NCBI RefSeq assembly: GCF_003429565.1
Contig: NZ_QUAK01000083.1
Coordinates: forward strand, 1,750-65,749
From: Streptomyces triticagri
Lineage (GTDB): Bacteria; Actinomycetota; Actinomycetes; Streptomycetales; Streptomycetaceae
Direction of reading: 5' to 3'
Length of the DNA stretch: 64,000 bases
In this document: piece after piece, positions 1 through 64,000 of the stretch
Numbering within the stretch: the stretch's first letter is position 1
How the letters are laid out: every line of letters starts with the position of its first letter
Translations under genes and position numbers: made by a program
Notes under the pieces: model-generated
Databases searched by the model: none
What the model saw: only the letters and a program-made list of their open reading frames with translations
Told to the model about the DNA's origin: nothing

Positions 1-66
1 CGCCGCGGGCCGGTCCGGTGGATGGAGACGGCGAGCGGGGGTCCGGCGTCCCCCGCCCGCCGCCGT

Positions 67-1425
67 CTAGTCGCCCTCGGGGGGCGTGCCGGTCAGTTCC
101 TTGACCCGGATGTCGCGGAACGAGACCTGGTCCTCGGCTCCGTGGTTCTGGATGCCGATGTGTCCCTGTTCGAGGCTCCGGGCCGGGTCGGTGTTGGTGA
201 AGTCGTTGATCAGTACGCCGTTGAGGTAGATCCTCAGGCGCTCGCCCTCCACCCGCAGTTCGTAGGTGTTCCACTCACCCGGCGGGTTGAGGGCCGCATC
301 GCGCTTCTCGATGTCGGCCGACTGGAAGCCGTAGACGGACCCGGTGGTCTTGTCCTCGGTGTCGGTGGCGTCGATCTGGATCTCGTAGCCGTTGTCGACC
401 GCGGACCAGGGGTCGTCGGAGGCCGGGAATCCGATGAAGATCCCGGAGTTGTCGTCGCCCTCCATCCGCCAGTCCAGCTTCAGTGAGTACGACTCGAACT
501 CCTGGGCCTCGTACCAGAACAGGCCCATGCCGCCCTCGCTGGTGAGGGTGCCGTCCTCGAGCGTGAAGGAGCCGGGTCCGGCCTGCTGCCAGCCCTCGGT
601 GGACGTGCCGTCGAAGATCGGCGTGTAGTCCTGCTCGGGTCGGCAGTCGGCCTGGGCGTCTCCGGTGGCCCACTTGATGCCGCCCAACAGGTGCTGCACA
701 TAGGCGGGTTCGGTGAACGACTCCTTGGTGTGCCCGGCCCCGGTGTAGAAGGACCGGCCGCCCTCGTACTCCTGGCACCAGACGAACGGGTGGTCCTCAC
801 CCATGCTGCCGCCGTTGTACGAACTCTCGTCGAGGGTGGCGAGGACGCGGGCGCGATCGCGCGGGTTGGAGCGGTAGTTGTACCACTCGTCCGTGCGGTC
901 CCAGGTGGCGTCGAGGTGTCCGGTGGCCGGGTGGCCGCGGTCCTCCACGTCGATGGTGGCCTCCTGGATCTCCGGGTGCGACTCGAAGTAGGCGCCCGCG
1001 AGGCCCTCGTAGAACGGCCAGTCGTACTCGGTGTCGGCGGCCGCGTGGATGCCGACATAGCCGCCGCCGTCGTTGATGTACCCCTCGAAGGCCTCCTGTT
1101 GGGCCTCGTCGAGTACGTCGCCGGTGGTGGAGAGCCAGATGACGGCGTCGTACTGGGCGAGGTTGTCGGCGGTGAAGTCCCCGGCGTCCTCCGTGGTGTC
1201 CACGGCGAAGTCGTTCTCCGCGCCCAGTTCCTGGATGGCGGCGATCCCGTCGGGGATCGAGTCGTGCCGGAAGCCGGCCGTCTTCGAGAAGACGAGCACC
1301 TTCTTCGCGGCCGCGGCGTCGTCCTTCGACGCCCCCGGGTCCTGCGAGGAGGCAGGGCCCGACACACAGCCGATGAGCAGGGCGGCCGCTGCTGCCGCAG
1401 TGGCTGCACGTGCTGTTGCGCGCAT
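67..1425 (-). CDS. Secreted ThuA-like / DUF1080 (3-keto-disaccharide hydrolase type) lipoprotein
   Basis: A 452-residue exported protein. The N-terminus is a lipoprotein signal: an Ala-rich hydrophobic stretch ending in LLIGC, with Cys20 as the likely lipidated residue. Residues about 40-255 look like a ThuA domain (starts VLVFSKTAGFRHDS, contains GIHAAADTEYDWPFYEGLAG). Residues about 265-445 look like a DUF1080 / 3-keto-disaccharide hydrolase beta-sandwich (IFDGTSTEGW, SGIFIGFP, EWNTYELRVEG, HIGIQNHG). Enzymes with DUF1080 cleave 3-keto-glycosides; ThuA family members act in 3-keto-trehalose metabolism. It starts 14 bp after the stop of the PQQ-type dehydrogenase, so the two are probably one transcript. 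Inference: extracellular hydrolysis of an oxidised glycoside. The exact substrate is unknown. Confidence 0.85.
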   Translation of the reverse strand: MRATARAATAAAAAALLIGCVSGPASSQDPGASKDDAAAAKKVLVFSKTAGFRHDSIPDGIAAIQELGAENDFAVDTTEDAGDFTADNLAQYDAVIWLSTTGDVLDEAQQEAFEGYINDGGGYVGIHAAADTEYDWPFYEGLAGAYFESHPEIQEATIDVEDRGHPATGHLDATWDRTDEWYNYRSNPRDRARVLATLDESSYNGGSMGEDHPFVWCQEYEGGRSFYTGAGHTKESFTEPAYVQHLLGGIKWATGDAQADCRPEQDYTPIFDGTSTEGWQQAGPGSFTLEDGTLTSEGGMGLFWYEAQEFESYSLKLDWRMEGDDNSGIFIGFPASDDPWSAVDNGYEIQIDATDTEDKTTGSVYGFQSADIEKRDAALNPPGEWNTYELRVEGERLRIYLNGVLINDFTNTDPARSLEQGHIGIQNHGAEDQVSFRDIRVKELTGTPPEGD

Positions 1426-1438
1426 GGTGACCTCCTGT

Positions 1439-3910
1439 TCAGCTCGTCGTGAAGGTGAAGTCGTCCAGTTCGAACAGGGCGTCGGAGCCTTCGCCCTTGA
1501 AGACCAGGAAGAGGTCGGTGCTGTCCGCCGATCCCGCTTCCAGGGCGGTGCTCACATCGGTGTACGTCTCCCAGCCGCCGGTCGGTTCGACGTCGACGGA
1601 GCCGAGCAGGGTGCCGTCCACGGCGCCCTCGCGGACCTCGATGGTGCCGCCGGGGCCGTCGGAGGCGACGCGTGCGGCGAGCTCGGTGACATTGTCGAGG
1701 ACATACGGCTTGAAGGAGATCCAGTCGCCGTCGTTGATCTCCCCGACGACCTTCCCGCCGTGCGCCGACTCGCGGTTGGTGGTCTCGACGCCCTCGGAGT
1801 CGTCGTAGAACTCGCCCTGCCGGTGCTTGGGCTGGGTGACGCTCTGGTCGTGGGTGGTCAGCGGCGGCTGGCCGTTCGCGCCCTCGTCGGTGTACTCGGC
1901 GTCGAAGACTCCGAAGATGTTGGCGTTCGGGTCGTGCTCGCCGTCCTCGGAGGTCTGCAGGGTGCCCTCGCAGCCGTTGGCCGAGGTGACCGGGTGGCCG
2001 TGGCTGTCGTGGCCGAGGATGTGGGTGACGGTGACCTTGCTGCAGTCGATCTCGGTGTCCTCGGCGTCGGTGACCGTCACCTTGAACGGCACCTTGTCAC
2101 CGAAGGTGAACAGCTGGCCGTCCTTGGGGAGTTCGAGCTTCACCTCGGGTGCGGTGTTGCCCACGGTGATGTGCGCGGAGGCGGATCCGGTGCGCCCGGT
2201 GGTGTCCTCGACGGTGACCGTCGCGGCGTAGGTGCCGTTCTCCTCGAAGGTGTGCGTCGGGTTCTGCTCCTCGGAGGTCGCTCCGTCGCCGAAGTCCCAG
2301 CTGTACGTCAGCTCGTCGCCGTCGGCGTCGCTGGCCTCGGAGGTGAACTTGACCTCGAGCGGTGCCTGTCCGCTGGTGACGTCCGCCTTGGCCTCGGCGA
2401 CCGGCGAGTTGCCCTCGGTGGCGTTCTCGATGCGATAGAGCGCGGAGTTCTCGTCACCGTTGAAGTAGCCGGTGCCGTAGTCGAGGACGTAGAGCGCGCC
2501 GTCCGGCCCGAACTGCATGTCCATCACCTGGGTGCCGGTCCAGGGGAAGTCGTTGATGGACTGCACCGTGCCGTCGCCGGCGCCGTCGTGTTCGATGCGC
2601 TTGATCCACTGGCGGCCGAACTCTCCGGCGAAGAAGTTCCCGTCGAACTCCTCGGGGAACTTGACCTGCGAGTCGAGGTCGGCGTCGTAGTGGTAGACGG
2701 GGCCGGCCATCGGGGACTCGGAGCCGTTGCCGAACTCGGGGACGGAGTCGCCGTCGTAGGGGATCCAGGCCTCCTGGGCGGGCGGCAGATCGGTCAGGCC
2801 GGTGTTGTGCCGCGAGGTGTTCTTCGGGGCGGCGCAGTCGAACTTCTCGCCCGAGGTGCCGGTGGCGAAGTCGTAGTCGTTGTAGGCGTCGTTCTTGCCC
2901 GTGCAGTACGGCCAGCCGAAGTTCCCCGCCTCGGTCACCCGGGCGAACTCGACCTGACCGGCCGGTCCGCGCTCCGGGTCGGCCGCGCCCGCGTCGGGCC
3001 CGTAGTCACCGACGTAGACGACGCCGGTGGGCTTGTCGACGCTGATCCGGAAGGGGTTGCGGAAGCCCATCGCGTAGATCTCGGGGCGGGTCTTCTCGGT
3101 GCCCTCCTCGAAGAGGTTGCCCTCGGGGACCGTGTACGAGCCGTCGTCGGCGACCTTGATGCGCAGGACCTTGCCGCGCAGGTCGTTGCTGTTGCCGGCG
3201 CTGCGCCGGGCGTCGAAGGCCGGGTTGCGGTCCTCGCGCTCGTCGATCGGCGTGAAGCCGTCGGAGGCGAAGGGGTTGGAGTCGTCGCCGGTCGATAGGT
3301 AGAGGTTGCCGTCCGCGTCGAAGTCGATGTCGCCGCCGACGTGGCAGCAGGTCCCGCGGTTCGCGGGTACGTCGAGGACCTTCTTCTCACTGTCCTTGTC
3401 GAGGGTGCCGTCCTCGTTCAGGACGAAGCGGGAGAGGCGGTTGACGCCGTCGAAGGGTTCGAAGTCGGCCGCGGTGCCGTTCTCGGGGGCGTCGCCCGCA
3501 GGGGTGTCCAGGGGCGGCGCGTAGTACAGGTAGATCGCGCGGTTCTCCTCGAACTGCGGGTCCACGCCGACGCCTTGGAGGCCCTCCTCGTCGTGCGAGT
3601 ACACGTCGAGGGTGCCGGCCAGGGTGGTGGTGCCGCCGGTGTCGGTGAGCCGCAGGGCGCCGTCGCGCGAGGTGTGGAGGACCTGGCCGTCGGGGAGCAG
3701 TGCCATGGTCATGGGCTCGCCCATCTCCTCCTCGCCCTTGGCGAGGGTGACCTGCTGGAAGTCCTCAGCGGCCGGTGCCGCGGCCGGACGTCCGGCGTCC
3801 GGGTCGGCGGCGCCCGCGGTGGGGGCGGAGAGGGTGAGCGAGGTGCCGGCGAGCAGCGCTCCGGTGAGGAGCGCCAGTGGTTTGCGGAGTCTGGGCCGTT
3901 TGCTGTGCAC
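1439..3910 (-). CDS. Secreted PQQ-type (glucose/sorbosone) sugar dehydrogenase with PKD and C-terminal carbohydrate-binding-like domain
   Basis: 823 residues with a Sec signal peptide ending about residue 34 (TAGA-AD). Residues about 50-500 form a soluble glucose/sorbosone-dehydrogenase-type beta-propeller: LQGVGVDPQF, GTCCHVGGDIDFDADGNLYL, DLRGKVLRI, YAMGFRNPFRIS and FGPDGALYVLDYG are family signatures. A PKD domain follows at about 503-583 (YSWDFGDG), then a linker, and about 690-823 resembles a CBM6-like sandwich (DGDWISFKPY, ending in FELDDFTF). It sits directly upstream of the ThuA/DUF1080 gene. Inference: it oxidises a sugar outside the cell, and the downstream lipoprotein then processes the keto product. 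A candidate ROK-family operator lies at 4101-4123, about 190 bp upstream of the start codon. Confidence 0.85.
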   Translation of the reverse strand: MHSKRPRLRKPLALLTGALLAGTSLTLSAPTAGAADPDAGRPAAAPAAEDFQQVTLAKGEEEMGEPMTMALLPDGQVLHTSRDGALRLTDTGGTTTLAGTLDVYSHDEEGLQGVGVDPQFEENRAIYLYYAPPLDTPAGDAPENGTAADFEPFDGVNRLSRFVLNEDGTLDKDSEKKVLDVPANRGTCCHVGGDIDFDADGNLYLSTGDDSNPFASDGFTPIDEREDRNPAFDARRSAGNSNDLRGKVLRIKVADDGSYTVPEGNLFEEGTEKTRPEIYAMGFRNPFRISVDKPTGVVYVGDYGPDAGAADPERGPAGQVEFARVTEAGNFGWPYCTGKNDAYNDYDFATGTSGEKFDCAAPKNTSRHNTGLTDLPPAQEAWIPYDGDSVPEFGNGSESPMAGPVYHYDADLDSQVKFPEEFDGNFFAGEFGRQWIKRIEHDGAGDGTVQSINDFPWTGTQVMDMQFGPDGALYVLDYGTGYFNGDENSALYRIENATEGNSPVAEAKADVTSGQAPLEVKFTSEASDADGDELTYSWDFGDGATSEEQNPTHTFEENGTYAATVTVEDTTGRTGSASAHITVGNTAPEVKLELPKDGQLFTFGDKVPFKVTVTDAEDTEIDCSKVTVTHILGHDSHGHPVTSANGCEGTLQTSEDGEHDPNANIFGVFDAEYTDEGANGQPPLTTHDQSVTQPKHRQGEFYDDSEGVETTNRESAHGGKVVGEINDGDWISFKPYVLDNVTELAARVASDGPGGTIEVREGAVDGTLLGSVDVEPTGGWETYTDVSTALEAGSADSTDLFLVFKGEGSDALFELDDFTFTTS

Positions 3911-4219
3911 GCAATGCCTCCGGTGGGGGCTGTCTCAGGGGGTGCCGTGGGGGAAGTTCGGGGCACCCCTCAGGGGGGATTGGCATGCTCCGGGGTGCGC
4001 CGTCACCTCGGAACGGGTTGCGTCCTATGTCCTGTACACCTCAGGGACGGTAGCTAGCTTTGTCTCGTACGGAAAGCCCTTGCACAGCACGGGACTTGGG
4101 CTTTTTCCCGACGCAGGACAAAGCGGCTCACGGGCAGGTCGGACCGACCCGGCGGCTCACCACTTCCGCCGGGCGGTCGCCCGCCCCGGGCCGTCGCAGC
4201 AATGCGGGCCCGGGTCTGA
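3911..4219. other. Intergenic region with promoter of the PQQ dehydrogenase gene
   Basis: 309 bp without a gene. It should carry the leftward promoter for the secreted dehydrogenase. It holds a 23-bp dyad at 4101-4123, matched by one upstream of the ROK regulator, and a second half-site-like GCTTTGTC at 4057-4064. The stretch 4057-4080 also pairs loosely (CTTTGTC and GGAAAG). No RNA gene was recognised. Confidence 0.5.
4101..4123. promoter_or_regulatory. Candidate ROK-regulator operator, copy 1
   Basis: The sequence is CTTTTTCC, 7 bp, GGACAAAG: an inverted repeat with one mismatch. The same arrangement, CTTTCTCC, 7 bp, GGACAAAG, is found at 12033-12055 upstream of the ROK regulator gene. Shared half-sites with identical 7-bp spacing suggest both are bound by that regulator. 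The assignment is inference from position and similarity. Confidence 0.55.
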
Positions 4220-5230
4220 TCAGGCCTGGTCCCCGCCGCCGAACGCCGCGTCGAAGGACGCGGTCGGCGGCTCGAAGTCGAAGGCCTTGAGCCGGGCGAG
4301 GGCCTCGGGCGCACCCTGCACCCTGTCCATCCCGGCGTCCTCCCACTCCACGGAGATCGGGCCCTGGTAGTCGATGGAGCGGAGCATCCGGAACACGTCC
4401 TCCCAGGGCACGTCGCCGTGACCGGCCGAGACGAAGTCCCAGCCGCGGCGCGGATCGCCCCACGGCAGATGGGAACCGAGCCGGCCGTTGCGCCCGTCGA
4501 GACGCTTGCGGGCCTCCTTGCAGTCGACGTGGTAGATCCGGTCCCGGAAGTCGTAGAGGAATCCGACCGGGTCCAGGTCCTGCCAGACGAAATGGCTCGG
4601 GTCGAAGTTCAGGCCGAACGCGGGCCGGTTGTCGACCGCTTCGAGTGCCTGCTTGGTCGTCCAGTAGTCGTACGCGATCTCGCTGGGGTGCACCTCGTGC
4701 GCGAAGCGGACGCCCTCCGCGTCGAAGACGTCGAGGATCGGGTTGAAGCGGTCCGCGAAGTCCTGGTAGCCGCGCTCGATCATGCCCGGCACCACGGGCG
4801 GGAACATGGCCACCAGATGCCAGATCGAGGAGCCGGTGAAGCCGATCACGGTGTCCACGCCGAAGGCGGCGGCCGCCCGCGCGGTGTTCTTGATCTCCTC
4901 GGCGGCCCGCTGCCGCACGCCCTCCGCGTCGCCGTCGCCCCAGATCCGGCTCGCCAGGATCGCCTGGTGGCGCTCGTCGATCGGATGGTCGCAGACGGCC
5001 TGTCCGGTGAGGTGGTTGGAGATCGCCCAGCACTTGAGGCCGTACTTGTCGAGCAGTTGGCGCCGCGTGTCGAGATAGCCCGGCTCGGCCAGCGCCCGGT
5101 CGACCTCGAAGTGGTCGCCCCAGCAGGCGAGTTCGAGCCCGTCGTAGCCGAAGTCGCGGGCCATCCGGCAGACCTCTTCGAGTGGCAGGTCGGCCCACTG
5201 TCCGGTGAAGAGAGTGAAGGGTCGGGTCAT
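4220..5230 (-). CDS. Sugar phosphate isomerase/epimerase (TIM barrel, xylose-isomerase-like)
   Basis: 336 residues from an ATG preceded by AAGGAGG; a longer in-frame ORF exists but lacks this signal. The protein begins [16 protein letters not shown] and has xylose-isomerase-like TIM-barrel motifs: [16 protein letters not shown] near the start, [25 protein letters not shown] (metal-binding Glu and His), [21 protein letters not shown] and [12 protein letters not shown]. These match inosose isomerase / sugar epimerase families common beside Gfo/Idh/MocA oxidoreductases. It is the last gene of the presumed ABC transporter operon, 61 bp after the oxidoreductase. Likely role: cytoplasmic isomerisation of the imported (keto-)sugar. 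The substrate is not determinable here. Confidence 0.85.
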
Positions 5231-5291
5231 GTCCGGGCCTCCTTGACCGGTGCATGCTGTGGTTGTGCGATGAGTCGGGGCGCTGTCGGTG

Positions 5292-6506
5292 TCACTGCAC
5301 CCCCTGCACGGGCGTGTAGGCGGAGTTCTTCTCGGCGCTCTCCTCGACCGCGGCGAGCACGCGCTGCACCTGCAGACCGTCGTCGAACGAGGGCGCCGGG
5401 TCACTGCCGGCGGCGATCGCCTGCACCAGGTCACGGGCCTGATGGGCGAAGGTGTGCTCGTATCCGAGCGCGTGGCCGGGCGGCCACCAGGCCTCCAGAT
5501 ACGGATGGCCCGGCTCGGTGACCAGGATGCGGCGGAAGCCGGCCTCCTCGCCGTGCACGCTCTCGTCGTGGAAATACAGCTCGTTGAGCCGCTCCAGGTC
5601 GAAGGAGAGCGAGCCCCGTTCGCCGTTGATCTCCAGGCGCAGGGCGTTCTTGCGGCCCGCCGCCATCCGGGTCGCCTCGAAGGACGCGAGCGCTCCGGAG
5701 CCGAGCCGCGCGGTGAACACCGCGGCGTCGTCCACGGTGACGGGCCCCCGCTCCTGCCCTGCGGCCCCGCCGAGCCCGCCCACCGCCCCGGCCAGGGCCG
5801 GCCGTTCCGGTACGAAGGTCTCGGTCATCGCCGAGACACCGACAATGGCGTCACCCACCACGAACTGCGCCAGGTCGACGATGTGCGCCCCGAGGTCGCC
5901 GAGCGCGCCGGAGCCCGCCCGCTCCCGGTCGAGGCGCCAGGTCAGCGGCGCCTCGGGATCCACCAGCCAGTCCTGCAGATAGGTGACCCGCACATGCCGT
6001 ACGGCGCCGATCCGGCCGTCCGCCACCAGCTTGCGGGCGAGCGTCATCGCAGGCACCCGGCGGTAGTTGAACCCCACCATGGCGATCTGCCCGCGGGCCC
6101 GCGCCCGCCGCGCGGCGTCGGCCATGGCCTCCGCCTCCGCGACGGTGTTGGCCAGCGGCTTCTCGCAGAGCACATGCTTGCCGGCCTCGAGCGCGGCGAT
6201 CGCGATCTCCGCATGGCTGTCACCAGGGCTGCAGATGTCGACCAGCTGTACGTCGTCGCGTACCACCAGGTCACGCCAGTCGGTCTCGGTGGCCGCCCAG
6301 CCCAGCCGGTCGGCCGCCTCCCGCACCGCGGCCGGATCGCGCCCGCAGACGGCCGCCATCGCCGGGCGCAGCGGCAGGTCGAAGACCCGGCCCACGGTGC
6401 GCCACCCCTGTGAGTGGGCGGCGCCCATGAACGCGTAGCCGACCATGCCGACGCCGAGTGGCGTCGCGGCCGGGGCATCGGCCCCGGTAACTTGCGTGTC
6501 CTGCAT
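5292..6506 (-). CDS. Gfo/Idh/MocA-family NAD(P)-dependent sugar oxidoreductase
   Basis: 404 residues from an ATG with GAGGAGG upstream. The N-terminal Rossmann domain starts at about residue 17 ([18 protein letters not shown]). The family EKP motif is present (CEKPLANT, Lys116), followed by the substrate-binding alpha/beta domain ([28 protein letters not shown]). The [13 protein letters not shown] segment supplies the usual Asp/His catalytic pair. It lies between the substrate-binding protein gene and the isomerase gene, all leftward. Likely role: reversible oxidation of a sugar or inositol-like hydroxyl, possibly at C3, paired with the isomerase. It has no signal peptide, so it is cytoplasmic. 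Confidence 0.88.
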
Positions 6507-6589
6507 GCGGTGGTCCTCCTCGTCGACGCGTAGGGGGTGCCGTACGGGACGTTCACCACTCCCCCTGGGTGCTCGGTCGTGCCGCGGCA

Positions 6590-7633
6590 TCACTTGAAGC
6601 CGGTGGGCAGGTATTCCTCGACGTTGTCCTTGGTGACGACGGCGGAGTACAGGGTGAGCGAGGTGGGGATCTCGAACTCGGCGAGACCGCTGATGCCCTT
6701 GTCCTGGCCGAGTGCGCGCGCCAGGTCGATGGCGGAGGCGGCCATCGTCGGCGGATAGAGGACGGTGGCCTTGAGCACGCTGTTGTCGGCCTTGATGGCG
6801 TCCATGGCGGACTTGGCACCGGCTCCGCCGACCATCAGGAACTCGTCGCGGCCCGCCTGCTTGATGGCGCGCAGCGCGCCGACGCCCTGGTCGTCGTCGT
6901 GGTTCCAGAGGGCGTCGAAGCTCTTCTGGGCCTGCAGGAGTTGGGACATCTTGGACTGCCCGGACTCGACGGTGAAGTCGGCGGCCTGACGGGCCACCTT
7001 CTTGATGTTCGGGTAGTTCTTGAGGGCCGCGTCGAAGCCCTGGGTGCGCTGCTTGGTGAGCTCCAGGTTGTCGACTCCGGCCAGTTCGACGACCTTGGCG
7101 TTCTTCTTGTCCTTGAGCTGTTCGCCGATGAAATGGCCGGCGTTGAGGCCCATGCCGTAGTTGTCGCCGCCGACCCAGCAGCGGTACGCCTGCGGGTTGT
7201 CGAAGATGCGGTCGAGGTTGACGACGGGGATGCCCGCGCGCATCGCCTTGAGGCCGGCCTGGGTCATGGCCTTGCCGTCGGCGGGCAGGATGACCAGGAC
7301 GTCGACCTTCTTGTTGATGAGGGTGTCGATCTGGCCGATCTGGGCGGCCGTGTCGTTGGAGCCCTCGGTGATCTCCAAGGTGACGTCCTTGTACTTCTTG
7401 GCGCGCGCCCTGGCCTGCACGTTGATGGCGTTCAGCCAGCCGTGGTCGGCCTGCGGTCCGGCGAAGCCGATGGTGACCTTCTTGCCGGGCTTCTCGTCGG
7501 CGACGGGCGCGTCCTTGGCGTCGTCGTCGCTGCTCTCCTTCGGATCGTTGCTGGTGCACGCGGTGAGGAACGCACCGGTGGACACGGCGGCCGCTCCGAA
7601 GAGCAGTCCTCTGCGGCTGGTGTTCTCAGGCAT
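6590..7633 (-). CDS. Sugar ABC transporter substrate-binding lipoprotein (RbsB type)
   Basis: 347 residues. The N-terminus has twin arginines (SRRGLLFG) followed by a hydrophobic stretch and lipobox LTAC with Cys26, so export as a Tat or Sec lipoprotein is likely. The body is a periplasmic-binding-protein type I fold of the ribose family: KVTIGFAGPQADHGW, DVLVILPADGKAMTQAGLKA, GIPVVNLDRIF, LWNHDDDQGVGALRAI. It is 123 bp downstream of the permease gene, which leaves room for RNA processing or an internal promoter that would raise its expression. It captures a sugar for the ATPase/permease encoded upstream. Confidence 0.9.
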   Translation of the reverse strand: MPENTSRRGLLFGAAAVSTGAFLTACTSNDPKESSDDDAKDAPVADEKPGKKVTIGFAGPQADHGWLNAINVQARARAKKYKDVTLEITEGSNDTAAQIGQIDTLINKKVDVLVILPADGKAMTQAGLKAMRAGIPVVNLDRIFDNPQAYRCWVGGDNYGMGLNAGHFIGEQLKDKKNAKVVELAGVDNLELTKQRTQGFDAALKNYPNIKKVARQAADFTVESGQSKMSQLLQAQKSFDALWNHDDDQGVGALRAIKQAGRDEFLMVGGAGAKSAMDAIKADNSVLKATVLYPPTMAASAIDLARALGQDKGISGLAEFEIPTSLTLYSAVVTKDNVEEYLPTGFK

Positions 7634-7756
7634 GACGGACCCTTCGCGGAAAGGAACTCTGGTGGGTGAAGTGCGGCTCGCCGGCTGGGGGTTCGGCTCG
7701 CCCGTGGGGGTGCGGCTCTTGCGTCGGAGGGAGCGACCACTCGGTGGTCGTACGGC

Positions 7757-8800
7757 TCATTCGGTGGAGGTGCGGCGCTGGACCAGGACGGCGGCCACGA
7801 TGATCGCGCCCTTGGCGATCTGCTGGACGGCGGTCTCCAGGTTGTTGAGCACGAAGATGTTGCTGATCGTGGTGAAGATCAGTACGCCGAGGACGGAGCC
7901 GACGATGGTGCCCCGGCCGCCGGTGAGCAGGGTGCCGCCGATGATGGCCGCGGCGATGGCGTCCAGCTCGTAGAGGTTGCCGTTGGTGTTCTGACCCGAT
8001 CCGGAGAGCACGATCAGCATGAACGCGGCGATGCCGCAGCACAGTCCGGACAGCAGATACAGGTACAGGCGCTGGCGGCGGACGTCGATGCCGGCGAGCC
8101 GGGCCGCCTCGGGGTTGCCGCCGATGGCCACGGTGCGACGCCCGAAGGTGGTGCGGTTCAGGACCAGCCAGCCGATCACGGTGACCGCGGCGAAGATCAG
8201 CACGAGGGGCGGGATGCCGAGGACGTACGACTCGCGGGCGTGCAGGTCGAGGACGGACGAGATCTCGACGGTCTGGGTGTTGCCCCCGGTGATCTGCAGC
8301 GCGAGCCCGCGCGCCGAGGCCATCATGGCGAGGGTCGCGATGAAGGCGACCATCTTCCCGTACGCGACCAGCACCCCGTTGACCAGACCGCAGGCCACGC
8401 CCACCACGATCGAGGTGAAGAGGATCCCGGCGAACCCGTACTCCTGGGTGGCCACGGTGGTAGCCCACACCGAGGCGAGCGCCACGATGGCGCCGACCGA
8501 GAGGTCGATGCCGCCGCCGACGATGACGAAGGTCATGCCGACCGTCACCACGCCGATGATGGACGCCAGGGTCAGGATCAGCTGCAGGTTGCTGGTGTCG
8601 AGGAACTGATCGGGCTTGGTGACGCCGCCGATCACGGCGAGGACGGCCAGTACGCCGATCAGCGAGAGGGTCCGTACGTCGGCACGGAAGAACGCCGTCC
8701 GCGCGGGGCCCTCACCCCCGCTCTTCGCGGTCCTCTTCCAGGTGCCGGGGCCGGGCCCCGATCCGCCGTCCTCCTTGGCCGGCGATGCGGACTGCGTCAT
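7757..8800 (-). CDS. Sugar ABC transporter permease (RbsC type)
   Basis: 347 residues from the ATG that overlaps the ATPase stop codon by 4 bp (ATGA). A hydrophilic 50-residue N-terminus is followed by about nine membrane segments. Family signatures include TVGMTFVIVGGGIDLSVGAIVAL, GVLVAYGKMVAFIATLAMM and AAIIGGTLLTGGRGTIVGS, close to the conserved regions of ribose/xylose permeases. A longer upstream ORF reading into the ATPase gene in another frame is not real. It forms the membrane channel with the double-domain ATPase of 8797-10365. Confidence 0.9.
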   Translation of the reverse strand: MTQSASPAKEDGGSGPGPGTWKRTAKSGGEGPARTAFFRADVRTLSLIGVLAVLAVIGGVTKPDQFLDTSNLQLILTLASIIGVVTVGMTFVIVGGGIDLSVGAIVALASVWATTVATQEYGFAGILFTSIVVGVACGLVNGVLVAYGKMVAFIATLAMMASARGLALQITGGNTQTVEISSVLDLHARESYVLGIPPLVLIFAAVTVIGWLVLNRTTFGRRTVAIGGNPEAARLAGIDVRRQRLYLYLLSGLCCGIAAFMLIVLSGSGQNTNGNLYELDAIAAAIIGGTLLTGGRGTIVGSVLGVLIFTTISNIFVLNNLETAVQQIAKGAIIVAAVLVQRRTSTE

Positions 8801-10365
8801 GACGCCGGGCTCCCTTCCATGACTAGATCGAGTACGCGGTGTTCGTCGAGGTCGCCCGCGGGCGCGGTGTGGACCACCTGGCCTTCGCGCAGCACCAGGA
8901 CCCGGTCGGCGAGACCGAGCACCTCGGGCACTTCGCTGGACACCAGGAGGACGGCGAGGCCCTCGTCGGCGAGCCGCCGGATGACGGAGTAGAGCTCGGC
9001 GCGTGCGCCCACGTCGACGCCCCGGGTCGGTTCGTCGAGCAGCAGCACCCGGCAGCCGCGCAGCAGCCAGCGGGCCAGGACCGCCTTCTGCTGGTTGCCG
9101 CCGGACAGGGTGCGGACGGGGACGGCCGGGTTGTCCGGCCGCAGCGACAGGGAGCGCACGGCGTCTCTGGCCGCGTCGTGCTCCTTGCCCCGGTCGAGCC
9201 AACCTCCGCGCGAGAAGCGGGACATGGAGGACACCGAGACATTGCGGGTGACCGATTCGAGCATCAGGAGAGCCTGGGCCTTGCGCTCCTCCGGGGCGAG
9301 CCCCAGTCCTGCCCGCACCGCGTGGCGCACACTGCCGGGCTTGAGCGCGCGGCCGTCCACGTAGACCCGTCCCGAGGTCGGGGTGCGCGCGCCGTACACC
9401 GTCTCCAGGATCTCGGAGCGTCCGGAGCCGACCAGACCGGCGAGACCGACGATCTCCCCCGGCCTGAGTTCCAGGTCGATCGGCGCGAACTCGCCCTCCC
9501 GGCTGAGCCCTTCGGTCCGCAGGATCACCTCGCCGGTGGCCGGGTGGTCCGGTCGTTCCGGGAAGGCGTACTCGACGTTCCGGCCGGTCATCAGGGAAAC
9601 GATGTCGCGCGTGGGGGTGGACTCGGCGGGCAGGCCCACCGCGACCGTGCGGCCGTCCTTGAGTACGGTCACCCGGTCGCCGATCCGGCGGATCTCCTCC
9701 AGGCGGTGCGAGATGTAGACGACGGCCACGCCCTCGGCGGTGAGTCCGGAGACGATCCGGAAGAGGTTGTCCACCTCGTCCGGGTCGAGTGCCGCCGACG
9801 GCTCGTCCATCACGATGAGCCGTACGTCGTGCGAGAGCGCGCGGGCCATGGACACGATCTGCTGCTGGGCCGCGGAGAGCGAGCCGACCGACTGTGCGGG
9901 CTGGATCTCCGAGTGCCCGAGGCGGGCGAGGAGTTCGGCGGTGGCGGTGCGGGCGTCGCCGCTACGGACCACGAATCCGGCGGTGGTGGGCTCATGTCCG
10001 AGGAAGACGTTCTCGGCCACCGACAGGTCCTCGACCAGGTCGAGTTCCTGGTAGATGGTGGCGATGCCGAGCCGCATCGCGGCGATCGGGGACCGCAGGG
10101 TGACGTCCTCGCCGCGCCAGCTGATCCGTCCCTCGTCCGGCTGGTGCGCGCCGGCCAGGACCTTGATCAGGGTGGACTTGCCGGCACCGTTCTGGCCGAG
10201 CAGGCAGTGCACCTCCCCGGCGGCGACCTCCAGGGCCACTCCGTCCAGGGCACGCACGCCGGGGAACGACTTGACGATGCCGTCCATGCTGAGCAGGGGT
10301 GCGGCGCGGTTCTGTGGTTCCCCGCGGACACGGTCTGAGGGAGGTGTGTCGTGCTCTGGTGCCAT
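8797..10365 (-). CDS. Sugar ABC transporter ATP-binding protein, two-domain (RbsA/MglA type)
   Basis: 522 residues with two nucleotide-binding domains. The first has Walker A GQNGAGKST, a modified signature (SLSAAQQQIVSMARAL) and Walker B LIVMDEPSAAL. The second has the degenerate Walker A GLVGSGRSE typical of this family, signature LSGGNQQKAVLARWLL and Walker B VLLLDEPTRGVD. The length matches RbsA/XylG-type proteins. It is the first gene of a five-gene leftward operon (ATPase, permease, binding protein, oxidoreductase, isomerase) and overlaps the permease start by 4 bp. It powers import of a monosaccharide or small glycoside. Confidence 0.92.
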   Translation of the reverse strand: MAPEHDTPPSDRVRGEPQNRAAPLLSMDGIVKSFPGVRALDGVALEVAAGEVHCLLGQNGAGKSTLIKVLAGAHQPDEGRISWRGEDVTLRSPIAAMRLGIATIYQELDLVEDLSVAENVFLGHEPTTAGFVVRSGDARTATAELLARLGHSEIQPAQSVGSLSAAQQQIVSMARALSHDVRLIVMDEPSAALDPDEVDNLFRIVSGLTAEGVAVVYISHRLEEIRRIGDRVTVLKDGRTVAVGLPAESTPTRDIVSLMTGRNVEYAFPERPDHPATGEVILRTEGLSREGEFAPIDLELRPGEIVGLAGLVGSGRSEILETVYGARTPTSGRVYVDGRALKPGSVRHAVRAGLGLAPEERKAQALLMLESVTRNVSVSSMSRFSRGGWLDRGKEHDAARDAVRSLSLRPDNPAVPVRTLSGGNQQKAVLARWLLRGCRVLLLDEPTRGVDVGARAELYSVIRRLADEGLAVLLVSSEVPEVLGLADRVLVLREGQVVHTAPAGDLDEHRVLDLVMEGSPAS

Positions 10366-10736
10366 GTCGGTTCCCCTCGGCGGGTGCGGGCCGGTGAGCG
10401 GGCAGGGCTCGGCCAGGTGCTGGCGTGGATGCGCTGGGCAGATCGGACATGTGATGCGTGCGGGCGGCCCGAAGGCGGGCCCGTACGCCGGCCGGGCAGC
10501 AGCTGCGCGCTGAAGTCTCGCTGCCGGTACGGGTGTTGCTGGCTCGTACTCGGTGGTGCTGGTGCGGCTCGTGGTGCTCGGGCGACTCGGTGGTGCCGTG
10601 CGGCTCGTGGTGGTGCTCGGGCGTGCGCGGTACGGGTACGGATGGGTCCTGTGGTGCCGTAGTGCCGTGGTGCGGGTGGTGCCTGTGGTGCCTGTAGTGC
10701 CGTCTTACGAGTGGTGCCGGTGGTGCTGCGCCGGTC
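10366..10736. repeat. Intergenic region with degenerate GTGGTGC-rich low-complexity tract
   Basis: 371 bp between the ROK gene and the ABC operon. From about 10548 to 10735 the plus strand is an irregular array of GTGGTGC/GTAGTGCC units (for example at 10553, 10580, 10599, 10651 and 10681). A transcript reading through from the ROK gene would be CACCAC-rich and poor in G. The left part (10366-10547) should carry the ABC operon promoter, but no clear -10/-35 pair or copy of the ROK dyad was seen. Confidence 0.5.
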
Positions 10737-11927
10737 TCAGGCCGGCGAGAACAGGTGGTCGCTGATGAGCCGGGCCGCGCCGATGACTCCGGCGACGGGG
10801 CCCAACTCGCCCAGGACGATGGGCAGATTGCCGGTCGCGAGGGGCAGCGACTGGCGGTAGACCTGGGTCCTGATGGCCGCGAGCAGGTTGTGACCGAGAC
10901 CGGTCACCCCGCCGCCGATCACCACGAGCCCGGGATTGAAGAAGCTGACCAGACCGGCGATGACCTGTCCGGTGCGGTTCCCGCCCTCGCGGATCAGCTC
11001 GAGGGCGGTGGGGTCACCGGCCGCGGCGGCCGCGGCGACATCGGCTCCGGTCAGCGCTCCGGCCGCTTCGAGGCGGCCGGCGAGCTCCGGGGAACGGCCG
11101 TCCTGCGCGGCCTCCTCGGCGTCGCGGGCCAGGGCCGATCCGCTGAAGTGGGCTTCCAGACAGCCCTTGTTGCCGCAGGCGCACGGGCGGCCGTCCGGGT
11201 CGACCTGGATGTGGCCGATGTCGCCGGCGCTGCCCGTCGTACCACGGTAGACCTCGGAGCCGACGACGATGCCGCAGCCGATACCGGTGCCGATCTTGAC
11301 GCAGAGGAAGTCGTGCACGGACCGGGCGACGCCGGCGTGCTGCTCGCCCATCGCCATCAGGTTCACGTCGTTGTCGACCATCACCGGGCAGCCCAGGTCC
11401 TGGCTGAGCGCCTCGCGGACCGGGAAGCCGTCCCAGCCCGGCATGATCGGCGGGGCGACCGGGACGCCCTCGGGGAAGCGCACCGGACCGGGCACGCCGA
11501 TCCCGGCTCCGTCGAAGCCCTCGGCGAGACCGGACGCCTTCAACTTCGCCGCCATCGCGAGGACTTGCTCGAAGACGGCGACCGGGCCGTCCCGTACGTC
11601 CATGGGCTGGGTGATGTGACCGAGCACTTCGAGCTCGGCGTTGGTCACGGCCACATCGACCGAGGTGGCGCCGATGTCCACGCCCAGGAAGCGGAGTTCG
11701 GGTGCGAGCCGGATGTTGTGGGAGCGCCGGCCGCCGCGCGATGCGGCGAGTCCGTCGGCGATGACGAGGCCGGTTTCGAGCAGCCGGTCCACCTCGACGG
11801 CCAGCTTCGACCGGGACAGGTCGACCTGATCCCCAAGCTGGGCCCGGGAGTTGGGGCCGCCGTCGCGCAGCAGGCGGAGCAGTCGCGCCTGGTGCGCGTT
11901 CGCGGGTCGAGCCGTCATACGTCTCAC
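10737..11927 (-). CDS. ROK-family transcriptional regulator
   Basis: 396 residues from a GTG with GGGAGG 6 bp upstream; an ATG three codons in is an alternative. The N-terminal winged helix-turn-helix spans about residues 10-65 (HQARLLRLLRDGGPNSRAQLGDQVDLSRSKL). The ROK sugar-kinase-like domain follows: FLGVDIGATSVDVAVTNAE, PVMVDNDVNLMAMGE, IGTGIGCGIVVG, and the zinc-binding Cys cluster in CACGNKGCLEAHFSG. Repressors of this build answer to a sugar or sugar phosphate. It lies upstream of, and on the same strand as, the sugar ABC operon. The dyad at 12033-12055 in its own leader, repeated before the secreted dehydrogenase, points to autoregulation plus control of that operon. Confidence 0.9.
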   Translation of the reverse strand: MRRMTARPANAHQARLLRLLRDGGPNSRAQLGDQVDLSRSKLAVEVDRLLETGLVIADGLAASRGGRRSHNIRLAPELRFLGVDIGATSVDVAVTNAELEVLGHITQPMDVRDGPVAVFEQVLAMAAKLKASGLAEGFDGAGIGVPGPVRFPEGVPVAPPIMPGWDGFPVREALSQDLGCPVMVDNDVNLMAMGEQHAGVARSVHDFLCVKIGTGIGCGIVVGSEVYRGTTGSAGDIGHIQVDPDGRPCACGNKGCLEAHFSGSALARDAEEAAQDGRSPELAGRLEAAGALTGADVAAAAAAGDPTALELIREGGNRTGQVIAGLVSFFNPGLVVIGGGVTGLGHNLLAAIRTQVYRQSLPLATGNLPIVLGELGPVAGVIGAARLISDHLFSPA

Positions 11928-12032
11928 GCCGCCCCTCCCGCCGTGTCAGGCATCCGTCGCCGTCGTGCTTTCGAGGGGAACGTAGCAGCGGCTGCACGGA
12001 GTGGGAAGAACTTGCGCAGGAATCACCGACAA

Positions 12033-12055
12033 CTTTCTCCACCCCCAGGACAAAG
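12033..12055. promoter_or_regulatory. Candidate ROK-regulator operator, copy 2 (autoregulatory)
   Basis: CTTTCTCC, 7 bp, GGACAAAG, about 106 bp upstream of the ROK gene start. It is the partner of 4101-4123: seven of eight bases of the left half-site and all of the right half-site are the same, as is the spacing. Confidence 0.55.
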
Positions 12056-12090
12056 CCGCCTCAGGAGGCATCACCACAGTGACCGTCCAA

Positions 12091-13119
12091 CTACCCTCCG
12101 TCGCGCATTTGCAGAAGATAGGTGGCCGTGACCGCCACCCCGCGGTCCTCGTCCCGCGCCAGACGGACCAGCGCGCGGTCCGTCACCGCGCCCGGGATGT
12201 CCGCCAGCGCCTGGGTCAGCCGTCGGCGGGCGGAGGAGTCCGAGGTGCTGCGGTCGAGCCGGGCGACGAGTCCCTCGGCGATCCGGTCCGCAAGGAGCGG
12301 GCCGGCTGCGCCGGTCTGCCCCGCTCCCGCGGCAAGCACGCTCAGCGCATCGGCCGCGTCGACGTCGTTCACCTCCGCGGCGATCATGTCGATCAGCGTC
12401 GGGATCGCGTCGGCCACTCCGCGCGCACCGAGCGCGAGCGCCGCGCACCGGCGGACCACGAGGTCCCGGTGGCCGAGCGCTTCCTGCAGCGCGGCGGAGG
12501 CCGTGTCGCCCTCCATCCCGGCAAGGGACCGGACGGCGCGCCGCCGCACCGCGGCCTCCGGCGCCTCCAGGGCCTGCGCGAGCAACTCGGGCCCGCGTCC
12601 GCCCGACTGCGCGAGCGCCCAGCGCAGGGCCCCGGCGACATTGGTGTCCGTCTCGCTCAGTACCGCCTCGACGAGCGCATCGACCGGCACCGGCACCTCC
12701 TCGACCGAGGACAGCGCCGCGCGTTGCCGGGTGACGGCGCTCGTCGACCCCAGCGCCCTGAGGAGCGCGACGGCTTGCAGGACTTCCTGCCAGTCGTCCG
12801 GTTCCGCGGCACCGATGCGGCTCAGCCGGGTGAGCAGCTCCGTCTCGGCCGCGATGCGCTCGCGCGCCTGGCGGACGAGGTCGTCGACGAGCTCCGACGG
12901 CGCGAAACCGGGGTCGTCGAGCGCACGGCCGACCTCGCGCAGCGACAGGCCGAGCGAGCGCAGGCTCTCGATGTGGAAGATCCGACGGATGTCGTCGCTG
13001 GAGTACTCCCGGTATCCGGATCCGGTTCGCTCCGTGGGCCGCACCAGACCGAGGGACTCGTAGTGCCTGAGCATGCGGGCACTGACCCCGGACCGCCGCG
13101 CCACCTCACCGATCAACAC
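12091..13119 (-). CDS. MerR-family regulator with HEAT-repeat sensor domain
   Basis: 342 residues. Residues 1-70 are a MerR winged helix (LIGEVARRSGVSARMLRHYE, then LGLVRPTERTGSGYREYS), followed by the usual dimerisation helix to about residue 115. Instead of a small ligand pocket, the remaining 220 residues are helical HEAT-like repeats, seen as recurring units such as AAVRRRAVRSLAGMEG, LVVRRCAALALGARGVADAIP and ADRIAEGLVARLDRST. It follows the HEAT protein gene by 66 bp on the same strand, so they are probably co-transcribed. A protein- or peptide-sensing role for the HEAT domain is inference. Confidence 0.85.
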   Translation of the reverse strand: MLIGEVARRSGVSARMLRHYESLGLVRPTERTGSGYREYSSDDIRRIFHIESLRSLGLSLREVGRALDDPGFAPSELVDDLVRQARERIAAETELLTRLSRIGAAEPDDWQEVLQAVALLRALGSTSAVTRQRAALSSVEEVPVPVDALVEAVLSETDTNVAGALRWALAQSGGRGPELLAQALEAPEAAVRRRAVRSLAGMEGDTASAALQEALGHRDLVVRRCAALALGARGVADAIPTLIDMIAAEVNDVDAADALSVLAAGAGQTGAAGPLLADRIAEGLVARLDRSTSDSSARRRLTQALADIPGAVTDRALVRLARDEDRGVAVTATYLLQMRDGG

Positions 13120-13185
13120 TGCAGGTCACCACGCATCAACACCGTCCGTCACCCCGCACTGCCCTCACTCGCGCCGACTGTCCCG

Positions 13186-13869
13186 TCATCCGTCCCGGCC
13201 GGATGCGCCCAGGGCAACGATGCGCTTCGCCTCCTCGATCGCAAAGTCGAACCCGGCATCCGGGTCCTGTCGCAGCCGTTCCGTGGCGACGGCATGCCGG
13301 CTCACCCGTTCGTCGGCATCCTTCGCGGCAGCCTCCAGGATCGGCACGATGACCTCACCCAGCGCGATCAGAGCCCGGCTGAGACTCAGCTGCATCTCCC
13401 GCTCACCGCGCCCCAGTTGGGTCCCGAGGACCGAGGCGAGGCCGGGCCGCTCCGGCTCGGGCGCCAGCACGACGGCCGCCCGCCAGGCGCTGCGCGCCAC
13501 CTCGGCGTCGGCATCGGTGAGCAGATCGCGGGTGATCGCCGGCCAGGCCGCCGGGTCGCCGATCTTGGACAGCGTGTGCAGGGCCTGACTCCGCGCCTGC
13601 GCACCTTCCGAACGCAGCTCGCCGACGAGCGCCGGTACGGTCAGCTCCCGCGGATGCCGGACGAGCGCCCAGGTGAGCATCTCGCGTACGGAGAAGTCGG
13701 GCTCGATCGCGCAGCGTTCGACGAGCTTGTGCACGTATGCGGAGTCCGGAGTCGAGCCGGCCGCGAGGGCCGCCGACAGTCGGACCGACGAGCTGCCACC
13801 TCCGAGCGCTCGCGCCACTGCTGTGTCCTGTTGCACGTACTGCTGCACGTCCTGTTCCACCCTGGCCAC
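13186..13869 (-). CDS. HEAT-repeat protein
   Basis: 227 residues from the GTG at 13869, which has GAGGAGG 8 bp upstream. The longest ORF begins at 13890, but that GTG has no ribosome-binding site and lies about at the predicted transcription start. The protein is almost wholly helical, with HEAT-like units: FSVREMLTWALVRHPRELTVPALV, AQARSQALHTLSKIGDPAAWPAI, EVARSAWRAAVVLAPEPE and EMQLSLSRALIALGEVIVPILEAAAKD. No catalytic motif was seen. It pairs with the MerR-HEAT regulator downstream; a MerR-type promoter precedes it. Likely a scaffold or partner protein; the function is unknown. Confidence 0.75.
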   Translation of the reverse strand: MARVEQDVQQYVQQDTAVARALGGGSSSVRLSAALAAGSTPDSAYVHKLVERCAIEPDFSVREMLTWALVRHPRELTVPALVGELRSEGAQARSQALHTLSKIGDPAAWPAITRDLLTDADAEVARSAWRAAVVLAPEPERPGLASVLGTQLGRGEREMQLSLSRALIALGEVIVPILEAAAKDADERVSRHAVATERLRQDPDAGFDFAIEEAKRIVALGASGRDG

Positions 13870-13895
13870 CGTGACCACCTCCTCGGCCACAGTGA

Positions 13896-13922
13896 AGGGC
13901 TTGTCACGGTGTCAAGGTCAAA
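13896..13922 (-). promoter_or_regulatory. MerR-type promoter and operator for the HEAT-merR operon
   Basis: Read leftward: a TTGACC -35 (13922-13917), a 19-bp spacer, then a TTCACT -10-like hexamer just beyond 13898. The spacer contains a 17-bp near-perfect dyad at 13900-13916 (CTTGACACCGTGACAAG). An overlong 19-bp spacer filled by a dyad is the hallmark of promoters twisted open by MerR-family activators. The transcript would begin near 13886, just ahead of the chosen GTG and its ribosome-binding site. Confidence 0.6.
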
Positions 13923-13947
13923 CGGCGACCGGGCCGGGCCGGGCCGG

Positions 13948-14625
13948 TCAGGATTCCGTGCGCTGGTGGTACGTGGTCCGGGTGTGCTCGGTGTGGGCGC
14001 GCATGACCGCGGTGGCCCGCTGCTCGTCCCGGTCCGCGATCGCGGCGATCAGCGCACGGTGCTCGATCCACGACTGCTTGCCGCGCTGCCGGGCCACGGG
14101 GGTGTAGTACCAGCGCACCCGGCGGTCGACCTGCCCGGCCAGTTCGGCGAGGACGACATTGCCGGCGAGTTCCATCACCTTGGCGTGGAAGGCGGCATTG
14201 GCAGCGACGACGGCGTCCACCTCCCCGTCGGCGACGGCCTGTTCACCCTTGGCGCACAGCTCCTCGAGCGCGGTGATGCCGGGCCGCCCCGCATTCGCCG
14301 CCGCGAGACGGGCCGCCTCGGCCTCCAGGAGGGTGCGTACGGTGAGGAGTTGATCCGCCTCCTCCTCGGTCGGCTCGTGCACGAACGCGCCCTGGGCGGG
14401 CCGGAGATCGACCCAGCCCTCGGTGTTCAACCGCTGCAGCGCCTCGCGCACGGGCTGGCGCGATACGCCCAGATGTCCGGCCAGTTCGCTCTCGACCAGG
14501 TGCTGCCCGGGCCGTAGGGCACGGGTCGTGATCAGCTCGAGCAGTGCCTCGTACACCCGCTCGCGCAGCGGTCCGGGCCGCTCGAGCTTCGGCACGGCAC
14601 CCTGGGGCAGTCCGGTGGACAGCAT
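13948..14625 (-). CDS. GntR-family regulator, FadR/FCD subfamily
   Basis: 225 residues from an ATG with GAGGAGG upstream. Residues about 15-80 are the GntR winged helix (LRERVYEALLELITTRALRPG, LGVSRQPVREALQRL). Residues about 95-220 are an all-helical FCD ligand/metal domain with expected histidines (NAAFHAKVMELAGN, EHRALIAAI, MRAHTEHT). FCD regulators usually sense carboxylic acids. An operator-like sequence lies 72 bp upstream of its start, and near-identical copies precede the panE-like and formate dehydrogenase genes, so it probably represses itself and those genes. Confidence 0.9.
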   Translation of the reverse strand: MLSTGLPQGAVPKLERPGPLRERVYEALLELITTRALRPGQHLVESELAGHLGVSRQPVREALQRLNTEGWVDLRPAQGAFVHEPTEEEADQLLTVRTLLEAEAARLAAANAGRPGITALEELCAKGEQAVADGEVDAVVAANAAFHAKVMELAGNVVLAELAGQVDRRVRWYYTPVARQRGKQSWIEHRALIAAIADRDEQRATAVMRAHTEHTRTTYHQRTES

Positions 14626-14696
14626 TCGCGTCCCCTCCTCGACGGCGGAGCAGCCTCGCCGTACGACTGCGTCCGCGGGCGTACGGCGACATTGGC

Positions 14697-14711
14697 TATT
14701 GAATACAGTCT
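14697..14711 (+). promoter_or_regulatory. Candidate GntR/FCD operator, copy 1 (gntR leader)
   Basis: TATTGAATACAGTCT, 72 bp upstream of the gntR start. Aligned with the copies at 15937 and 17214 (both on the minus strand), the shared core is TATTGNNTACAGT. Confidence 0.6.
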
Positions 14712-14796
14712 ACCGAGCACCGAAGCCATACCCGGGCGGAGTTGGACTCGTCACAGTGCGTACCCGCGTGCGGTCACGGGCAGCGTATGCACCCGG

Positions 14797-15744
14797 TCAC
14801 GGGCAGCGTACGACCTGCCCCGCGTAGGACAGATTGCCGCCGAAGCCGAAGAGGAGCACCGGGTCGCCGGGCTGGATCTCACCCCGCTCGACCAGCTTGG
14901 ACAGGGCGAGCGGGATGCTCGCGGCCGAGGTGTTGCCGGAGTCGACGACATCGCGGGCGACGACGGCATTGACCGCGCCGATGCGTGCTGCGACCGGCTC
15001 GATGATCCGCAGATTGGCCTGATGCAGGACGATGCCGGCCAGGTCCTCCGGCGTCAGACCGGCCCGCTCGCACACCTTGCGGGCGATGGGCGGAAGTTGG
15101 GTGGTGGCCCAGCGATAGACCGACTGGCCCTCCTGCGCGAAGCGCGGTGGCGAGCCCTCGATCCGTACGGCGTTGCCCATCTGCGGGACCGAGCCCCACA
15201 GCACGGGCCCGATGCCCGGCTCCTGCCCCGCCGGCGCGGGCTCCACGACGGCGGCACCGGCGCCGTCGCCGACCAGGACACAGGTGCTGCGATCGGTCCA
15301 GTCGGCGACCTCGGACATCTTGTCCGCGCCGATCACCAGGGCGCGGCGGGCGGCACCGGCCCGTACGGCGTGGTCGGCGGTAGCCAGGGCGTGCGGGAAA
15401 CCGGCGCAGACCACATTGACGTCCATGGCTGCCGGCTCGGGGACGCCGAGGCGGGCGGCCACCCGGGCGGCCATGTTCGGGGACCGGTCGATGGCGGTGG
15501 AGGTGGCGACCAGGATCAGGTCGACGTCGGCGGGTCCGATGCCGGCGGCGGCGAGCGCCTTGGCTCCGGCGTGTGCGGCGAGTTCGCCGACCGGCTCGTC
15601 GGGGCCCGCGATGTGCCGGGTGCGGATGCCCACCCGGCTGCTGATCCACTCGTCGCTGGTGTCGACCATCTCCGCGAGCTGCTCGTTGGTGAGTACGCGC
15701 GCGGGCTGGTAGTGGCCGACCGCGGCGATGCGCGATCCAGTCAT
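14797..15744 (-). CDS. 3-oxoacyl-ACP synthase III-like (KAS III) condensing enzyme
   Basis: 315 residues from an ATG with GGGAGA upstream. The thiolase-fold signatures are complete: N-terminal TNEQLAEMVDTSDEWISSR and GIRTRH, catalytic Cys113 (NVVCAGF), His241 (LHQANLRII) and Asn271 (DSGNTSAASIP), ending in LLFGFGGNLSYAGQ. It could be a FabH paralogue or a specialised acyltransferase. It lies divergently from the panE-like gene, with the GntR-type site at 15937-15951 between them, and upstream of gntR on the same strand. No acyl carrier protein gene is adjacent, so a housekeeping FabH role is less likely. Confidence 0.88.
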   Translation of the reverse strand: MTGSRIAAVGHYQPARVLTNEQLAEMVDTSDEWISSRVGIRTRHIAGPDEPVGELAAHAGAKALAAAGIGPADVDLILVATSTAIDRSPNMAARVAARLGVPEPAAMDVNVVCAGFPHALATADHAVRAGAARRALVIGADKMSEVADWTDRSTCVLVGDGAGAAVVEPAPAGQEPGIGPVLWGSVPQMGNAVRIEGSPPRFAQEGQSVYRWATTQLPPIARKVCERAGLTPEDLAGIVLHQANLRIIEPVAARIGAVNAVVARDVVDSGNTSAASIPLALSKLVERGEIQPGDPVLLFGFGGNLSYAGQVVRCP

Positions 15745-15936
15745 ACGGGATCTCCCTGGGTCGACGGTCTGCGGACTGCGGATGCCTCAGTGTGCTGAGC
15801 GACTGACGAGTACGAAGGCAGGTAAAGCGACAGGATTCGCTCGCACTCGTTGGAGCCTTCGGACCACGGACGAGGCCGGAGCGCTCACGTGGCACTCGTA
15901 CGGCACCCGCTCCCGCACCTTGTCCGGGCGCATTCC

Positions 15937-15951
15937 ATACTGTAGACAATA
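15937..15951 (-). promoter_or_regulatory. Candidate GntR/FCD operator, copy 2 (KAS III / panE-like divergent promoter)
   Basis: Minus strand TATTGTCTACAGTAT, 67 bp upstream of the panE-like start and about 190 bp upstream of the KAS III start. It shares TATTGNNTACAGT with the other two copies in a region otherwise without similarity. Confidence 0.6.
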
Positions 15952-16017
15952 TTTAGTCGACACCGCTCCACACACCTCGGCAACGCTCGGTCCCCCTCAA
16001 ACCGAACGGAGAGCCTC

Positions 16018-16989
16018 GTGAAAGTCGCCATCGTCGGCGCCGGTGCCATCGGCGCCTACGTCGGAGCCGCGCTGCACCGCGCGGGAGCCGATGTCCATCT
16101 CATCGCCCGTGGACCGCATCTGGCGGCCATGCGGCAGCACGGAGTCCGGGTGCACAGTCCGCGCGGCGACTGGACGGCCCGTGTGCATGCCACCGACCGG
16201 CCGGCCGACGTCGGCCCGGTCGATCATGTCTTCCTCGGCCTCAAGGCCCACTCGTACGCGGCGTGCGGGCCGCTGGTGGAGCCGCTGATGCACGAGGAGA
16301 CCTCGGTGATCGCCGCGCAGAACGGCATCCCCTGGTGGTACTTCCACCGGCACGGCGGGCCGCACGACGGACAGCGCCTGGAGAGCGTCGACCCCGGCGG
16401 TTCGGTCAGTGCGGTACTCGCACCGAAGCGCGCGATCGGCTGTGTCGTCTATGCGGCCACCGAGCTCGAGGGCCCGGGTGTCGTACGGCACTTGGAGGGC
16501 ACCCGGTTCTCGATCGGCGAGCCGGACCGTTCGCGCTCGGCGCGCTGCACCGAATTCAGCGACGCCATGGTGGCGGGCGGCCTGAAGTGCCCGGTCGAGC
16601 CCGAACTCCGCGACGACATCTGGATCAAGCTGCTCGGCAACATCTCGTTCAACCCGATCAGCGCCCTGACCCGGGCGACCATGCTGCAGATGTGCCGGCA
16701 CCGGTCGACCCGGCAGGTGATCGAGCTGATGATGCGGGAGACGCTCGCGGTCGCGCATGCCCTGGGCTGCCGCCCGGACATCTCCGTCGAGCGCCGGCTC
16801 GCGGGCGCCGAGCGGGTCGGCGAGCACCGTACGTCCACGCTCCAGGACCTGGAGAAGGGCAAGCCGCTCGAGCTCGACGTACTGCTCGCCGCGGTGGTCG
16901 AACTCGCGGACATCACCGGCGTCGAGGTGCCGACCCTGCGGACCGTCGACGCCATCTCCGACCTGCTCGCGCGCGGCGTCGCCGCGTAG
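16018..16989 (+). CDS. 2-dehydropantoate 2-reductase-like oxidoreductase (ApbA/PanE family)
   Basis: 323 residues from a GTG with CGGAGAG upstream. The NADPH-binding Rossmann start is VAIVGAGAIGAYVGAALHRAG. A conserved lysine is in LGLKAHSY, NGIPWWYF follows, and the C-terminal half carries the family's catalytic Lys/Asn region (DDIWIKLLGNISFNPIS) and RTSTLQDLEKGKPLELDVL. It matches ApbA/PanE in length and order. Pantothenate synthesis is possible, but paralogues of this family act on other 2-keto acids. Shared regulation with a formate dehydrogenase operon suggests a catabolic role. Confidence 0.85.
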   Translation: MKVAIVGAGAIGAYVGAALHRAGADVHLIARGPHLAAMRQHGVRVHSPRGDWTARVHATDRPADVGPVDHVFLGLKAHSYAACGPLVEPLMHEETSVIAAQNGIPWWYFHRHGGPHDGQRLESVDPGGSVSAVLAPKRAIGCVVYAATELEGPGVVRHLEGTRFSIGEPDRSRSARCTEFSDAMVAGGLKCPVEPELRDDIWIKLLGNISFNPISALTRATMLQMCRHRSTRQVIELMMRETLAVAHALGCRPDISVERRLAGAERVGEHRTSTLQDLEKGKPLELDVLLAAVVELADITGVEVPTLRTVDAISDLLARGVAA

Positions 16990-17033
16990 GGCGCCTCCCC
17001 TGCCCGACGCGCACGCCCGCGGAGCGACCCGAG

Positions 17034-17091
17034 TCCTGCCGGGGTCCGGTCGGGTCCGCGAGGACCCGGGGCGCACCGGATCCCGGCAGGA
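17034..17091 (+). terminator. Strong stem-loop after the panE-like gene
   Basis: A 16-bp inverted repeat (17034-17049 and 17076-17091, one mismatch, TCCTGCCGGG arms) encloses a second small hairpin (GGGTCC/GGACCC). It lies 45 bp past the panE-like stop and before the formate dehydrogenase promoter. No T-tract follows, as is common in Streptomyces. Confidence 0.55.
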
Positions 17092-17213
17092 TCCCGGCGG
17101 CACGGCAGGATCCGAGCGGAGGGGCGGGGCTTCGGCCCGGCGCCCTGCAGTCGGCCGCCGCAGCACAAATCTGTTCCCAGAGGCTTCCGTTGAGCGCGGA
17201 ACCGGCGTACAGA

Positions 17214-17228
17214 ATACTGTATGCAATA
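17214..17228 (-). promoter_or_regulatory. Candidate GntR/FCD operator, copy 3 (formate dehydrogenase operon)
   Basis: Minus strand TATTGCATACAGTAT, 38 bp upstream of the first formate dehydrogenase gene. Its inner part is a dyad (ATAC-T-GTAT). Confidence 0.65.
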
Positions 17229-17265
17229 GCGCGCGGTCGCCATCAGCCTCCCCGAGGAGCGCAGC

Positions 17266-19215
17266 GTGAAGAAGCGAGACCGAGACACCCGGAACTACAC
17301 CCGACTCACCCACCCACTGGTCCGCGATCACCGCAACGGTCCGCTGCGCAGGGCGAGTTGGGACGAGGCGCTGGCGCGGGCCGCGGACGGTTTCCGTACC
17401 GCACGCGTCGAGCACGGACCGGACGCCTTCGCGATGCTGTCCTGCGCCCGCGCCACCAACGAAATGAACTATGTGGCACAGAAGTTCACCCGCGTCGTGA
17501 TGGGCACCAACAACGTGGACTCGTGCAACCGCACCTGTCACGCCCCGAGCGTCGCCGGTCTGTCCGCCGTCTTCGGCTCCGGCGGCGGCACCTCCTCGTA
17601 CGCGGAGGTCGAGCACACCGATCTGATCGTGATGTGGGGCTCCAACGCCCGCTTCGCGCACCCGATCTTCTTCCAGCACGTCCTGAAGGGCATCCGGTCC
17701 GGAGCGCGGATGTACGCGGTGGATCCGCGCCGCACGGACACCGCGCAGTGGGCGGAGAGCTGGCTCGGTCCCAATGTCGGCACCGACATCCCGCTTGCGC
17801 ATGCGGTGGGCCGGGAGATCATCCGGGCCGGTCTGCACAACACGGCGTTCATCGAGCGCGCCACCAGCGGCTTCGAGGACTACCGCGCGCTCGTCGAGCC
17901 CTGGACGCTGTCGCTCGCCGAGAAGGTGACGGGTGTGCCCGCGGCCGCGATCCGTGACCTCGCCCATGCCTACGCCACCGCCGAGCGCGCCCAGCTCTGC
18001 TGGACCCTCGGCATCACCGAGCACCACAACGGCACGGACAACGTACGGGCGTTGATCAACCTGGCCCTGCTCACCGGGCATGTCGGCCGCTTCGGCTCCG
18101 GGGTGCAGCCGCTGCGCGGGCAGAACAACGTCCAGGGCGGCGGCGACATGGGCGCCATCCCCAACCGGCTGCCCGGCTTCCAGGACATCCTCGACGACGA
18201 ACACCGGGCGAAGTTCGAACGCGCCTGGGACACGGTGATCCCGCCGAGGTACGGGATGACGCTGACCGACATGTTCGAGGCGATGGAGCACGGCACACTG
18301 CGTGCGGTCTACTGCATCGGCGAGAATCCGGCGCAGTCCGAGGCCGACAGCGAGCAGGCGATGCGCCGGCTGCAGGCCCTCGATCACCTCGTCGTGCAGG
18401 ACATCTTCCTCACCCGTACCGCCGAGATGGCGGACGTGGTGCTGCCGGCCACCGCCTCGTGGGCGGAGACCGACGGCACCACGACGAACAGCGAGCGCAG
18501 GGTGCAGCGGGTACGGGCCGCGCTGGCGCCGCCCGGTGAGGCGCGCGAGGACATCGACATCATCTGCGAGGTGGCCGAACGCCTGGGACACGACTGGAAG
18601 TTCGCCGACGCGGAGGCCGTCTGGGACGAGCTTCGCTCGCTGTCGCCCGACCACTTCGGGATGACGTACGGGCGCCTCGAGGAGCACCAGGGGCTGCAAT
18701 GGCCATGCCCCGACCCGGAGTTGCTGCCGTCGAGCTTTCTGCACGGCAGGCTCTGGGCGGCCGATCCCGGAGAGCGGGGCAGGGCGGCACCCTTCGGGCT
18801 TGTGGAGCACGATCCGCCGGTGGACCTCACCGACGAGGAGTTCCCGATCCGGCTCACCACGGGCCGTCGGCTCGATTCGTACAACACCGGTGTGCAGAGC
18901 GGGAGTTTCGCCTCGCCGCTGCGGCGCGGGGAGTACGTGGAGCTGTGCCCCGAGGACGCGGAGCGGTACGGGGTGACGGTCGGCGAGCAGGTACGGGTCG
19001 CCTCACGGCGCGGCACCGTGGAGGCACCGGTCTGGGTGGATCCGGGGCTGCGGCCGGGGCTCGCCTTCATGACGATGCACTTCCCGGACGAGGTGGACAC
19101 CAACTCCCTGACCATCGAGGCGAATTGCCCGATCGCCGGTACGGCCGAGTTCAAGGCCTCGGCCATCCGTATCGAGAAGCTGCCGGTGCCGGCGGCGCGT
19201 TCCCACCAGGGGTGA
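17266..19215 (+). CDS. Formate dehydrogenase large subunit, molybdopterin catalytic part (split subunit)
   Basis: 649 residues from a GTG with GAGGAG upstream. It is the molybdopterin-binding part of a formate dehydrogenase: the active-site Cys91-His92 pair in NRTCHAPSVAGL (Cys where some enzymes have selenocysteine), VMWGSNARFAHP, GQNNVQGGGDMGA, ENPAQSEAD, VVLPATASWAETDGT, and the C-terminal dinucleotide-binding domain (TTGRRLDSYNTG). The usual N-terminal Fe4S4 domain is absent: the protein starts at the TRLTHPLVRD segment that normally follows it. That missing part is the C-terminus of the gene at 21174. Together they make a complete catalytic subunit. Confidence 0.9.
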   Translation: MKKRDRDTRNYTRLTHPLVRDHRNGPLRRASWDEALARAADGFRTARVEHGPDAFAMLSCARATNEMNYVAQKFTRVVMGTNNVDSCNRTCHAPSVAGLSAVFGSGGGTSSYAEVEHTDLIVMWGSNARFAHPIFFQHVLKGIRSGARMYAVDPRRTDTAQWAESWLGPNVGTDIPLAHAVGREIIRAGLHNTAFIERATSGFEDYRALVEPWTLSLAEKVTGVPAAAIRDLAHAYATAERAQLCWTLGITEHHNGTDNVRALINLALLTGHVGRFGSGVQPLRGQNNVQGGGDMGAIPNRLPGFQDILDDEHRAKFERAWDTVIPPRYGMTLTDMFEAMEHGTLRAVYCIGENPAQSEADSEQAMRRLQALDHLVVQDIFLTRTAEMADVVLPATASWAETDGTTTNSERRVQRVRAALAPPGEAREDIDIICEVAERLGHDWKFADAEAVWDELRSLSPDHFGMTYGRLEEHQGLQWPCPDPELLPSSFLHGRLWAADPGERGRAAPFGLVEHDPPVDLTDEEFPIRLTTGRRLDSYNTGVQSGSFASPLRRGEYVELCPEDAERYGVTVGEQVRVASRRGTVEAPVWVDPGLRPGLAFMTMHFPDEVDTNSLTIEANCPIAGTAEFKASAIRIEKLPVPAARSHQG

Positions 19216-19219
19216 GCCA

Positions 19220-21160
19220 GTGGATCTGCGATTCGGTGACAGCAAGCCGACGGACGAGGAGCGGGCGGCGATCGATGCGCTGCTCGGACCGCCGGAGACG
19301 GCATGGGAGGGAGCGGACGACCGCACGGACGCGGATCTGCGGTGGGCGCGGGGCGGGCGGGTCGCCCGCGAGCGGCGGGATCTGCTGCTGCCGGGGCTCC
19401 ATGCGGTCAACGATCGGGTGGGGTGGATCAGTGAGGGGGCGCTCGGGTATTTGTGCCGGCGGCTCACGGTTCCGCCTGCGGAGGCTTATGGGGTGGCCAC
19501 GTTCTACTCGCTCTTTGCGGTGAAGCCGCGGCCCGCGACCGTCCTTCGTGTCTGTACGGATCTCGCGTGTGCGGCACGGGGGTCTGCGGAGCTGTGCTCC
19601 GCCCTCGCGGGCCGCGGTGTGGACTGGGAGTCCAGCCCCTGCCTCGGCCTCTGCGAACGTGCGCCTGCGGCGTTGCTGGTCCGGGCCGGTCCGCCTGCGG
19701 CGAGCAATCACCCCAGCCCGCCCCTTCCCGAAACTCCTCAATCGCCGGAGGGGCTCTATCAAGCCCCTCCGGCGATTGAGGAGGCCCGTCCGACAGGACT
19801 TTCGGGAAGGGGCGGGGTGGGGAATCCGCCCCCGGCGGCGACCGCCGTCTTCGCACCGGCCCGACCGGCCGCCGTCACCCTCACCCCCGAGGCCGCGGCC
19901 CCGGAACAAAACCCCGGGGCGGCCGCCCCACAGGCAGGCCAGGAGGACCTCATCCTCCTGAAACGCATCGGGGCCGTGGACCCCGAGAGCCTGGACGACT
20001 ACCGCGCACACGGCGGCTACACGGCCCTGCGAAGGGCCTTCGCCATCGGCCCCACCGCGGTCATCAAGGAGATCACGGACGCCGGCCTCGTGGGCCGGGG
20101 CGGCGCCGCCTTCCCGACGGGACGAAAGTGGCAGGCGACCGCCGAACAGCCGGACCACCCCCACTACTTGGTCTGCAACGCGGACGAATCCGAGCCCGGC
20201 ACCTTCAAGGACCGGGTCCTGATGGAGGGCGACCCGTACGCCCTGATCGAGTCCATGACCATCGCGGGCTACGCGACCGGCGCCCACCACGGATACCTCT
20301 ACCTCCGCGGCGAATACCCCCGCGCACTCGCCCGCCTCCAGCACGCCATCGACCAGGCGCACCTGCGCGGACTGCTCGGCGACGACGTGCTCGGCCAGGG
20401 CTACGCCTTCGACATCGAGATCCGCCGTGGCGCGGGCGCCTACATCTGCGGCGAGGAGACCGCCCTGTTCAACTCGATCGAGGGGTACCGGGGCGAGCCG
20501 CGCTCCAAGCCGCCGTTCCCCGTCGAGAAGGGCCTGTTCGGCAAGCCGACCGCCGCGAACAACGTGGAGACGCTGGTCAACGTGCTGCCGATCCTGAACC
20601 TCGGCGCCGAGGCGTACGCCGCGATCGGCACCGCCCGCTCCACCGGCCCGAAGCTCTTCTGCGTCTCGGGGAACGTGCACCGCCCGGGCGTCTACGAGCT
20701 GCCGTTCGGCGCGACCCTGCGCGATCTGCTCGAACTCGCGGGTCCGCCCGAGCGGATGCGTGCGGTGCTGCTCGGCGGCGCGGCCGGCGGCTTCGTACGA
20801 CCCGACGAGCTGGACATACCGCTCACCTTCGAAGGCACCCGGGAGGCCGGCACCACCCTCGGCTCCGGAGTCGTGCTCGTCCTCGACGACACCGTGCCGC
20901 TGCCCCGGATCCTGCTGCGGATCGCCGAGTTCTTCCGCGACGAGTCCTGCGGCCAGTGTGTGCCCTGCCGGGTCGGCACCGTACGCCAGGAGGAGGCACT
21001 GCACCGGATCGCCGACCGTACGGGCGCCGCCGCGGCCTCGGACATCGCCCTGCTCAGAGAGGTCGGAGCCGCGATGCGGGACGCCTCGATCTGCGGTCTC
21101 GGGCAGACCGCGTGGAATGCCGTGGAGTCCGCGGTCGACCGTCTGGGAGCCTACGAATGA
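19220..21160 (+). CDS. NAD-linked formate dehydrogenase beta subunit, NuoE-NuoF fusion
   Basis: 646 residues. About 50-160 is NuoE-like (thioredoxin-fold Fe2S2 with CTDLAC and CLGLC). About 245-640 is NuoF-like: FMN/NADH motifs GRGGAAFPTGRKW and GAGAYICGEETAL, and a Fe4S4 site in ESCGQCVPCRVGT. Between them is a Pro/Ala-rich linker, partly encoded by a large inverted repeat (19711-19822) of a type otherwise found between genes. It begins 4 bp after the catalytic subunit. Role: passes electrons from formate to NAD. Confidence 0.9.
   Translation: MDLRFGDSKPTDEERAAIDALLGPPETAWEGADDRTDADLRWARGGRVARERRDLLLPGLHAVNDRVGWISEGALGYLCRRLTVPPAEAYGVATFYSLFAVKPRPATVLRVCTDLACAARGSAELCSALAGRGVDWESSPCLGLCERAPAALLVRAGPPAASNHPSPPLPETPQSPEGLYQAPPAIEEARPTGLSGRGGVGNPPPAATAVFAPARPAAVTLTPEAAAPEQNPGAAAPQAGQEDLILLKRIGAVDPESLDDYRAHGGYTALRRAFAIGPTAVIKEITDAGLVGRGGAAFPTGRKWQATAEQPDHPHYLVCNADESEPGTFKDRVLMEGDPYALIESMTIAGYATGAHHGYLYLRGEYPRALARLQHAIDQAHLRGLLGDDVLGQGYAFDIEIRRGAGAYICGEETALFNSIEGYRGEPRSKPPFPVEKGLFGKPTAANNVETLVNVLPILNLGAEAYAAIGTARSTGPKLFCVSGNVHRPGVYELPFGATLRDLLELAGPPERMRAVLLGGAAGGFVRPDELDIPLTFEGTREAGTTLGSGVVLVLDDTVPLPRILLRIAEFFRDESCGQCVPCRVGTVRQEEALHRIADRTGAAAASDIALLREVGAAMRDASICGLGQTAWNAVESAVDRLGAYE
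19711..19822. repeat. Long nested inverted repeat inside the NuoE-NuoF linker
   Basis: The inner arms are 21 bp and perfect (19735-19755 and 19762-19782), with a 6-bp loop; the arm contains AGCCCCTCCGGCGATTGAGG. The outer arms are 17 bp and perfect (19717-19733 and 19800-19816), and extend to 19711/19822 with one mismatch. The arms match the dispersed hairpins seen between genes in this window (for example 48664-48694). It is read in frame as residues about 164-201 of the fusion protein. Confidence 0.9.
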
Positions 21161-21173
21161 CTGGGAGCCACGC

Positions 21174-22034
21174 ATGACTTCGATACCGCTCGGGCCGCCC
21201 CGTCGCCTCATCGAGTTCACCCTGGACGGTGAGCCGGTCCGCACGCCGGAGGGCTCGACGGTCCTCGACGCCTGCCGGGCCGCCGGCAAGGACGTGCCGA
21301 CGCTCTGCGAGGGCGACACACTGCGGCCGAAGAACGCCTGCCGGGTGTGTGTCGTGGAGGTCGAGGGCGCCCGCACGCTCGCGCCGGCCTGCTCGCGCCG
21401 CGCGGAACCCGGCATGGAGGTGCGCACGGACACCGAACGCACCCGGCACAGCCGCAAGCTGGTGCTCGAACTCCTCGCGTCCTCCGTCGACTTGTCGACC
21501 ACACCGCGGGCCGCGGAGTGGATCGAGGAGTACGGCGCGGAGCCCGACCGCTTCGGGCCCGACGCGGCCCGCCTCGGCGAGTCCCCTCGGATCGACAACG
21601 ACCTGTACGTCCGCGACTACGACAAGTGCATCCTCTGCTACAAGTGCGTCGACGCCTGCGGCGACCAGTGGCAGAACACCTTCGCCATCTCGGTCGCGGG
21701 CCGCGGCTTCGACGCCCGGATCGCCGTGGAGCACGACGCCCCGCTCACCGACTCGGCGTGCGTGTACTGCGGCAACTGCATCGAGGTGTGCCCGACCGGG
21801 GCGCTCTCCTTCAAGTCGGAGTTCGACATGCGGGCGGCCGGGACCTGGGACGAGGAGCGGCAGACCGAGACGACCACGGTATGCGCGTACTGCGGTGTGG
21901 GCTGCAACCTGACGCTCCATGTGCAGGACAATGAGATCGTGAAGGTCACGTCACCGCACGACAATCCGGTGACCCACGGCAACCTCTGCATCAAGGGCCG
22001 CTTCGGCTACCAACACGTACAGAACCGGGACTGA
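21174..22034 (+). CDS. Formate dehydrogenase iron-sulfur part (2Fe-2S, 2x4Fe-4S and the N-terminal Mo-domain cluster)
   Basis: 286 residues from an ATG with GGGAG upstream; the longer ORF reaching back into the NuoF gene is an artefact. Order: plant-type Fe2S2 domain (Cys45, 56, 59, 73), a HisCys region (TRHSRKLVLELL), two ferredoxin Fe4S4 motifs (CILCYKCVDACG and CVYCGNCIEVCP), then CAYCGVGC with NLCIKGRFGYQHV, the Fe4S4 domain that normally opens a formate dehydrogenase catalytic subunit. The protein ends QNRD exactly where the 649-residue gene product begins its homology. So this gene and 17266-19215 are two halves of one FdsA-like subunit in reversed gene order. Confidence 0.9.
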   Translation: MTSIPLGPPRRLIEFTLDGEPVRTPEGSTVLDACRAAGKDVPTLCEGDTLRPKNACRVCVVEVEGARTLAPACSRRAEPGMEVRTDTERTRHSRKLVLELLASSVDLSTTPRAAEWIEEYGAEPDRFGPDAARLGESPRIDNDLYVRDYDKCILCYKCVDACGDQWQNTFAISVAGRGFDARIAVEHDAPLTDSACVYCGNCIEVCPTGALSFKSEFDMRAAGTWDEERQTETTTVCAYCGVGCNLTLHVQDNEIVKVTSPHDNPVTHGNLCIKGRFGYQHVQNRD

Positions 22035-22038
22035 GCAC

Positions 22039-22914
22039 ATGGGACGCGTCACCGAGCGACGCCGCGTCGTCCGCATCAGGGACGGCGCGGTCACCACCCG
22101 GCCGGACACCCTCGTCGCCGAGGAACCGATGGAGATCCGGCTGAACGGCCGGCCGCTGGCGATCACCATGCGGACCCCGGGCGACGACTTCGCGCTCGCG
22201 GCCGGTTTCCTGGTCAGCGAGGGCGTGCTCGCACGGGCGGACGAACTGCAGTCGATCGTGTACTGCGCGGGGGCGACGGAGGACGGCGGTAATACGTACA
22301 ACGTGGTGGATGTGAAGCTCGCGCCCGGGGTCGCCGTCCCGGAGATCACGCTCGAGCGGAATGTGTACACGACGTCGTCCTGTGGACTGTGCGGGAAGGC
22401 GAGCCTGGATGCGGTGCGTACGCAGGCGCACTGGCCGATCGACGATGCGGCGGGGCCTGACGGGGCCACTGCCCCGGTCCGTCTGACCCCCGAACTGCTC
22501 GCCTCGCTTCCGGAGCGGCTGCGGGCCGCGCAGCGCGTCTTCGACCGGACCGGTGGGCTGCACGCGGCCGCGCTCTTCTCCGAGGCGGGTGAACTCCTCG
22601 ACATACGGGAGGACGTGGGCCGGCACAACGCCGTCGACAAGCTGGTCGGGCGTGCGCTGCAGAAGGGACGTCTGCCGCTGGCCCGGACCGTCCTGATGGT
22701 GTCGGGGCGTGCTTCGTTCGAGCTGGCGCAGAAGGCCGTGATGGCCGGGATTCCGGTGCTTGCCGCGGTGTCGGCGCCGTCGTCGCTCGCGGTCGACCTG
22801 GCCGAGGAGACGGGGCTGACGCTGGTCGGTTTTCTGCGGGGCACGTCGATGAACGTGTACGCGGGGGTGGATCGTGTTGCGTTGCCGGCCTCGGTGGCCG
22901 GGCGCTCGGGTTGA
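22039..22914 (+). CDS. fdhD: FdhD, sulfurtransferase for formate dehydrogenase molybdenum cofactor
   Basis: 291 residues, 4 bp after the iron-sulfur subunit gene. It has the FdhD signatures EEPMEIRLNGRPLAITMRTPG, AAGFLVSEGV, the redox CxxC loop in SSCGLCGKASLDAV, GGLHAAALF, EDVGRHNAVDKLVG and VSGRASFELAQKA. FdhD moves sulfur from a cysteine desulfurase to the bis-MGD cofactor, which the dehydrogenase needs for activity. Its place as the last gene of the operon supports the formate dehydrogenase call. Confidence 0.95.
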   Translation: MGRVTERRRVVRIRDGAVTTRPDTLVAEEPMEIRLNGRPLAITMRTPGDDFALAAGFLVSEGVLARADELQSIVYCAGATEDGGNTYNVVDVKLAPGVAVPEITLERNVYTTSSCGLCGKASLDAVRTQAHWPIDDAAGPDGATAPVRLTPELLASLPERLRAAQRVFDRTGGLHAAALFSEAGELLDIREDVGRHNAVDKLVGRALQKGRLPLARTVLMVSGRASFELAQKAVMAGIPVLAAVSAPSSLAVDLAEETGLTLVGFLRGTSMNVYAGVDRVALPASVAGRSG

Positions 22915-23236
22915 GTCGCGGGCGGTGCCCGCGTCCCCACGACGGCGGGGCTCGCGAGTCGGCGGGGAGCGCCCCCTGCGTCGGCCGCGGGCCCCGTCTT
23001 TGGGGTTCGTCGTTCTTGGGGTTCGCCGTCTTGCGTCATCGTCCCACATGTGTCGGCGCGGGCCTACCGATGTCGTCAAACGCCGGACGGGCTTGAATTG
23101 TGCGGGCCGAGCGCATTGTGTCCCCGACTGGCCTGCGTGGGCGCGGGGTTGAGAGTGGGCCCGGGGGCCTTGTGAGACGGGACACCGTGTGTTGGTCGGC
23201 ATGGACCGCGTCCTTCGCGCGGGTTAGCGTCCCCGG
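22915..23236. other. Intergenic region with a copy of the dispersed repeat and a leaderless promoter
   Basis: 322 bp. 23076-23097 (TCAAACGCCGGACGGGCTTG...) is one copy of the dispersed repeat that is clustered near 58950-59154. The right end carries the promoter for the DUF4185 gene. No gene or RNA was recognised. Confidence 0.5.
23201..23230 (+). promoter_or_regulatory. Predicted leaderless promoter of the DUF4185 gene
   Basis: ATGGAC (23201), 18 bp, TAGCGT (23225-23230), then 6 bp to the GTG start. There is no Shine-Dalgarno sequence. Transcription would start at or next to the start codon. Confidence 0.4.
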
Positions 23237-24568
23237 GTGACCATCGCGGAGCGGGTGCGTGCGGCGGAGGTGGGTGTCGGGGGCCCGCGTCGGCGGGGGC
23301 TCGGGCTCGTGCTGCTGCTCGTTCTCGCCCTGGGTGCCGCGCTGCTCGTCGCGCTGCCGGGCGACGACAGTGACGACAAGGCCGCCTGCGCGCCGCGCAA
23401 GGTGGGGGCCTGGGAGCCGGACGAGCGGACGAACGGCGAGTTCACCCGCTACGGGGACGATCCGGCCCGGACGGACGACTGGACCGGAGGCGACGGCACG
23501 CATTCCGTGCGGCTGCCGGACGGGCGTCTGCTGTGGCTGTTCTCCGACAGCTATCTCGGCCCGGTGCATCCGCCGCCCAATCTGTCGGGGCAGCCGCACT
23601 CCTGGCGCGATCAGAGTGCCCCCTTCGTACGCAACTCGGCCGTGGTGATGTCCCGTTCGGGCCGCCTGGAGCGCACACTGCCCGCTCCGGTGTTCCCCGA
23701 CCCGGGACCGGGGCAGTGGCGCTGGCCGGTCGCCGCGAAGGTGGAGCCCCGCTCCCCCGGCGCCGACGAGAAGGTGCTGCGGGTGCTGCTGTGGAGCCGC
23801 GCCACCGGGACCGGGCCGTGGATCTACGGAGTGCCGACGGCCACCGAGGTGGCCACTCTGTCGCTGCCGGATCTGCGGGTCGAGGGCATCACCGAGGTCT
23901 CCGACCAGTCCGGGGTGCAGGATCCGGCGCATCGCGTCCTGTACGGCACGGCAGCGCTCGACGACGACGGCCATACGTACGTCTTCGGCGGCAACGACGG
24001 CAAGGCTGCCGCCAAGCCGGCGTCCGACGCGTATGTGGCGCGTGTGCCGGACGGGAGCCTCGCCGACCCTGATGCCTGGGAGTACTGGGACGGCGAGCGG
24101 TTCACGGATCGCGGCGGCAGCGCCGAGCCGGTGCTCGGCGACGGCGCCACCCCGCAGGGCAGCGCGGGCCGCGGGGGCGCCGAGTCCGGCGGCCCCACCA
24201 AGGGGGTCGGCTCCGCCTTCACCGTGGTCCGCGAGGAGGGGACCTGGGTGCTGTTCACCATGGCTGCCGGGGCCGAAGGGCTCACCACCGTGACCTCGTA
24301 CTGGTCGTGCGGCCCGACGGGACCCTGGCACGGTCCGGCCAAGGGCTTCGCCCCGCCGCTGCCGCAGGACAGCGCCCCGGAGAAGGACGCGGCCGTGTAC
24401 AACCCGCAGGCGCATCCGGACGTGGCCGCCCGCAAGGGCCGTCTCCTGCTCAGCTACGACGTGAACTGGCTGGACGCCACGCCCCAGGTGGCCGCCTCGC
24501 ACGTCACCCGGAACGTGTCCCTGTACCGGCCGCGGTTCGTCCAGCTGCGGCTGGTGCGCGGCGACTGA
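23237..24568 (+). CDS. Membrane-anchored DUF4185-like beta-propeller protein
   Basis: 443 residues from a GTG. One membrane segment at about residues 20-45 (LGLVLLLVLALGAALLVALPG) acts as signal anchor, leaving the rest outside. The body resembles DUF4185 proteins: GTHSVRLPDGRLLWLFSDSYLGPV, RNSAVVMS, WRWPVAAKVE, YGTAALDDDGHTYVFGG, EYWDGERFT, and AVYNPQAHPD...LLSYDVNW. The family is related to five-bladed propellers of glycoside hydrolases; activity is unproven. Its 3' end overlaps the convergent SBF transporter gene by 65 bp. Confidence 0.7.
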   Translation: MTIAERVRAAEVGVGGPRRRGLGLVLLLVLALGAALLVALPGDDSDDKAACAPRKVGAWEPDERTNGEFTRYGDDPARTDDWTGGDGTHSVRLPDGRLLWLFSDSYLGPVHPPPNLSGQPHSWRDQSAPFVRNSAVVMSRSGRLERTLPAPVFPDPGPGQWRWPVAAKVEPRSPGADEKVLRVLLWSRATGTGPWIYGVPTATEVATLSLPDLRVEGITEVSDQSGVQDPAHRVLYGTAALDDDGHTYVFGGNDGKAAAKPASDAYVARVPDGSLADPDAWEYWDGERFTDRGGSAEPVLGDGATPQGSAGRGGAESGGPTKGVGSAFTVVREEGTWVLFTMAAGAEGLTTVTSYWSCGPTGPWHGPAKGFAPPLPQDSAPEKDAAVYNPQAHPDVAARKGRLLLSYDVNWLDATPQVAASHVTRNVSLYRPRFVQLRLVRGD

Positions 24569-25559
24569 CCTCGGTACCGGAGGTCGCCGGCTCCGCCGGA
24601 TCGAGCGCACGCCGTTTGGCGATCACCGCGCAGACCATCAGCTGCATCTGGTGGAAGAGCATCAGCGGCAGCACCGCGAGCGAGGCATGCGCGCCGAACA
24701 GCACGGTGGCCATGGGCAGTCCGGCGGCGAGGGACTTCTTCGAGCCGGCGAACTGGACGGCCACCCGGTCGGCCCGCCCGAAGCCGAGCCGCCGCGCGCC
24801 GTACCAGGTCAGGGTCAGCATCACCGCGAGGAGCACCGCCTCCACGACGAGGAGCGCGCCGAGCCGGAGCGGTGTCACCTGGCTCCAGATGCCGGCCACC
24901 ATGCCCTGGCTGAACGCCGTGTAGACCACCAGCAGGATCGATCCGCGGTCGACGTACGAGAGCACCTTCTTGTGGCGGGCCAGGAAGCCGCCGATCCAGC
25001 GGCGCAGGAACTGCCCGGCGAGGAACGGCACCAGGAGCTGGGCCACGATCTTGACCGCGCCGTCCGCGGAGAACGCCGCCTGACCGCCGATGAGCAGCGC
25101 GGCGAGCAGCGGCGTGAGCACGATGCCGGCGAGCGAGGAGAAGGAGCCGGCGCAGATCGCGGCCGGTACGTTGCCGCGGGCGATCGAGGTGAAGGCGATC
25201 GACGACTGGATGGTGGACGGCACCAGGCACAGGAAGAGCAGCCCGCTGTGGAGCGCCGGCGTCAGGACGTACGGGACGAGTCCGCGGGCTGCCAGGCCGA
25301 TCAGCGGGAACGCCACGAACGTGCAGGCGAGGACCGTGACATGGAGCCGCCAATGGCGCAGCCCGTCGAGCGCCTCGCGGGTGGAGAGGCGGGCTCCGTA
25401 GAGGAAGAACAGGAAGGCGACCGCGGTGGTGGAGGCGCCGGACGCGATGTCGGCGCCGGTGCCCCTCGCCGGGAGCAGGGCCGCGAGGCCGACGGTTGCG
25501 ATCAGGGATGCGATGTAGGGATCGATCGGCATCCAGGACGGCCACTGCAGGCGCTTCAC
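24504..25559 (-). CDS. Bile acid:sodium symporter-like (SBF family) transporter
   Basis: 351 residues from the GTG at 25559 with a GGAG 7 bp upstream; the far longer ORF is an artefact. About nine to ten membrane segments cover residues 10-325. SBF-like signatures include FLFFLYGARLSTREALDGLRHW, LCLVPSTIQSSIAFTSIARGNVPAAICAGS and FAGSKKSLAAGLPMATVLFG. A basic, Ala/Gly-rich tail of about 30 residues overlaps the end of the DUF4185 gene. It is divergent from the LysR gene, which probably controls it. It transports an organic anion; the substrate is unknown. Confidence 0.85.
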   Translation of the reverse strand: MKRLQWPSWMPIDPYIASLIATVGLAALLPARGTGADIASGASTTAVAFLFFLYGARLSTREALDGLRHWRLHVTVLACTFVAFPLIGLAARGLVPYVLTPALHSGLLFLCLVPSTIQSSIAFTSIARGNVPAAICAGSFSSLAGIVLTPLLAALLIGGQAAFSADGAVKIVAQLLVPFLAGQFLRRWIGGFLARHKKVLSYVDRGSILLVVYTAFSQGMVAGIWSQVTPLRLGALLVVEAVLLAVMLTLTWYGARRLGFGRADRVAVQFAGSKKSLAAGLPMATVLFGAHASLAVLPLMLFHQMQLMVCAVIAKRRALDPAEPATSGTEVSRRAPAAAGRTAAGTGTRSG

Positions 25560-25633
25560 GGTGCTCCACTTGCTTGCTCGGACTGTTCGGACTTCTGGGG
25601 CGGCGCGGAACGTGCCCTCTCCATCGTCCACCT

Positions 25634-25646
25634 GATCACCGTGATC
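25634..25646. promoter_or_regulatory. Candidate LysR operator between SBF transporter and lysR
   Basis: GATCACCGTGATC is a perfect 13-bp dyad in the 141-bp divergent promoter region, the usual position for a LysR recognition site. Confidence 0.4.
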
Positions 25647-25664
25647 GGGAATCCGTTCCGCCGG

Positions 25665-25694
25665 ACTGACTGTCATCACGGTTCGCGATAGCGT
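25665..25694 (+). promoter_or_regulatory. Predicted leaderless promoter of lysR
   Basis: CTGACT (25666) and TAGCGT (25689-25694) with 17 bp between, then 6 bp to the ATG. There is no Shine-Dalgarno. The layout matches the promoter at 23201-23230. Confidence 0.4.
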
Positions 25695-25700
25695 CGCCGT

Positions 25701-26576
25701 ATGTACGACCCGGCGCAGCTGCGCACCTTCCTGGCCGTGGCGCAGACTCTGAGCTTCACCCAGGCCGCCCGCCGCCTGGGCCTGCGGCAGTCGACGGTCA
25801 GCCAGCACGTACGGCGCCTGGAGGCGGCGACCGGGCGGCTGCTGTTCACCCGCGACACCCACAGCGTGGAACTCACCGACGACGGCGAGGCGATGCTCGG
25901 CTTCGCGCGCACGATCCTCGGTGCGCACGAGCGGGCCGCGGAGTTCTTCGCCGGCACCCGGCTGCGCGGGCGGCTGCGCTTCGGGGCCTCGGAGGACTTC
26001 GTGCTCACCCGGCTGCCGGAGATCCTCAAGTCCTTCCGGCACGCGCACCCCGAGGTCGATCTGGAACTGACCGTGGAGCTGTCCGGCACTCTGCACCGGC
26101 GCCTCGCCGACGGCCAGCTCGATCTGGTGCTCGCGAAGCGCCGCCCCGAGGACGTGCCGGGCGATCCGTCGTCCGTGGTCTGGCGGGACGAGCTGGTGTG
26201 GATCGGCGCCGCGGGCCTGCGTCTCGACCCTGCCCGTCCGGTGCCGCTGATCGTCTATCCGCCCCCGGGCATCACCCGCGCCCGGGCGCTCGACGTCCTG
26301 GAGCGGGACGGCCGGTCCTGGCACATCGCCTGCACCAGCGGCAGCCTGAACGGCCTGCTCGCCGCGGCCCGCGCCGGGCTCGGCGTGATGGCCCACACCC
26401 GCGGCCTCGTCCCGCCGGGCCTCGAGCGGATCAGGTCGGGACTGCCGGAGCTCGGGGACGTGGACTTCGTGCTGCTGTACGGTCGGGGCGGCCGGGACCG
26501 CGCCGGGGACGCGGCCCGGGCCCTGGCCCGGTCGATCCTCGCGGGCGGTGACCGGCTGCACCGGGGCAGGCCCTGA
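25701..26576 (+). CDS. LysR-family transcriptional regulator
   Basis: 291 residues. The N-terminal winged helix is classical: QLRTFLAVAQTLSFTQAARRLGLRQSTVSQHVRRLEAATGR followed by LLFTRDTHSVELTDDGEAML. The effector-binding domain (about 90-285) starts LRFGASEDFVLTRLPEILKSF. The gene is divergent from the SBF transporter, the typical arrangement of a LysR activator with its target. The mRNA is predicted to be leaderless. Confidence 0.92.
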   Translation: MYDPAQLRTFLAVAQTLSFTQAARRLGLRQSTVSQHVRRLEAATGRLLFTRDTHSVELTDDGEAMLGFARTILGAHERAAEFFAGTRLRGRLRFGASEDFVLTRLPEILKSFRHAHPEVDLELTVELSGTLHRRLADGQLDLVLAKRRPEDVPGDPSSVVWRDELVWIGAAGLRLDPARPVPLIVYPPPGITRARALDVLERDGRSWHIACTSGSLNGLLAAARAGLGVMAHTRGLVPPGLERIRSGLPELGDVDFVLLYGRGGRDRAGDAARALARSILAGGDRLHRGRP

Positions 26577-26844
26577 ACGGTCGAAAGACGCAGCCGACGC
26601 GTCGGGTCCGTGACCGAGGCGTACAAATTCGGTGGAGATTACGGCAGCGGAACTTACCGGGTGGTCAGGACTCTGCCCCGGCCTCCACCCTTGTGGCCGG
26701 ATTTCGGCTGCTGACCTGTGACGATTACCGCGTGTCCGACCCCGGACACCCCCTCCCGCCCGCCTGCCGCCGTGGGGTACGGTCACGGCGCTGTGCGAGG
26801 CGCAGCAGTGCGAGGCGCACCCAGGGCCCGTCTCAGGAGAACCA

Positions 26845-28668
26845 TTGCGCGAGTTCACCTCCCCACCCCTGACCTCGGCGCCGCCGGTAGGCGGGCTCGC
26901 CGATGTCGTGTTCGACCATGCCGAGGACGATCCGACGCGGACCGTGCTCGGCCGCAAGGTGGACGGTCAGTGGCGGGATGTCGATGCCGCCGGGTTCCGC
27001 GACGAGATCGTGGCGCTCGCCAAGGGCCTGCTCGCCGGCGGGGTGCGATTCGGCGACCGGGTCGCGATCATGTCCCGTACCCGCTACGAGTGGACGCTCT
27101 TCGACTTCGCCCTGTGGACGATCGGCGCGCAGGTGGTGCCGCTGTATCCGACGTCGTCGGCCGAGCAGGTCTTCTGGATGCTGCACGACGCGCAGGTGTC
27201 CTCCTGCATCGTGGAGCACGAGGACCATGCGATGACGATCGGCTCGGTGATCGACCGGCTGCCGTATCTGGAGCGTCTGTGGCAGATGGATGCCGGGGCG
27301 GTCGGTGAACTCACGGCGGCGGGCGCGCACATCGGCGACGACGTGGTGCAGCGCCACCGGCGCGCCGTGATGCCGGACTCGGTCGCCACGGTCATCTACA
27401 CCTCGGGCACCACGGGCCGCCCGAAGGGCTGTGTGATCTCGCACGCCAACTTCATGTACGAGTCCGACACCGTGGTGGGGCGCTGGGAGGAGGTCTTCCA
27501 CTCCAAGCGCGGGGACGAGGCGGCCACCCTGCTCTTCCTGCCGCTGGCCCATGTGTTCGGCCGCATGGTGCAGGTCGCGGCGATCCGCGGCTGGGTGAAG
27601 CTCGGGCATCAGCCGGATCTGAGCGCCTCGGCGCTGATGCCGGATCTGCAGCTGCTCCGGCCCACGTTCATCCTGGCCGTCCCGTACATCTTCGAGAAGA
27701 TCTTCAACGGGGCGCGGCGCAAGGCCGAGTCCGAGGGACGTCTCGGTGCGTTCGACAAGGCCGTCGAGGTGGCGGTGAAGTACGCGGATGCGCTCGAGCA
27801 CAAGGCCTTCGGCACCGGGCCCGGCCCGTCGGCCGGTCTGCGCATGCAGCACCAGCTCTTCGACAAGCTGGTGTACTCCAAGATCCGGGACGCGATGGGC
27901 GGCCGCGTACGGCATGCGATGTCGGGCGGCTCGGGCATGGACCGCCGGCTCGGCCTGTTCTTCGCGGGCGCCGGCGTGATCATCTACGAGGGGTACGGAC
28001 TCACCGAGACGACCGCGGCCGCGACCGCCAACCCGCCGGAGCGCACCCGCTTCGGCACGGTCGGGCAGGCGATCCCCGGCAGCACGATCCACATCGCGGA
28101 CGACGGCGAGGTGTGGGTGTACGGACGCCATGTGTTCCAGGGGTATCTGGGCGATCCGAAGGCCACCGACGCCACCCTGAACGAGGGCTGGCTGGCCACC
28201 GGGGACCTGGGGCACCTCGACGACGACGGCTATCTGACGATCACCGGGCGCAAGAAGGAGATCCTGGTGACCTCGGGCGGCAAGAGCGTCTCGCCGTCCC
28301 AGCTGGAGGAGCGGGTGCGCGACCACCCGTTGGTGGCCCAGTGCATCGTCGTCGGCAACGACCGCCCGTACATCGCCGCCCTGGTCACCCTGGACGCGGA
28401 GGCCATAGACCACTGGCTGAACATGCGGGGCAAACCCAAGCTCACGCCGGCCGAGCTGGTCCGTGACCACGATCTGGAGACCGAGGTGCGCCGGGCCGTG
28501 GTGGCGGCCAACACCCTGGTCTCGCAGGCCGAGTCCATCCGTACGTTCCGGATACTGGCGCACCAGTTCTCCGAGGAGCACGGGCTGCTCACGCCGTCCC
28601 TGAAGCTGAAGCGGAAGGCGATCGAGCAGGCGTACGCGACCGAGGTCGAGGCCCTGTACCACGCCTGA
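26845..28668 (+). CDS. Long-chain acyl-CoA ligase (AMP-binding, FadD15-like)
   Basis: 607 residues from a TTG with AGGAGA 4 bp upstream. Adenylate-forming motifs are in order: P-loop YTSGTTGRPKG near residue 190, FLPLAHVFGRMVQ, GYGLTETTAAAT, WLATGDLGHLDDDGYLTITGRKKEILVTSGGKSVSP with the family's hinge and late lysine, and an insertion typical of long-chain ligases (KIFNGARRKAESEG). The start REFTSPPLTSAPPVGGLADVVF is typical of this actinobacterial group. It activates fatty acids to acyl-CoA. It is followed within 50 bp by the remnant transporter gene. Confidence 0.92.
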   Translation: MREFTSPPLTSAPPVGGLADVVFDHAEDDPTRTVLGRKVDGQWRDVDAAGFRDEIVALAKGLLAGGVRFGDRVAIMSRTRYEWTLFDFALWTIGAQVVPLYPTSSAEQVFWMLHDAQVSSCIVEHEDHAMTIGSVIDRLPYLERLWQMDAGAVGELTAAGAHIGDDVVQRHRRAVMPDSVATVIYTSGTTGRPKGCVISHANFMYESDTVVGRWEEVFHSKRGDEAATLLFLPLAHVFGRMVQVAAIRGWVKLGHQPDLSASALMPDLQLLRPTFILAVPYIFEKIFNGARRKAESEGRLGAFDKAVEVAVKYADALEHKAFGTGPGPSAGLRMQHQLFDKLVYSKIRDAMGGRVRHAMSGGSGMDRRLGLFFAGAGVIIYEGYGLTETTAAATANPPERTRFGTVGQAIPGSTIHIADDGEVWVYGRHVFQGYLGDPKATDATLNEGWLATGDLGHLDDDGYLTITGRKKEILVTSGGKSVSPSQLEERVRDHPLVAQCIVVGNDRPYIAALVTLDAEAIDHWLNMRGKPKLTPAELVRDHDLETEVRRAVVAANTLVSQAESIRTFRILAHQFSEEHGLLTPSLKLKRKAIEQAYATEVEALYHA

Positions 28669-28717
28669 GCCCAGCGGGCGTCGACGCCGCCGTACGCCCC
28701 ATCGCCCTCCCCGTCCG

Positions 28718-30079
28718 GTGGATCTGGGCGACGACCGGGCGATGGGTGTGGCCATGGTCGTCCTGGTCACGGCCGCGGTGGCGGCACTCAGCGCGCTGCG
28801 CGCCTCGCCCTCGGGACGGGCGATGCTGGCGGTGCGCTCGGCGCCGGCCGCCGCGCTGGCCTCCGGCGTTTCGGTGGTCCGTACGAAGCTGCTGCTCTTC
28901 ACGCTCTCCGCGGGGCTCGCGGGCTTCGGCGGGGTGATGTACGCGTCGTACAACACCCGCGTCACGGCTACCGACTTCACTGCGATGACCGGACTGATCT
29001 GGCTGGCCGTGGTGGTGGCGGCCGGGGTGCGCCGGCCGCAGTTCGCCGTGGTCGCAGGGCTGGTCTTCGCCCTCGTACCGCATGTGCTCGCCGACTACGT
29101 GACGGAGTCCGCGCATCTGCCGGTGATCCTCTTCGGCCTGGCCGGACTCGCGCTCGCCAACGACCCGGACGGCTACTGTGCGGCGCTGCCCACACGGTTG
29201 CACCGGCGGCGGGCGGCAAGGGCGGGGGCGGCGCGTGCGGATGCGCCCCCGGTCGAGCGAGCCGTACCGTCGCCGCGCCCCGCGCCCGAGGCCCCCGACT
29301 CGGGTCCGCCGGCGCTCGAACTGCGCGGCGTGCACGCCGGATACGACGGCGCATCCGTACTCCACGGAGTGGACCTGGCCGTGCACGGCGGCGAGATCCT
29401 GGCGCTGCTCGGGCCCAACGGGGCCGGGAAGTCCACGACTTGCCGAGTGGCGGCCGGCCTCCTGTCGTCGTCGTCCGGACGGGTGTACGTCGCCGGGCGG
29501 GACGCCACCGACGGCGGGCCGGTCGCCAGGTCACGGGCCGGCGTGCTGCTCGCTCCCGAGGGGCGCGGCATCTTCCCGGCCCTGTCGATCGAGGAGAACC
29601 TGACCCTGCACCTGCCGGACCGTGCGGATCGGGATGCGGTGTACGGGCGCTTCGCCGGCCTCGCCGATCGCCGCGGGGTCGCCGCCGGCTCGCTGTCCGG
29701 TGGTGAACAGCAGCTGCTGGCGCTCGCGCCGCTGCTGCAGAAGCCACCGCAGGTGCTCATCGCCGACGAGCCGTCGCTCGGCCTCGCGCCGCGGGTGGTG
29801 GACGAGGTGTTCACGCTGCTCCGGGAACTGCGCGCGGCCGGGACGGCACTGCTGCTCGTCGAGGAGAAGGCCGCGGAGATCCTGGGCGTGGCGGACACGG
29901 TGGCCTATCTGTCGCAGGGCCGCGTCTCATGGTGCGGCCCACGCGCGGAGGTCCGCACGGAACGCCTCACGGAGGCGTATCTCGGCATCGCGGGCGGGGC
30001 GGCGACGCCGGACGGGACGGCGGACAGCGGCGGCCGGGCGGGGGGCGGCGCTGCAGCGGAAGGGGTGGCGCGGGCGTGA
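28718..30079 (+). pseudogene. 5'-truncated branched-chain amino-acid-type permease (LivM) fused to LivF-type ATPase
   Basis: 453 residues. Residues 1-150 match only the C-terminal part of a LivM permease (SPSGRAMLAVRSAPAAALASGVSVVRTKLLLFTLSAGLAGFGG, then three or four membrane segments). Residues about 195-425 are a complete LivF-type ATPase (LLGPNGAGKST, SLSGGEQQLLALAPLL, VLIADEPSLGLAP). Full proteins of this fused kind also carry the LivH and N-terminal LivM membrane domains. Here they are missing, and the reading frame stays open back into the end of fadD, so a deletion has probably joined the two. The weak GTG start has no good ribosome-binding site. Transport function is probably lost, though the ATPase may be made. 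Confidence 0.75.
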
Positions 30080-30966
30080 GTGGGACGGCGGGTATGAGTG
30101 GGACGGGCGCGGGTGGCCCGCGCGAGGCGGGCGCAGACCACGTCGGCGTGGTCACCGGCAGCAGGCCGCCGGAAGGCGGTGGCGGTGCCGCCGGAAGGCA
30201 CATCCTGCGGGCCGAGGGCGTAGGTGTGCGGTTCGGTGGTGTCCGTGCCCTGGACGGGGTGAGCCTCGGCGTCGGCGCAGGCGAGGTGTGCGGTCTGATC
30301 GGGCCGAACGGTGCCGGGAAGACCACACTCTTCGACGTACTGTCCGGCATCCGCAGGCCGGACGCGGGACGCATCGTCCTGGACGGCCGGGACGTCACGC
30401 ACCGCTCCCCGGTGTGGCGCGCCCGGCACGGGATGCGCCGGACCTTCCAGCGTCAGCAGCTCTTCGGACAGCTCACGGTGGCCGACAATCTCGTCGTCGC
30501 CCAGGAGTGGCGGGGCGGCGGAGGCGGTTTCGCCGCGGACCTGCTCGCCTCGCCCACCCGTCGCGCCGGGGAGCGTGCCCGGCGGGCGCGGGCGGCCGAT
30601 GTGCTGGAGCTCTGCGGGCTCGGCGAGCACGCCGACGCGTACGCGGGAGCGCTGCCGGTGGGCCGGGCCCGGATGGTGGAGCTGGCCCGCGCCGTGGCCG
30701 ATCCGCCACGGGTGCTGCTCCTGGACGAACCGGCCTCCGGGATGACCGAGGAAGAACGCTCGCGGCTCGCCGCGGTGGTGCGGCGCCTCGCGGACGAGGA
30801 GGGGTGCGCCGTCCTGCTTGTGGAGCACAACGTCGCGTTCGTGATGGAGCTGTGCTCGCGGGTGGTCGTACTCGATCTGGGATCGGTCCTCGCACAGGGC
30901 TCCGCCGCCGAGGTACGGGCGGATGCGCAGGTGCGGGACGCGTATCTCGGCACGGCCGCGAGCTGA
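30076..30966 (+). CDS. Branched-chain amino-acid-type ABC transporter ATP-binding protein (LivG type)
   Basis: 296 residues from the GTG overlapping the upstream stop (GTGA); ATG 30094 is an alternative. After a Gly-rich 40-residue start it has a LivG-type ATPase: GLIGPNGAGKTTLFDVLSGI, RRTFQRQQLFGQLTVADNLVVA, a weakened signature (GALPVGRARMVELARAVA), Walker B VLLLDEPASGM and HNVAFVMELCSRVVVLDLG. The signature motif is LPVGRARMV instead of LSxGxxR, unusual for a working subunit. No binding protein gene is nearby and the permease is truncated, so this looks like part of a decaying transporter. Confidence 0.8.
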   Translation: MSGTAGMSGTGAGGPREAGADHVGVVTGSRPPEGGGGAAGRHILRAEGVGVRFGGVRALDGVSLGVGAGEVCGLIGPNGAGKTTLFDVLSGIRRPDAGRIVLDGRDVTHRSPVWRARHGMRRTFQRQQLFGQLTVADNLVVAQEWRGGGGGFAADLLASPTRRAGERARRARAADVLELCGLGEHADAYAGALPVGRARMVELARAVADPPRVLLLDEPASGMTEEERSRLAAVVRRLADEEGCAVLLVEHNVAFVMELCSRVVVLDLGSVLAQGSAAEVRADAQVRDAYLGTAAS

Positions 30967-31092
30967 GCAGGGTCCCGGGGCGGAACTCCTCCGGCGGACC
31001 CACACACAACTGTCACCGGTCCCGGGAATGCTGGAGAGCCGATGATCGTTGGAACTTGGCACAACTCCCCACCACGTAAGGATCAAGAGTCC

Positions 31093-31926
31093 GTGAGCAA
31101 GGTCCCCACCATCACTCTCAACAACGGCGTCCGCATGCCGCAGCTCGGCTTCGGCGTCTGGCAGGTGCCGGACGACGAGGCGGAGAAGGCGGTCGGCAGC
31201 GCGCTCGGGGCCGGTTACCGCAGCATCGACACTGCGGCCGTGTACGGCAACGAGGCGGGGACGGGCCGCGCCATCGCCGCATCGGGCATCGCCCGCGAGG
31301 AGCTCTTCGTCACCACCAAGCTGTGGAACTCCGACCACGGGTACGACGCCACCCTGCGCGCCTTCGACGCCTCCCTCGACAAGCTCGGCCTCGACCATGT
31401 CGACCTGTACCTGATCCACTGGCCGGTGCCGGCCCGTGACACCTACGTCGAGACGTACAAGGCCTTCGAGAAGCTGCTCGAGGACGGCCGCACCAGGGCC
31501 ATCGGTGTCTCCAACTTCCTTCCCGCGCACCTCGACCGGCTGCTCGGCGAGACGTCCGTGGTGCCGGCGGTGAACCAGATCGAGCTGCACCCGCAGCTGC
31601 AGCAGGCGGAGTCGCGCGCCGTCCACGCGGCACACGGGATCGCGACCGAGGCCTGGTCGCCGCTCGGCCAGGGCAAGGGCCTCCTGGAGGTGCCGACCAT
31701 CGCGGCCGTCGCCCGCAAGCACGACAGGACGCCGGCCCAGATCGTGCTGCGCTGGCACCTTCAGCTGGGGAATGTGGTGATCCCCAAGTCCGTGACCCCG
31801 TCCCGCATCGAGGAGAACATCGACGTCTTCGACTTCGAGCTGGACGACGAGGACCTCGGCGCGATCGCGGCCCTCGACGAGGGCCGCCGCCTGGGCTCCG
31901 ACCCGGCGGAGATGAACGTGGTCTGA
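31093..31926 (+). CDS. Aldo/keto reductase (2,5-diketo-D-gluconate reductase type)
   Basis: 277 residues from the GTG at 31093; the ORF opens 17 codons earlier, but the family starts at SKVPTITLNNGVRMPQLGFG. The catalytic tetrad is visible: Asp and Tyr in SIDTAAVYGNE, Lys in VTTKLWN, His in YLIHWP. The NADPH-binding end has IPKSVTPSRIEENIDVFDFEL. The length fits this bacterial AKR5-type group. It reduces aldehydes or keto-sugars with NADPH; the substrate is unknown. It is a single gene that converges on the SPFH gene. Confidence 0.9.
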   Translation: MSKVPTITLNNGVRMPQLGFGVWQVPDDEAEKAVGSALGAGYRSIDTAAVYGNEAGTGRAIAASGIAREELFVTTKLWNSDHGYDATLRAFDASLDKLGLDHVDLYLIHWPVPARDTYVETYKAFEKLLEDGRTRAIGVSNFLPAHLDRLLGETSVVPAVNQIELHPQLQQAESRAVHAAHGIATEAWSPLGQGKGLLEVPTIAAVARKHDRTPAQIVLRWHLQLGNVVIPKSVTPSRIEENIDVFDFELDDEDLGAIAALDEGRRLGSDPAEMNVV

Positions 31927-31977
31927 GGCCACAACTCCGGCCACCCGCCGGGCAGTACACGGCAGCACACCTGAGGA

Positions 31978-32001
31978 GGAGCTCGGCTACGGCCGGGCTC
32001 C
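31978..32001. terminator. Hairpin between aldo/keto reductase and SPFH genes
   Basis: A 10-bp stem (31978-31987 with 31992-32001, one G-T pair) closed by a TACG loop on a C-G pair, a very stable tetraloop type. It includes the SPFH stop codon and could end transcription from both convergent genes. Confidence 0.6.
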
Positions 32002-32910
32002 TTCGTGCGGGGTCGGGTGGGCGTTGGTGGTAGTGCTCTTGGTGGCCGGTGCCGGGTCCGGTGCCGGGGACTCGGGTTGCCGGGGTGCCTCGCTCAGCTG
32101 GGCGGACTGATCCTGCTGTACGGACTGGTTCTGCTGAGCGGACTGGTTCTGCTGGGCGCGCTCCAGGAAGCGCAACAGCTCGACGGGGAACGGCAGCACC
32201 AGCGTCGAGTTCTTCTCGGCCGCCACGGCCACCACCGTCTGCAACAGCCTCAGCTGCAGCGCCGCCGGCTCGTCCGACATCTCGTGCGCCGCCTCGGCCA
32301 GCTTCTTCGACGCCTGCAGCTCCGCGTCCGCGTTGATCACCCGGGCGCGGCGTTCACGGTCCGCCTCCGCCTGACGCGCCATGGACCGCTTCATGGTCTC
32401 CGGCAGCGAGACGTCCTTGATCTCGACCCGGTCGATGGACACGCCCCATTCCACCGCCGGGCTGTCGATCATCAATTCCAGGCCCTGATTCAATTTCTCG
32501 CGATTCGAAAGGAGATCGTCCAGCTCGCTCTTTCCGATGATGGAACGCAGCGAAGTCTGTGCCATCTGGGAAACCGCGAAACGGTAGTCCTCCACGCGGA
32601 CGATCGCGTCCTCCGGATCGACGACCTTGAAATACACGACGGCGTCGACCCGCACGGTGACGTTGTCGCGGGTGATTCCTTCCTGCGCGGGGACCGGCAG
32701 AGTCACGATCTGCAGATTCACTTTCCGCATGCGGTCGATTGCGGGGATCACCAGGGTGAAACCCGGTCCACGGGCCTGGCCGTGGATACGGCCGAGACGG
32801 AATACGAGGCCCCGTTCGTACTGCTTGACGACTCGGGCGGCGGCGGCGACGTACACGACCGCGGCTGATGCGGTTGCGGCGCCGGCGATGGCGAGTTCCT
32901 CGATCATCAC
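31987..32910 (-). CDS. SPFH/Band 7 (slipin-like) membrane protein
   Basis: 307 residues; GTG 32910 or ATG 32907 follow an AAGGGGG. One N-terminal membrane segment (IAGAATASAAVVYVAAAA), then a slipin-type Band 7 domain: VVKQYERGLVFRLGR, GPGFTLVIPAIDRMRKV, QEGITRDNVTVRVDAVVYFKV, TSLRSIIGKSELDDLLSNRE, and WGVSIDRVEIKDVSLPETM. The C-terminal tail is a Gln/Asn/Ser-rich array (QNQSAQQNQSVQQDQSAQ) followed by Pro-rich sequence. Such proteins scaffold membrane microdomains. No NfeD partner gene is adjacent. Confidence 0.9.
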   Translation of the reverse strand: MMIEELAIAGAATASAAVVYVAAAARVVKQYERGLVFRLGRIHGQARGPGFTLVIPAIDRMRKVNLQIVTLPVPAQEGITRDNVTVRVDAVVYFKVVDPEDAIVRVEDYRFAVSQMAQTSLRSIIGKSELDDLLSNREKLNQGLELMIDSPAVEWGVSIDRVEIKDVSLPETMKRSMARQAEADRERRARVINADAELQASKKLAEAAHEMSDEPAALQLRLLQTVVAVAAEKNSTLVLPFPVELLRFLERAQQNQSAQQNQSVQQDQSAQLSEAPRQPESPAPDPAPATKSTTTNAHPTPHEGARP

Positions 32911-33070
32911 GGCCCCCTTCCGGACCGGAGCGTATTACCACCATAGGCGGACTTCCGCTTTTGAGAAGCGCCCGCGCACCGCCGGCCCGTACGGCACCGG
33001 ATTCGGTCCGTCTGCGGGTCCCCCGCCTCGAACTCCCCCGGTCCTCGTCCGGATCCCCGGACGGGCTGAA

Positions 33071-33994
33071 TCAGTCGGAGGAGCCCGGCAGGGCGGCGAA
33101 GTGCACCGTCTGCGCATCCAGGACGAAGACGTCCGGACGCTGGTGGAGGCTCTCCGGATCCGCCGGATCGAGCAGCCGATCCAGCGTGCGCCGGTCCTCG
33201 GACGTCAGGCCGTCCAGAAGGCCGTCCCGCATGCGCGAGACCGTCGCCACGACATGCTCCCGCCCCGTTTCGGACAGCGGCGCGGGCAGATCCAGCAGAT
33301 ACGTACGGGACACCACATGCCGCAGCCCCGCCCCGGCGAGCAGCGCGGACCAGTCCTCCGGCTCCTCCTTCGCCCCCGGCAGCCCCGCCCGCATCTCCGC
33401 GAACCACTCCGCATGCAGTGCATCGATCCGCGCCTCGAGCCCGGGCCGGCCGATCCCGAACTGGCGTGGCAGATACCGCGCCGGCAGCCCGCCCTCGAGC
33501 AGGACGAGCACACCGCCGGGCGCCATCCGCCGCGCGAACTCACCCAGCGCGGCGCCCTGATCGCCGATGTGGTGCAGCGCCTGCCCGAGCCATACGAGGT
33601 CGAGGTCGGCCAAGTCACCCAGGCCGTCGGGAAGTTCGGCCTGCAGAGTGGCCACCCTGTCGCCCATGCCGATCCGTTCGGCCCGTTCCCGCGCTCGCCG
33701 CAGCAGTTCGGGCGCCTCGTCGACGGCGGTCACCGCGGCGTCGGGGAAGGACTCGGCGAGCAGTGCGGAGATCACCCCTGGGCCGCTGCCGGCGTCGAGC
33801 ATGCGCCGGGGAGCGGCGGCCATCTCCCGCACGTCGTCGATGATCTGCCGGTAGAGCGGCAGATACAGCTCTCCGCGGCGCTCCAGGGTGTCCCCCATCG
33901 CGCCCCAGTCGAGATCCGCCCCACCGTGCCCGTGCGCATGTCCCTGCGCCTGCGCCTGCGCATGTCCCTGCCCGTGCCCGTGATGACCGCCCAT
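33071..33994 (-). CDS. Class I SAM-dependent methyltransferase with histidine-rich N-terminus
   Basis: 307 residues from the ATG at 33994 (an upstream in-frame start at 34060 is possible). Residues 2-25 are nearly all His, Gly, Gln and Ala (GGHHGHGQGHAQ, then GHAHGHGG), suggesting metal binding. The Rossmann-type methyltransferase follows: MLDAGSGPGVISALLAE (motif I), AVTAVDEAPELL, DLDLVWLGQALHHIGDQ and PGGVLVLLEGG. It has no obvious operon partner; SPFH lies 160 bp downstream. Its substrate is unknown; metalloid or small-molecule methylation would fit the His tract, but this is speculation. Confidence 0.85.
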   Translation of the reverse strand: MGGHHGHGQGHAQAQAQGHAHGHGGADLDWGAMGDTLERRGELYLPLYRQIIDDVREMAAAPRRMLDAGSGPGVISALLAESFPDAAVTAVDEAPELLRRARERAERIGMGDRVATLQAELPDGLGDLADLDLVWLGQALHHIGDQGAALGEFARRMAPGGVLVLLEGGLPARYLPRQFGIGRPGLEARIDALHAEWFAEMRAGLPGAKEEPEDWSALLAGAGLRHVVSRTYLLDLPAPLSETGREHVVATVSRMRDGLLDGLTSEDRRTLDRLLDPADPESLHQRPDVFVLDAQTVHFAALPGSSD

Positions 33995-34106
33995 GACCCG
34001 CCGCCCTCTGCCTTCCGTCGTATCGCCGGCTACGGCTCCACCCTCGGCCGCCTCCAGCACGGGAGCAACCCGCCTTGCCGATACCGCAAAAGGCCGCTCG
34101 CGCGGC

Positions 34107-34412
34107 TCAGTCCGCCCCGTGCGCCGCCGCGAGCAGCTGGATCCGGGCCGCCAGCGTGAAGTCCTTGGCGGTCACGGCACCGCCCGCACTGTGCGTGTTC
34201 ACGGCGATGCCGACCGTGTTGTAGCCGAGCGTCAGATCGGAGTGGTGGTCGAGCTCGTCCTGCACCTGGGCGATGTGCATGGCGAGGGCGGCCGCCGCGA
34301 AGTGCGAGCTCACCCGGTACGTACGCACCAGGCGGTCGTCCTCGTGGCTCCAGCCCGGAAGTTCGGTGAGGCGGGTGGCGATGTCCTGCTGCGACAGCGG
34401 TGCGTCCGGCAT
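34107..34412 (-). CDS. Pterin-4a-carbinolamine dehydratase (PCD/DCoH family)
   Basis: 101 residues from the ATG at 34412 with AAGGAG upstream. The family's active-site motif is present: VQDELDHHSDLTLGYNTV (His-His and the following Tyr-Asn), preceded by LPGWSHEDDRLVRTY. The length is normal. The enzyme recycles oxidised pterin cofactor from aromatic amino-acid hydroxylases; no hydroxylase gene is adjacent. It is divergent from the XRE regulator with about 100 bp between. Confidence 0.9.
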   Translation of the reverse strand: MPDAPLSQQDIATRLTELPGWSHEDDRLVRTYRVSSHFAAAALAMHIAQVQDELDHHSDLTLGYNTVGIAVNTHSAGGAVTAKDFTLAARIQLLAAAHGAD

Positions 34413-34501
34413 GACCGCGCTCCTTCGATGCGTGGTACGGGTGGGACTCGCCCCCTGCTTCAAGCCTGCCACGCGAAACGGCCGGACGCCCACCGATCGG
34501 C

Positions 34502-34507
34502 TACCGT
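34502..34507 (+). promoter_or_regulatory. Predicted -10 of a leaderless promoter for the XRE regulator
   Basis: TACCGT ends 6 bp before the ATG at 34514 and there is no Shine-Dalgarno. A convincing -35 was not seen. Confidence 0.3.
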
Positions 34508-34513
34508 CTCCCC

Positions 34514-35326
34514 ATGACAACTGGCGCGCCCGGCAAGGGAGTAGGCCCGCTCCTGCGGGGCTGGCGGGAGCAGCGCCGGATCAGCCAGCTGGACCTGGCG
34601 CTGCGCGCGGACTCCTCGGCCCGCCACATCAGTTTCGTGGAGACGGGCCGGTCGCGCCCGAGCGAGGAGTTCCTGCTCCGCCTCGCCGAGCACCTCGACG
34701 TACCCGTACGGGAGCAGAATGCGCTGCTGCTCGCCGCGGGGTACGCGCCCAGGTTCCCCGAGACCCCGCTGGACGACCCCGCCCTCGGCACGTTCCGGGA
34801 GGCGGTCGAGCAGCTGCTGCAGGGGTACGAGCCGTATCCGGCGCTGGTGGTGGACGCCACGTACCAGGTGGTGTCGGCGAACCGGGCGATCATGCTCCTG
34901 CTCGACGGGCTGCCCGGCCATCTCCTCGAGCCCCCGATCAACGCCATGCGGCTGACCCTGCACCCGGAGGGGCTCGCCCCGCGCATCCGCAATCTGGCCG
35001 AGTGGCGGGGGCATCTGCTGCATCAGATGGACCGGCAGATCGCCCTGCAGCGCTCCGACGCCCTGCGGGCGCTGTACGAGGAGGTCGCCGCGTACCCGGT
35101 GGACGATCCGGGGAGTACGGCGAGCGATGAGCGTACGGGTCCCGGTTCTGCGCCGTACTTCGCGCTGCCGCTGCGTATCGAGCACAACGGGCAGCTGCTG
35201 TCCTTCGTGTCGTCGATCTCCACGTTCAACACACCGATGGATGTGACGGTCGCCGAGCTGGCCATCGAGACGCTGCTCCCGGCCGACCCGGCGACGGTCA
35301 AGTACCTGAACGCGCTGGCGGGTTGA
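34514..35326 (+). CDS. XRE-family regulator with MmyB-like ligand-binding domain
   Basis: 270 residues. Residues about 10-70 are the helix-turn-helix (LRGWREQRRISQLDLALRADSSARHISFVETGRSRP). Residues about 100-265 are an MmyB-type PAS-like domain (YEPYPALVVDATYQVVSANRAIM, LHPEGLAPRIRNLAEWRGHLL, FVSSISTFNTPMDVTVAEL). Actinobacteria have many of these, often beside a dehydrogenase they control; no such gene is adjacent here. The ligand is unknown. Confidence 0.9.
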   Translation: MTTGAPGKGVGPLLRGWREQRRISQLDLALRADSSARHISFVETGRSRPSEEFLLRLAEHLDVPVREQNALLLAAGYAPRFPETPLDDPALGTFREAVEQLLQGYEPYPALVVDATYQVVSANRAIMLLLDGLPGHLLEPPINAMRLTLHPEGLAPRIRNLAEWRGHLLHQMDRQIALQRSDALRALYEEVAAYPVDDPGSTASDERTGPGSAPYFALPLRIEHNGQLLSFVSSISTFNTPMDVTVAELAIETLLPADPATVKYLNALAG

Positions 35327-35344
35327 GCCCGGTGCGCGATCGCA

Positions 35345-35384
35345 GGCTCAGGGCCTGAGAGCACGGCTCAGGCCCTCAGAGCAC
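35345..35384. repeat. Tandem 20-bp repeat able to form a hairpin between convergent genes
   Basis: Two adjacent units (35345-35364 and 35365-35384), GGCTCAGGGCCTGAGAGCAC and GGCTCAGGCCCTCAGAGCAC, differ at two positions. Each contains or nearly contains a palindrome, and together they can fold as one stem. The second unit includes the last codons and stop of the membrane protein gene. It probably acts as a bidirectional terminator. Confidence 0.55.
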
Positions 35385-35784
35385 GCTGGGCGGTGTGCTG
35401 CAGAGCCGCGAACCCTGCCACCACCAGCGCCTGCAGCGGGATCCACACGGCGCCGGCGGTGGACGGCGAGAGCCAGGCGAAGAGCGCGACGAGGCTGAGC
35501 GCCGACCAGGCGAGATTGGCCTCGACGACCGCCCGGACGGCGAGGGCGGGCGGTTCGGCCCGCCGGGCGATCAGGCCGACGGCCACCGCATACGCGACCA
35601 GGCCGGCGCCGAGCGGGAGCAGCAGCCCGGAGTCCACGCCGAGCAGGCGGCCGAGCGGTCCGGACAGGGCGAGATAGGCCAGTCCGTTGGCGGAGGTCAC
35701 CAGGGCGTCCGCGGCGAGGAAGCGGCGCAGCGCGGTCCGCGGCTCGGGGGTGCGGGCGATTGCGGCGAGTTGATACGTCGACAT
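35368..35784 (-). CDS. Small four-helix integral membrane protein
   Basis: 138 residues from the ATG at 35784 with GGAGGT upstream. After a 20-residue start it has about four membrane segments (FLAADALVTSANGLAYLALSG, LLLPLGAGLVAYAVAVGLI, VEANLAWSALSLVALFAWL, VWIPLQALVVAGFAALQH). It resembles small uncharacterised actinobacterial membrane proteins of the DoxX/SPW-like size class, but no family could be named with confidence. It is divergent from the ABC exporter. Confidence 0.75.
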   Translation of the reverse strand: MSTYQLAAIARTPEPRTALRRFLAADALVTSANGLAYLALSGPLGRLLGVDSGLLLPLGAGLVAYAVAVGLIARRAEPPALAVRAVVEANLAWSALSLVALFAWLSPSTAGAVWIPLQALVVAGFAALQHTAQRALRA

Positions 35785-35927
35785 GGTGACCTCCGTGGTG
35801 GATGGGTGCACGGACAGGTGGTGGGCCGGACACCGGGGCGGAGTGCGCCGTCCCGGGGCCCGGTGCCTCTCACGATGCCGGGGCCGGCGAGGTCGGTCGA
35901 TTACGTCGGAGGTAAGGGCGCCGGCGC

Positions 35928-35996
35928 GGTGGAGCAGGCTCCACCCAGGGGACGGGTGTCTGCGCCCTCGTGATCGATTCCGCGGATTCCTAGCGT
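35928..35996 (+). promoter_or_regulatory. Promoter with shared upstream element, ABC exporter operon
   Basis: An 18-bp dyad (35928-35945, consensus GGTGGAGCRGGCTMCACC) is followed by GACGGGT..CTGYGCCCT (35951-35968) and, 63 bp from the start of the dyad, a TAGCGT -10-like hexamer (35991). The same three parts with almost the same spacing occur at 41406-41475. This is the likely binding site of the response regulator encoded between them. Confidence 0.6.
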
Positions 35997-36075
35997 GAGG
36001 AGCAGGAAGTCCTCGGCCCCCTGGGCGGGTCCGGGCGGTTCTCGGCCACCTGGTGCGGGGGCGAATCGAAGGGGC

Positions 36076-36900
36076 GTGAAGATGTTCTGGCGTCGTGGTG
36101 GTACTCGGGTCGTGGGCGGCGGTGGCCCTGCCGGGACGGTGCAGGCCGAGCCGGCCCCTGCCCTGGCCCTGGACGGGGTGAGCCGCGCCTACCGAGGCGG
36201 GGTGACCGCGCTCGACGCGGTGAGCCTGCGGGTGCCGGCGGGCCGGATGGTGGCCGTGCTCGGCCGTTCCGGTTCGGGCAAGTCGACGCTGCTTCAGTGC
36301 GCGGCGGGACTCGACCGGCCGACCGCCGGGACGGTGCGGATCGGTGGGACGAGTCTCACGGGGCTCGGCGAGGCGGCACTCACGCGGCTGCGCCGCGACC
36401 GGGTCGGTTTCGTCTTCCAGTCCTTGAATCTGGTGCCGTCGCTGAGCGTCCTGGAGAACGCCGCGCTGCCGCTGCTCCTTGCGGGCGGCCCGGGGCGTAC
36501 GCGCCGGCCGGCCGGGACGCAGCAGGAGGAGGCCGGGCGGGCGCGGGCCGCACTCGACGCCGTGGGTCTGGCGGACCGCGCGGACGACCGCCCGGACCTG
36601 CTCTCGGGCGGCCAGCAGCAGCGGGTTGCGGTGGCCCGAGCGCTGGTCACCGATCCCGACGTGGTCTTCGCCGACGAGCCCACGGGCGCCCTCGACCCGG
36701 TGACCGCGGCCGAGGTGCTTGCCCTGCTGCGCCGGGCCGCGGACGCCGGACGCACGGTGCTGATGGTCACGCACGATCCGGTGGCGGCGGCCTGGGCGGA
36801 CGAGGCGGTGTTCCTGCACGGAGGGTGCCTCGCGGCCCGGATGGGCACGCCCGATGCGGGCGAAGTGCGGCGCCTGCTGCACGAGTTGGGCCGCCGATGA
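36076..36900 (+). CDS. ABC exporter ATP-binding protein (LolD/MacB type)
   Basis: 274 residues from a GTG with AAGGGG upstream; ATG 36082 is an alternative. MacB-type ATPase: Walker [22 protein letters not shown]-loop [21 protein letters not shown], signature [17 protein letters not shown], Walker [14 protein letters not shown]-loop VTHDPV. A longer ORF start at 35995 lacks support. It overlaps the permease gene by 4 bp (ATGA). With the FtsX-type partner it forms a mechanotransmitting exporter, in Streptomyces often for peptides, antibiotics or envelope stress. Confidence 0.9.
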
Positions 36901-39470
36901 GTGCCGCACCGGGGGTGGCACTCATCGCCGCGCGTTGGCGTCGTACGCACCGCAGGGCGTGGGCCGCGGTGGTCGCGTCGCTCGCGCTCGCCTCGCTGCT
37001 GCTCGGCACGTTCGCGCTGGTCGTCGGAGCGACAGCGCTCGGTCACGCGCGCGTGGAGCGGTATGCGGCCGCCGACGCGGTGGTGGCCGCCGACCAGACG
37101 ACGCGCTATCGGGCGAAGCCGTGGGGCAGCGATCCCGAGACGGCCGAGGCCGCGCTGACCGAGCGGATCGGGGTGCCGTGGCGCACGGTCGGCCTGCTCA
37201 CGCAGGTGGCAGGGGTGCGGGCGGCGGTTCCCGACAGCACCTTCCCGGTGACGGGCGGCGACGGGGAGCGGGCCCTGACCGGCGGTTCCTGGGACGCTGC
37301 GCGCCTCGCCCCGTACGAACTGCGCTCGGGCCGGGGTCCGCGCGCGGCGGGAGAGGTGGTGGTGTCACAGGGCCAGGGGGCGTCACCCGGCGACCGGATG
37401 CGGGTGCGGTCCGGCGGGGTGGCCCGTACGTACACCGTGGTGGGCGTGGCCGAGGGCACGGACGCCGTGCATTTCGCCGCGGGCGAGGCGCGGCGGCTGT
37501 CCGGGCATCCGGACACCGCGGACGCCATCGGTCTGGTGGCCGAACCGGGCCTGGGCGCGGGCGAGTTGCACTCGCGGGTGCGGGACGCCCTGGACCGTGC
37601 GGAGACGCGGGACGCCCGCGCGGAGGTGCGGGCTGCCGACGACAGCTCCTCGCTGCGGGTGTTCACGGGTGACGGGCGGGGCGCGGCCGAGCAGTTGGCG
37701 GCGGCGCCCGCGCGGTCCGCACTCCTGGAGATGTGCGGGGCCGTCTCGGGAACGGTGGTCCTGATCGCGGTCCTGGTGACGGTCTCGCTCGTCGGGCAGG
37801 CGCTGCGCCAGCGCGCGGGCGAGTTGGCGCTGCTGCGGGCGGTGGGCGCGTCCCCGCGTCAGCTGCGGGCGGCCGTGGGCCGGGAGGTGCTGCGGATCTC
37901 GGTGTGGCCGGCGCTGCTGGGCGCAGCCACGTCGGTGCCGGCCTGTTTCGGTCTGCTCGGGCTGCTGCGCTCGGGCGGCGCGCTCCCCGCAGGATTCCAA
38001 CCGGCCACGCCCGGCTGGCTGTTCACCGGGGTCCTGGTCACGGCCGGTCTGACCGTGGGCATCGCCCGGCTCACCGCGTTCCTCGGCTGCGGGCCCATCG
38101 CCCGGGCCCGTCCGGCGGAGGCGCTGGGGGCCACGGCGGTCGAGCCGACCCGTGAGCGGCCGGCCCGGCGGATCGCCGGCCTGGTGCTCCTCGGACTCGG
38201 TGTCAGTGCGGCCGGCACCGCGACTCTGGGGAGCGGCTCGGTGGCGGCGGCCGCGGCCAGTACGGCGGCGTTGACGATGGTCGTCGGCTGCGCCGTGCTC
38301 GGCCCGTGGATCGCGCGCGGGGCGACGCGGGTGGTGGCGGTACCACTGCGGCGCTTCGGCGGTCCTGCGGGGCGGCTCGCGGCGGCGGAGTGCGCGGCGG
38401 GAGCGCGGCGCCTCGGTGCGGCGATCACGCCCGTCGTCCTGGTCACCGCGTTCGTCCTGGTGCAGCTGTCGGCGGGCGCGACGATGAGACGGGCCGGCGA
38501 CGAGCAGGCGGTGGCCGCGCTGCGCGCCGAGCTGGCCGTGACGGCCACGGGCGACGGTCTGCCGTCCGGTGCGCTCGACCGGGTCCGCCGGACACCGGGG
38601 GTCGCCGCCGTGAACGACGTACTGCGCAGCACGGTGGTCCTGGCGGACCGCGAGGCGGGCTCACCGCGCCTCGAACGCCTGCCGGCCCTCGGGGTCACCC
38701 CGAACTCGCTGCGCCGGACCCTGGATCCGGGCGTCGTCGAGGGCTCGCTGTCGCAGCTCGGTGCGGGCACGGTGTCGGTGGGCCAGGACCGCGCCCGGTC
38801 CATGGGTCTGTATCCCGGCGACCGGGTCCGTATCCGCTTCGGTGACGGCACGGAGCGCTCACTGCGCGTCGTGGCGGTGCACGAACGCGCCCTGGCCCTG
38901 GGCGACTTCCTGTTCTCCCGCGGCACTCTCGCGCCGCACACGAGCCGGCCGCAGAGCACGGAGGCGCTCATCGCGGTCACCCGCGGCAGCGACCCCGCCG
39001 CGGTGCGGGCGCACATCGGCGAGCACCTGGGTCCGTCCCTCGACCACACCGGCGCCGTGACCCTGCGTCAGAATCCGGATCCGATCAGGCTCGTGGTGGA
39101 CGACGAGCGTCCGGCCGAGATTCTCGGCGGTGTCGCGGTCGCGGCGATCGGCGCGTTCACGGTGATCGCCGTACTGAGCACCCTGACGCTGATCGGCATC
39201 GGACGGCGGCCCGCACTGCGTCTGCTGCGCCTCGTCGGCGCGGGGCGCGCCCAGCTGCGCGGGATGCTGCGCGCCGAGGCCGCCTTGATCGCCGCGACAG
39301 GGCTGTTGGTGGGTGCGGGGGTGGCGGCCGTACCACTGCTGGCATTCAGCTTCGCCACGGCGCGGGTACTGCCGTATCTGCCGCTGCTGCAGGGGGTGTT
39401 GATCGTGGGAGTGGTCGCGGTGACCGCACTCGTGGGCACGCTGGCCCCGGCCCGCGGGGCGCTGCGCTGA
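36897..39470 (+). CDS. FtsX-like ABC transporter permease (two FtsX domains)
   Basis: 857 residues from the ATG that overlaps the ATPase stop. One membrane segment near residues 20-45, a large extracellular region (about 50-265), then an FtsX block with three membrane segments ([40 protein letters not shown]). A second copy follows: membrane segments around 415-450 and 500-525, another extracellular region, and a final FtsX block ([48 protein letters not shown]). This duplicated layout is typical of large actinobacterial export permeases. Substrate unknown. Confidence 0.88.
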
Positions 39471-39536
39471 GCGGCCGGCCGGCCGAGTACCACGGTATCC
39501 GCCGCTGCCGCGAGCAGCGCAGGCCGGCCGGCGGTC

Positions 39537-40181
39537 TCAGGCGTTGAGGTACGCGAGTACCGCCCGTACTCGGCGGTGCCCGCTGTCGCTGGGCGGCAGT
39601 TCCAGCTTGGTGAAGACATTGCCGATGTGCTTGTGCACCGAACGTTCCGTGATGACGAGGGAGTTGGCGATCGTCGCGTTGTCGTGCCCCTCGGCCATCA
39701 GCTGCAGCACCTCGCGCTCGCGCGGGGTGAGGGTGGCGAGCGGGTCGTCGCGGCGCCGGCGCGACATCAGCTCGGTGACCACCTCGGGGTCGAGCGCGGT
39801 GCCGCCCTCGGCCACCCGGCCGAGCGCATCGAGGAACTCGTCGACCCGCCCGACCCGGTCCTTGAGCAGATAGCCGACCCCGCGCGCACCGCCGCCGAGC
39901 AGTTCGGCCGCGTAGGTCTCCTCGACGTACTGGGAGAGCACGAGCACCGGAAGCCCCGGCAGCTGCACGCGCGCTTCGAGGGCGGCCCTGAGTCCCTCGT
40001 CCCGGAAGCCCGGCGGCATCCGTACGTCCAGGACCGCGGCGTCCGGGCGCTGCTCGACCAGGAGGGGCAGGATCTCCGGGCCGGTGGCCGCGACTCCCGC
40101 CACCTCGTGGCCGCTGGAGCGCAGCAGCAGGACCAGGCCCTCCCGGAGCAGGGCATTGTCCTCGGCGATCACCACGCGCAC
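39537..40181 (-). CDS. LuxR/NarL-family response regulator
   Basis: 214 residues from the GTG at 40181, inside the end of the kinase gene (13-bp overlap). The receiver domain has VRVVIAEDNALLREGL, the phospho-acceptor Asp52 (AAVLDVRMPP), a Ser/Thr-position in VLSQYVEE and Lys in YLLKDRVG. The LuxR helix-turn-helix is at about 148-205 (LATLTPREREVLQLMAEGHDNATIANSLVITERSVHKHIGNVFTKLEL). It is translationally coupled with the kinase. Likely targets are the ABC exporter and the small membrane protein that share an upstream element. Confidence 0.93.
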   Translation of the reverse strand: MRVVIAEDNALLREGLVLLLRSSGHEVAGVAATGPEILPLLVEQRPDAAVLDVRMPPGFRDEGLRAALEARVQLPGLPVLVLSQYVEETYAAELLGGGARGVGYLLKDRVGRVDEFLDALGRVAEGGTALDPEVVTELMSRRRRDDPLATLTPREREVLQLMAEGHDNATIANSLVITERSVHKHIGNVFTKLELPPSDSGHRRVRAVLAYLNA

Positions 40182-41371
40182 GGCAACTCCACTTCGATCT
40201 CGGTAGGTCCCCCGTCGGGGCTGGTCACCCGCACGGTGCCGTCCAGCGCTGCGACCCGGCGGCGGATGCCGAACAGGCCGGTGCCGAGGGGGTGTTCGGG
40301 CCCCGCACCGAGGGCACCTGCGCCTCTCCCGAGCGCTGCCTCCGCGCCCCCGCGCCCCTCGTCGCGCACCCGGACCCGCAGCAGCCGAGGCGTGCGGTCG
40401 AGGGTGACCGTGGCCCGTTCGGCGCCGCTGTGCTTGGCCGCATTGGTGAGGGCCTCCGCCACGGCGAAGTACGCGGCGGCCTCCACTGCGGCGGGTGCGC
40501 GCGGCCCGTCGGTGTCGCCTTCGGCGGTGACGACCTCCACGTCGAGCCCGCTGCTCGCGGCGAGCGCCCGTACCGCACCGTCCAGGCCCCGGTCGGTGAG
40601 CACCGGCGGGTGGATGCCGCGCACCACGTGCCGCAGCTCGGCGAGGGCCTCCTCGGCCTGGTCCTGTGCCTCGTCGAGCAGGGCGCGGGCGGCCACCGGG
40701 TCGGCGTCGTAGGCGCGTTTGGCGAGGCCGATCCGCATCGAGAGGGAGACCAGGCGGGCCTGTGCGCCGTCGTGCAGATCGCGCTCGATGCGGCGCAGCT
40801 CGGCGCCGTGCGCGGCCACCGCGCCGGCCCTGGTCTCGGCGAGCTCCTCGACCCGGCGGGCCAGGCCCGCGCTGTCCGAAGGGGTCAGCAGAGCCCGCGC
40901 CCAGACGCATTCGAGGTCGGCGAGGAAGTCGAGCACCGGCAGGGCGACCGGCCGCCGCCGGCACAGTCCGCACCAGACGGCGTCGACGAGCAGAGCGGGC
41001 ACCCAGACGATCAGGGCGATGTAGAACAGCAGGAGCCCGTAGACGAGTTGGGCCACCACCCAGCGCAGATCGCGGTACGTGCTGGGGTCGGTGGTGGCGT
41101 TCCGCAGCCGTTCGGCGAGCGGTCCGGTGAGCGGCGGATACGAGTCGGGGACCGGGACTCCGGTGCGGGCGGCCACCCGCCGGCGCTCGAAGCCGGCGAA
41201 GCGGCGTACGGTCATCACGGTCTCCGGCAGCATCCCGGCACCGACCACCAGGGCGGTCGCCGCGAGGCCGACGAGGACGATCCCGAGCAGCACGTAGCAG
41301 GCGCAGCCGAGTCCGAAGCCGACGGCGAGATGCCGCGTCGCCCGCCCGGCCCTGCGTACCGCCTCGTCCAT
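40169..41371 (-). CDS. Sensor histidine kinase (HisKA_3 type)
   Basis: 400 residues. Two hydrophobic regions: residues 15-50 (LGCACYVLLGIVLVGLAATALVVGAG) and about 108-135 (LVYGLLLFYIALIVWVPALLVDAVW), with a short loop between, so the sensor is probably within the membrane. The phosphorylated His is in RRIERDLHDGAQARL, about residue 205. The HATPase domain has AEALTNAAKHSGA, RVRVRDEGRGGA and GTGLFGIRRRVAALDG. It pairs with the overlapping response regulator gene. The mRNA is predicted to be leaderless: TACGCT ends 6 bp before the ATG. Confidence 0.93.
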   Translation of the reverse strand: MDEAVRRAGRATRHLAVGFGLGCACYVLLGIVLVGLAATALVVGAGMLPETVMTVRRFAGFERRRVAARTGVPVPDSYPPLTGPLAERLRNATTDPSTYRDLRWVVAQLVYGLLLFYIALIVWVPALLVDAVWCGLCRRRPVALPVLDFLADLECVWARALLTPSDSAGLARRVEELAETRAGAVAAHGAELRRIERDLHDGAQARLVSLSMRIGLAKRAYDADPVAARALLDEAQDQAEEALAELRHVVRGIHPPVLTDRGLDGAVRALAASSGLDVEVVTAEGDTDGPRAPAAVEAAAYFAVAEALTNAAKHSGAERATVTLDRTPRLLRVRVRDEGRGGAEAALGRGAGALGAGPEHPLGTGLFGIRRRVAALDGTVRVTSPDGGPTEIEVELPCAW

Positions 41372-41377
41372 GCGCTC

Positions 41378-41402
41378 AGCGTATGTGACCTGACCTGGTC
41401 AG
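41378..41402 (-). promoter_or_regulatory. Histidine kinase promoter with dyad
   Basis: A -10-like TACGCT (41383-41378, minus strand) stands 6 bp before the kinase ATG. A 13-bp perfect dyad CTGACCTGGTCAG lies at 41390-41402, immediately beside the shared response-regulator element at 41406. Confidence 0.4.
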
Positions 41403-41405
41403 CGG

Positions 41406-41475
41406 GGTGGAGCGGGCTACACCATCGGTCGACGGGTCTGTGCCCTGCCGGGGGCCGGTGCTCGTCGCTCAGGAT
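41406..41475 (+). promoter_or_regulatory. Promoter with shared upstream element, small membrane protein
   Basis: The dyad-like GGTGGAGCGGGCTACACC (41406-41423), GACGGGTCTGTGCCCT (41431-41446) and a CAGGAT -10-like hexamer at 41470, 64 bp from the start of the dyad. It is the partner of 35928-35996. The site lies 35 bp from the divergent kinase start, so it could also govern the kinase/regulator genes. Confidence 0.6.
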
Positions 41476-41535
41476 GGAGACATCAGGACGCGCCGCGTCG
41501 GCCGCGCGTCGCCGCTCACCTCACGGGAGTTCGCC

Positions 41536-41709
41536 ATGAAGGCCCTGCTCTGGTTCGTGCTCGTCTGCTCGCTGCTCTTCAACGTGTTCACGAGCATCCT
41601 GTTCTCCGGGGCGACCCAGGTGGCGCTCAGCGTGGTGTCCGGAGTCATCGTCCTCGGCTCGGGGTTCGCGCTGTGGATGCTGCGTGACCGGGACCCGCAG
41701 CACACCTGA
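41536..41709 (+). CDS. Small single/double-pass membrane protein
   Basis: 57 residues from the ATG at 41536 with GGGAG 7 bp upstream; an in-frame GTG at 41407 lies inside the promoter element and is unlikely. It has two hydrophobic stretches (ALLWFVLVCSLLFNVFTSILF and VALSVVSGVIVLGSGFALWML) and a charged end (RDRDPQHT). No family recognised. It shares its promoter element with the ABC exporter and is divergent from the kinase, so it may be an accessory of the same envelope-response system. Confidence 0.7.
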   Translation: MKALLWFVLVCSLLFNVFTSILFSGATQVALSVVSGVIVLGSGFALWMLRDRDPQHT

Positions 41710-41805
41710 GCCGTACACCCCTCCCCCCGCACCGGCGCCGCGCGCAACCCGTACGGCCCCCACGGAGAGGTGGCTCCCCCGTCGCGCGCCTAACTTCGGG
41801 TCTTA

Positions 41806-41968
41806 GGTCGTATCCGGGAAGTCCTGCACGGCGCACACGGCGCCCGGCACGCACTCTCGCCGCACCGGCCGAAAGCCCAAGTACATCCAGTACGAGGACT
41901 TCCGGCCGGCACGCCGAGAGCACGCACCGGACACCGCGAGCACCGCACAGGACTTCCCGGATACGACC
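41806..41968 (-). ncRNA. 163-bp imperfect palindrome; candidate structured RNA upstream of narG
   Basis: Position p pairs with 83774-p over 79 positions, with a 5-base loop (41885-41889) centred at 41887. The outer 21 pairs are perfect (41806-41826 with 41948-41968). In all, 61 pairs are Watson-Crick. Of the 18 others, 14 are A-C oppositions on the plus strand, which become G-U pairs if the minus strand is transcribed, and none are G-T. Minus-strand RNA would therefore pair 75 of 79 positions. It lies 36 bp before the narG start. A minus-strand promoter was not identified; the RNA assignment is inference. Confidence 0.5.
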
Positions 41969-42003
41969 AACGTGCCCACGCGCAGACCCGAGGGAGCCGT
42001 CCG

Positions 42004-45000
42004 GTGACCGACCACTCGACCGACCCCGTCACCGAACCCGGCGCGGCGCTGCTGCGCGCCGGCAGGTTCTTCCGCCGGGGCACCGCCGCACCGGACATGC
42101 ACAGTGTGCAGATCGAGGGCGGCCGGGCGGCGGACGCCTTCTACCGCGACCGGTGGAGCCACGACAAGGTCGTCAACTCCACGCACGGGGTGAACTGCAC
42201 GGGCTCCTGCCGCTGGAAGGTGTACGTCAAGGACGGCATCATCACCTGGGAGACCCAGCAGACGGACTATCCCTCGGTGGGCCCGGACCGCCCCGAGTAC
42301 GAGCCGCGCGGCTGCCCGCGCGGCGCCGCCTTCTCCTGGTACACCTACTCGCCGACCCGGGTGCGCTACCCGTACATCAGGGGCGTGCTGCTCGACATGT
42401 ACCGGGAGGCGAAGCGGCGGCTCGGTGATCCGGTGCTCGCCTGGGCGGACATCCAGGACGACCCGGAGCGCCGGCGCCGCTATCAGCAGGCCCGCGGCAA
42501 GGGCGGTCTGGTGCGCGCGACCTGGGACGAGGCGCAGGAGATCGTCGCCGCGGCGCATGTGCACACCATCAAGAAGTACGGCCCGGACCGGGTCGCCGGC
42601 TTCTCCCCGATCCCCGCGATGTCGATGGTGTCGCATGCGGCGGGCGCGCGGTTCATGAGTCTGATCGGCGCCCCGATGCTGTCGTTCTACGACTGGTACG
42701 CGGATCTGCCGGTCGCCTCTCCGCAGGTGTTCGGCGACCAGACCGATGTGCCGGAGTCCGGTGACTGGTGGGACGCGGCGTATCTGATGATGTGGGGCTC
42801 CAATGTGCCGGTGACCCGGACCCCGGACGCGCACTGGATGGCGGAGGCCCGCTACCGCGGCCAGAAGGTCGTGGTGGTGGCCCCGGACTATGCCGACAAC
42901 GCGAAGTTCGCGGACGAGTGGCTGCATCCGCACCCCGGCACGGACGGCGCCCTTGCCATCGCGATGGGGCATGTGATCCTGCGCGAGTTCTTCGTGGAGA
43001 AACAGTCCGCGTTCTTCTCGGACTACGTACGGAAGTTCACCGACCTGCCGTTCCTGGTGACCCTCACCCGCCGTGACGGTGCCTGGGTGCCGCACAAGTT
43101 CCTGCGGGCGAGCGATGTCGGGGACACCTCCGAGGGCGCCGAGTGGAAGACCGTGGTGCTCGACGACGTGACGGGCGAGCCGGTGGTGCCGGGCGGCTCC
43201 CTCGGCTTCCGCTGGACCGAGTCGGGCAAGGGCAAGTGGAATCTGGACCTGGGTGAGATCGAGCCGCGCCTTTCGCTGCAGGGCAGCGACGTGGCCGCCG
43301 GGGTGGAGGTGCTGCTTCCGCGGTTCGACACCGAGGGAGGTGAGCACGGGCAGGGACGTGGCGAGGTGCTGCGCCGCGGGGTGCCGGCCACCCGGCTCGG
43401 CGGCCAGGACGGGCCGCTTGTGACCACGGTCTTCGACCTGCTGCTCGCCCAGTACGGGGTGGGCCGCGACGGTCTGCCGGGTGACTGGCCGTCGTCGTAC
43501 GAGGATGTCGACGCGCCGGGGACGCCGGGCTGGCAGGAGGCGCTGACCTCGGTGCCGGCCGCGGCGGCGGTCCGTATCGCCCGGGAGTTCGCGGACACCG
43601 CGGAGCGGTCCGAGGGCCGCTGCATGATCCTGATGGGCGCGGGCACCAACCACTGGTTCCACTCCGAGACCATCTACCGTGCCTTCCTCGCGCTGCTGCA
43701 GCTGACCGGCTGCCAGGGGCGCAACGGCGGCGGCTGGGCGCACTACGTCGGCCAGGAGAAGTGCCGCCCCTCGACCGGCTGGGCCACCCTCGCCGGTGCG
43801 GGCGACTGGAGCCGGCCGCCGCGGCAGATGATCGGCGCCGCGTACTGGTTCCTCAACACCGACCAGTGGCGCTACGACCGGTTCGGCGCCGATGTGCTCG
43901 CCTCGCCGCTCGGTGAGGGCCGCTTCGACGGGATGACGGGGGCCGACTGCCTCGCCCAGTCGGCGCGCGCGGGCTGGATGCCCTCGTATCCGACCTTCGA
44001 CCGCAATCCGCTCGATCTCGCCGACAGTGCGGACCCGGTCGCGGACGCGGTGGCCGGGCTCAAGGCGGGCAGCCTGAAGTTCGCCTGCGAGGACCCGGAC
44101 GCGCCGGAGAACTGGCCGCGGGTGCTGACCCTGTGGCGGGCCAATCTGCTCGGTTCGTCGGCGAAGGGCGCCGAGTACTTCACCCGCCATCTCCTCGGCA
44201 CCCACTCGTCGTTGAACGCGACGGAGGCGTCCGAGGACGAACGGCCGCGGGATGTGACGTGGCACGAGGAGGCACCGGAGGGAAAGCTCGATCTGCTGCT
44301 TTCGCTCGACTTCCGGCAGACCTCCTCCACTCTGCTCTCGGACGTGGTGCTGCCCGCGGCGACCTGGTACGAGAAGCACGACCTGTCGTCGACCGACATG
44401 CACCCGTACGTCCACTCGTTCACCCCTGCCGTGGACCCGCCCTGGCAGGCGCGCACCGACTTCGACACCTTCCACGGGCTTGCGCAGCGGCTCAGTGAAC
44501 TCGCCGCAGGCCACTTGGACGTACGCAAGGACCTGGTGGCCACCGCCCTGCAGCACGACACCCCGGGCGAGACGGCGCAGCCCGGCGGGGTGTGCCTGGA
44601 CTGGCGGCGCGGGGACTGCGAGCCGGTGCCGGGCCGGACGATGCCCCAACTGACCGTGGTGGAGCGGGACTACACGGCGATCGGTGCGAAGTTCGCCTCG
44701 CTCGGTCCGCTCGCCGACAAGCTGGGTCTGCCGGTGAAGGGCATCGCCTTCCGGCCCGACGAGGAGATCGCGGACCTGGCCAGGCGCAACGGCACGGCGC
44801 ACGGTGGTCCGGCCGACGGGCGCCCGCTCCTGGACACGGCGGTGAAGGCCGCGAACACCATCCTGGCGCTGTCCGGCACCACCAACGGGCGGCTCGCCAC
44901 CCAGGGCTTCCACACTCTGGAGGAGCGCACCGGCCAGGAGATGGCGCATCTGGCCGCGGAGGCCGAGGGCAAGCGCATCACGTATGCGGACACGCAGGCC

Positions 45001-45699
45001 GCGCCGGTCCCGGTGATCACCTCGCCGGAGTGGTCGGGCAGCGAGTCGGGCGGGCGCCGCTACACGGCGTTCACCCTCAACACCGAGCATCTCAAGCCCT
45101 GGCACACCCTCACCGGACGCCAGCACTTCTTCCTCGACCACGACTGGATCCACGAGCTGGGCGAAGCACTGCCGGTGTACCGGCCGCCGCTCGACATGCA
45201 CCGCCTCTTCAACGAACCGGTCCTCGGGCCTGACGGCGAGAAGGAGGTGACGGTCCGTTACCTCACCCCGCACAACAAGTGGTCGATCCACTCGGAGTAC
45301 CAGGACAACCTCTTCATGCTGTCCCTGTCCCGCGGCGGCCAGTGCATCTGGATGTCCCCGCAGGACGCCGAGTCCATCGGGGTGAAGGACAACGACTGGA
45401 TCGAGGCGGTCAACCGCAACGGTGTGGTGGTGGCCCGCGCCATCGTCTCGCACCGCATGCCGGCCGGCACGGTCTATATGCACCACGCACAGGAACGCAC
45501 GGTCAATGTGCCGAAGGCCGAGACCACCGGCCGCCGCGGCGGCATCCACAACTCCCTCACCCGGGTCCTGATGAAGCCCAGCCATCTCATCGGCGGCTAC
45601 GCCCAACTCTCCTGGGCCTTCAACTACTTGGGCCCGACCGGCAATCAGCGCGACGAGGTGACGGTCATCCGCAGACGTTCCCAGACAGTGTCCTACTAG
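42004..45699 (+). CDS. narG: Respiratory nitrate reductase alpha subunit (NarG)
   Basis: 1231 residues from a GTG with GAGGGAG upstream. N-terminal Fe4S4 (FS0) ligands His61, Cys65 and Cys69 (STHGVNCTGSCRWKV), the molybdenum-ligand Asp at about residue 230 (LSFYDWYADLPVASPQVFGDQTD region), ARFMSLIGAPM and NGGGWAHYVGQEK. The C-terminal molybdopterin domain ends with HAQERTVNVPK, KPSHLIGGYAQLSWAFNYLGPTGNQRDE. Full length for the family. First gene of narGHJI. It reduces nitrate to nitrite at the inner face of the membrane, using quinol electrons passed by NarI and NarH. Confidence 0.97.
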   Translation: MTDHSTDPVTEPGAALLRAGRFFRRGTAAPDMHSVQIEGGRAADAFYRDRWSHDKVVNSTHGVNCTGSCRWKVYVKDGIITWETQQTDYPSVGPDRPEYEPRGCPRGAAFSWYTYSPTRVRYPYIRGVLLDMYREAKRRLGDPVLAWADIQDDPERRRRYQQARGKGGLVRATWDEAQEIVAAAHVHTIKKYGPDRVAGFSPIPAMSMVSHAAGARFMSLIGAPMLSFYDWYADLPVASPQVFGDQTDVPESGDWWDAAYLMMWGSNVPVTRTPDAHWMAEARYRGQKVVVVAPDYADNAKFADEWLHPHPGTDGALAIAMGHVILREFFVEKQSAFFSDYVRKFTDLPFLVTLTRRDGAWVPHKFLRASDVGDTSEGAEWKTVVLDDVTGEPVVPGGSLGFRWTESGKGKWNLDLGEIEPRLSLQGSDVAAGVEVLLPRFDTEGGEHGQGRGEVLRRGVPATRLGGQDGPLVTTVFDLLLAQYGVGRDGLPGDWPSSYEDVDAPGTPGWQEALTSVPAAAAVRIAREFADTAERSEGRCMILMGAGTNHWFHSETIYRAFLALLQLTGCQGRNGGGWAHYVGQEKCRPSTGWATLAGAGDWSRPPRQMIGAAYWFLNTDQWRYDRFGADVLASPLGEGRFDGMTGADCLAQSARAGWMPSYPTFDRNPLDLADSADPVADAVAGLKAGSLKFACEDPDAPENWPRVLTLWRANLLGSSAKGAEYFTRHLLGTHSSLNATEASEDERPRDVTWHEEAPEGKLDLLLSLDFRQTSSTLLSDVVLPAATWYEKHDLSSTDMHPYVHSFTPAVDPPWQARTDFDTFHGLAQRLSELAAGHLDVRKDLVATALQHDTPGETAQPGGVCLDWRRGDCEPVPGRTMPQLTVVERDYTAIGAKFASLGPLADKLGLPVKGIAFRPDEEIADLARRNGTAHGGPADGRPLLDTAVKAANTILALSGTTNGRLATQGFHTLEERTGQEMAHLAAEAEGKRITYADTQAAPVPVITSPEWSGSESGGRRYTAFTLNTEHLKPWHTLTGRQHFFLDHDWIHELGEALPVYRPPLDMHRLFNEPVLGPDGEKEVTVRYLTPHNKWSIHSEYQDNLFMLSLSRGGQCIWMSPQDAESIGVKDNDWIEAVNRNGVVVARAIVSHRMPAGTVYMHHAQERTVNVPKAETTGRRGGIHNSLTRVLMKPSHLIGGYAQLSWAFNYLGPTGNQRDEVTVIRRRSQTVSY

Positions 45700-45719
45700 A
45701 GCGGGGAGCAGCTCGAACT

Positions 45720-47336
45720 ATGCGTGTCATGGCACAGATCGCGATGGTCATGAACCTCGACAAGTGCATCGGGTGCCACACCTGCTCGGTCACCTGCAAG
45801 CAGGCATGGACCAACCGCACCGGCATGGAGTACGTCTGGTTCAACAACGTGGAGACCCGCCCGGGGCAGGGCTATCCACGGCGTTACGAGGACCAGGAGC
45901 AGTGGAAGGGCGGCTGGACGCTCAACAAGCGCGGCGCTCTCAAGCTCAAGAACGGCGGCCGCCTCAAGAAGCTCGCCGGCATCTTCTCCAACCCGAAGCT
46001 GCCGGAGATCAAGGACTACTACGAGCCCTGGACGTACGAGTACAAGAACCTCACCGACGCACCGCTCGGTGACGACTATCCGGTGGCCGAGCCGCGCTCG
46101 CTGATCAGCGGCAAACCCATGAAGATCGAGTGGTCCTCGAACTGGGACGACAATCTGGGCGGCGCCACCGAGCACGGCGGCCAGGACCCGATGGTGGAGA
46201 AGACCCGCCAACAGGCCGCGGACAAGGTGAAGTTCGCCTTCGAGCAGACCTTCATGTTCTATCTGCCGCGGATCTGCGAGCACTGTCTGAACCCGTCGTG
46301 CGTGGCGTCCTGCCCGTCGGGGGCGATGTACAAGCGCAGCGAGGACGGCATCGTCCTGGTCGACCAGGACCAGTGCCGCGGCTGGCGGATGTGCGTCACC
46401 GGCTGCCCGTACAAGAAGGTGTACTTCAACCACCGCACCGGCAAGGCCGAGAAGTGCACGATGTGCTACCCGCGGGTCGAGGTGGGCCTGCCCACGGTGT
46501 GCTCGGAGACCTGCGTGGGCCGGCTCCGCTACCTCGGGGTGATCCTCTACGACGCGGACAAGGTCACCGCCGCGGCCTCCACCAAGGACGACAAGGCCCT
46601 GTACGAGGCCCAGTTGGGGGTGTTCCTCGATCCGGAGGACCCCGAGGTGCGGCGCGAGGCGGAGCGGGCGGGGATCGCGCACGACTGGATCGAGGCCGCC
46701 CGCCGCTCCCCCGTGCGCGCCCTGATCAGCACGTACAAGGTGGCGCTTCCGCTGCATCCGGAGTACCGGACGATGCCGATGGTCTGGTACATCCCGCCGC
46801 TGTCGCCGGTGGTGGACGCGCTCACCGAGACCGGCTTCGACGGCGAGGAGGCGGGCAATCTCTTCGGCGCGATCGACACCCTGCGCATCCCGCTGGAGTA
46901 TCTGGCGGAGATCTTCACGGCGGGTGATGTCGCCCCCGTACGGGCCTCGTTGACGAAGCTCGCCGCGATGCGCTCGCACATGCGGGCGGTGAATCTCGGC
47001 GAGCAGCCCGATCCGTCGATCGCAGAGTCGGTCGGGATGGACGCGCGCACGATCGAGGAGATGTACCGGCTGCTCGCGATCGCCAAGTACGAGGACCGCT
47101 ATGTGATCCCGACGGCGGCGGTCGGGGACGCGCAGCGCCTCGAGGAGTCCGCACTGCCGGACAGTTGCAGTCTCGACTACGAGGACGGGCCCGGCATGGG
47201 CGGCGAGGGTCCCTTCGGCCAGGACTCCGGGCGCAAGAACCTGCCCCTGGTGACGATCGAGAACTTCCACCGCCTGCGGGACAAGCAAACCGCCGACGAG
47301 GAACCGCGCGTCGAGGACATCAAGGAGGGCTCGTGA
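45720..47336 (+). CDS. narH: Respiratory nitrate reductase beta subunit (NarH)
   Basis: 538 residues from the ATG at 45720; the longer ORF back into narG is an artefact, and ATG 45729 is an alternative. Cluster ligands: CIGCHTCSVTCKQAW (Cys16, 19, 22, 26), CEHCLNPSCVASCPSGAMYKR, CRGWRMCVTGCPYKKVYFN (with the Trp that marks the Fe3S4 site), and CTMCYPRVEVGLPTVCSETCVGR. Four iron-sulfur clusters carry electrons from NarI haem to NarG. It lies 20 bp after narG. Confidence 0.97.
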   Translation: MRVMAQIAMVMNLDKCIGCHTCSVTCKQAWTNRTGMEYVWFNNVETRPGQGYPRRYEDQEQWKGGWTLNKRGALKLKNGGRLKKLAGIFSNPKLPEIKDYYEPWTYEYKNLTDAPLGDDYPVAEPRSLISGKPMKIEWSSNWDDNLGGATEHGGQDPMVEKTRQQAADKVKFAFEQTFMFYLPRICEHCLNPSCVASCPSGAMYKRSEDGIVLVDQDQCRGWRMCVTGCPYKKVYFNHRTGKAEKCTMCYPRVEVGLPTVCSETCVGRLRYLGVILYDADKVTAAASTKDDKALYEAQLGVFLDPEDPEVRREAERAGIAHDWIEAARRSPVRALISTYKVALPLHPEYRTMPMVWYIPPLSPVVDALTETGFDGEEAGNLFGAIDTLRIPLEYLAEIFTAGDVAPVRASLTKLAAMRSHMRAVNLGEQPDPSIAESVGMDARTIEEMYRLLAIAKYEDRYVIPTAAVGDAQRLEESALPDSCSLDYEDGPGMGGEGPFGQDSGRKNLPLVTIENFHRLRDKQTADEEPRVEDIKEGS

Positions 47337-47351
47337 AAGGAGAGCTCGTGA
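47322..47351 (+). repeat. Tandem duplication of a ribosome-binding site and GTG start (narJ)
   Basis: Units AAGGAGGGCTCGTGA (47322-47336) and AAGGAGAGCTCGTGA (47337-47351) are adjacent and differ by one base. Each holds a Shine-Dalgarno and an in-frame GTG, giving narJ two equivalent starts five codons apart. The first GTG overlaps the narH stop. Confidence 0.85.
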
Positions 47352-47941
47352 ACCGACACGCCGTGCTGTACCAGGCGGCAGCGCACTGCCTCGGCTACCC
47401 CGACGGCGCCTTCTGGTCCGGGCTCCCCCTGGTCCGCCAAGCGGCCCCGGAACTGGGGGAGTTCGTCGATTTCGCCGAGCAGTCCGGACCCGGCGAACTG
47501 GCCGCCCACTACGTCGGCGTCTTCGACTTCAAGAACCGGCACAGCCTGTATCTGAGCTGGTGGCGCGACGGTGACACCCGGCGCCGCGGCATGACCCTGG
47601 TGCAGTTCAAGGAGGTGTACCGGGAGCACGGCCTGGAGTTCACCGGCGAGGAGCTCCCGGACTTCCTGCCGGCGGTCCTCGAATTCACCGCGCAGGCCGG
47701 GCCGGTGCTCCTGGAGGAGTACCGGCCGGGCCTCGAACTACTGCGGCTCGCCCTCACCGACCACGGCACCCCGTACGCCGGCGTGCTCGACGCGGTGTGC
47801 GCCACCCTGCCAGGACCCACGCCGAAGGACCGCGCCGAGGCCCATGCGCTCGCCCGCGGCGGGCCGCCGCGCGAGGACGTCGGACTCGAACCCTTCGGCG
47901 CCGCACGCCTGTTGCCCGTACTGACCGGAGAGAACTCATGA
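47333..47941 (+). CDS. narJ: Nitrate reductase molybdenum cofactor assembly chaperone (NarJ)
   Basis: 202 residues from GTG 47333, or 197 from GTG 47348; both have ribosome-binding sites in a 15-bp tandem repeat. NarJ features: LYQAAAHCLGYPDGAFWSGLPLV, YVGVFDFKNRHSLYLSWWRDGDTRRRGMTLV, FTGEELPDFLPAVLEFTA. It is a cytoplasmic chaperone needed for cofactor insertion into NarG and is not part of the final enzyme. Its stop overlaps the narI start (ATGA). Confidence 0.95.
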   Translation: MKGELVNRHAVLYQAAAHCLGYPDGAFWSGLPLVRQAAPELGEFVDFAEQSGPGELAAHYVGVFDFKNRHSLYLSWWRDGDTRRRGMTLVQFKEVYREHGLEFTGEELPDFLPAVLEFTAQAGPVLLEEYRPGLELLRLALTDHGTPYAGVLDAVCATLPGPTPKDRAEAHALARGGPPREDVGLEPFGAARLLPVLTGENS

Positions 47942-48663
47942 GGACGCTGCTCTGGGGTGTGCTGCCGTACGTCGCGGTGGCCCTGCTCATCGCCGGCACG
48001 GTGTGGCGCTACCGCTACGACAAGTTCGGCTGGACGACCCGCTCCTCACAGGTGTACGAGTCGAAGCTCCTGAACATCGCATCGCCGATGTTCCACTACG
48101 GGATCCTCTTCGTGCTCGTCGGCCATCTGATGGGCCTGTTCATCCCGGAGTCGTGGACGGACGCGGTGCGGCTCAAGGAGCACGCGTACCACGTCATCTC
48201 CCTCTACGGCGGGACGGTGGCCGGGGTGCTCGCGGTGGCCGGCATCGTGATGCTGATCTACCGGCGGCGCACCAAGGCGCCGGTGTTCCGGGCGACCACG
48301 GCGAACGACAAGCTGATGTACGTGGTCCTCTTCGGATCGCTCGTGATGGGGATGTGGGCCAAGCTCACCAACTCGACGTTCGACCACGGCTACAACTACC
48401 GCGAATCCATTGCGCCTTGGGTGCGGAGCCTGTTCACACTGCAGCCGAAGACGGAGCTGATGGTGGGGGTGCCGCTGACGTATCAGATCCATGTGGTGAT
48501 GGCGCTTGTGCTGTTCGCGCTGATCCCGTTCACGCGGCTCGTCCATATGTTCAGCGCGCCGGTGCAGTATCTGTTCCGGCCGTATGTCGTGTACCGCAGT
48601 CGCGACGAGTCGCAGTTGGGGCCGCGGCCGGAGCGGCGGGGGTGGGAGCGGACGGGGTCCTGA
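47938..48663 (+). CDS. narI: Respiratory nitrate reductase gamma subunit (NarI)
   Basis: 241 residues. Five membrane segments, starting LLWGVLPYVAVALLIAGTVWRYRYD, with haem-ligand histidines expected in FHYGILFVLVGHLMGLF, KEHAYHVISLYGG, and near the end in TYQIHVVMALVLFALIPFTRLVHMFS. It ends with the family's PVQYLFRPYVVYRSR. It takes electrons from menaquinol through two b haems. Last gene of the operon; a strong hairpin follows. No narK transporter gene is adjacent. Confidence 0.97.
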   Translation: MRTLLWGVLPYVAVALLIAGTVWRYRYDKFGWTTRSSQVYESKLLNIASPMFHYGILFVLVGHLMGLFIPESWTDAVRLKEHAYHVISLYGGTVAGVLAVAGIVMLIYRRRTKAPVFRATTANDKLMYVVLFGSLVMGMWAKLTNSTFDHGYNYRESIAPWVRSLFTLQPKTELMVGVPLTYQIHVVMALVLFALIPFTRLVHMFSAPVQYLFRPYVVYRSRDESQLGPRPERRGWERTGS

Positions 48664-48694
48664 CCGGAGGGGCTCGAGAGATGAGCCCCTCCGG
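48664..48694. terminator. Terminator-like hairpin after narI
   Basis: Perfect 12-bp stem CCGGAGGGGCTC / GAGCCCCTCCGG with a 7-base loop, directly after the narI stop and 9 bp before the convergent OsmC stop. It belongs to the same GCCCCTCCGGCGA repeat family as the NuoE-NuoF linker hairpin. Confidence 0.8.
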
Positions 48695-48702
48695 CGACTG
48701 CG

Positions 48703-49128
48703 TCAGCTCAGCTTCGCACTCAGCGTGATGTCCGTGCCGGAAAGCGCCTGGCTGACCGGGCAGTTGGCCTTGGCACCCTGTGCCGCCTCCAGGAACCCGT
48801 CCTCGTCGAGACCCGGCACGTCCCCCTCCACACTCAGGTGGATCCCCGTGATGCCCGTACCGGGCTGAAACGTGACCTCCGCCTGGGTCACCAGCTTCGT
48901 CGGAGGCGTGCCCGCCTTCGTGAGCCCGGCGGACAGCGCCATCGAGAAGCAGCTGGAGTGCGCGGCGGCGATCAGCTCCTCGGGGCTGGTCTTGCCGTTC
49001 GCCTCCTCCGCGCGCGAGGGCCAGGAGACGGGGAACTGGCCGACCCCGGAGGAGTCGAACGCGACCTTCCCCTGGCCCTCCAGGAGGTTGCCGTTCCAGA
49101 CGGTGTGCGCGCTGCGCGTGGTCGCCAC
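48703..49128 (-). CDS. OsmC-family peroxiredoxin-like protein
   Basis: 141 residues from a GTG with AAAGG upstream. OsmC signatures: AHTVWNGNLLEGQGKVAFDS, TSPEELIAAAHSSCFSMALS with the first redox Cys, and AKANCPVSQALSG with the second. Its length fits OsmC, which reduces organic hydroperoxides through two cysteines. It stands alone and converges on the nar operon. Confidence 0.93.
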   Translation of the reverse strand: MATTRSAHTVWNGNLLEGQGKVAFDSSGVGQFPVSWPSRAEEANGKTSPEELIAAAHSSCFSMALSAGLTKAGTPPTKLVTQAEVTFQPGTGITGIHLSVEGDVPGLDEDGFLEAAQGAKANCPVSQALSGTDITLSAKLS

Positions 49129-49187
49129 GATGCATGCCTTTCGTTCGGGAGAGCTGCCGTACGCGGTCCATCCGACCACATCCGGCG

Positions 49188-50987
49188 TCAGGTCACATGG
49201 AACACCGGCCCCCGTGCGGTGAACGGCAGCCGTCCGCCACGCGGCAGCAGGTACGCGTGCTCCCGCCGGACCCGCAGGGTGTCGCAGTCGCCGTCGGTGA
49301 TCACCAGGATGGGGGCGCCCGGCGGGAAGTCGTCGGCCCGGTGCAGCAGATCGATCCCCGGCTGCAGCACCGTGCCGCCGCGGCCGCGCACCCGCACCCG
49401 GTCGGCGATGCCGGTCACCGGCAGATAGCCCGCGTCGTGCGGGGCCGCGTCGCAGAACACCACCCGCGCCGCGGGGACGTCCCGGGCCGTGGCGTACGAG
49501 GCGATGGCGCCGAGGCCCTTGCCGAGCAGAGTGCGGTTCATCGAGGCGGAGGTGTCGAGGACGACGCCGAAGGTGCAGCGCTGGATCTCCTCGGGCGGGA
49601 AGTACCGGCCGGCCCGCGGGATGTCGGGGGTGGCGGCCTGCCGCCGTGCGGGCCTGGCGTATGTGCGCACCGGCTGCGGGCTCGGCACGAACTCGTCGAA
49701 CCAGCGGGCCAGTCGGGCGTCCCAGGGCAGCGGTGGCTGGGTCAGTGCCTGGATCTCCTGCACCAGGCCGGCGGGCAGCGTCCCGCGCTCGCCCTGCCGG
49801 TGCAGGTCGAAGCCCTGGGTGAGCCCGCGGCGGTAGAAGGTGTCGAGGTCGACGTACTCCCCCGCCTCGCGCAGCGGAGCGCCGAGGATGTCGCCGGTGC
49901 CCTTGCCGCGCAGGGTGGCGAGGCGGCGCATCCGGCGCAGATCGCCGGCGATCCGGTCGTAGACCTCCTCGGCGGACAGGCCCGCGAGCGCCGGGTCGTA
50001 CAGCAGACCGGCCGGCATGTCGCCGACCTGCATCTCGACCAGCCAGCCGTTGATGACGTAGTCCGCCGCCACGTTGTACAGGTACGGGTCGCGGGCGCCG
50101 CAGCGGTCGCCGTGCCGCAGGGCGGCGTGCAGCATCTCGTGGGCGAGCACGAAGCGCCATTCCTCGGCGCTCAGGTTCGCGTGCGGATTGACGTAGATCT
50201 CGCCGGCTCCGGCGTCCACGGCGGCGACGGCGATGTCGTGCGCACGGGCCAGTTCGGCGTCGGCGACCAGCTTCATGCCGGAGGCGATGCCGCCGAGCAG
50301 CGGGTACGACGAGACGAACCAGTTGAGCGCCTGGCCCCAGGGGTGGCGCGGCGCGGCCTCCGCGCCGACCGACTCGCGCAGCCCGCCCGCGACGTCCATG
50401 GCCTCGGACATGGTGCGGGTCAGGGAGTGCGCGAAGGCCAGCTGCCAGTCCGGCGGCGGGTCCAACGAGCCCCAGGTGAGCAGGAGTTGGTCGCCGTCCC
50501 GGTCTCCCGTACCGCAGTCCTGGTAGTCGGGCGGAATGCCGTCGCGCCGCCAGCGGGCCGCGAGTTCCTCCTCCTCGCCGCCGGGGTAGTCGGCGGGCAG
50601 GTCGTCCGGCGGGCTGCCCACCGGGAAGGTGAGCAGGAAGCGGTTGACCACGGCGCAGCGCGCGGCGAGATCGAAGCGGTCGGGCTGTACGCGTACGCCT
50701 CGGGCGGCCGGTACGTGGCCGAAGCCGAGGTGGATCACACAGTGCGCCAACGCCCAGGCCCACTCGGACGGTTCGACGCGACGGGTGCGGTGGACGTGCA
50801 CGGTGCCGTCGGAGTCCACGCGCGCGAGGCCGTGCGCCGGGGCCAGCTTGCAGTCCTTGTCCCGGCAGAAGTGGGCGCCGACGGCGGCGAGCGCCGGATT
50901 GCGGCGCAGCTTCGCGAGCCCCTCCAGAAATGCCTCGGCCGCCGGGTCGGGGCGCTGCGCCGCCCGGCGGCCACGGGTCCGGCTCAC
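49188..50987 (-). CDS. VWA-like/DUF2201 protein with HExxH metallopeptidase-like motif
   Basis: 599 residues from the GTG overlapping the ATPase stop (GTGA), with GGAGG upstream. About 40-340 is a DUF2201-type N-terminal domain with a metallopeptidase-like HEMLHAALRHGDR, preceded by the strand IYVNPHANLSAEEWRFVL. About 455-599 is a VWA-like domain with a MIDAS-type start (FGVVLDTSASMNRTLL) and APILVITDGDCD. It is coupled with the MoxR-like ATPase gene upstream. Such pairs remodel or load metal into target proteins; the target is not evident here. Confidence 0.85.
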   Translation of the reverse strand: MSRTRGRRAAQRPDPAAEAFLEGLAKLRRNPALAAVGAHFCRDKDCKLAPAHGLARVDSDGTVHVHRTRRVEPSEWAWALAHCVIHLGFGHVPAARGVRVQPDRFDLAARCAVVNRFLLTFPVGSPPDDLPADYPGGEEEELAARWRRDGIPPDYQDCGTGDRDGDQLLLTWGSLDPPPDWQLAFAHSLTRTMSEAMDVAGGLRESVGAEAAPRHPWGQALNWFVSSYPLLGGIASGMKLVADAELARAHDIAVAAVDAGAGEIYVNPHANLSAEEWRFVLAHEMLHAALRHGDRCGARDPYLYNVAADYVINGWLVEMQVGDMPAGLLYDPALAGLSAEEVYDRIAGDLRRMRRLATLRGKGTGDILGAPLREAGEYVDLDTFYRRGLTQGFDLHRQGERGTLPAGLVQEIQALTQPPLPWDARLARWFDEFVPSPQPVRTYARPARRQAATPDIPRAGRYFPPEEIQRCTFGVVLDTSASMNRTLLGKGLGAIASYATARDVPAARVVFCDAAPHDAGYLPVTGIADRVRVRGRGGTVLQPGIDLLHRADDFPPGAPILVITDGDCDTLRVRREHAYLLPRGGRLPFTARGPVFHVT

Positions 50988-52045
50988 CGGCGCGCCTCCA
51001 CCAGGCGCGGCAGGTCGCGGGCGGCCTCCACCAGGAACCAGGCGGGCAGCACCGGCTGGCCGTCGGCGTCGTCGGCGATGACGGTCTGGGCGACCTCCAC
51101 GGAGATCTCGGCGAGCTGCACGAGCAGCGACTTGGCGCGGAACGCGGTCTGCCGTCCGGCGGTGGAGACCTGCTCCTTGGAGGCGGGCAGATCCTTGATC
51201 AGTCGGCCGCGGAACGCGTCGGCCAGGTAGTAGAGCAGGTCCCGGTCCTCCAGGCGCCGCGGCCAGGAGGCGTCGCCCTTGATGATGGCCTCGATGCCGT
51301 ACGCATGCCGCACGATCTTGGCGTACCCGCAGAACGAGACCGCGTGCGCGGGCGTCAGCGTGCCGTGCGCGACGATCTTCAGGGTCTCCTCGTCGAGGGC
51401 CGGTCCGAAGGAGTGCAGGGCGTCGGACAGCATGTGCCAGGACCGGGGTGTGGAGAACGGCTCCTCGGTGCGCGGCGGCTTGGACCACAGGTGGTCGGGC
51501 CGGTCGGTGAGGTAGTCGGTGATCCAGGGGTGGATGCCGTTGTTCGCGGCCCAGGTCAGCCAGTCGCTCGGGGAGGCCTCGAGGTGGATGTGGGTGAGGC
51601 GGTTGACCAGGGCGGAGGCGATGGGGCGGGCCAGGGCGTTGTCGGTGGCGCGGTTGCCTGCGCCGATGACCAGGGAGCCCTCCGGGAGTTCGTAGCCGCC
51701 GATCCTGCGGTCGAGGATCAGCGAGTAGAAGGCCTTCTGGACGTCGGGCGTCGCCGCGTTCAACTCGTCGAGGAAGAGGCAGTACGGCTCGTCCCGGGCG
51801 ATGGCCTCGGGCGGGCAGAACACGGAGCGGCCGTCCCGGATCTGCGGCACCCCGATCAGGTCCTCGGGCGCGAGCTGCGTACCGAGCAGGCTGACGCACT
51901 CGAGCCCCAGCGACTCCGCGAAGGCCCGCACCAGAGACGACTTCCCGATCCCGGGCGCCCCCCAGATGAACACGGGCCGCACGGTCGCAAGACCGAGCAA
52001 CAACTCGGGCACCCGCGACGGGGTCACGGACACGGCAGCCTGCAA
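50984..52045 (-). CDS. MoxR-like AAA+ ATPase
   Basis: 353 residues from a TTG with GGAGG 8 bp upstream. Walker A GAPGIGKSSLVRAFAESL, Walker B CLFLDELNAATPDVQ, sensor-type GAGNRATDNALARPIASALVNR, as in MoxR/RavA ATPases. It is the first gene of a two-gene unit with the VWA/DUF2201 protein (4-bp overlap). The pair resembles MoxR-VWA chaperone systems. Confidence 0.9.
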   Translation of the reverse strand: MQAAVSVTPSRVPELLLGLATVRPVFIWGAPGIGKSSLVRAFAESLGLECVSLLGTQLAPEDLIGVPQIRDGRSVFCPPEAIARDEPYCLFLDELNAATPDVQKAFYSLILDRRIGGYELPEGSLVIGAGNRATDNALARPIASALVNRLTHIHLEASPSDWLTWAANNGIHPWITDYLTDRPDHLWSKPPRTEEPFSTPRSWHMLSDALHSFGPALDEETLKIVAHGTLTPAHAVSFCGYAKIVRHAYGIEAIIKGDASWPRRLEDRDLLYYLADAFRGRLIKDLPASKEQVSTAGRQTAFRAKSLLVQLAEISVEVAQTVIADDADGQPVLPAWFLVEAARDLPRLVEARR

Positions 52046-52152
52046 GGTGGGGCCCTCCTCGAAAATTCGGAGTGCCCAGTCTGCGCGCTACGGGGCGGAC
52101 GCCGCAGCCCAATTTCCGTGCGCCGCGCGCACACCCACCGAACCCGGCAGAT

Positions 52153-54276
52153 TCAGCCCGTCTGGGGGTCGCACCCGGACGGAGTCTGGGGGAGTTTGGG
52201 GACATCCTGCACCCCGTCCGGGGGCACCCCGGGACAATCCTCCGCACTCCCCGCAGGGAGCAGCCACCGCCGCAGCACCCCGTGCACCTGCTCCGCCCCC
52301 ACCAACTCGCCGCCCCCGGCGACCGGTTCGGAGAACGCCGCCGGTGACAGAAGAAACGCCCGAGACTGCTCGCCCCCGAGCCCCCCGTGGGACCCGATCT
52401 GCTCCTCGAAGGCCAACACCTCCCCGTCCTCGGGGTCGTACGCCGAGTTGACCATGATGTCCGCGACATGCGGAAACCCGTCCGTCCGCAGCACCGCCGC
52501 GGCTGCCCCCGGCCCGAACGGCGCCAACGGCCCCGGCGCCGCGGCCGGATCCCCGGCGAACTCGGCGAGCCGCACCTCCGCGCCGCTCGCCCCGAGCACC
52601 ACGGGCCCGTGCTCCTCGCTGCGTACCAGCAGAAAGCCGATGCCCGGATGGTTCGCCAGCGTGGTCAGCAGCGCGGGGTTGCGACGGTCGATCTCCTCCC
52701 GGGTCATCCGGTGCGGCACACCCGGGAAGGAGACGAGACCGAGATTGCCGGAGGCCAACACGATCGGTTCGGCCCGGCGGCTGAGCCCCCGCTCCTCGCC
52801 GCCCTCCTCGACCGGCCGGTGCAACGCCGCGAGCACCGCGGACCGCGCCTCGGCACCGCTGTGCGTGCGCGTCGCCCGCCGCGGCACCGGCAGCCCGCAC
52901 CCGGCCCGCACCAGGTCACCGAGCCCGAGCCCGTACCGCGCACGGAACGTCTCGCCAGGGCTCTGCCCGTGGTCGGAGAGCAGCACGATCCGGTAGTCCC
53001 GCGGCGCGTGCTCGGCGACCCGGGTGATCAGCGCGAGCGAGCGGTCGAGGCGCCGCAGCACCAGCTCCGCGTCGCGACTGCGCGGCCCCGAGTGGTGGGC
53101 CACCTCGTCGTAGGCGACGAGATCGGCGTAGACGGCGCTGCGGCCGGCCAGCATGTCCCCGATCACCGCGGCCACCACGACGTCCCGCTCGACGACCGTC
53201 GCGAAGGCCCGGATGAACGGATAGAGACCGCCGCGGCCGACCCGGGGCCGGTCCTTGCGCAGCCGTGCCCGTACGGACTGGCCGATCTCCCGGCCGACTT
53301 CGGCGACGAACGACAGGGCGGTCCGTACGGCGTTGGCCGGATCGGAGAAGTACGCGAAGTACCCGGCCCGGGAGCGGTTCGCCCGGCCGCGCCGCGCGGC
53401 GATCGACAGGACGAGCGCCAACTGGTCCGCTCCCCCGCTGAAGAGGTTGCCGCGGCTGGCGCCGTCGACGGTCAGCAGTCCGCCGTGGCCGGTGCGGGCC
53501 ACGGCACGCCGCTGCAGTTCGGCGGCGCTCGCCGGCCGGTTGCAGACCATCACCACCCCGGTGTCCTTCTCGTACCAGCGGAAGGCGGGGATGTCGTGGT
53601 TGGTGCCGTGCAGGATGGCCAGTTGGCTGGCGCCGGTCTGGCTGGACCAGTCGGTGCGCCAGGGGGTCAGCCGGTGCCCGGACTCGATGAGGCCGGCGAC
53701 GGTCGGCATCAGACCGCTGTCCGCGGCGTGCCGCAGCACGTCGTGGCCGACGCCGTCCAACTGCAGGAAGAGGGTTCCGGGCGGCTGTGTGCCCGCAGGC
53801 GGGGCGAGCCGTCCGCGGCGGTCGGCGAGACGGTAGATCCGGCGGCGGTACGCATCGTCGTCGCGCACCGCGAGCGCGGTGGAGGTGGCGGAGGCGACCG
53901 CCGACATCACGGCGGCCACCACGACCGCGGTCTCGGGATTGGCCTCGCCCCGGCCGTCCGGGATCAGACGCAGGGCCACCAGAAGCAGTGAGCCGTTGAG
54001 GAAGAAGACCAGCAGGCCGAGTACGAGCGCCGGTACGAGCAGCAGGGCCCGCACCAGGATCGGCCAGACCAGCGCCCCGAGGAGGCCGAAGGCGCCGGCG
54101 CCGAGCGCCGCCGTGATGCCGATCCGGGTGGCGGTGTCGCCGTCGGCGGACTGCAGCCGGAAGTCGGGCAGGATGCCCGCGAGCGCGAGCATGGTCACCG
54201 TGCTGACCGCCCAGACGGCGACGACGCGCCACAGGGCCTTGCCGATCGCCCGCCACTGCCGCCGGACCACTGTCAC
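52153..54276 (-). CDS. Membrane-bound type I phosphodiesterase/alkaline phosphatase superfamily protein
   Basis: 707 residues from a GTG. Residues 1-130 have about four membrane segments (VVAVWAVSTVTMLALAGILPDF, ALVWPILVRALLLVPALVLGLLVFFLNG) as in phage-holin-like DUF proteins. Residues about 165-640 form a phosphodiesterase/sulfatase-type domain: metal-binding Asp in LFLQLDGVGHDVLRHA, SSQTGASQLAILHGTNHDIPAF with the nucleophile Ser/Thr region, LVAYDEVAHHSG, and VLLSDHGQSPGETF. It may act on envelope lipids or teichoic acids; this is inference. The last 10 residues are encoded by repeat-like sequence. Confidence 0.8.
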   Translation of the reverse strand: MTVVRRQWRAIGKALWRVVAVWAVSTVTMLALAGILPDFRLQSADGDTATRIGITAALGAGAFGLLGALVWPILVRALLLVPALVLGLLVFFLNGSLLLVALRLIPDGRGEANPETAVVVAAVMSAVASATSTALAVRDDDAYRRRIYRLADRRGRLAPPAGTQPPGTLFLQLDGVGHDVLRHAADSGLMPTVAGLIESGHRLTPWRTDWSSQTGASQLAILHGTNHDIPAFRWYEKDTGVVMVCNRPASAAELQRRAVARTGHGGLLTVDGASRGNLFSGGADQLALVLSIAARRGRANRSRAGYFAYFSDPANAVRTALSFVAEVGREIGQSVRARLRKDRPRVGRGGLYPFIRAFATVVERDVVVAAVIGDMLAGRSAVYADLVAYDEVAHHSGPRSRDAELVLRRLDRSLALITRVAEHAPRDYRIVLLSDHGQSPGETFRARYGLGLGDLVRAGCGLPVPRRATRTHSGAEARSAVLAALHRPVEEGGEERGLSRRAEPIVLASGNLGLVSFPGVPHRMTREEIDRRNPALLTTLANHPGIGFLLVRSEEHGPVVLGASGAEVRLAEFAGDPAAAPGPLAPFGPGAAAAVLRTDGFPHVADIMVNSAYDPEDGEVLAFEEQIGSHGGLGGEQSRAFLLSPAAFSEPVAGGGELVGAEQVHGVLRRWLLPAGSAEDCPGVPPDGVQDVPKLPQTPSGCDPQTG

Positions 54277-54401
54277 CTCACGTTCCGGGCACCGCCTTCG
54301 AGCCCTCGGCCCAGCGTGTCATACGAGGCGGGACGGACCGCGCGGGGCAGCTCACACCGGCTGGTATGCGCAGCAATCGGCCGGATTCGGACGGCTCGAC
54401 G

Positions 54402-54453
54402 CCGGCCCGGCGAAGGCAGTGGCCCGGCGAAGGCACCGGCCCGGCGATCAGCC
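54402..54453. repeat. Short tandem repeat, about 17 bp, 2.7 copies
   Basis: GGCCCGGCGAAGGCA-type units follow each other (about 54404, 54421 and 54438), the last being incomplete. It lies between the phosphodiesterase start and the 54462 gene, whose stop is just beyond. Confidence 0.5.
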
Positions 54454-54461
54454 GGCCCTGC

Positions 54462-54866
54462 TCAGGTCCCGTCGTATCCCGCCGTCGGCATGGACAGCCG
54501 GCGGTGCAGCCGGGCCTTGGCCGTCGCGTCGTATCCGGGCTCGTCCAGGCCGGTCGTCTCCAGGCGCAGTCCGCGCCGGGCGCATTCGGCGGCGAAGGCG
54601 TCCGCGGAGTCCAGGGCGCACTCGAGCACCCGGCGGCTGGGTGCCACGAACAGATCGACCCGGCCCGCCTCGGCGTCCTCCCACAGACTGCAGTGGTCGA
54701 AGCGCAGCCCGTGGGTCAGCAGCTCCGCGGTGATCACATAGCCGCGCTTCTCCGCCCAGCGGGCGCACTGGGCGTGCTGGGCACGGGAGTCCACCAGGAA
54801 CGGCTCCTCGTCCAGCCGCTCCAGCGGCGTCAGGCTGGCGATGGCCGCCACCCGGACCTTGGCCAT
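54462..54866 (-). CDS. Conserved-looking 134-residue protein, weakly resolvase-like
   Basis: 134 residues; ATG 54866. Family not recognised with certainty. The order of elements (VRVAAIASLTPLERL, DSRAQHAQCARWAEKRGYVIT, EDAEAGRVDLFVAPSRRVL, FAAECARRGLRLETTG) follows the catalytic fold of serine recombinases (Y-A-R-V-S, S-x2-Q-x-W-A, A-G-x-F-D, L-x2-R-G-V). The usual catalytic Ser is not obvious (ASLTPLE instead of RVSTxEQ) and no DNA-binding domain is present. It could be a non-catalytic relic or a regulatory protein. It is divergent from the MBL-fold gene. Confidence 0.6.
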   Translation of the reverse strand: MAKVRVAAIASLTPLERLDEEPFLVDSRAQHAQCARWAEKRGYVITAELLTHGLRFDHCSLWEDAEAGRVDLFVAPSRRVLECALDSADAFAAECARRGLRLETTGLDEPGYDATAKARLHRRLSMPTAGYDGT

Positions 54867-54992
54867 GCGCTCGTGTCCCCTCGTCCTGCGGCCCGACCGT
54901 CGGGGAGGCCGCCCCTGGGGCGTGCCGGTCCCTCAGCGGCAGACCCTACTCCGCCCGTAGTCTCGTAGGGAGAGAGCGATGGGAGGCCGTGG

Positions 54993-55766
54993 GTGCCGGT
55001 GGAGATCACATGGTGGGGCCATGCCAGCTGCACGGTCGAGGACTCGGGCACCCGGCTGCTCACCGATCCGCTGTTCGTCCGGCGTCTCGCGCATCTGCGC
55101 CGGCGCCGCGGCGCCGTACCCCCGCCCGAGGCGGCCGTCGCGGACGCGGCCCTGGTCTCCCATCTGCACGCCGACCATCTGCATCCCGCCTCCATGGCCC
55201 GGCTCGCCCCGGGCACCACGGTCCTGGTCCCGCGCGGCGCTCCCGCTCAGGTACCGGGCCTGCGCCGGCTCACCGGGCTGCGGCTCGTCGAGGTCGAGCC
55301 GGGCGACGAGGTGCCGGTCGGCAACGTGCGGATACGCGTCGTGCACGCCCAGCACGACGGCCGGCGGCTGCCCGTGGGTCCGCGCCGGACGCCCGCGCTC
55401 GGATATGTGGTGTGCGGTGAGGCCCGTACGTACTTCGCGGGCGACACCGGACTCTTCGACTCCATGGCGGAGGCGGTGGGCGAGGTGGACGTGGCGCTCC
55501 TTCCGGTCGGCGGCTGGGGCCCGCACCTCGGCCACGGGCATCTCGACGCCGGCCGGGCCGCCGAGGCGCTCGCCCGGATCGGTCCGCGCAGCGCCGTGCC
55601 GGTGCACTTCGGCACGTACTGGCCGATCGGCCTGGACGCGGTGCGGCCGCACGAGTTCCACGCGCCGGGCGAGGAGTTCGTACGGCAGGCGGCGCTGCGG
55701 ACGCCGGAGGTGGCGGTGCATCTGCTCGGGCACGGCGAGAGCGTCCGTCCGGAGGTCACCCAGTGA
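54993..55766 (+). CDS. MBL-fold metallo-hydrolase (UlaG-like)
   Basis: 257 residues from a GTG with GGGAGG upstream. Metallo-beta-lactamase motifs: ITWWGHASCTVE, metal-binding SHLHADHLHP, TYFAGDTGLFDSM and PVHFGTYWPIGLD. It resembles UlaG/YycJ-like phosphodiester or lactone hydrolases. It overlaps the DedA gene (GTGA, or adjoining ATG), so they are co-translated. Substrate unknown. Confidence 0.88.
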   Translation: MPVEITWWGHASCTVEDSGTRLLTDPLFVRRLAHLRRRRGAVPPPEAAVADAALVSHLHADHLHPASMARLAPGTTVLVPRGAPAQVPGLRRLTGLRLVEVEPGDEVPVGNVRIRVVHAQHDGRRLPVGPRRTPALGYVVCGEARTYFAGDTGLFDSMAEAVGEVDVALLPVGGWGPHLGHGHLDAGRAAEALARIGPRSAVPVHFGTYWPIGLDAVRPHEFHAPGEEFVRQAALRTPEVAVHLLGHGESVRPEVTQ

Positions 55767-56389
55767 TGATCCCCACGGTGACGGTGCTGCCGCCGGAGTC
55801 GACGCAGCAGGCCGTCGGCTATCCGTCGCTGTTTCTGCTCGTCGTGATCGGCGCGCTGGTGCCGGTGGTGCCGACGGGCGCGGTGGTCAGTTCCGCGGCC
55901 GTGGTGGCCATGCATCAGACGTCGCCGTTCGGGCTGCTCGTGGTGTTCCTGGTCGCGTCCTTCGCCGCCTTCCTCGGCGATACGGGCCTGTACTGGCTCG
56001 GGAAGCGCGGCCTGCGGTCGCGGAACGGCTCCAAGTGGCTGCAGGCGTTGCGCGACCGCGCGCCGGCGGACCGTCTCGACCAGGCGCAGCACAAGCTGCG
56101 CGAGCACGGGGTGACGGTCCTGGTGCTCTCCAGGCTCGTGCCGGCGGGCCGTATCCCGGTGATGCTGGCCTGTCTGCTCGCCGAGTGGCCGCTGCGGCGC
56201 TTCTTGCGTGGGAACATCCCGGCCTGTCTGGCCTGGGCCGCGACGTATCAGCTGATCGGGATCCTGGGCGGCTCGCTGTTCGCCGAGCCCTGGGAGGGCT
56301 TGCTCGCGGCGGTGGTGCTCACCGTCCTGATCAGTGTGGCCCCGACGCTGTGGCGCAAGATCCGCGCCCGGACGCCGGACCGGGCCTAG
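55763..56389 (+). CDS. DedA/SNARE-associated-family membrane protein
   Basis: 208 residues; GTG 55763 overlaps the upstream stop, ATG 55766 adjoins it. Four to five membrane segments (LFLLVVIGALVPVVPTGAVVSSAAVVA; LLVVFLVASFAAFLGDTGLYWLG), with the family region SRLVPAGRIPVMLACLLAEWPLRRFLRGNIPACLAWA (conserved Arg and Gly/Pro). DedA proteins scramble or transport lipid carriers. It converges on the second MBL-fold gene, the two stop codons being directly adjacent. Confidence 0.88.
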   Translation: MMIPTVTVLPPESTQQAVGYPSLFLLVVIGALVPVVPTGAVVSSAAVVAMHQTSPFGLLVVFLVASFAAFLGDTGLYWLGKRGLRSRNGSKWLQALRDRAPADRLDQAQHKLREHGVTVLVLSRLVPAGRIPVMLACLLAEWPLRRFLRGNIPACLAWAATYQLIGILGGSLFAEPWEGLLAAVVLTVLISVAPTLWRKIRARTPDRA

Positions 56390-57523
56390 CTAGACGGCGT
56401 CTCCCCGATCTTCGAGGACGCGTGAGGCTCCGATGGGGAGGTCCCAGAGGTCGTCGCGTGGGCGGCCCGACCGCAGCCAGGCGGCCCGTACCCGCCGCAG
56501 CGGATCGAGCACCGGCTCCGCGGACAGCAGGAAGGTGCCCCAGTGCATCGGCGCCATCCGGCGGGCGCCGAGATCGTCCACCGCCCGGACCGCCTCCTCC
56601 GGATCGCAGTGCACATCGCGCAGCCACCACCGCGGGTCGTAGGCACCGATCGGCATGAGGGCGAGATCGATCCCCGGGTGGCGACGGCCGATCTCGGCCA
56701 TCCAGTGTCCGTAGCCGGTGTCTCCGGCGAAGTACACCTTGCGCCGTCCGTCGGCCAGCAGCCAGCCGCCCCACAGGCTGCGGCAGGTGTCGGTGAGGCT
56801 GCGCTTGGACCAGTGGTGGGCGGGGACGAACTCGACCCGTACGCCCTGCAGTTCGGCCGCCTCCCACCAGTCGAGCTCGGTGACGCAGCTGAATCGCCGG
56901 CGGCGGAACCAGCGTCCGAGACCGGCGGGGACGAAGAGCGGGGTCGAGCGCGGCAGGCGTTTGAGGGTCGGGGCGTCCAGGTGGTCGTAGTGGTTGTGGC
57001 TGATGACCACCGCATCGACGGGCGGGAGTGCGTGCCAGGCGACCCCGGGCGGGGTGACGCGCGGCGGGGTGCCGAGGATGCGCCGTGACCAGACCGGGTC
57101 GGTGAGCACGGTGAGTCCGCCGATCCGCAGCACCCAGCTCGCGTGGCCGACCCAGGTGGCGGCGACGGTGCGGAGGGCTGCGGCGGGCAGCGGGCCCGGT
57201 TCGAAGGGCAGCTGGGGGATGTCGGTCTCGGCTCCCGGCCCGGGGCGTACGGTGCCCTCCCGGGCGAAGCGGGCCAGACCTCGGATGCCGGGCAGCGGCG
57301 CCGTGAGGCGGTCGGCGAAGCTCCGGGGCCAGGCTCGGCGGACGCCGAGCGGGATGGGGCGGGCAGGGGTGTCAGGAGTGTCCGGTGGCGCACTGAGGGG
57401 TGCGGCGGGTCCGGTCGGTGTCGGGTGGCCTTTCGTGGTGGCCGGTCCCGTCTTCGCCGCCGGTGCCGTCTTTGCCGCCGGTCCGGTCGCCGCCGCGGAG
57501 GGTGGGTGGGATCGCTGGGTCAT
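56390..57523 (-). CDS. MBL-fold metallo-hydrolase (NAPE-PLD/RomA-like)
   Basis: 377 residues. A low-complexity Ala/Pro/Thr/Lys N-terminus (about 1-50, with AAKTAPAAKTGPATTKG) precedes an MBL domain of the N-acyl-phosphatidylethanolamine phospholipase D-like group: TWVGHASWVLRIGGLTVLTDPVWS, VISHNHYDHLDAPTL, FVPAHHWSKRSLTDT, KVYFAGDTGYGHW, LMPIGAYDPRWWLRDVHCDPEEAV, PMHWGTFLLS. It overlaps the aminotransferase-fold gene by 4 bp (ATGA), so they form an operon. Confidence 0.9.
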   Translation of the reverse strand: MTQRSHPPSAAATGPAAKTAPAAKTGPATTKGHPTPTGPAAPLSAPPDTPDTPARPIPLGVRRAWPRSFADRLTAPLPGIRGLARFAREGTVRPGPGAETDIPQLPFEPGPLPAAALRTVAATWVGHASWVLRIGGLTVLTDPVWSRRILGTPPRVTPPGVAWHALPPVDAVVISHNHYDHLDAPTLKRLPRSTPLFVPAGLGRWFRRRRFSCVTELDWWEAAELQGVRVEFVPAHHWSKRSLTDTCRSLWGGWLLADGRRKVYFAGDTGYGHWMAEIGRRHPGIDLALMPIGAYDPRWWLRDVHCDPEEAVRAVDDLGARRMAPMHWGTFLLSAEPVLDPLRRVRAAWLRSGRPRDDLWDLPIGASRVLEDRGDAV

Positions 57524-58797
57524 CGGGGGCGCTCCCCTCGTGTGCGGTCGGACCTGAGGTCACCGAGTACGGTGCCGAGCGTGGCCAATGCCCGCTCCAC
57601 GTGCGGCAGTTCGAGCGGCGCGGAGGCGCCGAGTGCGGCCAGGCGCTGCTCTCCGTCCACGCCCAGGAACGGTCCGGTGGACAACCGCACCCGCAGTGCG
57701 CCGAGTTCGTCGCCGAAGCGGTGACCGCCCGGTGCCGGCATGCCGAGGCGTTCCGTGAGGTGGTCCTCGAGCTCCATCGCGTCCGTGACCCCGCGGGCGG
57801 CGAGCGCGACGCCCAACGGCCCCAGATCCACGTACAGATGACGCCCCGCCTGCGGAGGCCTCGACAGGGCACCTGCCTCGAGTACGACTCCGTGCACGGC
57901 GTCCGCGACACGGGCGTGCAGGCCGACCGCCGCGGTGAGGCGCTCCACCACGGCGGCGGGCTCGCCGAGCGCGTGGGCTGCCGCGGCGGCGACGGGAGCG
58001 GCCACGAACGCGCCGAGTGCGGTGAGTACGTCGAGAGTTCGGGCGCGCAGTGCCGCGCCGTCCGCGGTGGCGGGGAAGCGGGCGATGCCGGCCGGCCAGT
58101 CGGCGGGCAGCTGGCCGCCGGAGAGCCCGGTGATCACGGTGACCTCGCTCGGTCGCATGTCGGCCGGGCTGACCAGCACGGTGTCGCGCGGCCGGTGCAG
58201 GGTGTCGCGCCAGGTCTCGTCCGACACCAGGTGCAGCCCTTCGCCGAGCGCGGCCTCGACCGTCTCGTGCAGTACCTCGGGCGGTGGCACGGTGGCCGTC
58301 GGATCGTCGGCGACGGACAGCACCACGAGGCGCGGATCGCCGCCCTCCGAGCGCACTCGGCGCACGGTCTCCAGGAGGGCGTACGGGTCGGGAACTCCCC
58401 CGCACTCGGCGGGAGTCGGAACGGCGTACGGCTGACGGCCCAGGAGGCGGACCTGCGGCGCCCACCAGGCCGGGCACGGGCGCGGCAGCAGTACATCGCC
58501 GCCGATCGCTGCCGCGAGGGCGAGCAGGAGGGGTTGGGCCCCGGGGGCGGCGGCGACCGAGTCGTGGTCCGTGGGCAGGCCGCGACGCGCCCAGTAGCCG
58601 CAGGCGGCGTCCCGCAACGGGCGGCCTCCGCCCGGGGGTTCGGTGTCGCTGCGGCCTGCGGCGGCCGCGAGTACGGCGGCGATCTCCGGCAGTACGGGGA
58701 GCCCCGGCTCGGGTCCGGGGGGCGCGAATCGCACGGGTCCGTGCCCCGTGGCCGCGTCGCCCCACCGTCCCATCCGATCCTCCGTGTCCGCGGTCAT
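57520..58797 (-). CDS. Aminotransferase class I/II-fold protein lacking the PLP lysine
   Basis: 425 residues. Fold-type I aminotransferase features: GGGRPLRDAACGYWARRGLPTD, APGAQPLLLALAAAIGGDVLLPRPCPAWWAPQ, LVSDETWRDTL (Asp that would face the PLP ring), and a late Arg region (GALRVRLSTGPF). Where the PLP-binding SFSK segment should be, it reads VITGLSGGQLPADW, and the whole protein contains no lysine. It therefore cannot form the usual internal aldimine. It may bind PLP-like ligands non-covalently or have a new role. It overlaps the MBL-fold gene by 4 bp. Confidence 0.8.
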   Translation of the reverse strand: MTADTEDRMGRWGDAATGHGPVRFAPPGPEPGLPVLPEIAAVLAAAAGRSDTEPPGGGRPLRDAACGYWARRGLPTDHDSVAAAPGAQPLLLALAAAIGGDVLLPRPCPAWWAPQVRLLGRQPYAVPTPAECGGVPDPYALLETVRRVRSEGGDPRLVVLSVADDPTATVPPPEVLHETVEAALGEGLHLVSDETWRDTLHRPRDTVLVSPADMRPSEVTVITGLSGGQLPADWPAGIARFPATADGAALRARTLDVLTALGAFVAAPVAAAAAHALGEPAAVVERLTAAVGLHARVADAVHGVVLEAGALSRPPQAGRHLYVDLGPLGVALAARGVTDAMELEDHLTERLGMPAPGGHRFGDELGALRVRLSTGPFLGVDGEQRLAALGASAPLELPHVERALATLGTVLGDLRSDRTRGERPR

Positions 58798-58837
58798 CTT
58801 CCCTCAACGGCTCCGGACTGCGGCGGCCCTTCCCCTT

Positions 58838-59002
58838 CACCGATCCAGCCCGTCCGGCAGCAATTCAGCCTTTACCCGGCACCGATCCTGCCCGTCCGGC
58901 ACCACTTCAGGCTTTACCCGGCACCGATCCTGCCCGTCCGGCTCCATTTCAGCCCGTCCGGCGTTTGAGGACATCTTTCAGCCTGTCCGGCGTTTGAGGA
59001 CG
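58838..59002 (+). repeat. Tandem array of dispersed Streptomyces-type repeat, plus orientation
   Basis: Two full 42-bp units and one partial (58838-58879, 58880-58921, from 58922) begin CACCGATCC and contain GCCCGTCCGGC; they are followed by two units of TTTCAGCCYGTCCGGCGTTT-GAGGAC (58947 and 58976). Confidence 0.8.
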
Positions 59003-59070
59003 AGGCCGCCAGGCCGATGCCTGGAACGCGACCCGCCACCGGCCGGTGGGTGGTACCTCAACAGCCCCGG

Positions 59071-59154
59071 CGCTGGCGCGCCTTGTCCTCAAACGCCGGA
59101 CGGGCTGAGTTGGCGCTGGCGCGCCTTGTCCTCAGACGCCGGACGGGCTGAAGG
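59071..59154 (-). repeat. Tandem array of the same repeat, inverted
   Basis: Two direct units of about 43 bp (59071-59113 and 59114-59154) start CGCTGGCGCGCCTTGTCCTC and contain the reverse complement of the 58947 element (about 24 bp of identity). The two arrays could fold against each other. Confidence 0.8.
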
Positions 59155-59195
59155 CGCTGACGTGGCGCCGCCGCGCCGGGGTGACCCGACCCCGC

Positions 59196-59774
59196 TCAAT
59201 GGCGGGCTCCGCCCCGCCTCCGGCGGAGAACCACACACGTCGCCCCGATCGCACACGCGACAAGCGCACCGCCGATGATCACCGTCGTACCGGAGTCCGT
59301 GAAGCTCCCACCCACACCCCCGCGCACAGCGGGCTGCGTCGCAGTCGGGGACGCCGTCCCCGTCGCACCCCCACCGGCAACGGTGAACCGCGCATTCCAC
59401 TGCCCCCCGCCGGGGCAGTTGCCGTCGACGCTCCAGGTGGACCGCGGCCCCACCGCGTTCGGCCCACTGCCGGTGAACTTGTCCGCGGCGGCGATCTTCG
59501 CCGTACCCCGGTAAGCCGGCCCCGCGACACCGGAGTTGGCCCCCGGCACCCGCGTGAGCTGGACGGAGCCGAGCTCGAAGGCCTGCGAGTCGGCCGTGAT
59601 GGTGTCCGGCGCCGGGCTGGTCGGCGCGTCGCAGGACACGGAGATGGTGACCGTGCCGCCGGGCGGCACGGTGCCGGGCGTGACCTCGGCGGTGTCCGCG
59701 AGGGCCGCGGGCGCGGTGGCCAGCAGCGCCGCGGAGGCGAGTGCGGTGGTGGCGAGTGCGCGGGCGATGCGCAT
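59196..59774 (-). CDS. Secreted, C-terminally membrane-anchored protein of unknown function
   Basis: 192 residues from the ATG at 59774 with AAGGAG upstream. Signal peptide to about residue 27 (ALASAALLATAPAALA-DT), an Ig-like region starting VTPGTVPPGGTVTISVSCDAP, two cysteines (SCDAP and GNCPGG) likely paired, and a C-terminal membrane segment (TTVIIGGALVACAIGATCVVL) followed by RRRRGG. There is no LPXTG sorting signal. It looks like a small surface protein of a type common in Streptomyces. Confidence 0.8.
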   Translation of the reverse strand: MRIARALATTALASAALLATAPAALADTAEVTPGTVPPGGTVTISVSCDAPTSPAPDTITADSQAFELGSVQLTRVPGANSGVAGPAYRGTAKIAAADKFTGSGPNAVGPRSTWSVDGNCPGGGQWNARFTVAGGGATGTASPTATQPAVRGGVGGSFTDSGTTVIIGGALVACAIGATCVVLRRRRGGARH

Positions 59775-59910
59775 GGACGGGCTCCTTCGGTGGCGTGCGG
59801 GCGCAGAAATCCGCGCCACGCAGCCATCAGAACCCGGCATTTCGTCCCGCGCGCGGGACAGGGCACCATTCGCGGTACGCCCGCCGCCGCTCGGGTGAGC
59901 CCCGACGCCA

Positions 59911-59951
59911 CGGCCCCGGCCCCGGTCCGGGTCCCGGTCCCGGTCCCGGTC
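59911..59951. repeat. Simple CCGGTC/CCCGGT repeat
   Basis: A run of CCCCGGC/CCCGGT units just before the stop of the DinB-like gene, in the gap after the secreted-protein gene. Confidence 0.6.
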
Positions 59952-60534
59952 AGACCCTCCGCCCGAGCAGCGCAAGCAGTTTCGTCTGCACGTCCGCTCC
60001 GGCCGGCGGCTCCACGGCCGGACCGAAGACTCCGCTCTTGGCGAGGTCCGCGGCGTACGGCGTGACCTCGCGCACCGCGTACGCGACCAGATCGTCCGGA
60101 AGCCGCTCGTCCGCCCCGATGCCGCGCGACAGGTCCCAGCTGTGCACCACCAGGTCGGTCACCATCTGGGCGCAGTAGTGGGCGCAGGGCGTATCGCCGA
60201 AGGAGAGATGCACCGTACGGTCGAGGGCGCCCGGCTCGCGGAACACTTCCCGCGCCCCCTCCGCGGCGGTGTCGAAGGCGGTCGCCGGATCCGCGCCGAC
60301 CACGTCACCGTCGAAGGCGTCCCCCACTTCGGCCATGGTGGCACCGTCCCGGACCAGGGACGGCACCCACAGCTGTTCCGCCGTGAGGTGGTTGACGAGA
60401 TCACGGACCGACCACTCGGTGCAGGGCGTGGGAAGGTCCCACTGGTCCTCGCCGACCCGGTGCACCCGGTCGGCGAAGAGGTCGAGCGCCGCGGCATGCC
60501 GGTCGAGGAGCTGGGTGCGGGCCATGCCGGTCAC
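59950..60534 (-). CDS. DinB/mycothiol-dependent maleylpyruvate isomerase-like protein (TIGR03086 type)
   Basis: 194 residues from the GTG overlapping the upstream stop (GTGA); ATG 60525 is an alternative. Four-helix DinB-like fold with metal-binding histidines: TPCTEWSVRDLVNHLTAEQLWVPSL, and MVTDLVVHSWDLSRGIGAD. These motifs are those of TIGR03086 and related mycothiol-dependent enzymes of actinobacteria. Reaction unknown. It is translationally coupled with the small protein gene upstream. Confidence 0.85.
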   Translation of the reverse strand: MTGMARTQLLDRHAAALDLFADRVHRVGEDQWDLPTPCTEWSVRDLVNHLTAEQLWVPSLVRDGATMAEVGDAFDGDVVGADPATAFDTAAEGAREVFREPGALDRTVHLSFGDTPCAHYCAQMVTDLVVHSWDLSRGIGADERLPDDLVAYAVREVTPYAADLAKSGVFGPAVEPPAGADVQTKLLALLGRRV

Positions 60535-60755
60535 TCCCCCCGCGCCCGTGCGCCGTCACGGGTCCGCCCGCCCGCCACCGGCCGGCGCGGATAGCGGCGC
60601 AGATACTCGCCCTCCAGCTGCGCCGTCCGTACGTCATGGGCGCGCAGCGCGTCGTCCGAACCGTGCAGCAGGGTGTCGTGGCGGGTGCGGTGGATCGTCT
60701 CGAGCTCCTTGAGGAGTTCCTTGTCGTCCAGACTCTTCGGATCGACTCCGCTCAT
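60531..60755 (-). CDS. Small conserved hydrophilic protein (DUF6158-like)
   Basis: 74 residues from the ATG at 60755 with GGAAGGG upstream. Begins SGVDPKSLDDKELLKELETIHRTRHDTLLHGS and ends with RTRDGARARGE; highly charged and helical. It resembles a small actinobacterial family I recall as DUF6158; that name is not certain. Overlaps the DinB-like gene by 4 bp and is divergent from the PTS genes. Confidence 0.75.
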   Translation of the reverse strand: MSGVDPKSLDDKELLKELETIHRTRHDTLLHGSDDALRAHDVRTAQLEGEYLRRYPRRPVAGGRTRDGARARGE

Positions 60756-60925
60756 GACGTGCCCTTCCCATGTCGTCCGTTCCTGTCCCGCTGGTACCCG
60801 GGAGCGGCCGCGCGTACCCGGGGAGACCAAGACGTGCGAAGGCCCGCGCCGGGCACTGCGGACACCTCAAGCGTGGCCCGTCGCCCACCGGGCCGCACCT
60901 CGCGCGGTGTGCGAGGATCCGGCCC

Positions 60926-61738
60926 ATGGCACAGCTGACTGAGCTACTCCCCACCGAGGCGATACGCCTGGACGTACGGGCCGGGGACTGGCGCGAGGCG
61001 GTCCGCGCCGCGGGCGGCCTGATGGAGGACACCGGCGCCTGCACCCCCGAGTACACCGCGGAGATGATCCGCAACGTCGAGGAGAACGGCCCGTACATCG
61101 TGGTGGCCCCGGGCTTCGCCTTCGCCCACGCCCGGCCGTCGCCCGCGGTGCTGCGCACCGGGATGTCCTGGGTCCGCCTGGCCGAACCGGTCGAGTTCGG
61201 GCACGAGTCGAACGACCCGGTCGATCTCGTGGTCGCCCTCGCCGCGCAGGACTCCGAGGCCCATACCTCGGCGATGGGCGCGCTCGCCCGGCTGCTCGCC
61301 GACCCCGCCAAGTCCGAGGCGCTGCGCACCGCGGCAACCCCCGAGGCGGTACGGGCCGTACTCCTGCAGCAGGAGGGCGCCTCCGCGGCCGAACCTCAGG
61401 ATTCCGCTCCCGCCGCCCCCGCGGCGAGGGCGCCCGCCGCGTCCGCGCACGGCATGCACAAGATCCTGACCGTCTGCGGCAACGGCGTCGGCACCAGCCT
61501 CTTTCTGAAGAACACCCTCGAGCAGGTCCTGGACCGCTGGGGCTGGTCGAAGTACGTGACGGTGGAGGCGACGGACACCATCTCGGCCAAGGGCAAGGCG
61601 TCCGAGGCGGTCGCGATCCTGACGTCCCGGGAGATCGCCCGCACCCTCGGTGACGTGGGCGTCCCGGTCAAGGTCGTACAGGACTTCACCAGTACGACCG
61701 AGACGGACGCGGTGCTCAGGGACACCTACGACGTGTAG
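60926..61738 (+). CDS. PTS EIIA-EIIB fusion, ascorbate (Ula)/mannitol-type family
   Basis: 270 residues from the ATG at 60926 with GAGGA upstream; the longer ORF start is unsupported. Residues 1-148 are EIIA with the phosphorylated His68 (PGFAFAHARPS). An Ala/Pro linker follows, then EIIB (about 176-270) with the phosphorylated Cys184 (KILTVCGNGVGTSLFLKNTL). The fusion joins UlaC- and UlaB-like parts. It passes phosphate from HPr to the sugar brought in by the EIIC encoded downstream. It is followed after 86 bp by the EIIC gene. Confidence 0.92.
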   Translation: MAQLTELLPTEAIRLDVRAGDWREAVRAAGGLMEDTGACTPEYTAEMIRNVEENGPYIVVAPGFAFAHARPSPAVLRTGMSWVRLAEPVEFGHESNDPVDLVVALAAQDSEAHTSAMGALARLLADPAKSEALRTAATPEAVRAVLLQQEGASAAEPQDSAPAAPAARAPAASAHGMHKILTVCGNGVGTSLFLKNTLEQVLDRWGWSKYVTVEATDTISAKGKASEAVAILTSREIARTLGDVGVPVKVVQDFTSTTETDAVLRDTYDV

Positions 61739-61824
61739 GACGGCCCGCAGCACATCCGGGGACGCGCAGGACAGGCCGGAGAGACGGGCCGGCGAGACGG
61801 GTCGGCGAGACGGTTGGAGAGGCG

Positions 61825-63393
61825 ATGAACTGGCTGGTGACCTTCGCGAAGTTTCTCGTGAACGAGATCCTGAGCGAACCGGCGTACCTGATCGGACTGA
61901 TCACCGCGGTGGGCCTGATCGCCCTGCGCAAGAGCACCGGTCAGGTCATCGGCGGTGCGATCAAGGCGACGCTCGGCTTCCTGCTGATCGGCGCGGGTGC
62001 GGGACTCGTCGTGGCCTCGCTCGCGCCGCTGGGCGAGATGATCCAGGGCGCCACCGGCGCCCACGGCGTGATCCCCACCAACGAGGCGATCGTGGGCATC
62101 GCCCAGGCCGAGTACGGCTCGCGGGTGGCCTGGCTGATGATCGTGGGCTTCGCGGTCAGCCTGCTGCTCGCCCGCTTCACACCGCTGCGCTATGTGTTTC
62201 TGACCGGCCATCACATGCTGTTCATGGCCACGCTGTTGACGATGGTGCTCGCCACGGCGGGGCAGTCCTCGGTGCTCGTGGTCCTGGTGGGCGGCGTACT
62301 GCTCGGCATCATGCTGGTGTCCATGCCGGCCTTCGCACACCCCTGGACGAAGCGTGTCACCGGCAACAACACGGTGGCCATCGGCCACTTCGGCACCGCC
62401 GGCTACATCACGGCAGGCGCGGCAGGGCAGTTGGTCGGCAAGCGCAGCAAGTCGACCGAGGACATGAACCTGCCGGAGGGTCTGCGCTTCCTGCGCGACT
62501 CGATGGTCGCGACCGCGCTGTCGATGCTGCTCATCTATCTGATCATGGCCGTGCTCTTCGTCGTCAAGGTCGGCGAGGAGGAGGCCTTCAAGGCCTTCGC
62601 GGCCGACGGCGGCACGGCGGCCACGGACCTCGGCAACTACCTGATGCAGTCGGTGATGCAGGGCCTGCAGTTCGGTATCGCGGTCGCGGTGATCCTCTTC
62701 GGTGTCCGTACGATCCTGGGCGAGCTGGTGCCCGCGTTCCAAGGCATCGCACGCAAGGTGGTGCCCGGTGCGGTGCCGTCCCTGGACGCCCCGATCGTCT
62801 TCCCGTACGCGCAGAACGCGGTGCTCATCGGCTTCATCTGCAGCTTCGTCGGCGGACTGATCAGCCTCGGCCTGCTGACCTGGATCTTCGAGCCTGCCTT
62901 CGGGCTCGCCCTGGTGCTGCCCGGCCTGGTGCCGCACTTCTTCACCGGCGGCGCGGCCGGGGTCTACGGCAATGCGACGGGTGGCCGCCGGGGTGCGGCG
63001 GTCGGTGCGTTCCTCAACGGTGTGCTCATCACGTTCCTGCCGGCTCTGCTCCTGAAGGTGCTCGGGGCGTTCGGCGACGAGAACACCACGTTCGGCGACG
63101 CGGACTTCGGCTGGTTCGGCATCCTGGTCGGCAATGCGGCCAAGGCCGGCGAGGTGGGCGCGGTGCTGCTGATGTTGCTCGTCGGTGTGGTCGTACTGAC
63201 CGGTGCGATCGTGATGCAGAAGCGGGTCGTCGACACCGGCTGGGATCCGGGTGCGCGCCGCGACGCCCTGCTGCCCCGGGAGGAGCCGGCGGACGCGGAG
63301 CCGGTGGAGGACGCCGCGGGGCCGCGCACGTACCGGAAGCTCGCGCCGCCCGCGGGCGCGCCCGCGCCTCCCCCGCCGCCGGATCAGGACTGA
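61825..63393 (+). CDS. PTS EIIC, ascorbate-type (UlaA-like)
   Basis: 522 residues; about ten to eleven membrane segments. UlaA-type signatures: MNWLVTFAKFLVNEILSEPAYLIGLITAVGLIAL, HGVIPTNEAIVGIAQ, LTGHHMLFMATLL, GNNTVAIGHFGTAGY, APIVFPYAQNAVLIGF, GGAAGVYGNATGGRRGA. A Pro-rich cytoplasmic tail of about 60 residues ends in PPPPPDQD. Membrane channel for L-ascorbate or a related acid or sugar. No ula catabolic genes lie within the window. Confidence 0.92.
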   Translation: MNWLVTFAKFLVNEILSEPAYLIGLITAVGLIALRKSTGQVIGGAIKATLGFLLIGAGAGLVVASLAPLGEMIQGATGAHGVIPTNEAIVGIAQAEYGSRVAWLMIVGFAVSLLLARFTPLRYVFLTGHHMLFMATLLTMVLATAGQSSVLVVLVGGVLLGIMLVSMPAFAHPWTKRVTGNNTVAIGHFGTAGYITAGAAGQLVGKRSKSTEDMNLPEGLRFLRDSMVATALSMLLIYLIMAVLFVVKVGEEEAFKAFAADGGTAATDLGNYLMQSVMQGLQFGIAVAVILFGVRTILGELVPAFQGIARKVVPGAVPSLDAPIVFPYAQNAVLIGFICSFVGGLISLGLLTWIFEPAFGLALVLPGLVPHFFTGGAAGVYGNATGGRRGAAVGAFLNGVLITFLPALLLKVLGAFGDENTTFGDADFGWFGILVGNAAKAGEVGAVLLMLLVGVVVLTGAIVMQKRVVDTGWDPGARRDALLPREEPADAEPVEDAAGPRTYRKLAPPAGAPAPPPPPDQD

Positions 63394-63433
63394 GCCCGCC
63401 CCGTACGAGCGTACGGTCGTACGCCCAGGGCAG

Positions 63434-63439
63434 TAGGCT
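63434..63439 (+). promoter_or_regulatory. Predicted -10 of a leaderless promoter for the O-acetyltransferase
   Basis: TAGGCT ends 7 bp before the GTG at 63447; no Shine-Dalgarno is present. Confidence 0.3.
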
Positions 63440-63446
63440 CGGGCGC

Positions 63447-64000
63447 GTGACCGACTACTTCGCCGGAGACCCCCGCACACAGCGCGAACGCATGCTCGCC
63501 GGAGATCTCTACATCGCCGCCGACGACCCGGACATCCTCCGGGAGGTGCAGCGCGCAGTGCGCCTGACCAACGACTATCTCGCCGCGTACGCCGAGGACG
63601 CGGACGCCGCCCGCCCCATCCTCGAGGAACTGCTCGGCGGGCTCGGCGAGGGGGCCTACGTCAAGCCGCCGCTGTACGTCGACTTCGGCAGCTACATCAC
63701 CGTGGGGGCGGGGACGTTCGTCAACTCCTCGCTCACCGCGCTCGACGTCGCACCGATCCGCATCGGGCGCGACTGCCAGATCGGACCGAACGTCCAACTC
63801 CTCACGCCCACCCACCCGTTGGACCCTCAGCAGCGCCGGGACAAGCTGGAGGCCGCGCTGCCGATCACGATCGGCGACAATGTCTGGCTGGGAGGCGGCG
63901 CGATCGTGCTTCCTGGTGTGACGATCGGCGACGACAGTGTCATCGGTGCCGGGTCCGTGGTCACCAAGGACATCCCGGCGGGCGTGGTGGCCGTGGGCAA
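63447..64000 (+). CDS. Sugar O-acetyltransferase (maltose/galactoside acetyltransferase type), partial
   Basis: 184 codons visible; the gene runs off the right edge. Starts at a GTG (VTDYFAGDPRTQRERMLAGD). The N-terminal Mac domain (RERMLAGDLYIAADDPDI) is followed by the left-handed beta-helix of hexapeptide repeats (DFGSYITVGAGTFVNSS, IRIGRDCQIGPNVQLLTPTHPLD with the catalytic His, ITIGDNVWLGGGAIVLPGVTIGDDSVIGAGSVVTKDIPAG). It acetylates a sugar with acetyl-CoA, a known way to detoxify sugars that build up. Its place after a sugar PTS is in keeping with that. Confidence 0.92.
   Translation, partial: MTDYFAGDPRTQRERMLAGDLYIAADDPDILREVQRAVRLTNDYLAAYAEDADAARPILEELLGGLGEGAYVKPPLYVDFGSYITVGAGTFVNSSLTALDVAPIRIGRDCQIGPNVQLLTPTHPLDPQQRRDKLEAALPITIGDNVWLGGGAIVLPGVTIGDDSVIGAGSVVTKDIPAGVVAVG

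Follow-up and report, generated by a model that had tools for sequence, protein, structure and literature searches.

ERIC (IRU) sequences of enterobacteria are non-autonomous elements with terminal inverted repeats (TIRs) and TA termini with target duplication, they form a stem-loop RNA, and in Yersinia their orientation matters for the effect on mRNA stability, as described in PMC2229807. The same paper presents the Correia (NEMIS) elements of Neisseria and the RUP elements of pneumococcus as short TIR elements which also have TA termini and target duplication, and according to PMC2649163 Correia elements can bind RNase III. By these descriptions, the Streptomyces element studied here is like all three in being small, TIR-bearing and flanked by TA. 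Compared by description with ERIC, it lives in another host group, and its single core occurs with several classes of ends and with a wobble bias on one strand. Correia/NEMIS and RUP differ from it in that the Streptomyces element is nearly one continuous hairpin, the CTAG ends of which are often the stop codons of genes. It can also be likened to REP/REPIN, which are palindromic, extragenic and of high copy number. REP/REPIN elements are carried by Y1 (RAYT) enzymes, whereas the ends of the Streptomyces element match DDE insertion sequences. Hairpin MITEs are usually regarded as passive pieces of DNA whose effects on RNA are incidental. Among the open-access matches listed (subscription papers and preprints lie outside this set), no earlier description of the Streptomyces family was apparent from the title or the start of the abstract. 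It is by the several end classes on one core, together with the one-strand wobble bias, that the family stands out.

The palindrome upstream of narG

The window, that is the whole stretch of 64,000 nucleotides of Streptomyces triticagri DNA that was analysed, contains five pairs of inverted repeats with arms of at least 35 nt and limited spacing. The palindrome upstream of narG is the longest close inverted repeat by far, the arms of the other four pairs being 35-38 nt. An earlier note on this DNA had described arms that pair over 79 positions around a 5-base loop, and this geometry was confirmed, with arms at 41806-41884 and 41890-41968 and the loop ATCCA at 41885-41889. The recount of the plus strand also agreed with the note, giving 61 Watson-Crick pairs, 14 A-C, 0 G-T and 4 others. 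The outer 21 pairs are perfect and the first mismatch is pair 22. The chance of 1 in 16,384 for 14 out of 14 on one side is correct as a figure, but it belongs to a single locus that was chosen afterwards, so independent support has to come from other copies of the family. The minus strand folds with -156.8 kcal/mol (z -22.4) and the plus strand with -106.4 kcal/mol (z -13.3); for either strand 0 of 200 shuffles were as good. The parts of the element are collected in Table 1.

Table 1. Positions in the window of the element, its parts and the neighbouring narG gene
Feature	Position	Strand	Remark
narG, nitrate reductase alpha subunit	42004..45699	+	TIGR01580 (NCBIfam), 1617 bits (cut-off 1084)
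Whole copy of the MITE-type element (class c0), in the orientation of its G-U strand	41806..41968	-	5' end 41968, 3' end 41806
TA beside one end, likely half of a TA target duplication	41804..41805	.	Opposite side, 41969-41970, is AA
Conserved hairpin core, covariance model R1	41836..41940	-	114.8 bits on -, 54.2 on +
GTGCGTGC motif, 5' arm	41920..41927	-	Pairs with the 3'-arm copy as tandem U-G/G-U
GTGCGTGC motif, 3' arm	41847..41854	-	Pairs with the 5'-arm copy
Apical loop TGGAT (minus strand)	41885..41889	-	Neither G varies in the alignment of 23 sequences
Outer arm of 21 nt with perfect pairing, similar to a terminal repeat	41948..41968	-	Resembles the GGCCGTGTCCGTAAAGTC ends of the IS5-type element of G003
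Second outer arm, 21 nt, inverted copy of 41948..41968	41806..41826	-	

narG is the downstream neighbour of the element and lies outside the element itself. No match to the element reached the Rfam gathering score when 41400-42300 of the window was searched with covariance models, and the sub-threshold match in that interval, mir-2071 at 42028-42102, lies outside the element. A simple scan of 41600-42100 found neither a sigma-70-type promoter nor an intrinsic terminator. Upstream of the element there is an ORF for a hydrophobic protein of 57 aa (41536-41709) with no NCBIfam match; its DNA is conserved, at 79% in genome G020 and 77% in G246. Elsewhere in the window, at 58938-59119, 36-nt inverted arms that are 89% complementary stand 110 nt apart, and this stretch contains CCGTCCGGCGTTTGAGGAC.

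A dispersed family with empty sites

Rather than being a feature of the narG leader, the palindrome is a single copy of a MITE-type element that is dispersed and non-autonomous. A mobile inverted-repeat element had been the fallback reading of the earlier note, which also proposed a search for unlinked copies, and that search found many, both in the same genome and in other Streptomyces genomes. In the genome of the window 16 match rows fall at 13 places; one of these is the window copy, and the 12 others are full or partial copies. By BLAST, a match to the 105-nt core was found in 20 of 41 genomes, the window's own among them. With a covariance model (E <=1e-8) the family was found in 103 of the 150 Streptomyces genomes sampled, and in a class-wide sample it occurred in 8 of 148 genomes, namely 7 of Streptomyces (own genome included) and 1 other. 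A pattern scan of named genomes gave at least 117 stretches. Among the matches listed, 81 elements were read in 80 loci, 79 of them in Streptomyces and 1 in Kitasatospora. Fifteen plasmid records match (13 Streptomyces, 2 Embleya); in 14 of them no feature is listed beneath the match in what is an incomplete gene table, and one record is unannotated. No match to the element was found in phages.

The element is short, is present in multiple copies and carries no transposase gene. G020, the genome of a relative, has the same small ORF and the same narG start without the element and thus presents an empty orthologous site. The junction in the window reads CTTCGGGTCTTA-element-AACGTGCCC and the empty site of G020 reads CTTCGGGACATAGTGCCC. 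Two further copies of the window's genome are missing at their places in G020 (at one of them, L010, the alignment is ragged). Target duplications were found along with the empty sites, the window copy having one TA as AA and other copies having altered ends too. Of the two further copies missing from G020, the one at locus L016 (about 2961-3130) seems to split an ORF which is continuous in G020.

CTAG stands on both sides of 95 of 141 elements and on a single side of 25, which makes 120 with at least one; the remaining 21 have none. Nine end classes were aligned on the shared hairpin core, the cores of classes c11 and c12 having diverged; these class alignments omit 43 of 148 copies, being 41 grouped as 'other' and the two-copy class c13. 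The 3' side has a fixed length in 54 of 81 elements, in which GTGCC of the core and the terminal CTAG are exactly 37 nt apart although the end sequences differ. One element (L300) has two different end types, and in another (L279) the arms are mixed from two classes. Such unlike ends suggest recombination between elements, and the two could be intermediates of end exchange.

The ends also point to candidate helper transposons. In genome G011 the class whose ends read CTAGTGCTGTG... agrees at either end with a longer element, L382, of about 1.5 kb. This longer element encodes a protein of 373 aa with HTH_29, HTH_32 and DDE_3 domains, from which we take it to be of the IS630 type, as these are the domains expected of IS630 transposases. 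Both of its ends match the c11 repeats, and thus for c11 the terminal repeats are shared with an autonomous element of the same genome. An element of about 0.9 kb in G003 (L234), with GGCCGTGTCCGTAAAGTC ends, encodes DUF4096 and DDE_Tnp_1 and is of the IS5 type. For c0, the class of the window copy, only this similar IS5-type end was found, in another genome and not in its own. Both larger elements resemble the family in having terminal repeats and CTAG ends, but they differ from it in that the hairpin-core model has no match within either of these parent candidates. Since the ends match IS630-type and IS5-type elements, the element is probably mobilised in trans by their DDE transposases.

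The position of copies relative to genes was counted on calls from a home-made GC-position caller. By these calls the terminal TAG of CTAG-ended elements is the stop codon of a gene in 48 of 120 cases, against 26 of 134 control CTAG sites within the 876 kb surveyed (p 0.0005), or 26 of 112 (p 0.007) when control sites inside genes are left aside. The neighbouring genes of 141 elements are convergent in 35 cases, divergent in 11 and in tandem in 39, and 56 elements are without a called gene on at least one side. Relative to the gene that ends at the element, the strand with G-U pairs is sense in 21, antisense in 25 and both in 2. Elements thus favour gene ends without an orientation bias, perhaps since CTAG is rare elsewhere.

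The fold is kept on one strand

As checks the earlier note had proposed covariation and the strand bias of the mismatches. In the 23-sequence alignment of the core both partners have changed in 20 of 35 pairs and 96.4% of cells are paired, values that 0 of 500 shuffles reach. In this alignment pairing is 96.5% on the G-U strand and 75.6% on the opposite strand. In the consensus arms of the nine classes there are 104 G-U against 5 A-C, with 40 other mismatches, and G-U exceeds A-C in each class, the weakest being c12 with 6 to 3. The core is common to the classes, and many of the core wobbles in these counts are hence not independent between classes; the outer arms alone have 19 G-U, 1 A-C and 5 other. 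When majority pair states of the nine classes are taken, the numbers are 576 Watson-Crick, 104 G-U, 1 A-C and 15 other. Counted over 148 copies there are 1830 G-U and 222 A-C, but these include flanking bases and the class-level counts were used instead. The claim of a fold on one strand thus holds across the family, in which wobbles are mostly G-U on the strand corresponding to the window's minus strand; the antisense role at narG that had been attached to it is not supported.

For comparison, a set of 190 other imperfect hairpins was taken from the window and 140 loci; their plus strands show 328 G-T against 269 A-C. In the 66 of them with at least 4 such mismatches the one-sidedness is 0.689, against 0.675 expected (range 0.643-0.711). 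Control hairpins are no more one-sided than chance.

Changes that arise from Watson-Crick pairs were divided into shared variants, present in at least 2 copies of a class, and singletons. The uncompensated shared variants are 37 G-U to 2 A-C, as compared to 39 to 32 for singletons (Fisher p 8e-6). With compensated variants included, the numbers are 39 to 6 and 49 to 46 (p 6e-5), and when pairs are defined by the fold of the opposite strand they are 37 to 2 and 39 to 33. The ratio of shared variants to singletons is 0.95 for changes from Watson-Crick to G-U and 0.77 (27/35) at unpaired sites, and it falls to 0.06 for changes from Watson-Crick to A-C. New changes are about even and the old ones appear to have been filtered for pairing, which argues for selection on the fold of one strand and not for an asymmetry of mutation. 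G-U variants are retained to much the same degree as changes at unpaired sites, and RNA is for this reason preferred over single-stranded DNA.

Within four single genomes (G188, G053, G143 and G140) the contrast between shared variants and singletons is absent, with 5 to 6 shared and 8 to 6 singletons; at the level of pairs it is 13 to 6 shared and 20 to 6 singletons. This set was chosen as 80 copies among the matches listed, of which 10 that fall in clusters of fewer than 5 (five of G118, three of G143 and two of G188) were omitted, and G140 is probably also in the first copy set. The copies within a genome may not be old enough for such filtering to have taken place.

What the fold could mean for the element

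The data suggest that a folded single strand, probably RNA, matters to the element itself rather than to a nearby gene. The explanation that we favour, and hold to be somewhat probable, is a family of Streptomyces MITEs whose long-lived lineages keep an RNA-like fold on one strand and whose copies are moved in trans by DDE transposases. A non-autonomous element of about 160-180 bp would be carried by IS5-type or IS630-type transposases into CTAG/TA sites, and in the long term only those lineages in which the strand corresponding to the window's minus strand still folds would go on propagating. The foldable strand would be copied into RNA, and the hairpin of this RNA would benefit the element. 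It might end or shield a read-through transcript, and insertion near the end of a gene would thus be cheap for the host. The missing contrast within the four single genomes, the weak bias of class c12, the dependence of core wobbles between classes, the presence of the matching insertion sequence for c0 in another genome and not in its own, and the empty promoter scan around the window copy count against this explanation. In addition, with an unbiased orientation to genes there is no reason for read-through RNA to favour one strand. A bolder extension, which we regard as possible though tentative, is that a single hairpin core has acquired new ends from unrelated transposons of the IS5 and IS630 types and become a parasite of several transposase families at once, the long-term spread of these transposon derivatives depending on one strand folding as RNA.

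The selected molecule could also be a single-stranded DNA hairpin that acts in transfer or transposition, in the manner of attC sites or of the REP elements of Y1 transposases. A DNA role of this kind predicts what is seen, a strand-specific fold with an unbiased orientation to genes, and the 15 plasmid records are in keeping with it. However, the ends are those of DDE-type insertion sequences, and the 48 copies in G011 are divided 19 against 29 by orientation within the chromosome halves, which is no clear bias (p 0.19). A G-T mismatch in DNA is expected to be tolerated less than is seen here, where G-U changes are borne like those at unpaired sites. A DNA hairpin is on balance rather unlikely.

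It could be argued that pairing is incidental and that a directional DNA-binding protein recognises the GTGC motifs, which are nearly invariant and stand as direct repeats on both arms. Yet the bias (19 to 1) is also present in the outer arms, whose sequences vary from class to class, and elsewhere both partners of pairs change, making this quite improbable. A perfect palindrome that decays by strand-asymmetric C to T and A to G mutation, with no selection at all, would produce the A-C positions of the window copy, each of which can be reached by one transition. Such decay is at odds with the even uncompensated singletons (39 to 32, and 8 to 6 within genomes), with the 20 of 35 pairs that changed on both sides, with the near invariance of the GTGC wobbles and with the lack of bias in other hairpins; we consider it very improbable.

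A tiny protein gene was considered too, starting with GTG and running for 40 codons to the TAG of the terminal CTAG. This frame reaches the terminal TAG in 7 of the 9 class consensus sequences and is kept in 54 of 81 elements (16 are without the terminal CTAG and 11 stop elsewhere), and some classes have AAGGAG ahead of it. But in the seven in-frame classes the variants are even over codon positions (74, 72 and 75) and synonymous in 70 of 221 cases, against 69 of 225 in the next frame. In c0, the class of the window copy, the terminal TAG does not end this frame. One such peptide gave no Pfam match, and a coding function was rejected in the absence of that match and of any codon-position signal. 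The GTG frame is taken to be a by-product, because the fixed 3' arm (37 nt in 54 of 81) dictates it; that it is a gene is extremely improbable. The similar peptides that the earlier note read outward from the arms (FRPARRE and FRPVRRE, then QDFPDTT) owe their likeness to the inverted and terminal repeats. A similar ...DFPDTP can be read at the end of the IS5-type element of G003.

Regulation of narG by an antisense RNA, as the earlier note had proposed, or by a leader RNA would suit the stable minus-strand fold and the place between 41709 and 42004, but it is hardly credible, since G020 lacks the element at the same place and the element recurs at many unrelated sites. A conserved position upstream of narG orthologues was not found (one orthologous locus, that of G020). 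Regulation specific to narG was rejected on account of the empty site and the dispersed copies, and we regard the location of the element between the small ORF and narG as accidental.

In classes most of which are represented in several species, new changes are about even and the shared, older ones are nearly all wobble-safe on one strand. This contrast of new and old would make a requirement at the level of RNA or of a single strand part of a DNA transposon's life. Being widespread in bacteria of industrial importance and favouring gene ends, the family may shape many 3' ends.

Related repeats and copies at contig ends

On contigs of genome G016 such as C711, C585, C496 and C316 many copies were observed within about 150 bases of the contig ends. 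It seems that these repeats or hairpins break short-read assemblies. A second, smaller hairpin repeat of the GGGGG...CCCCC type, about 30-40 nt long, was noticed nested within the elements at L013 and L017 in the window's genome, at L029 (G021), at L133 (G008) and at L182 and L184 (G011). It often sits at a similar place of the core and looks like another mobile hairpin family. Very short versions of the element also exist which are little more than the two end repeats, as at L183 (G011:C1:2775529-2775596, about 70 bp) and L172 (G011, about 95 bp). Another facing pair of terminal repeats, only 68 bp apart, is present at G003:C2:3103316-3103383.
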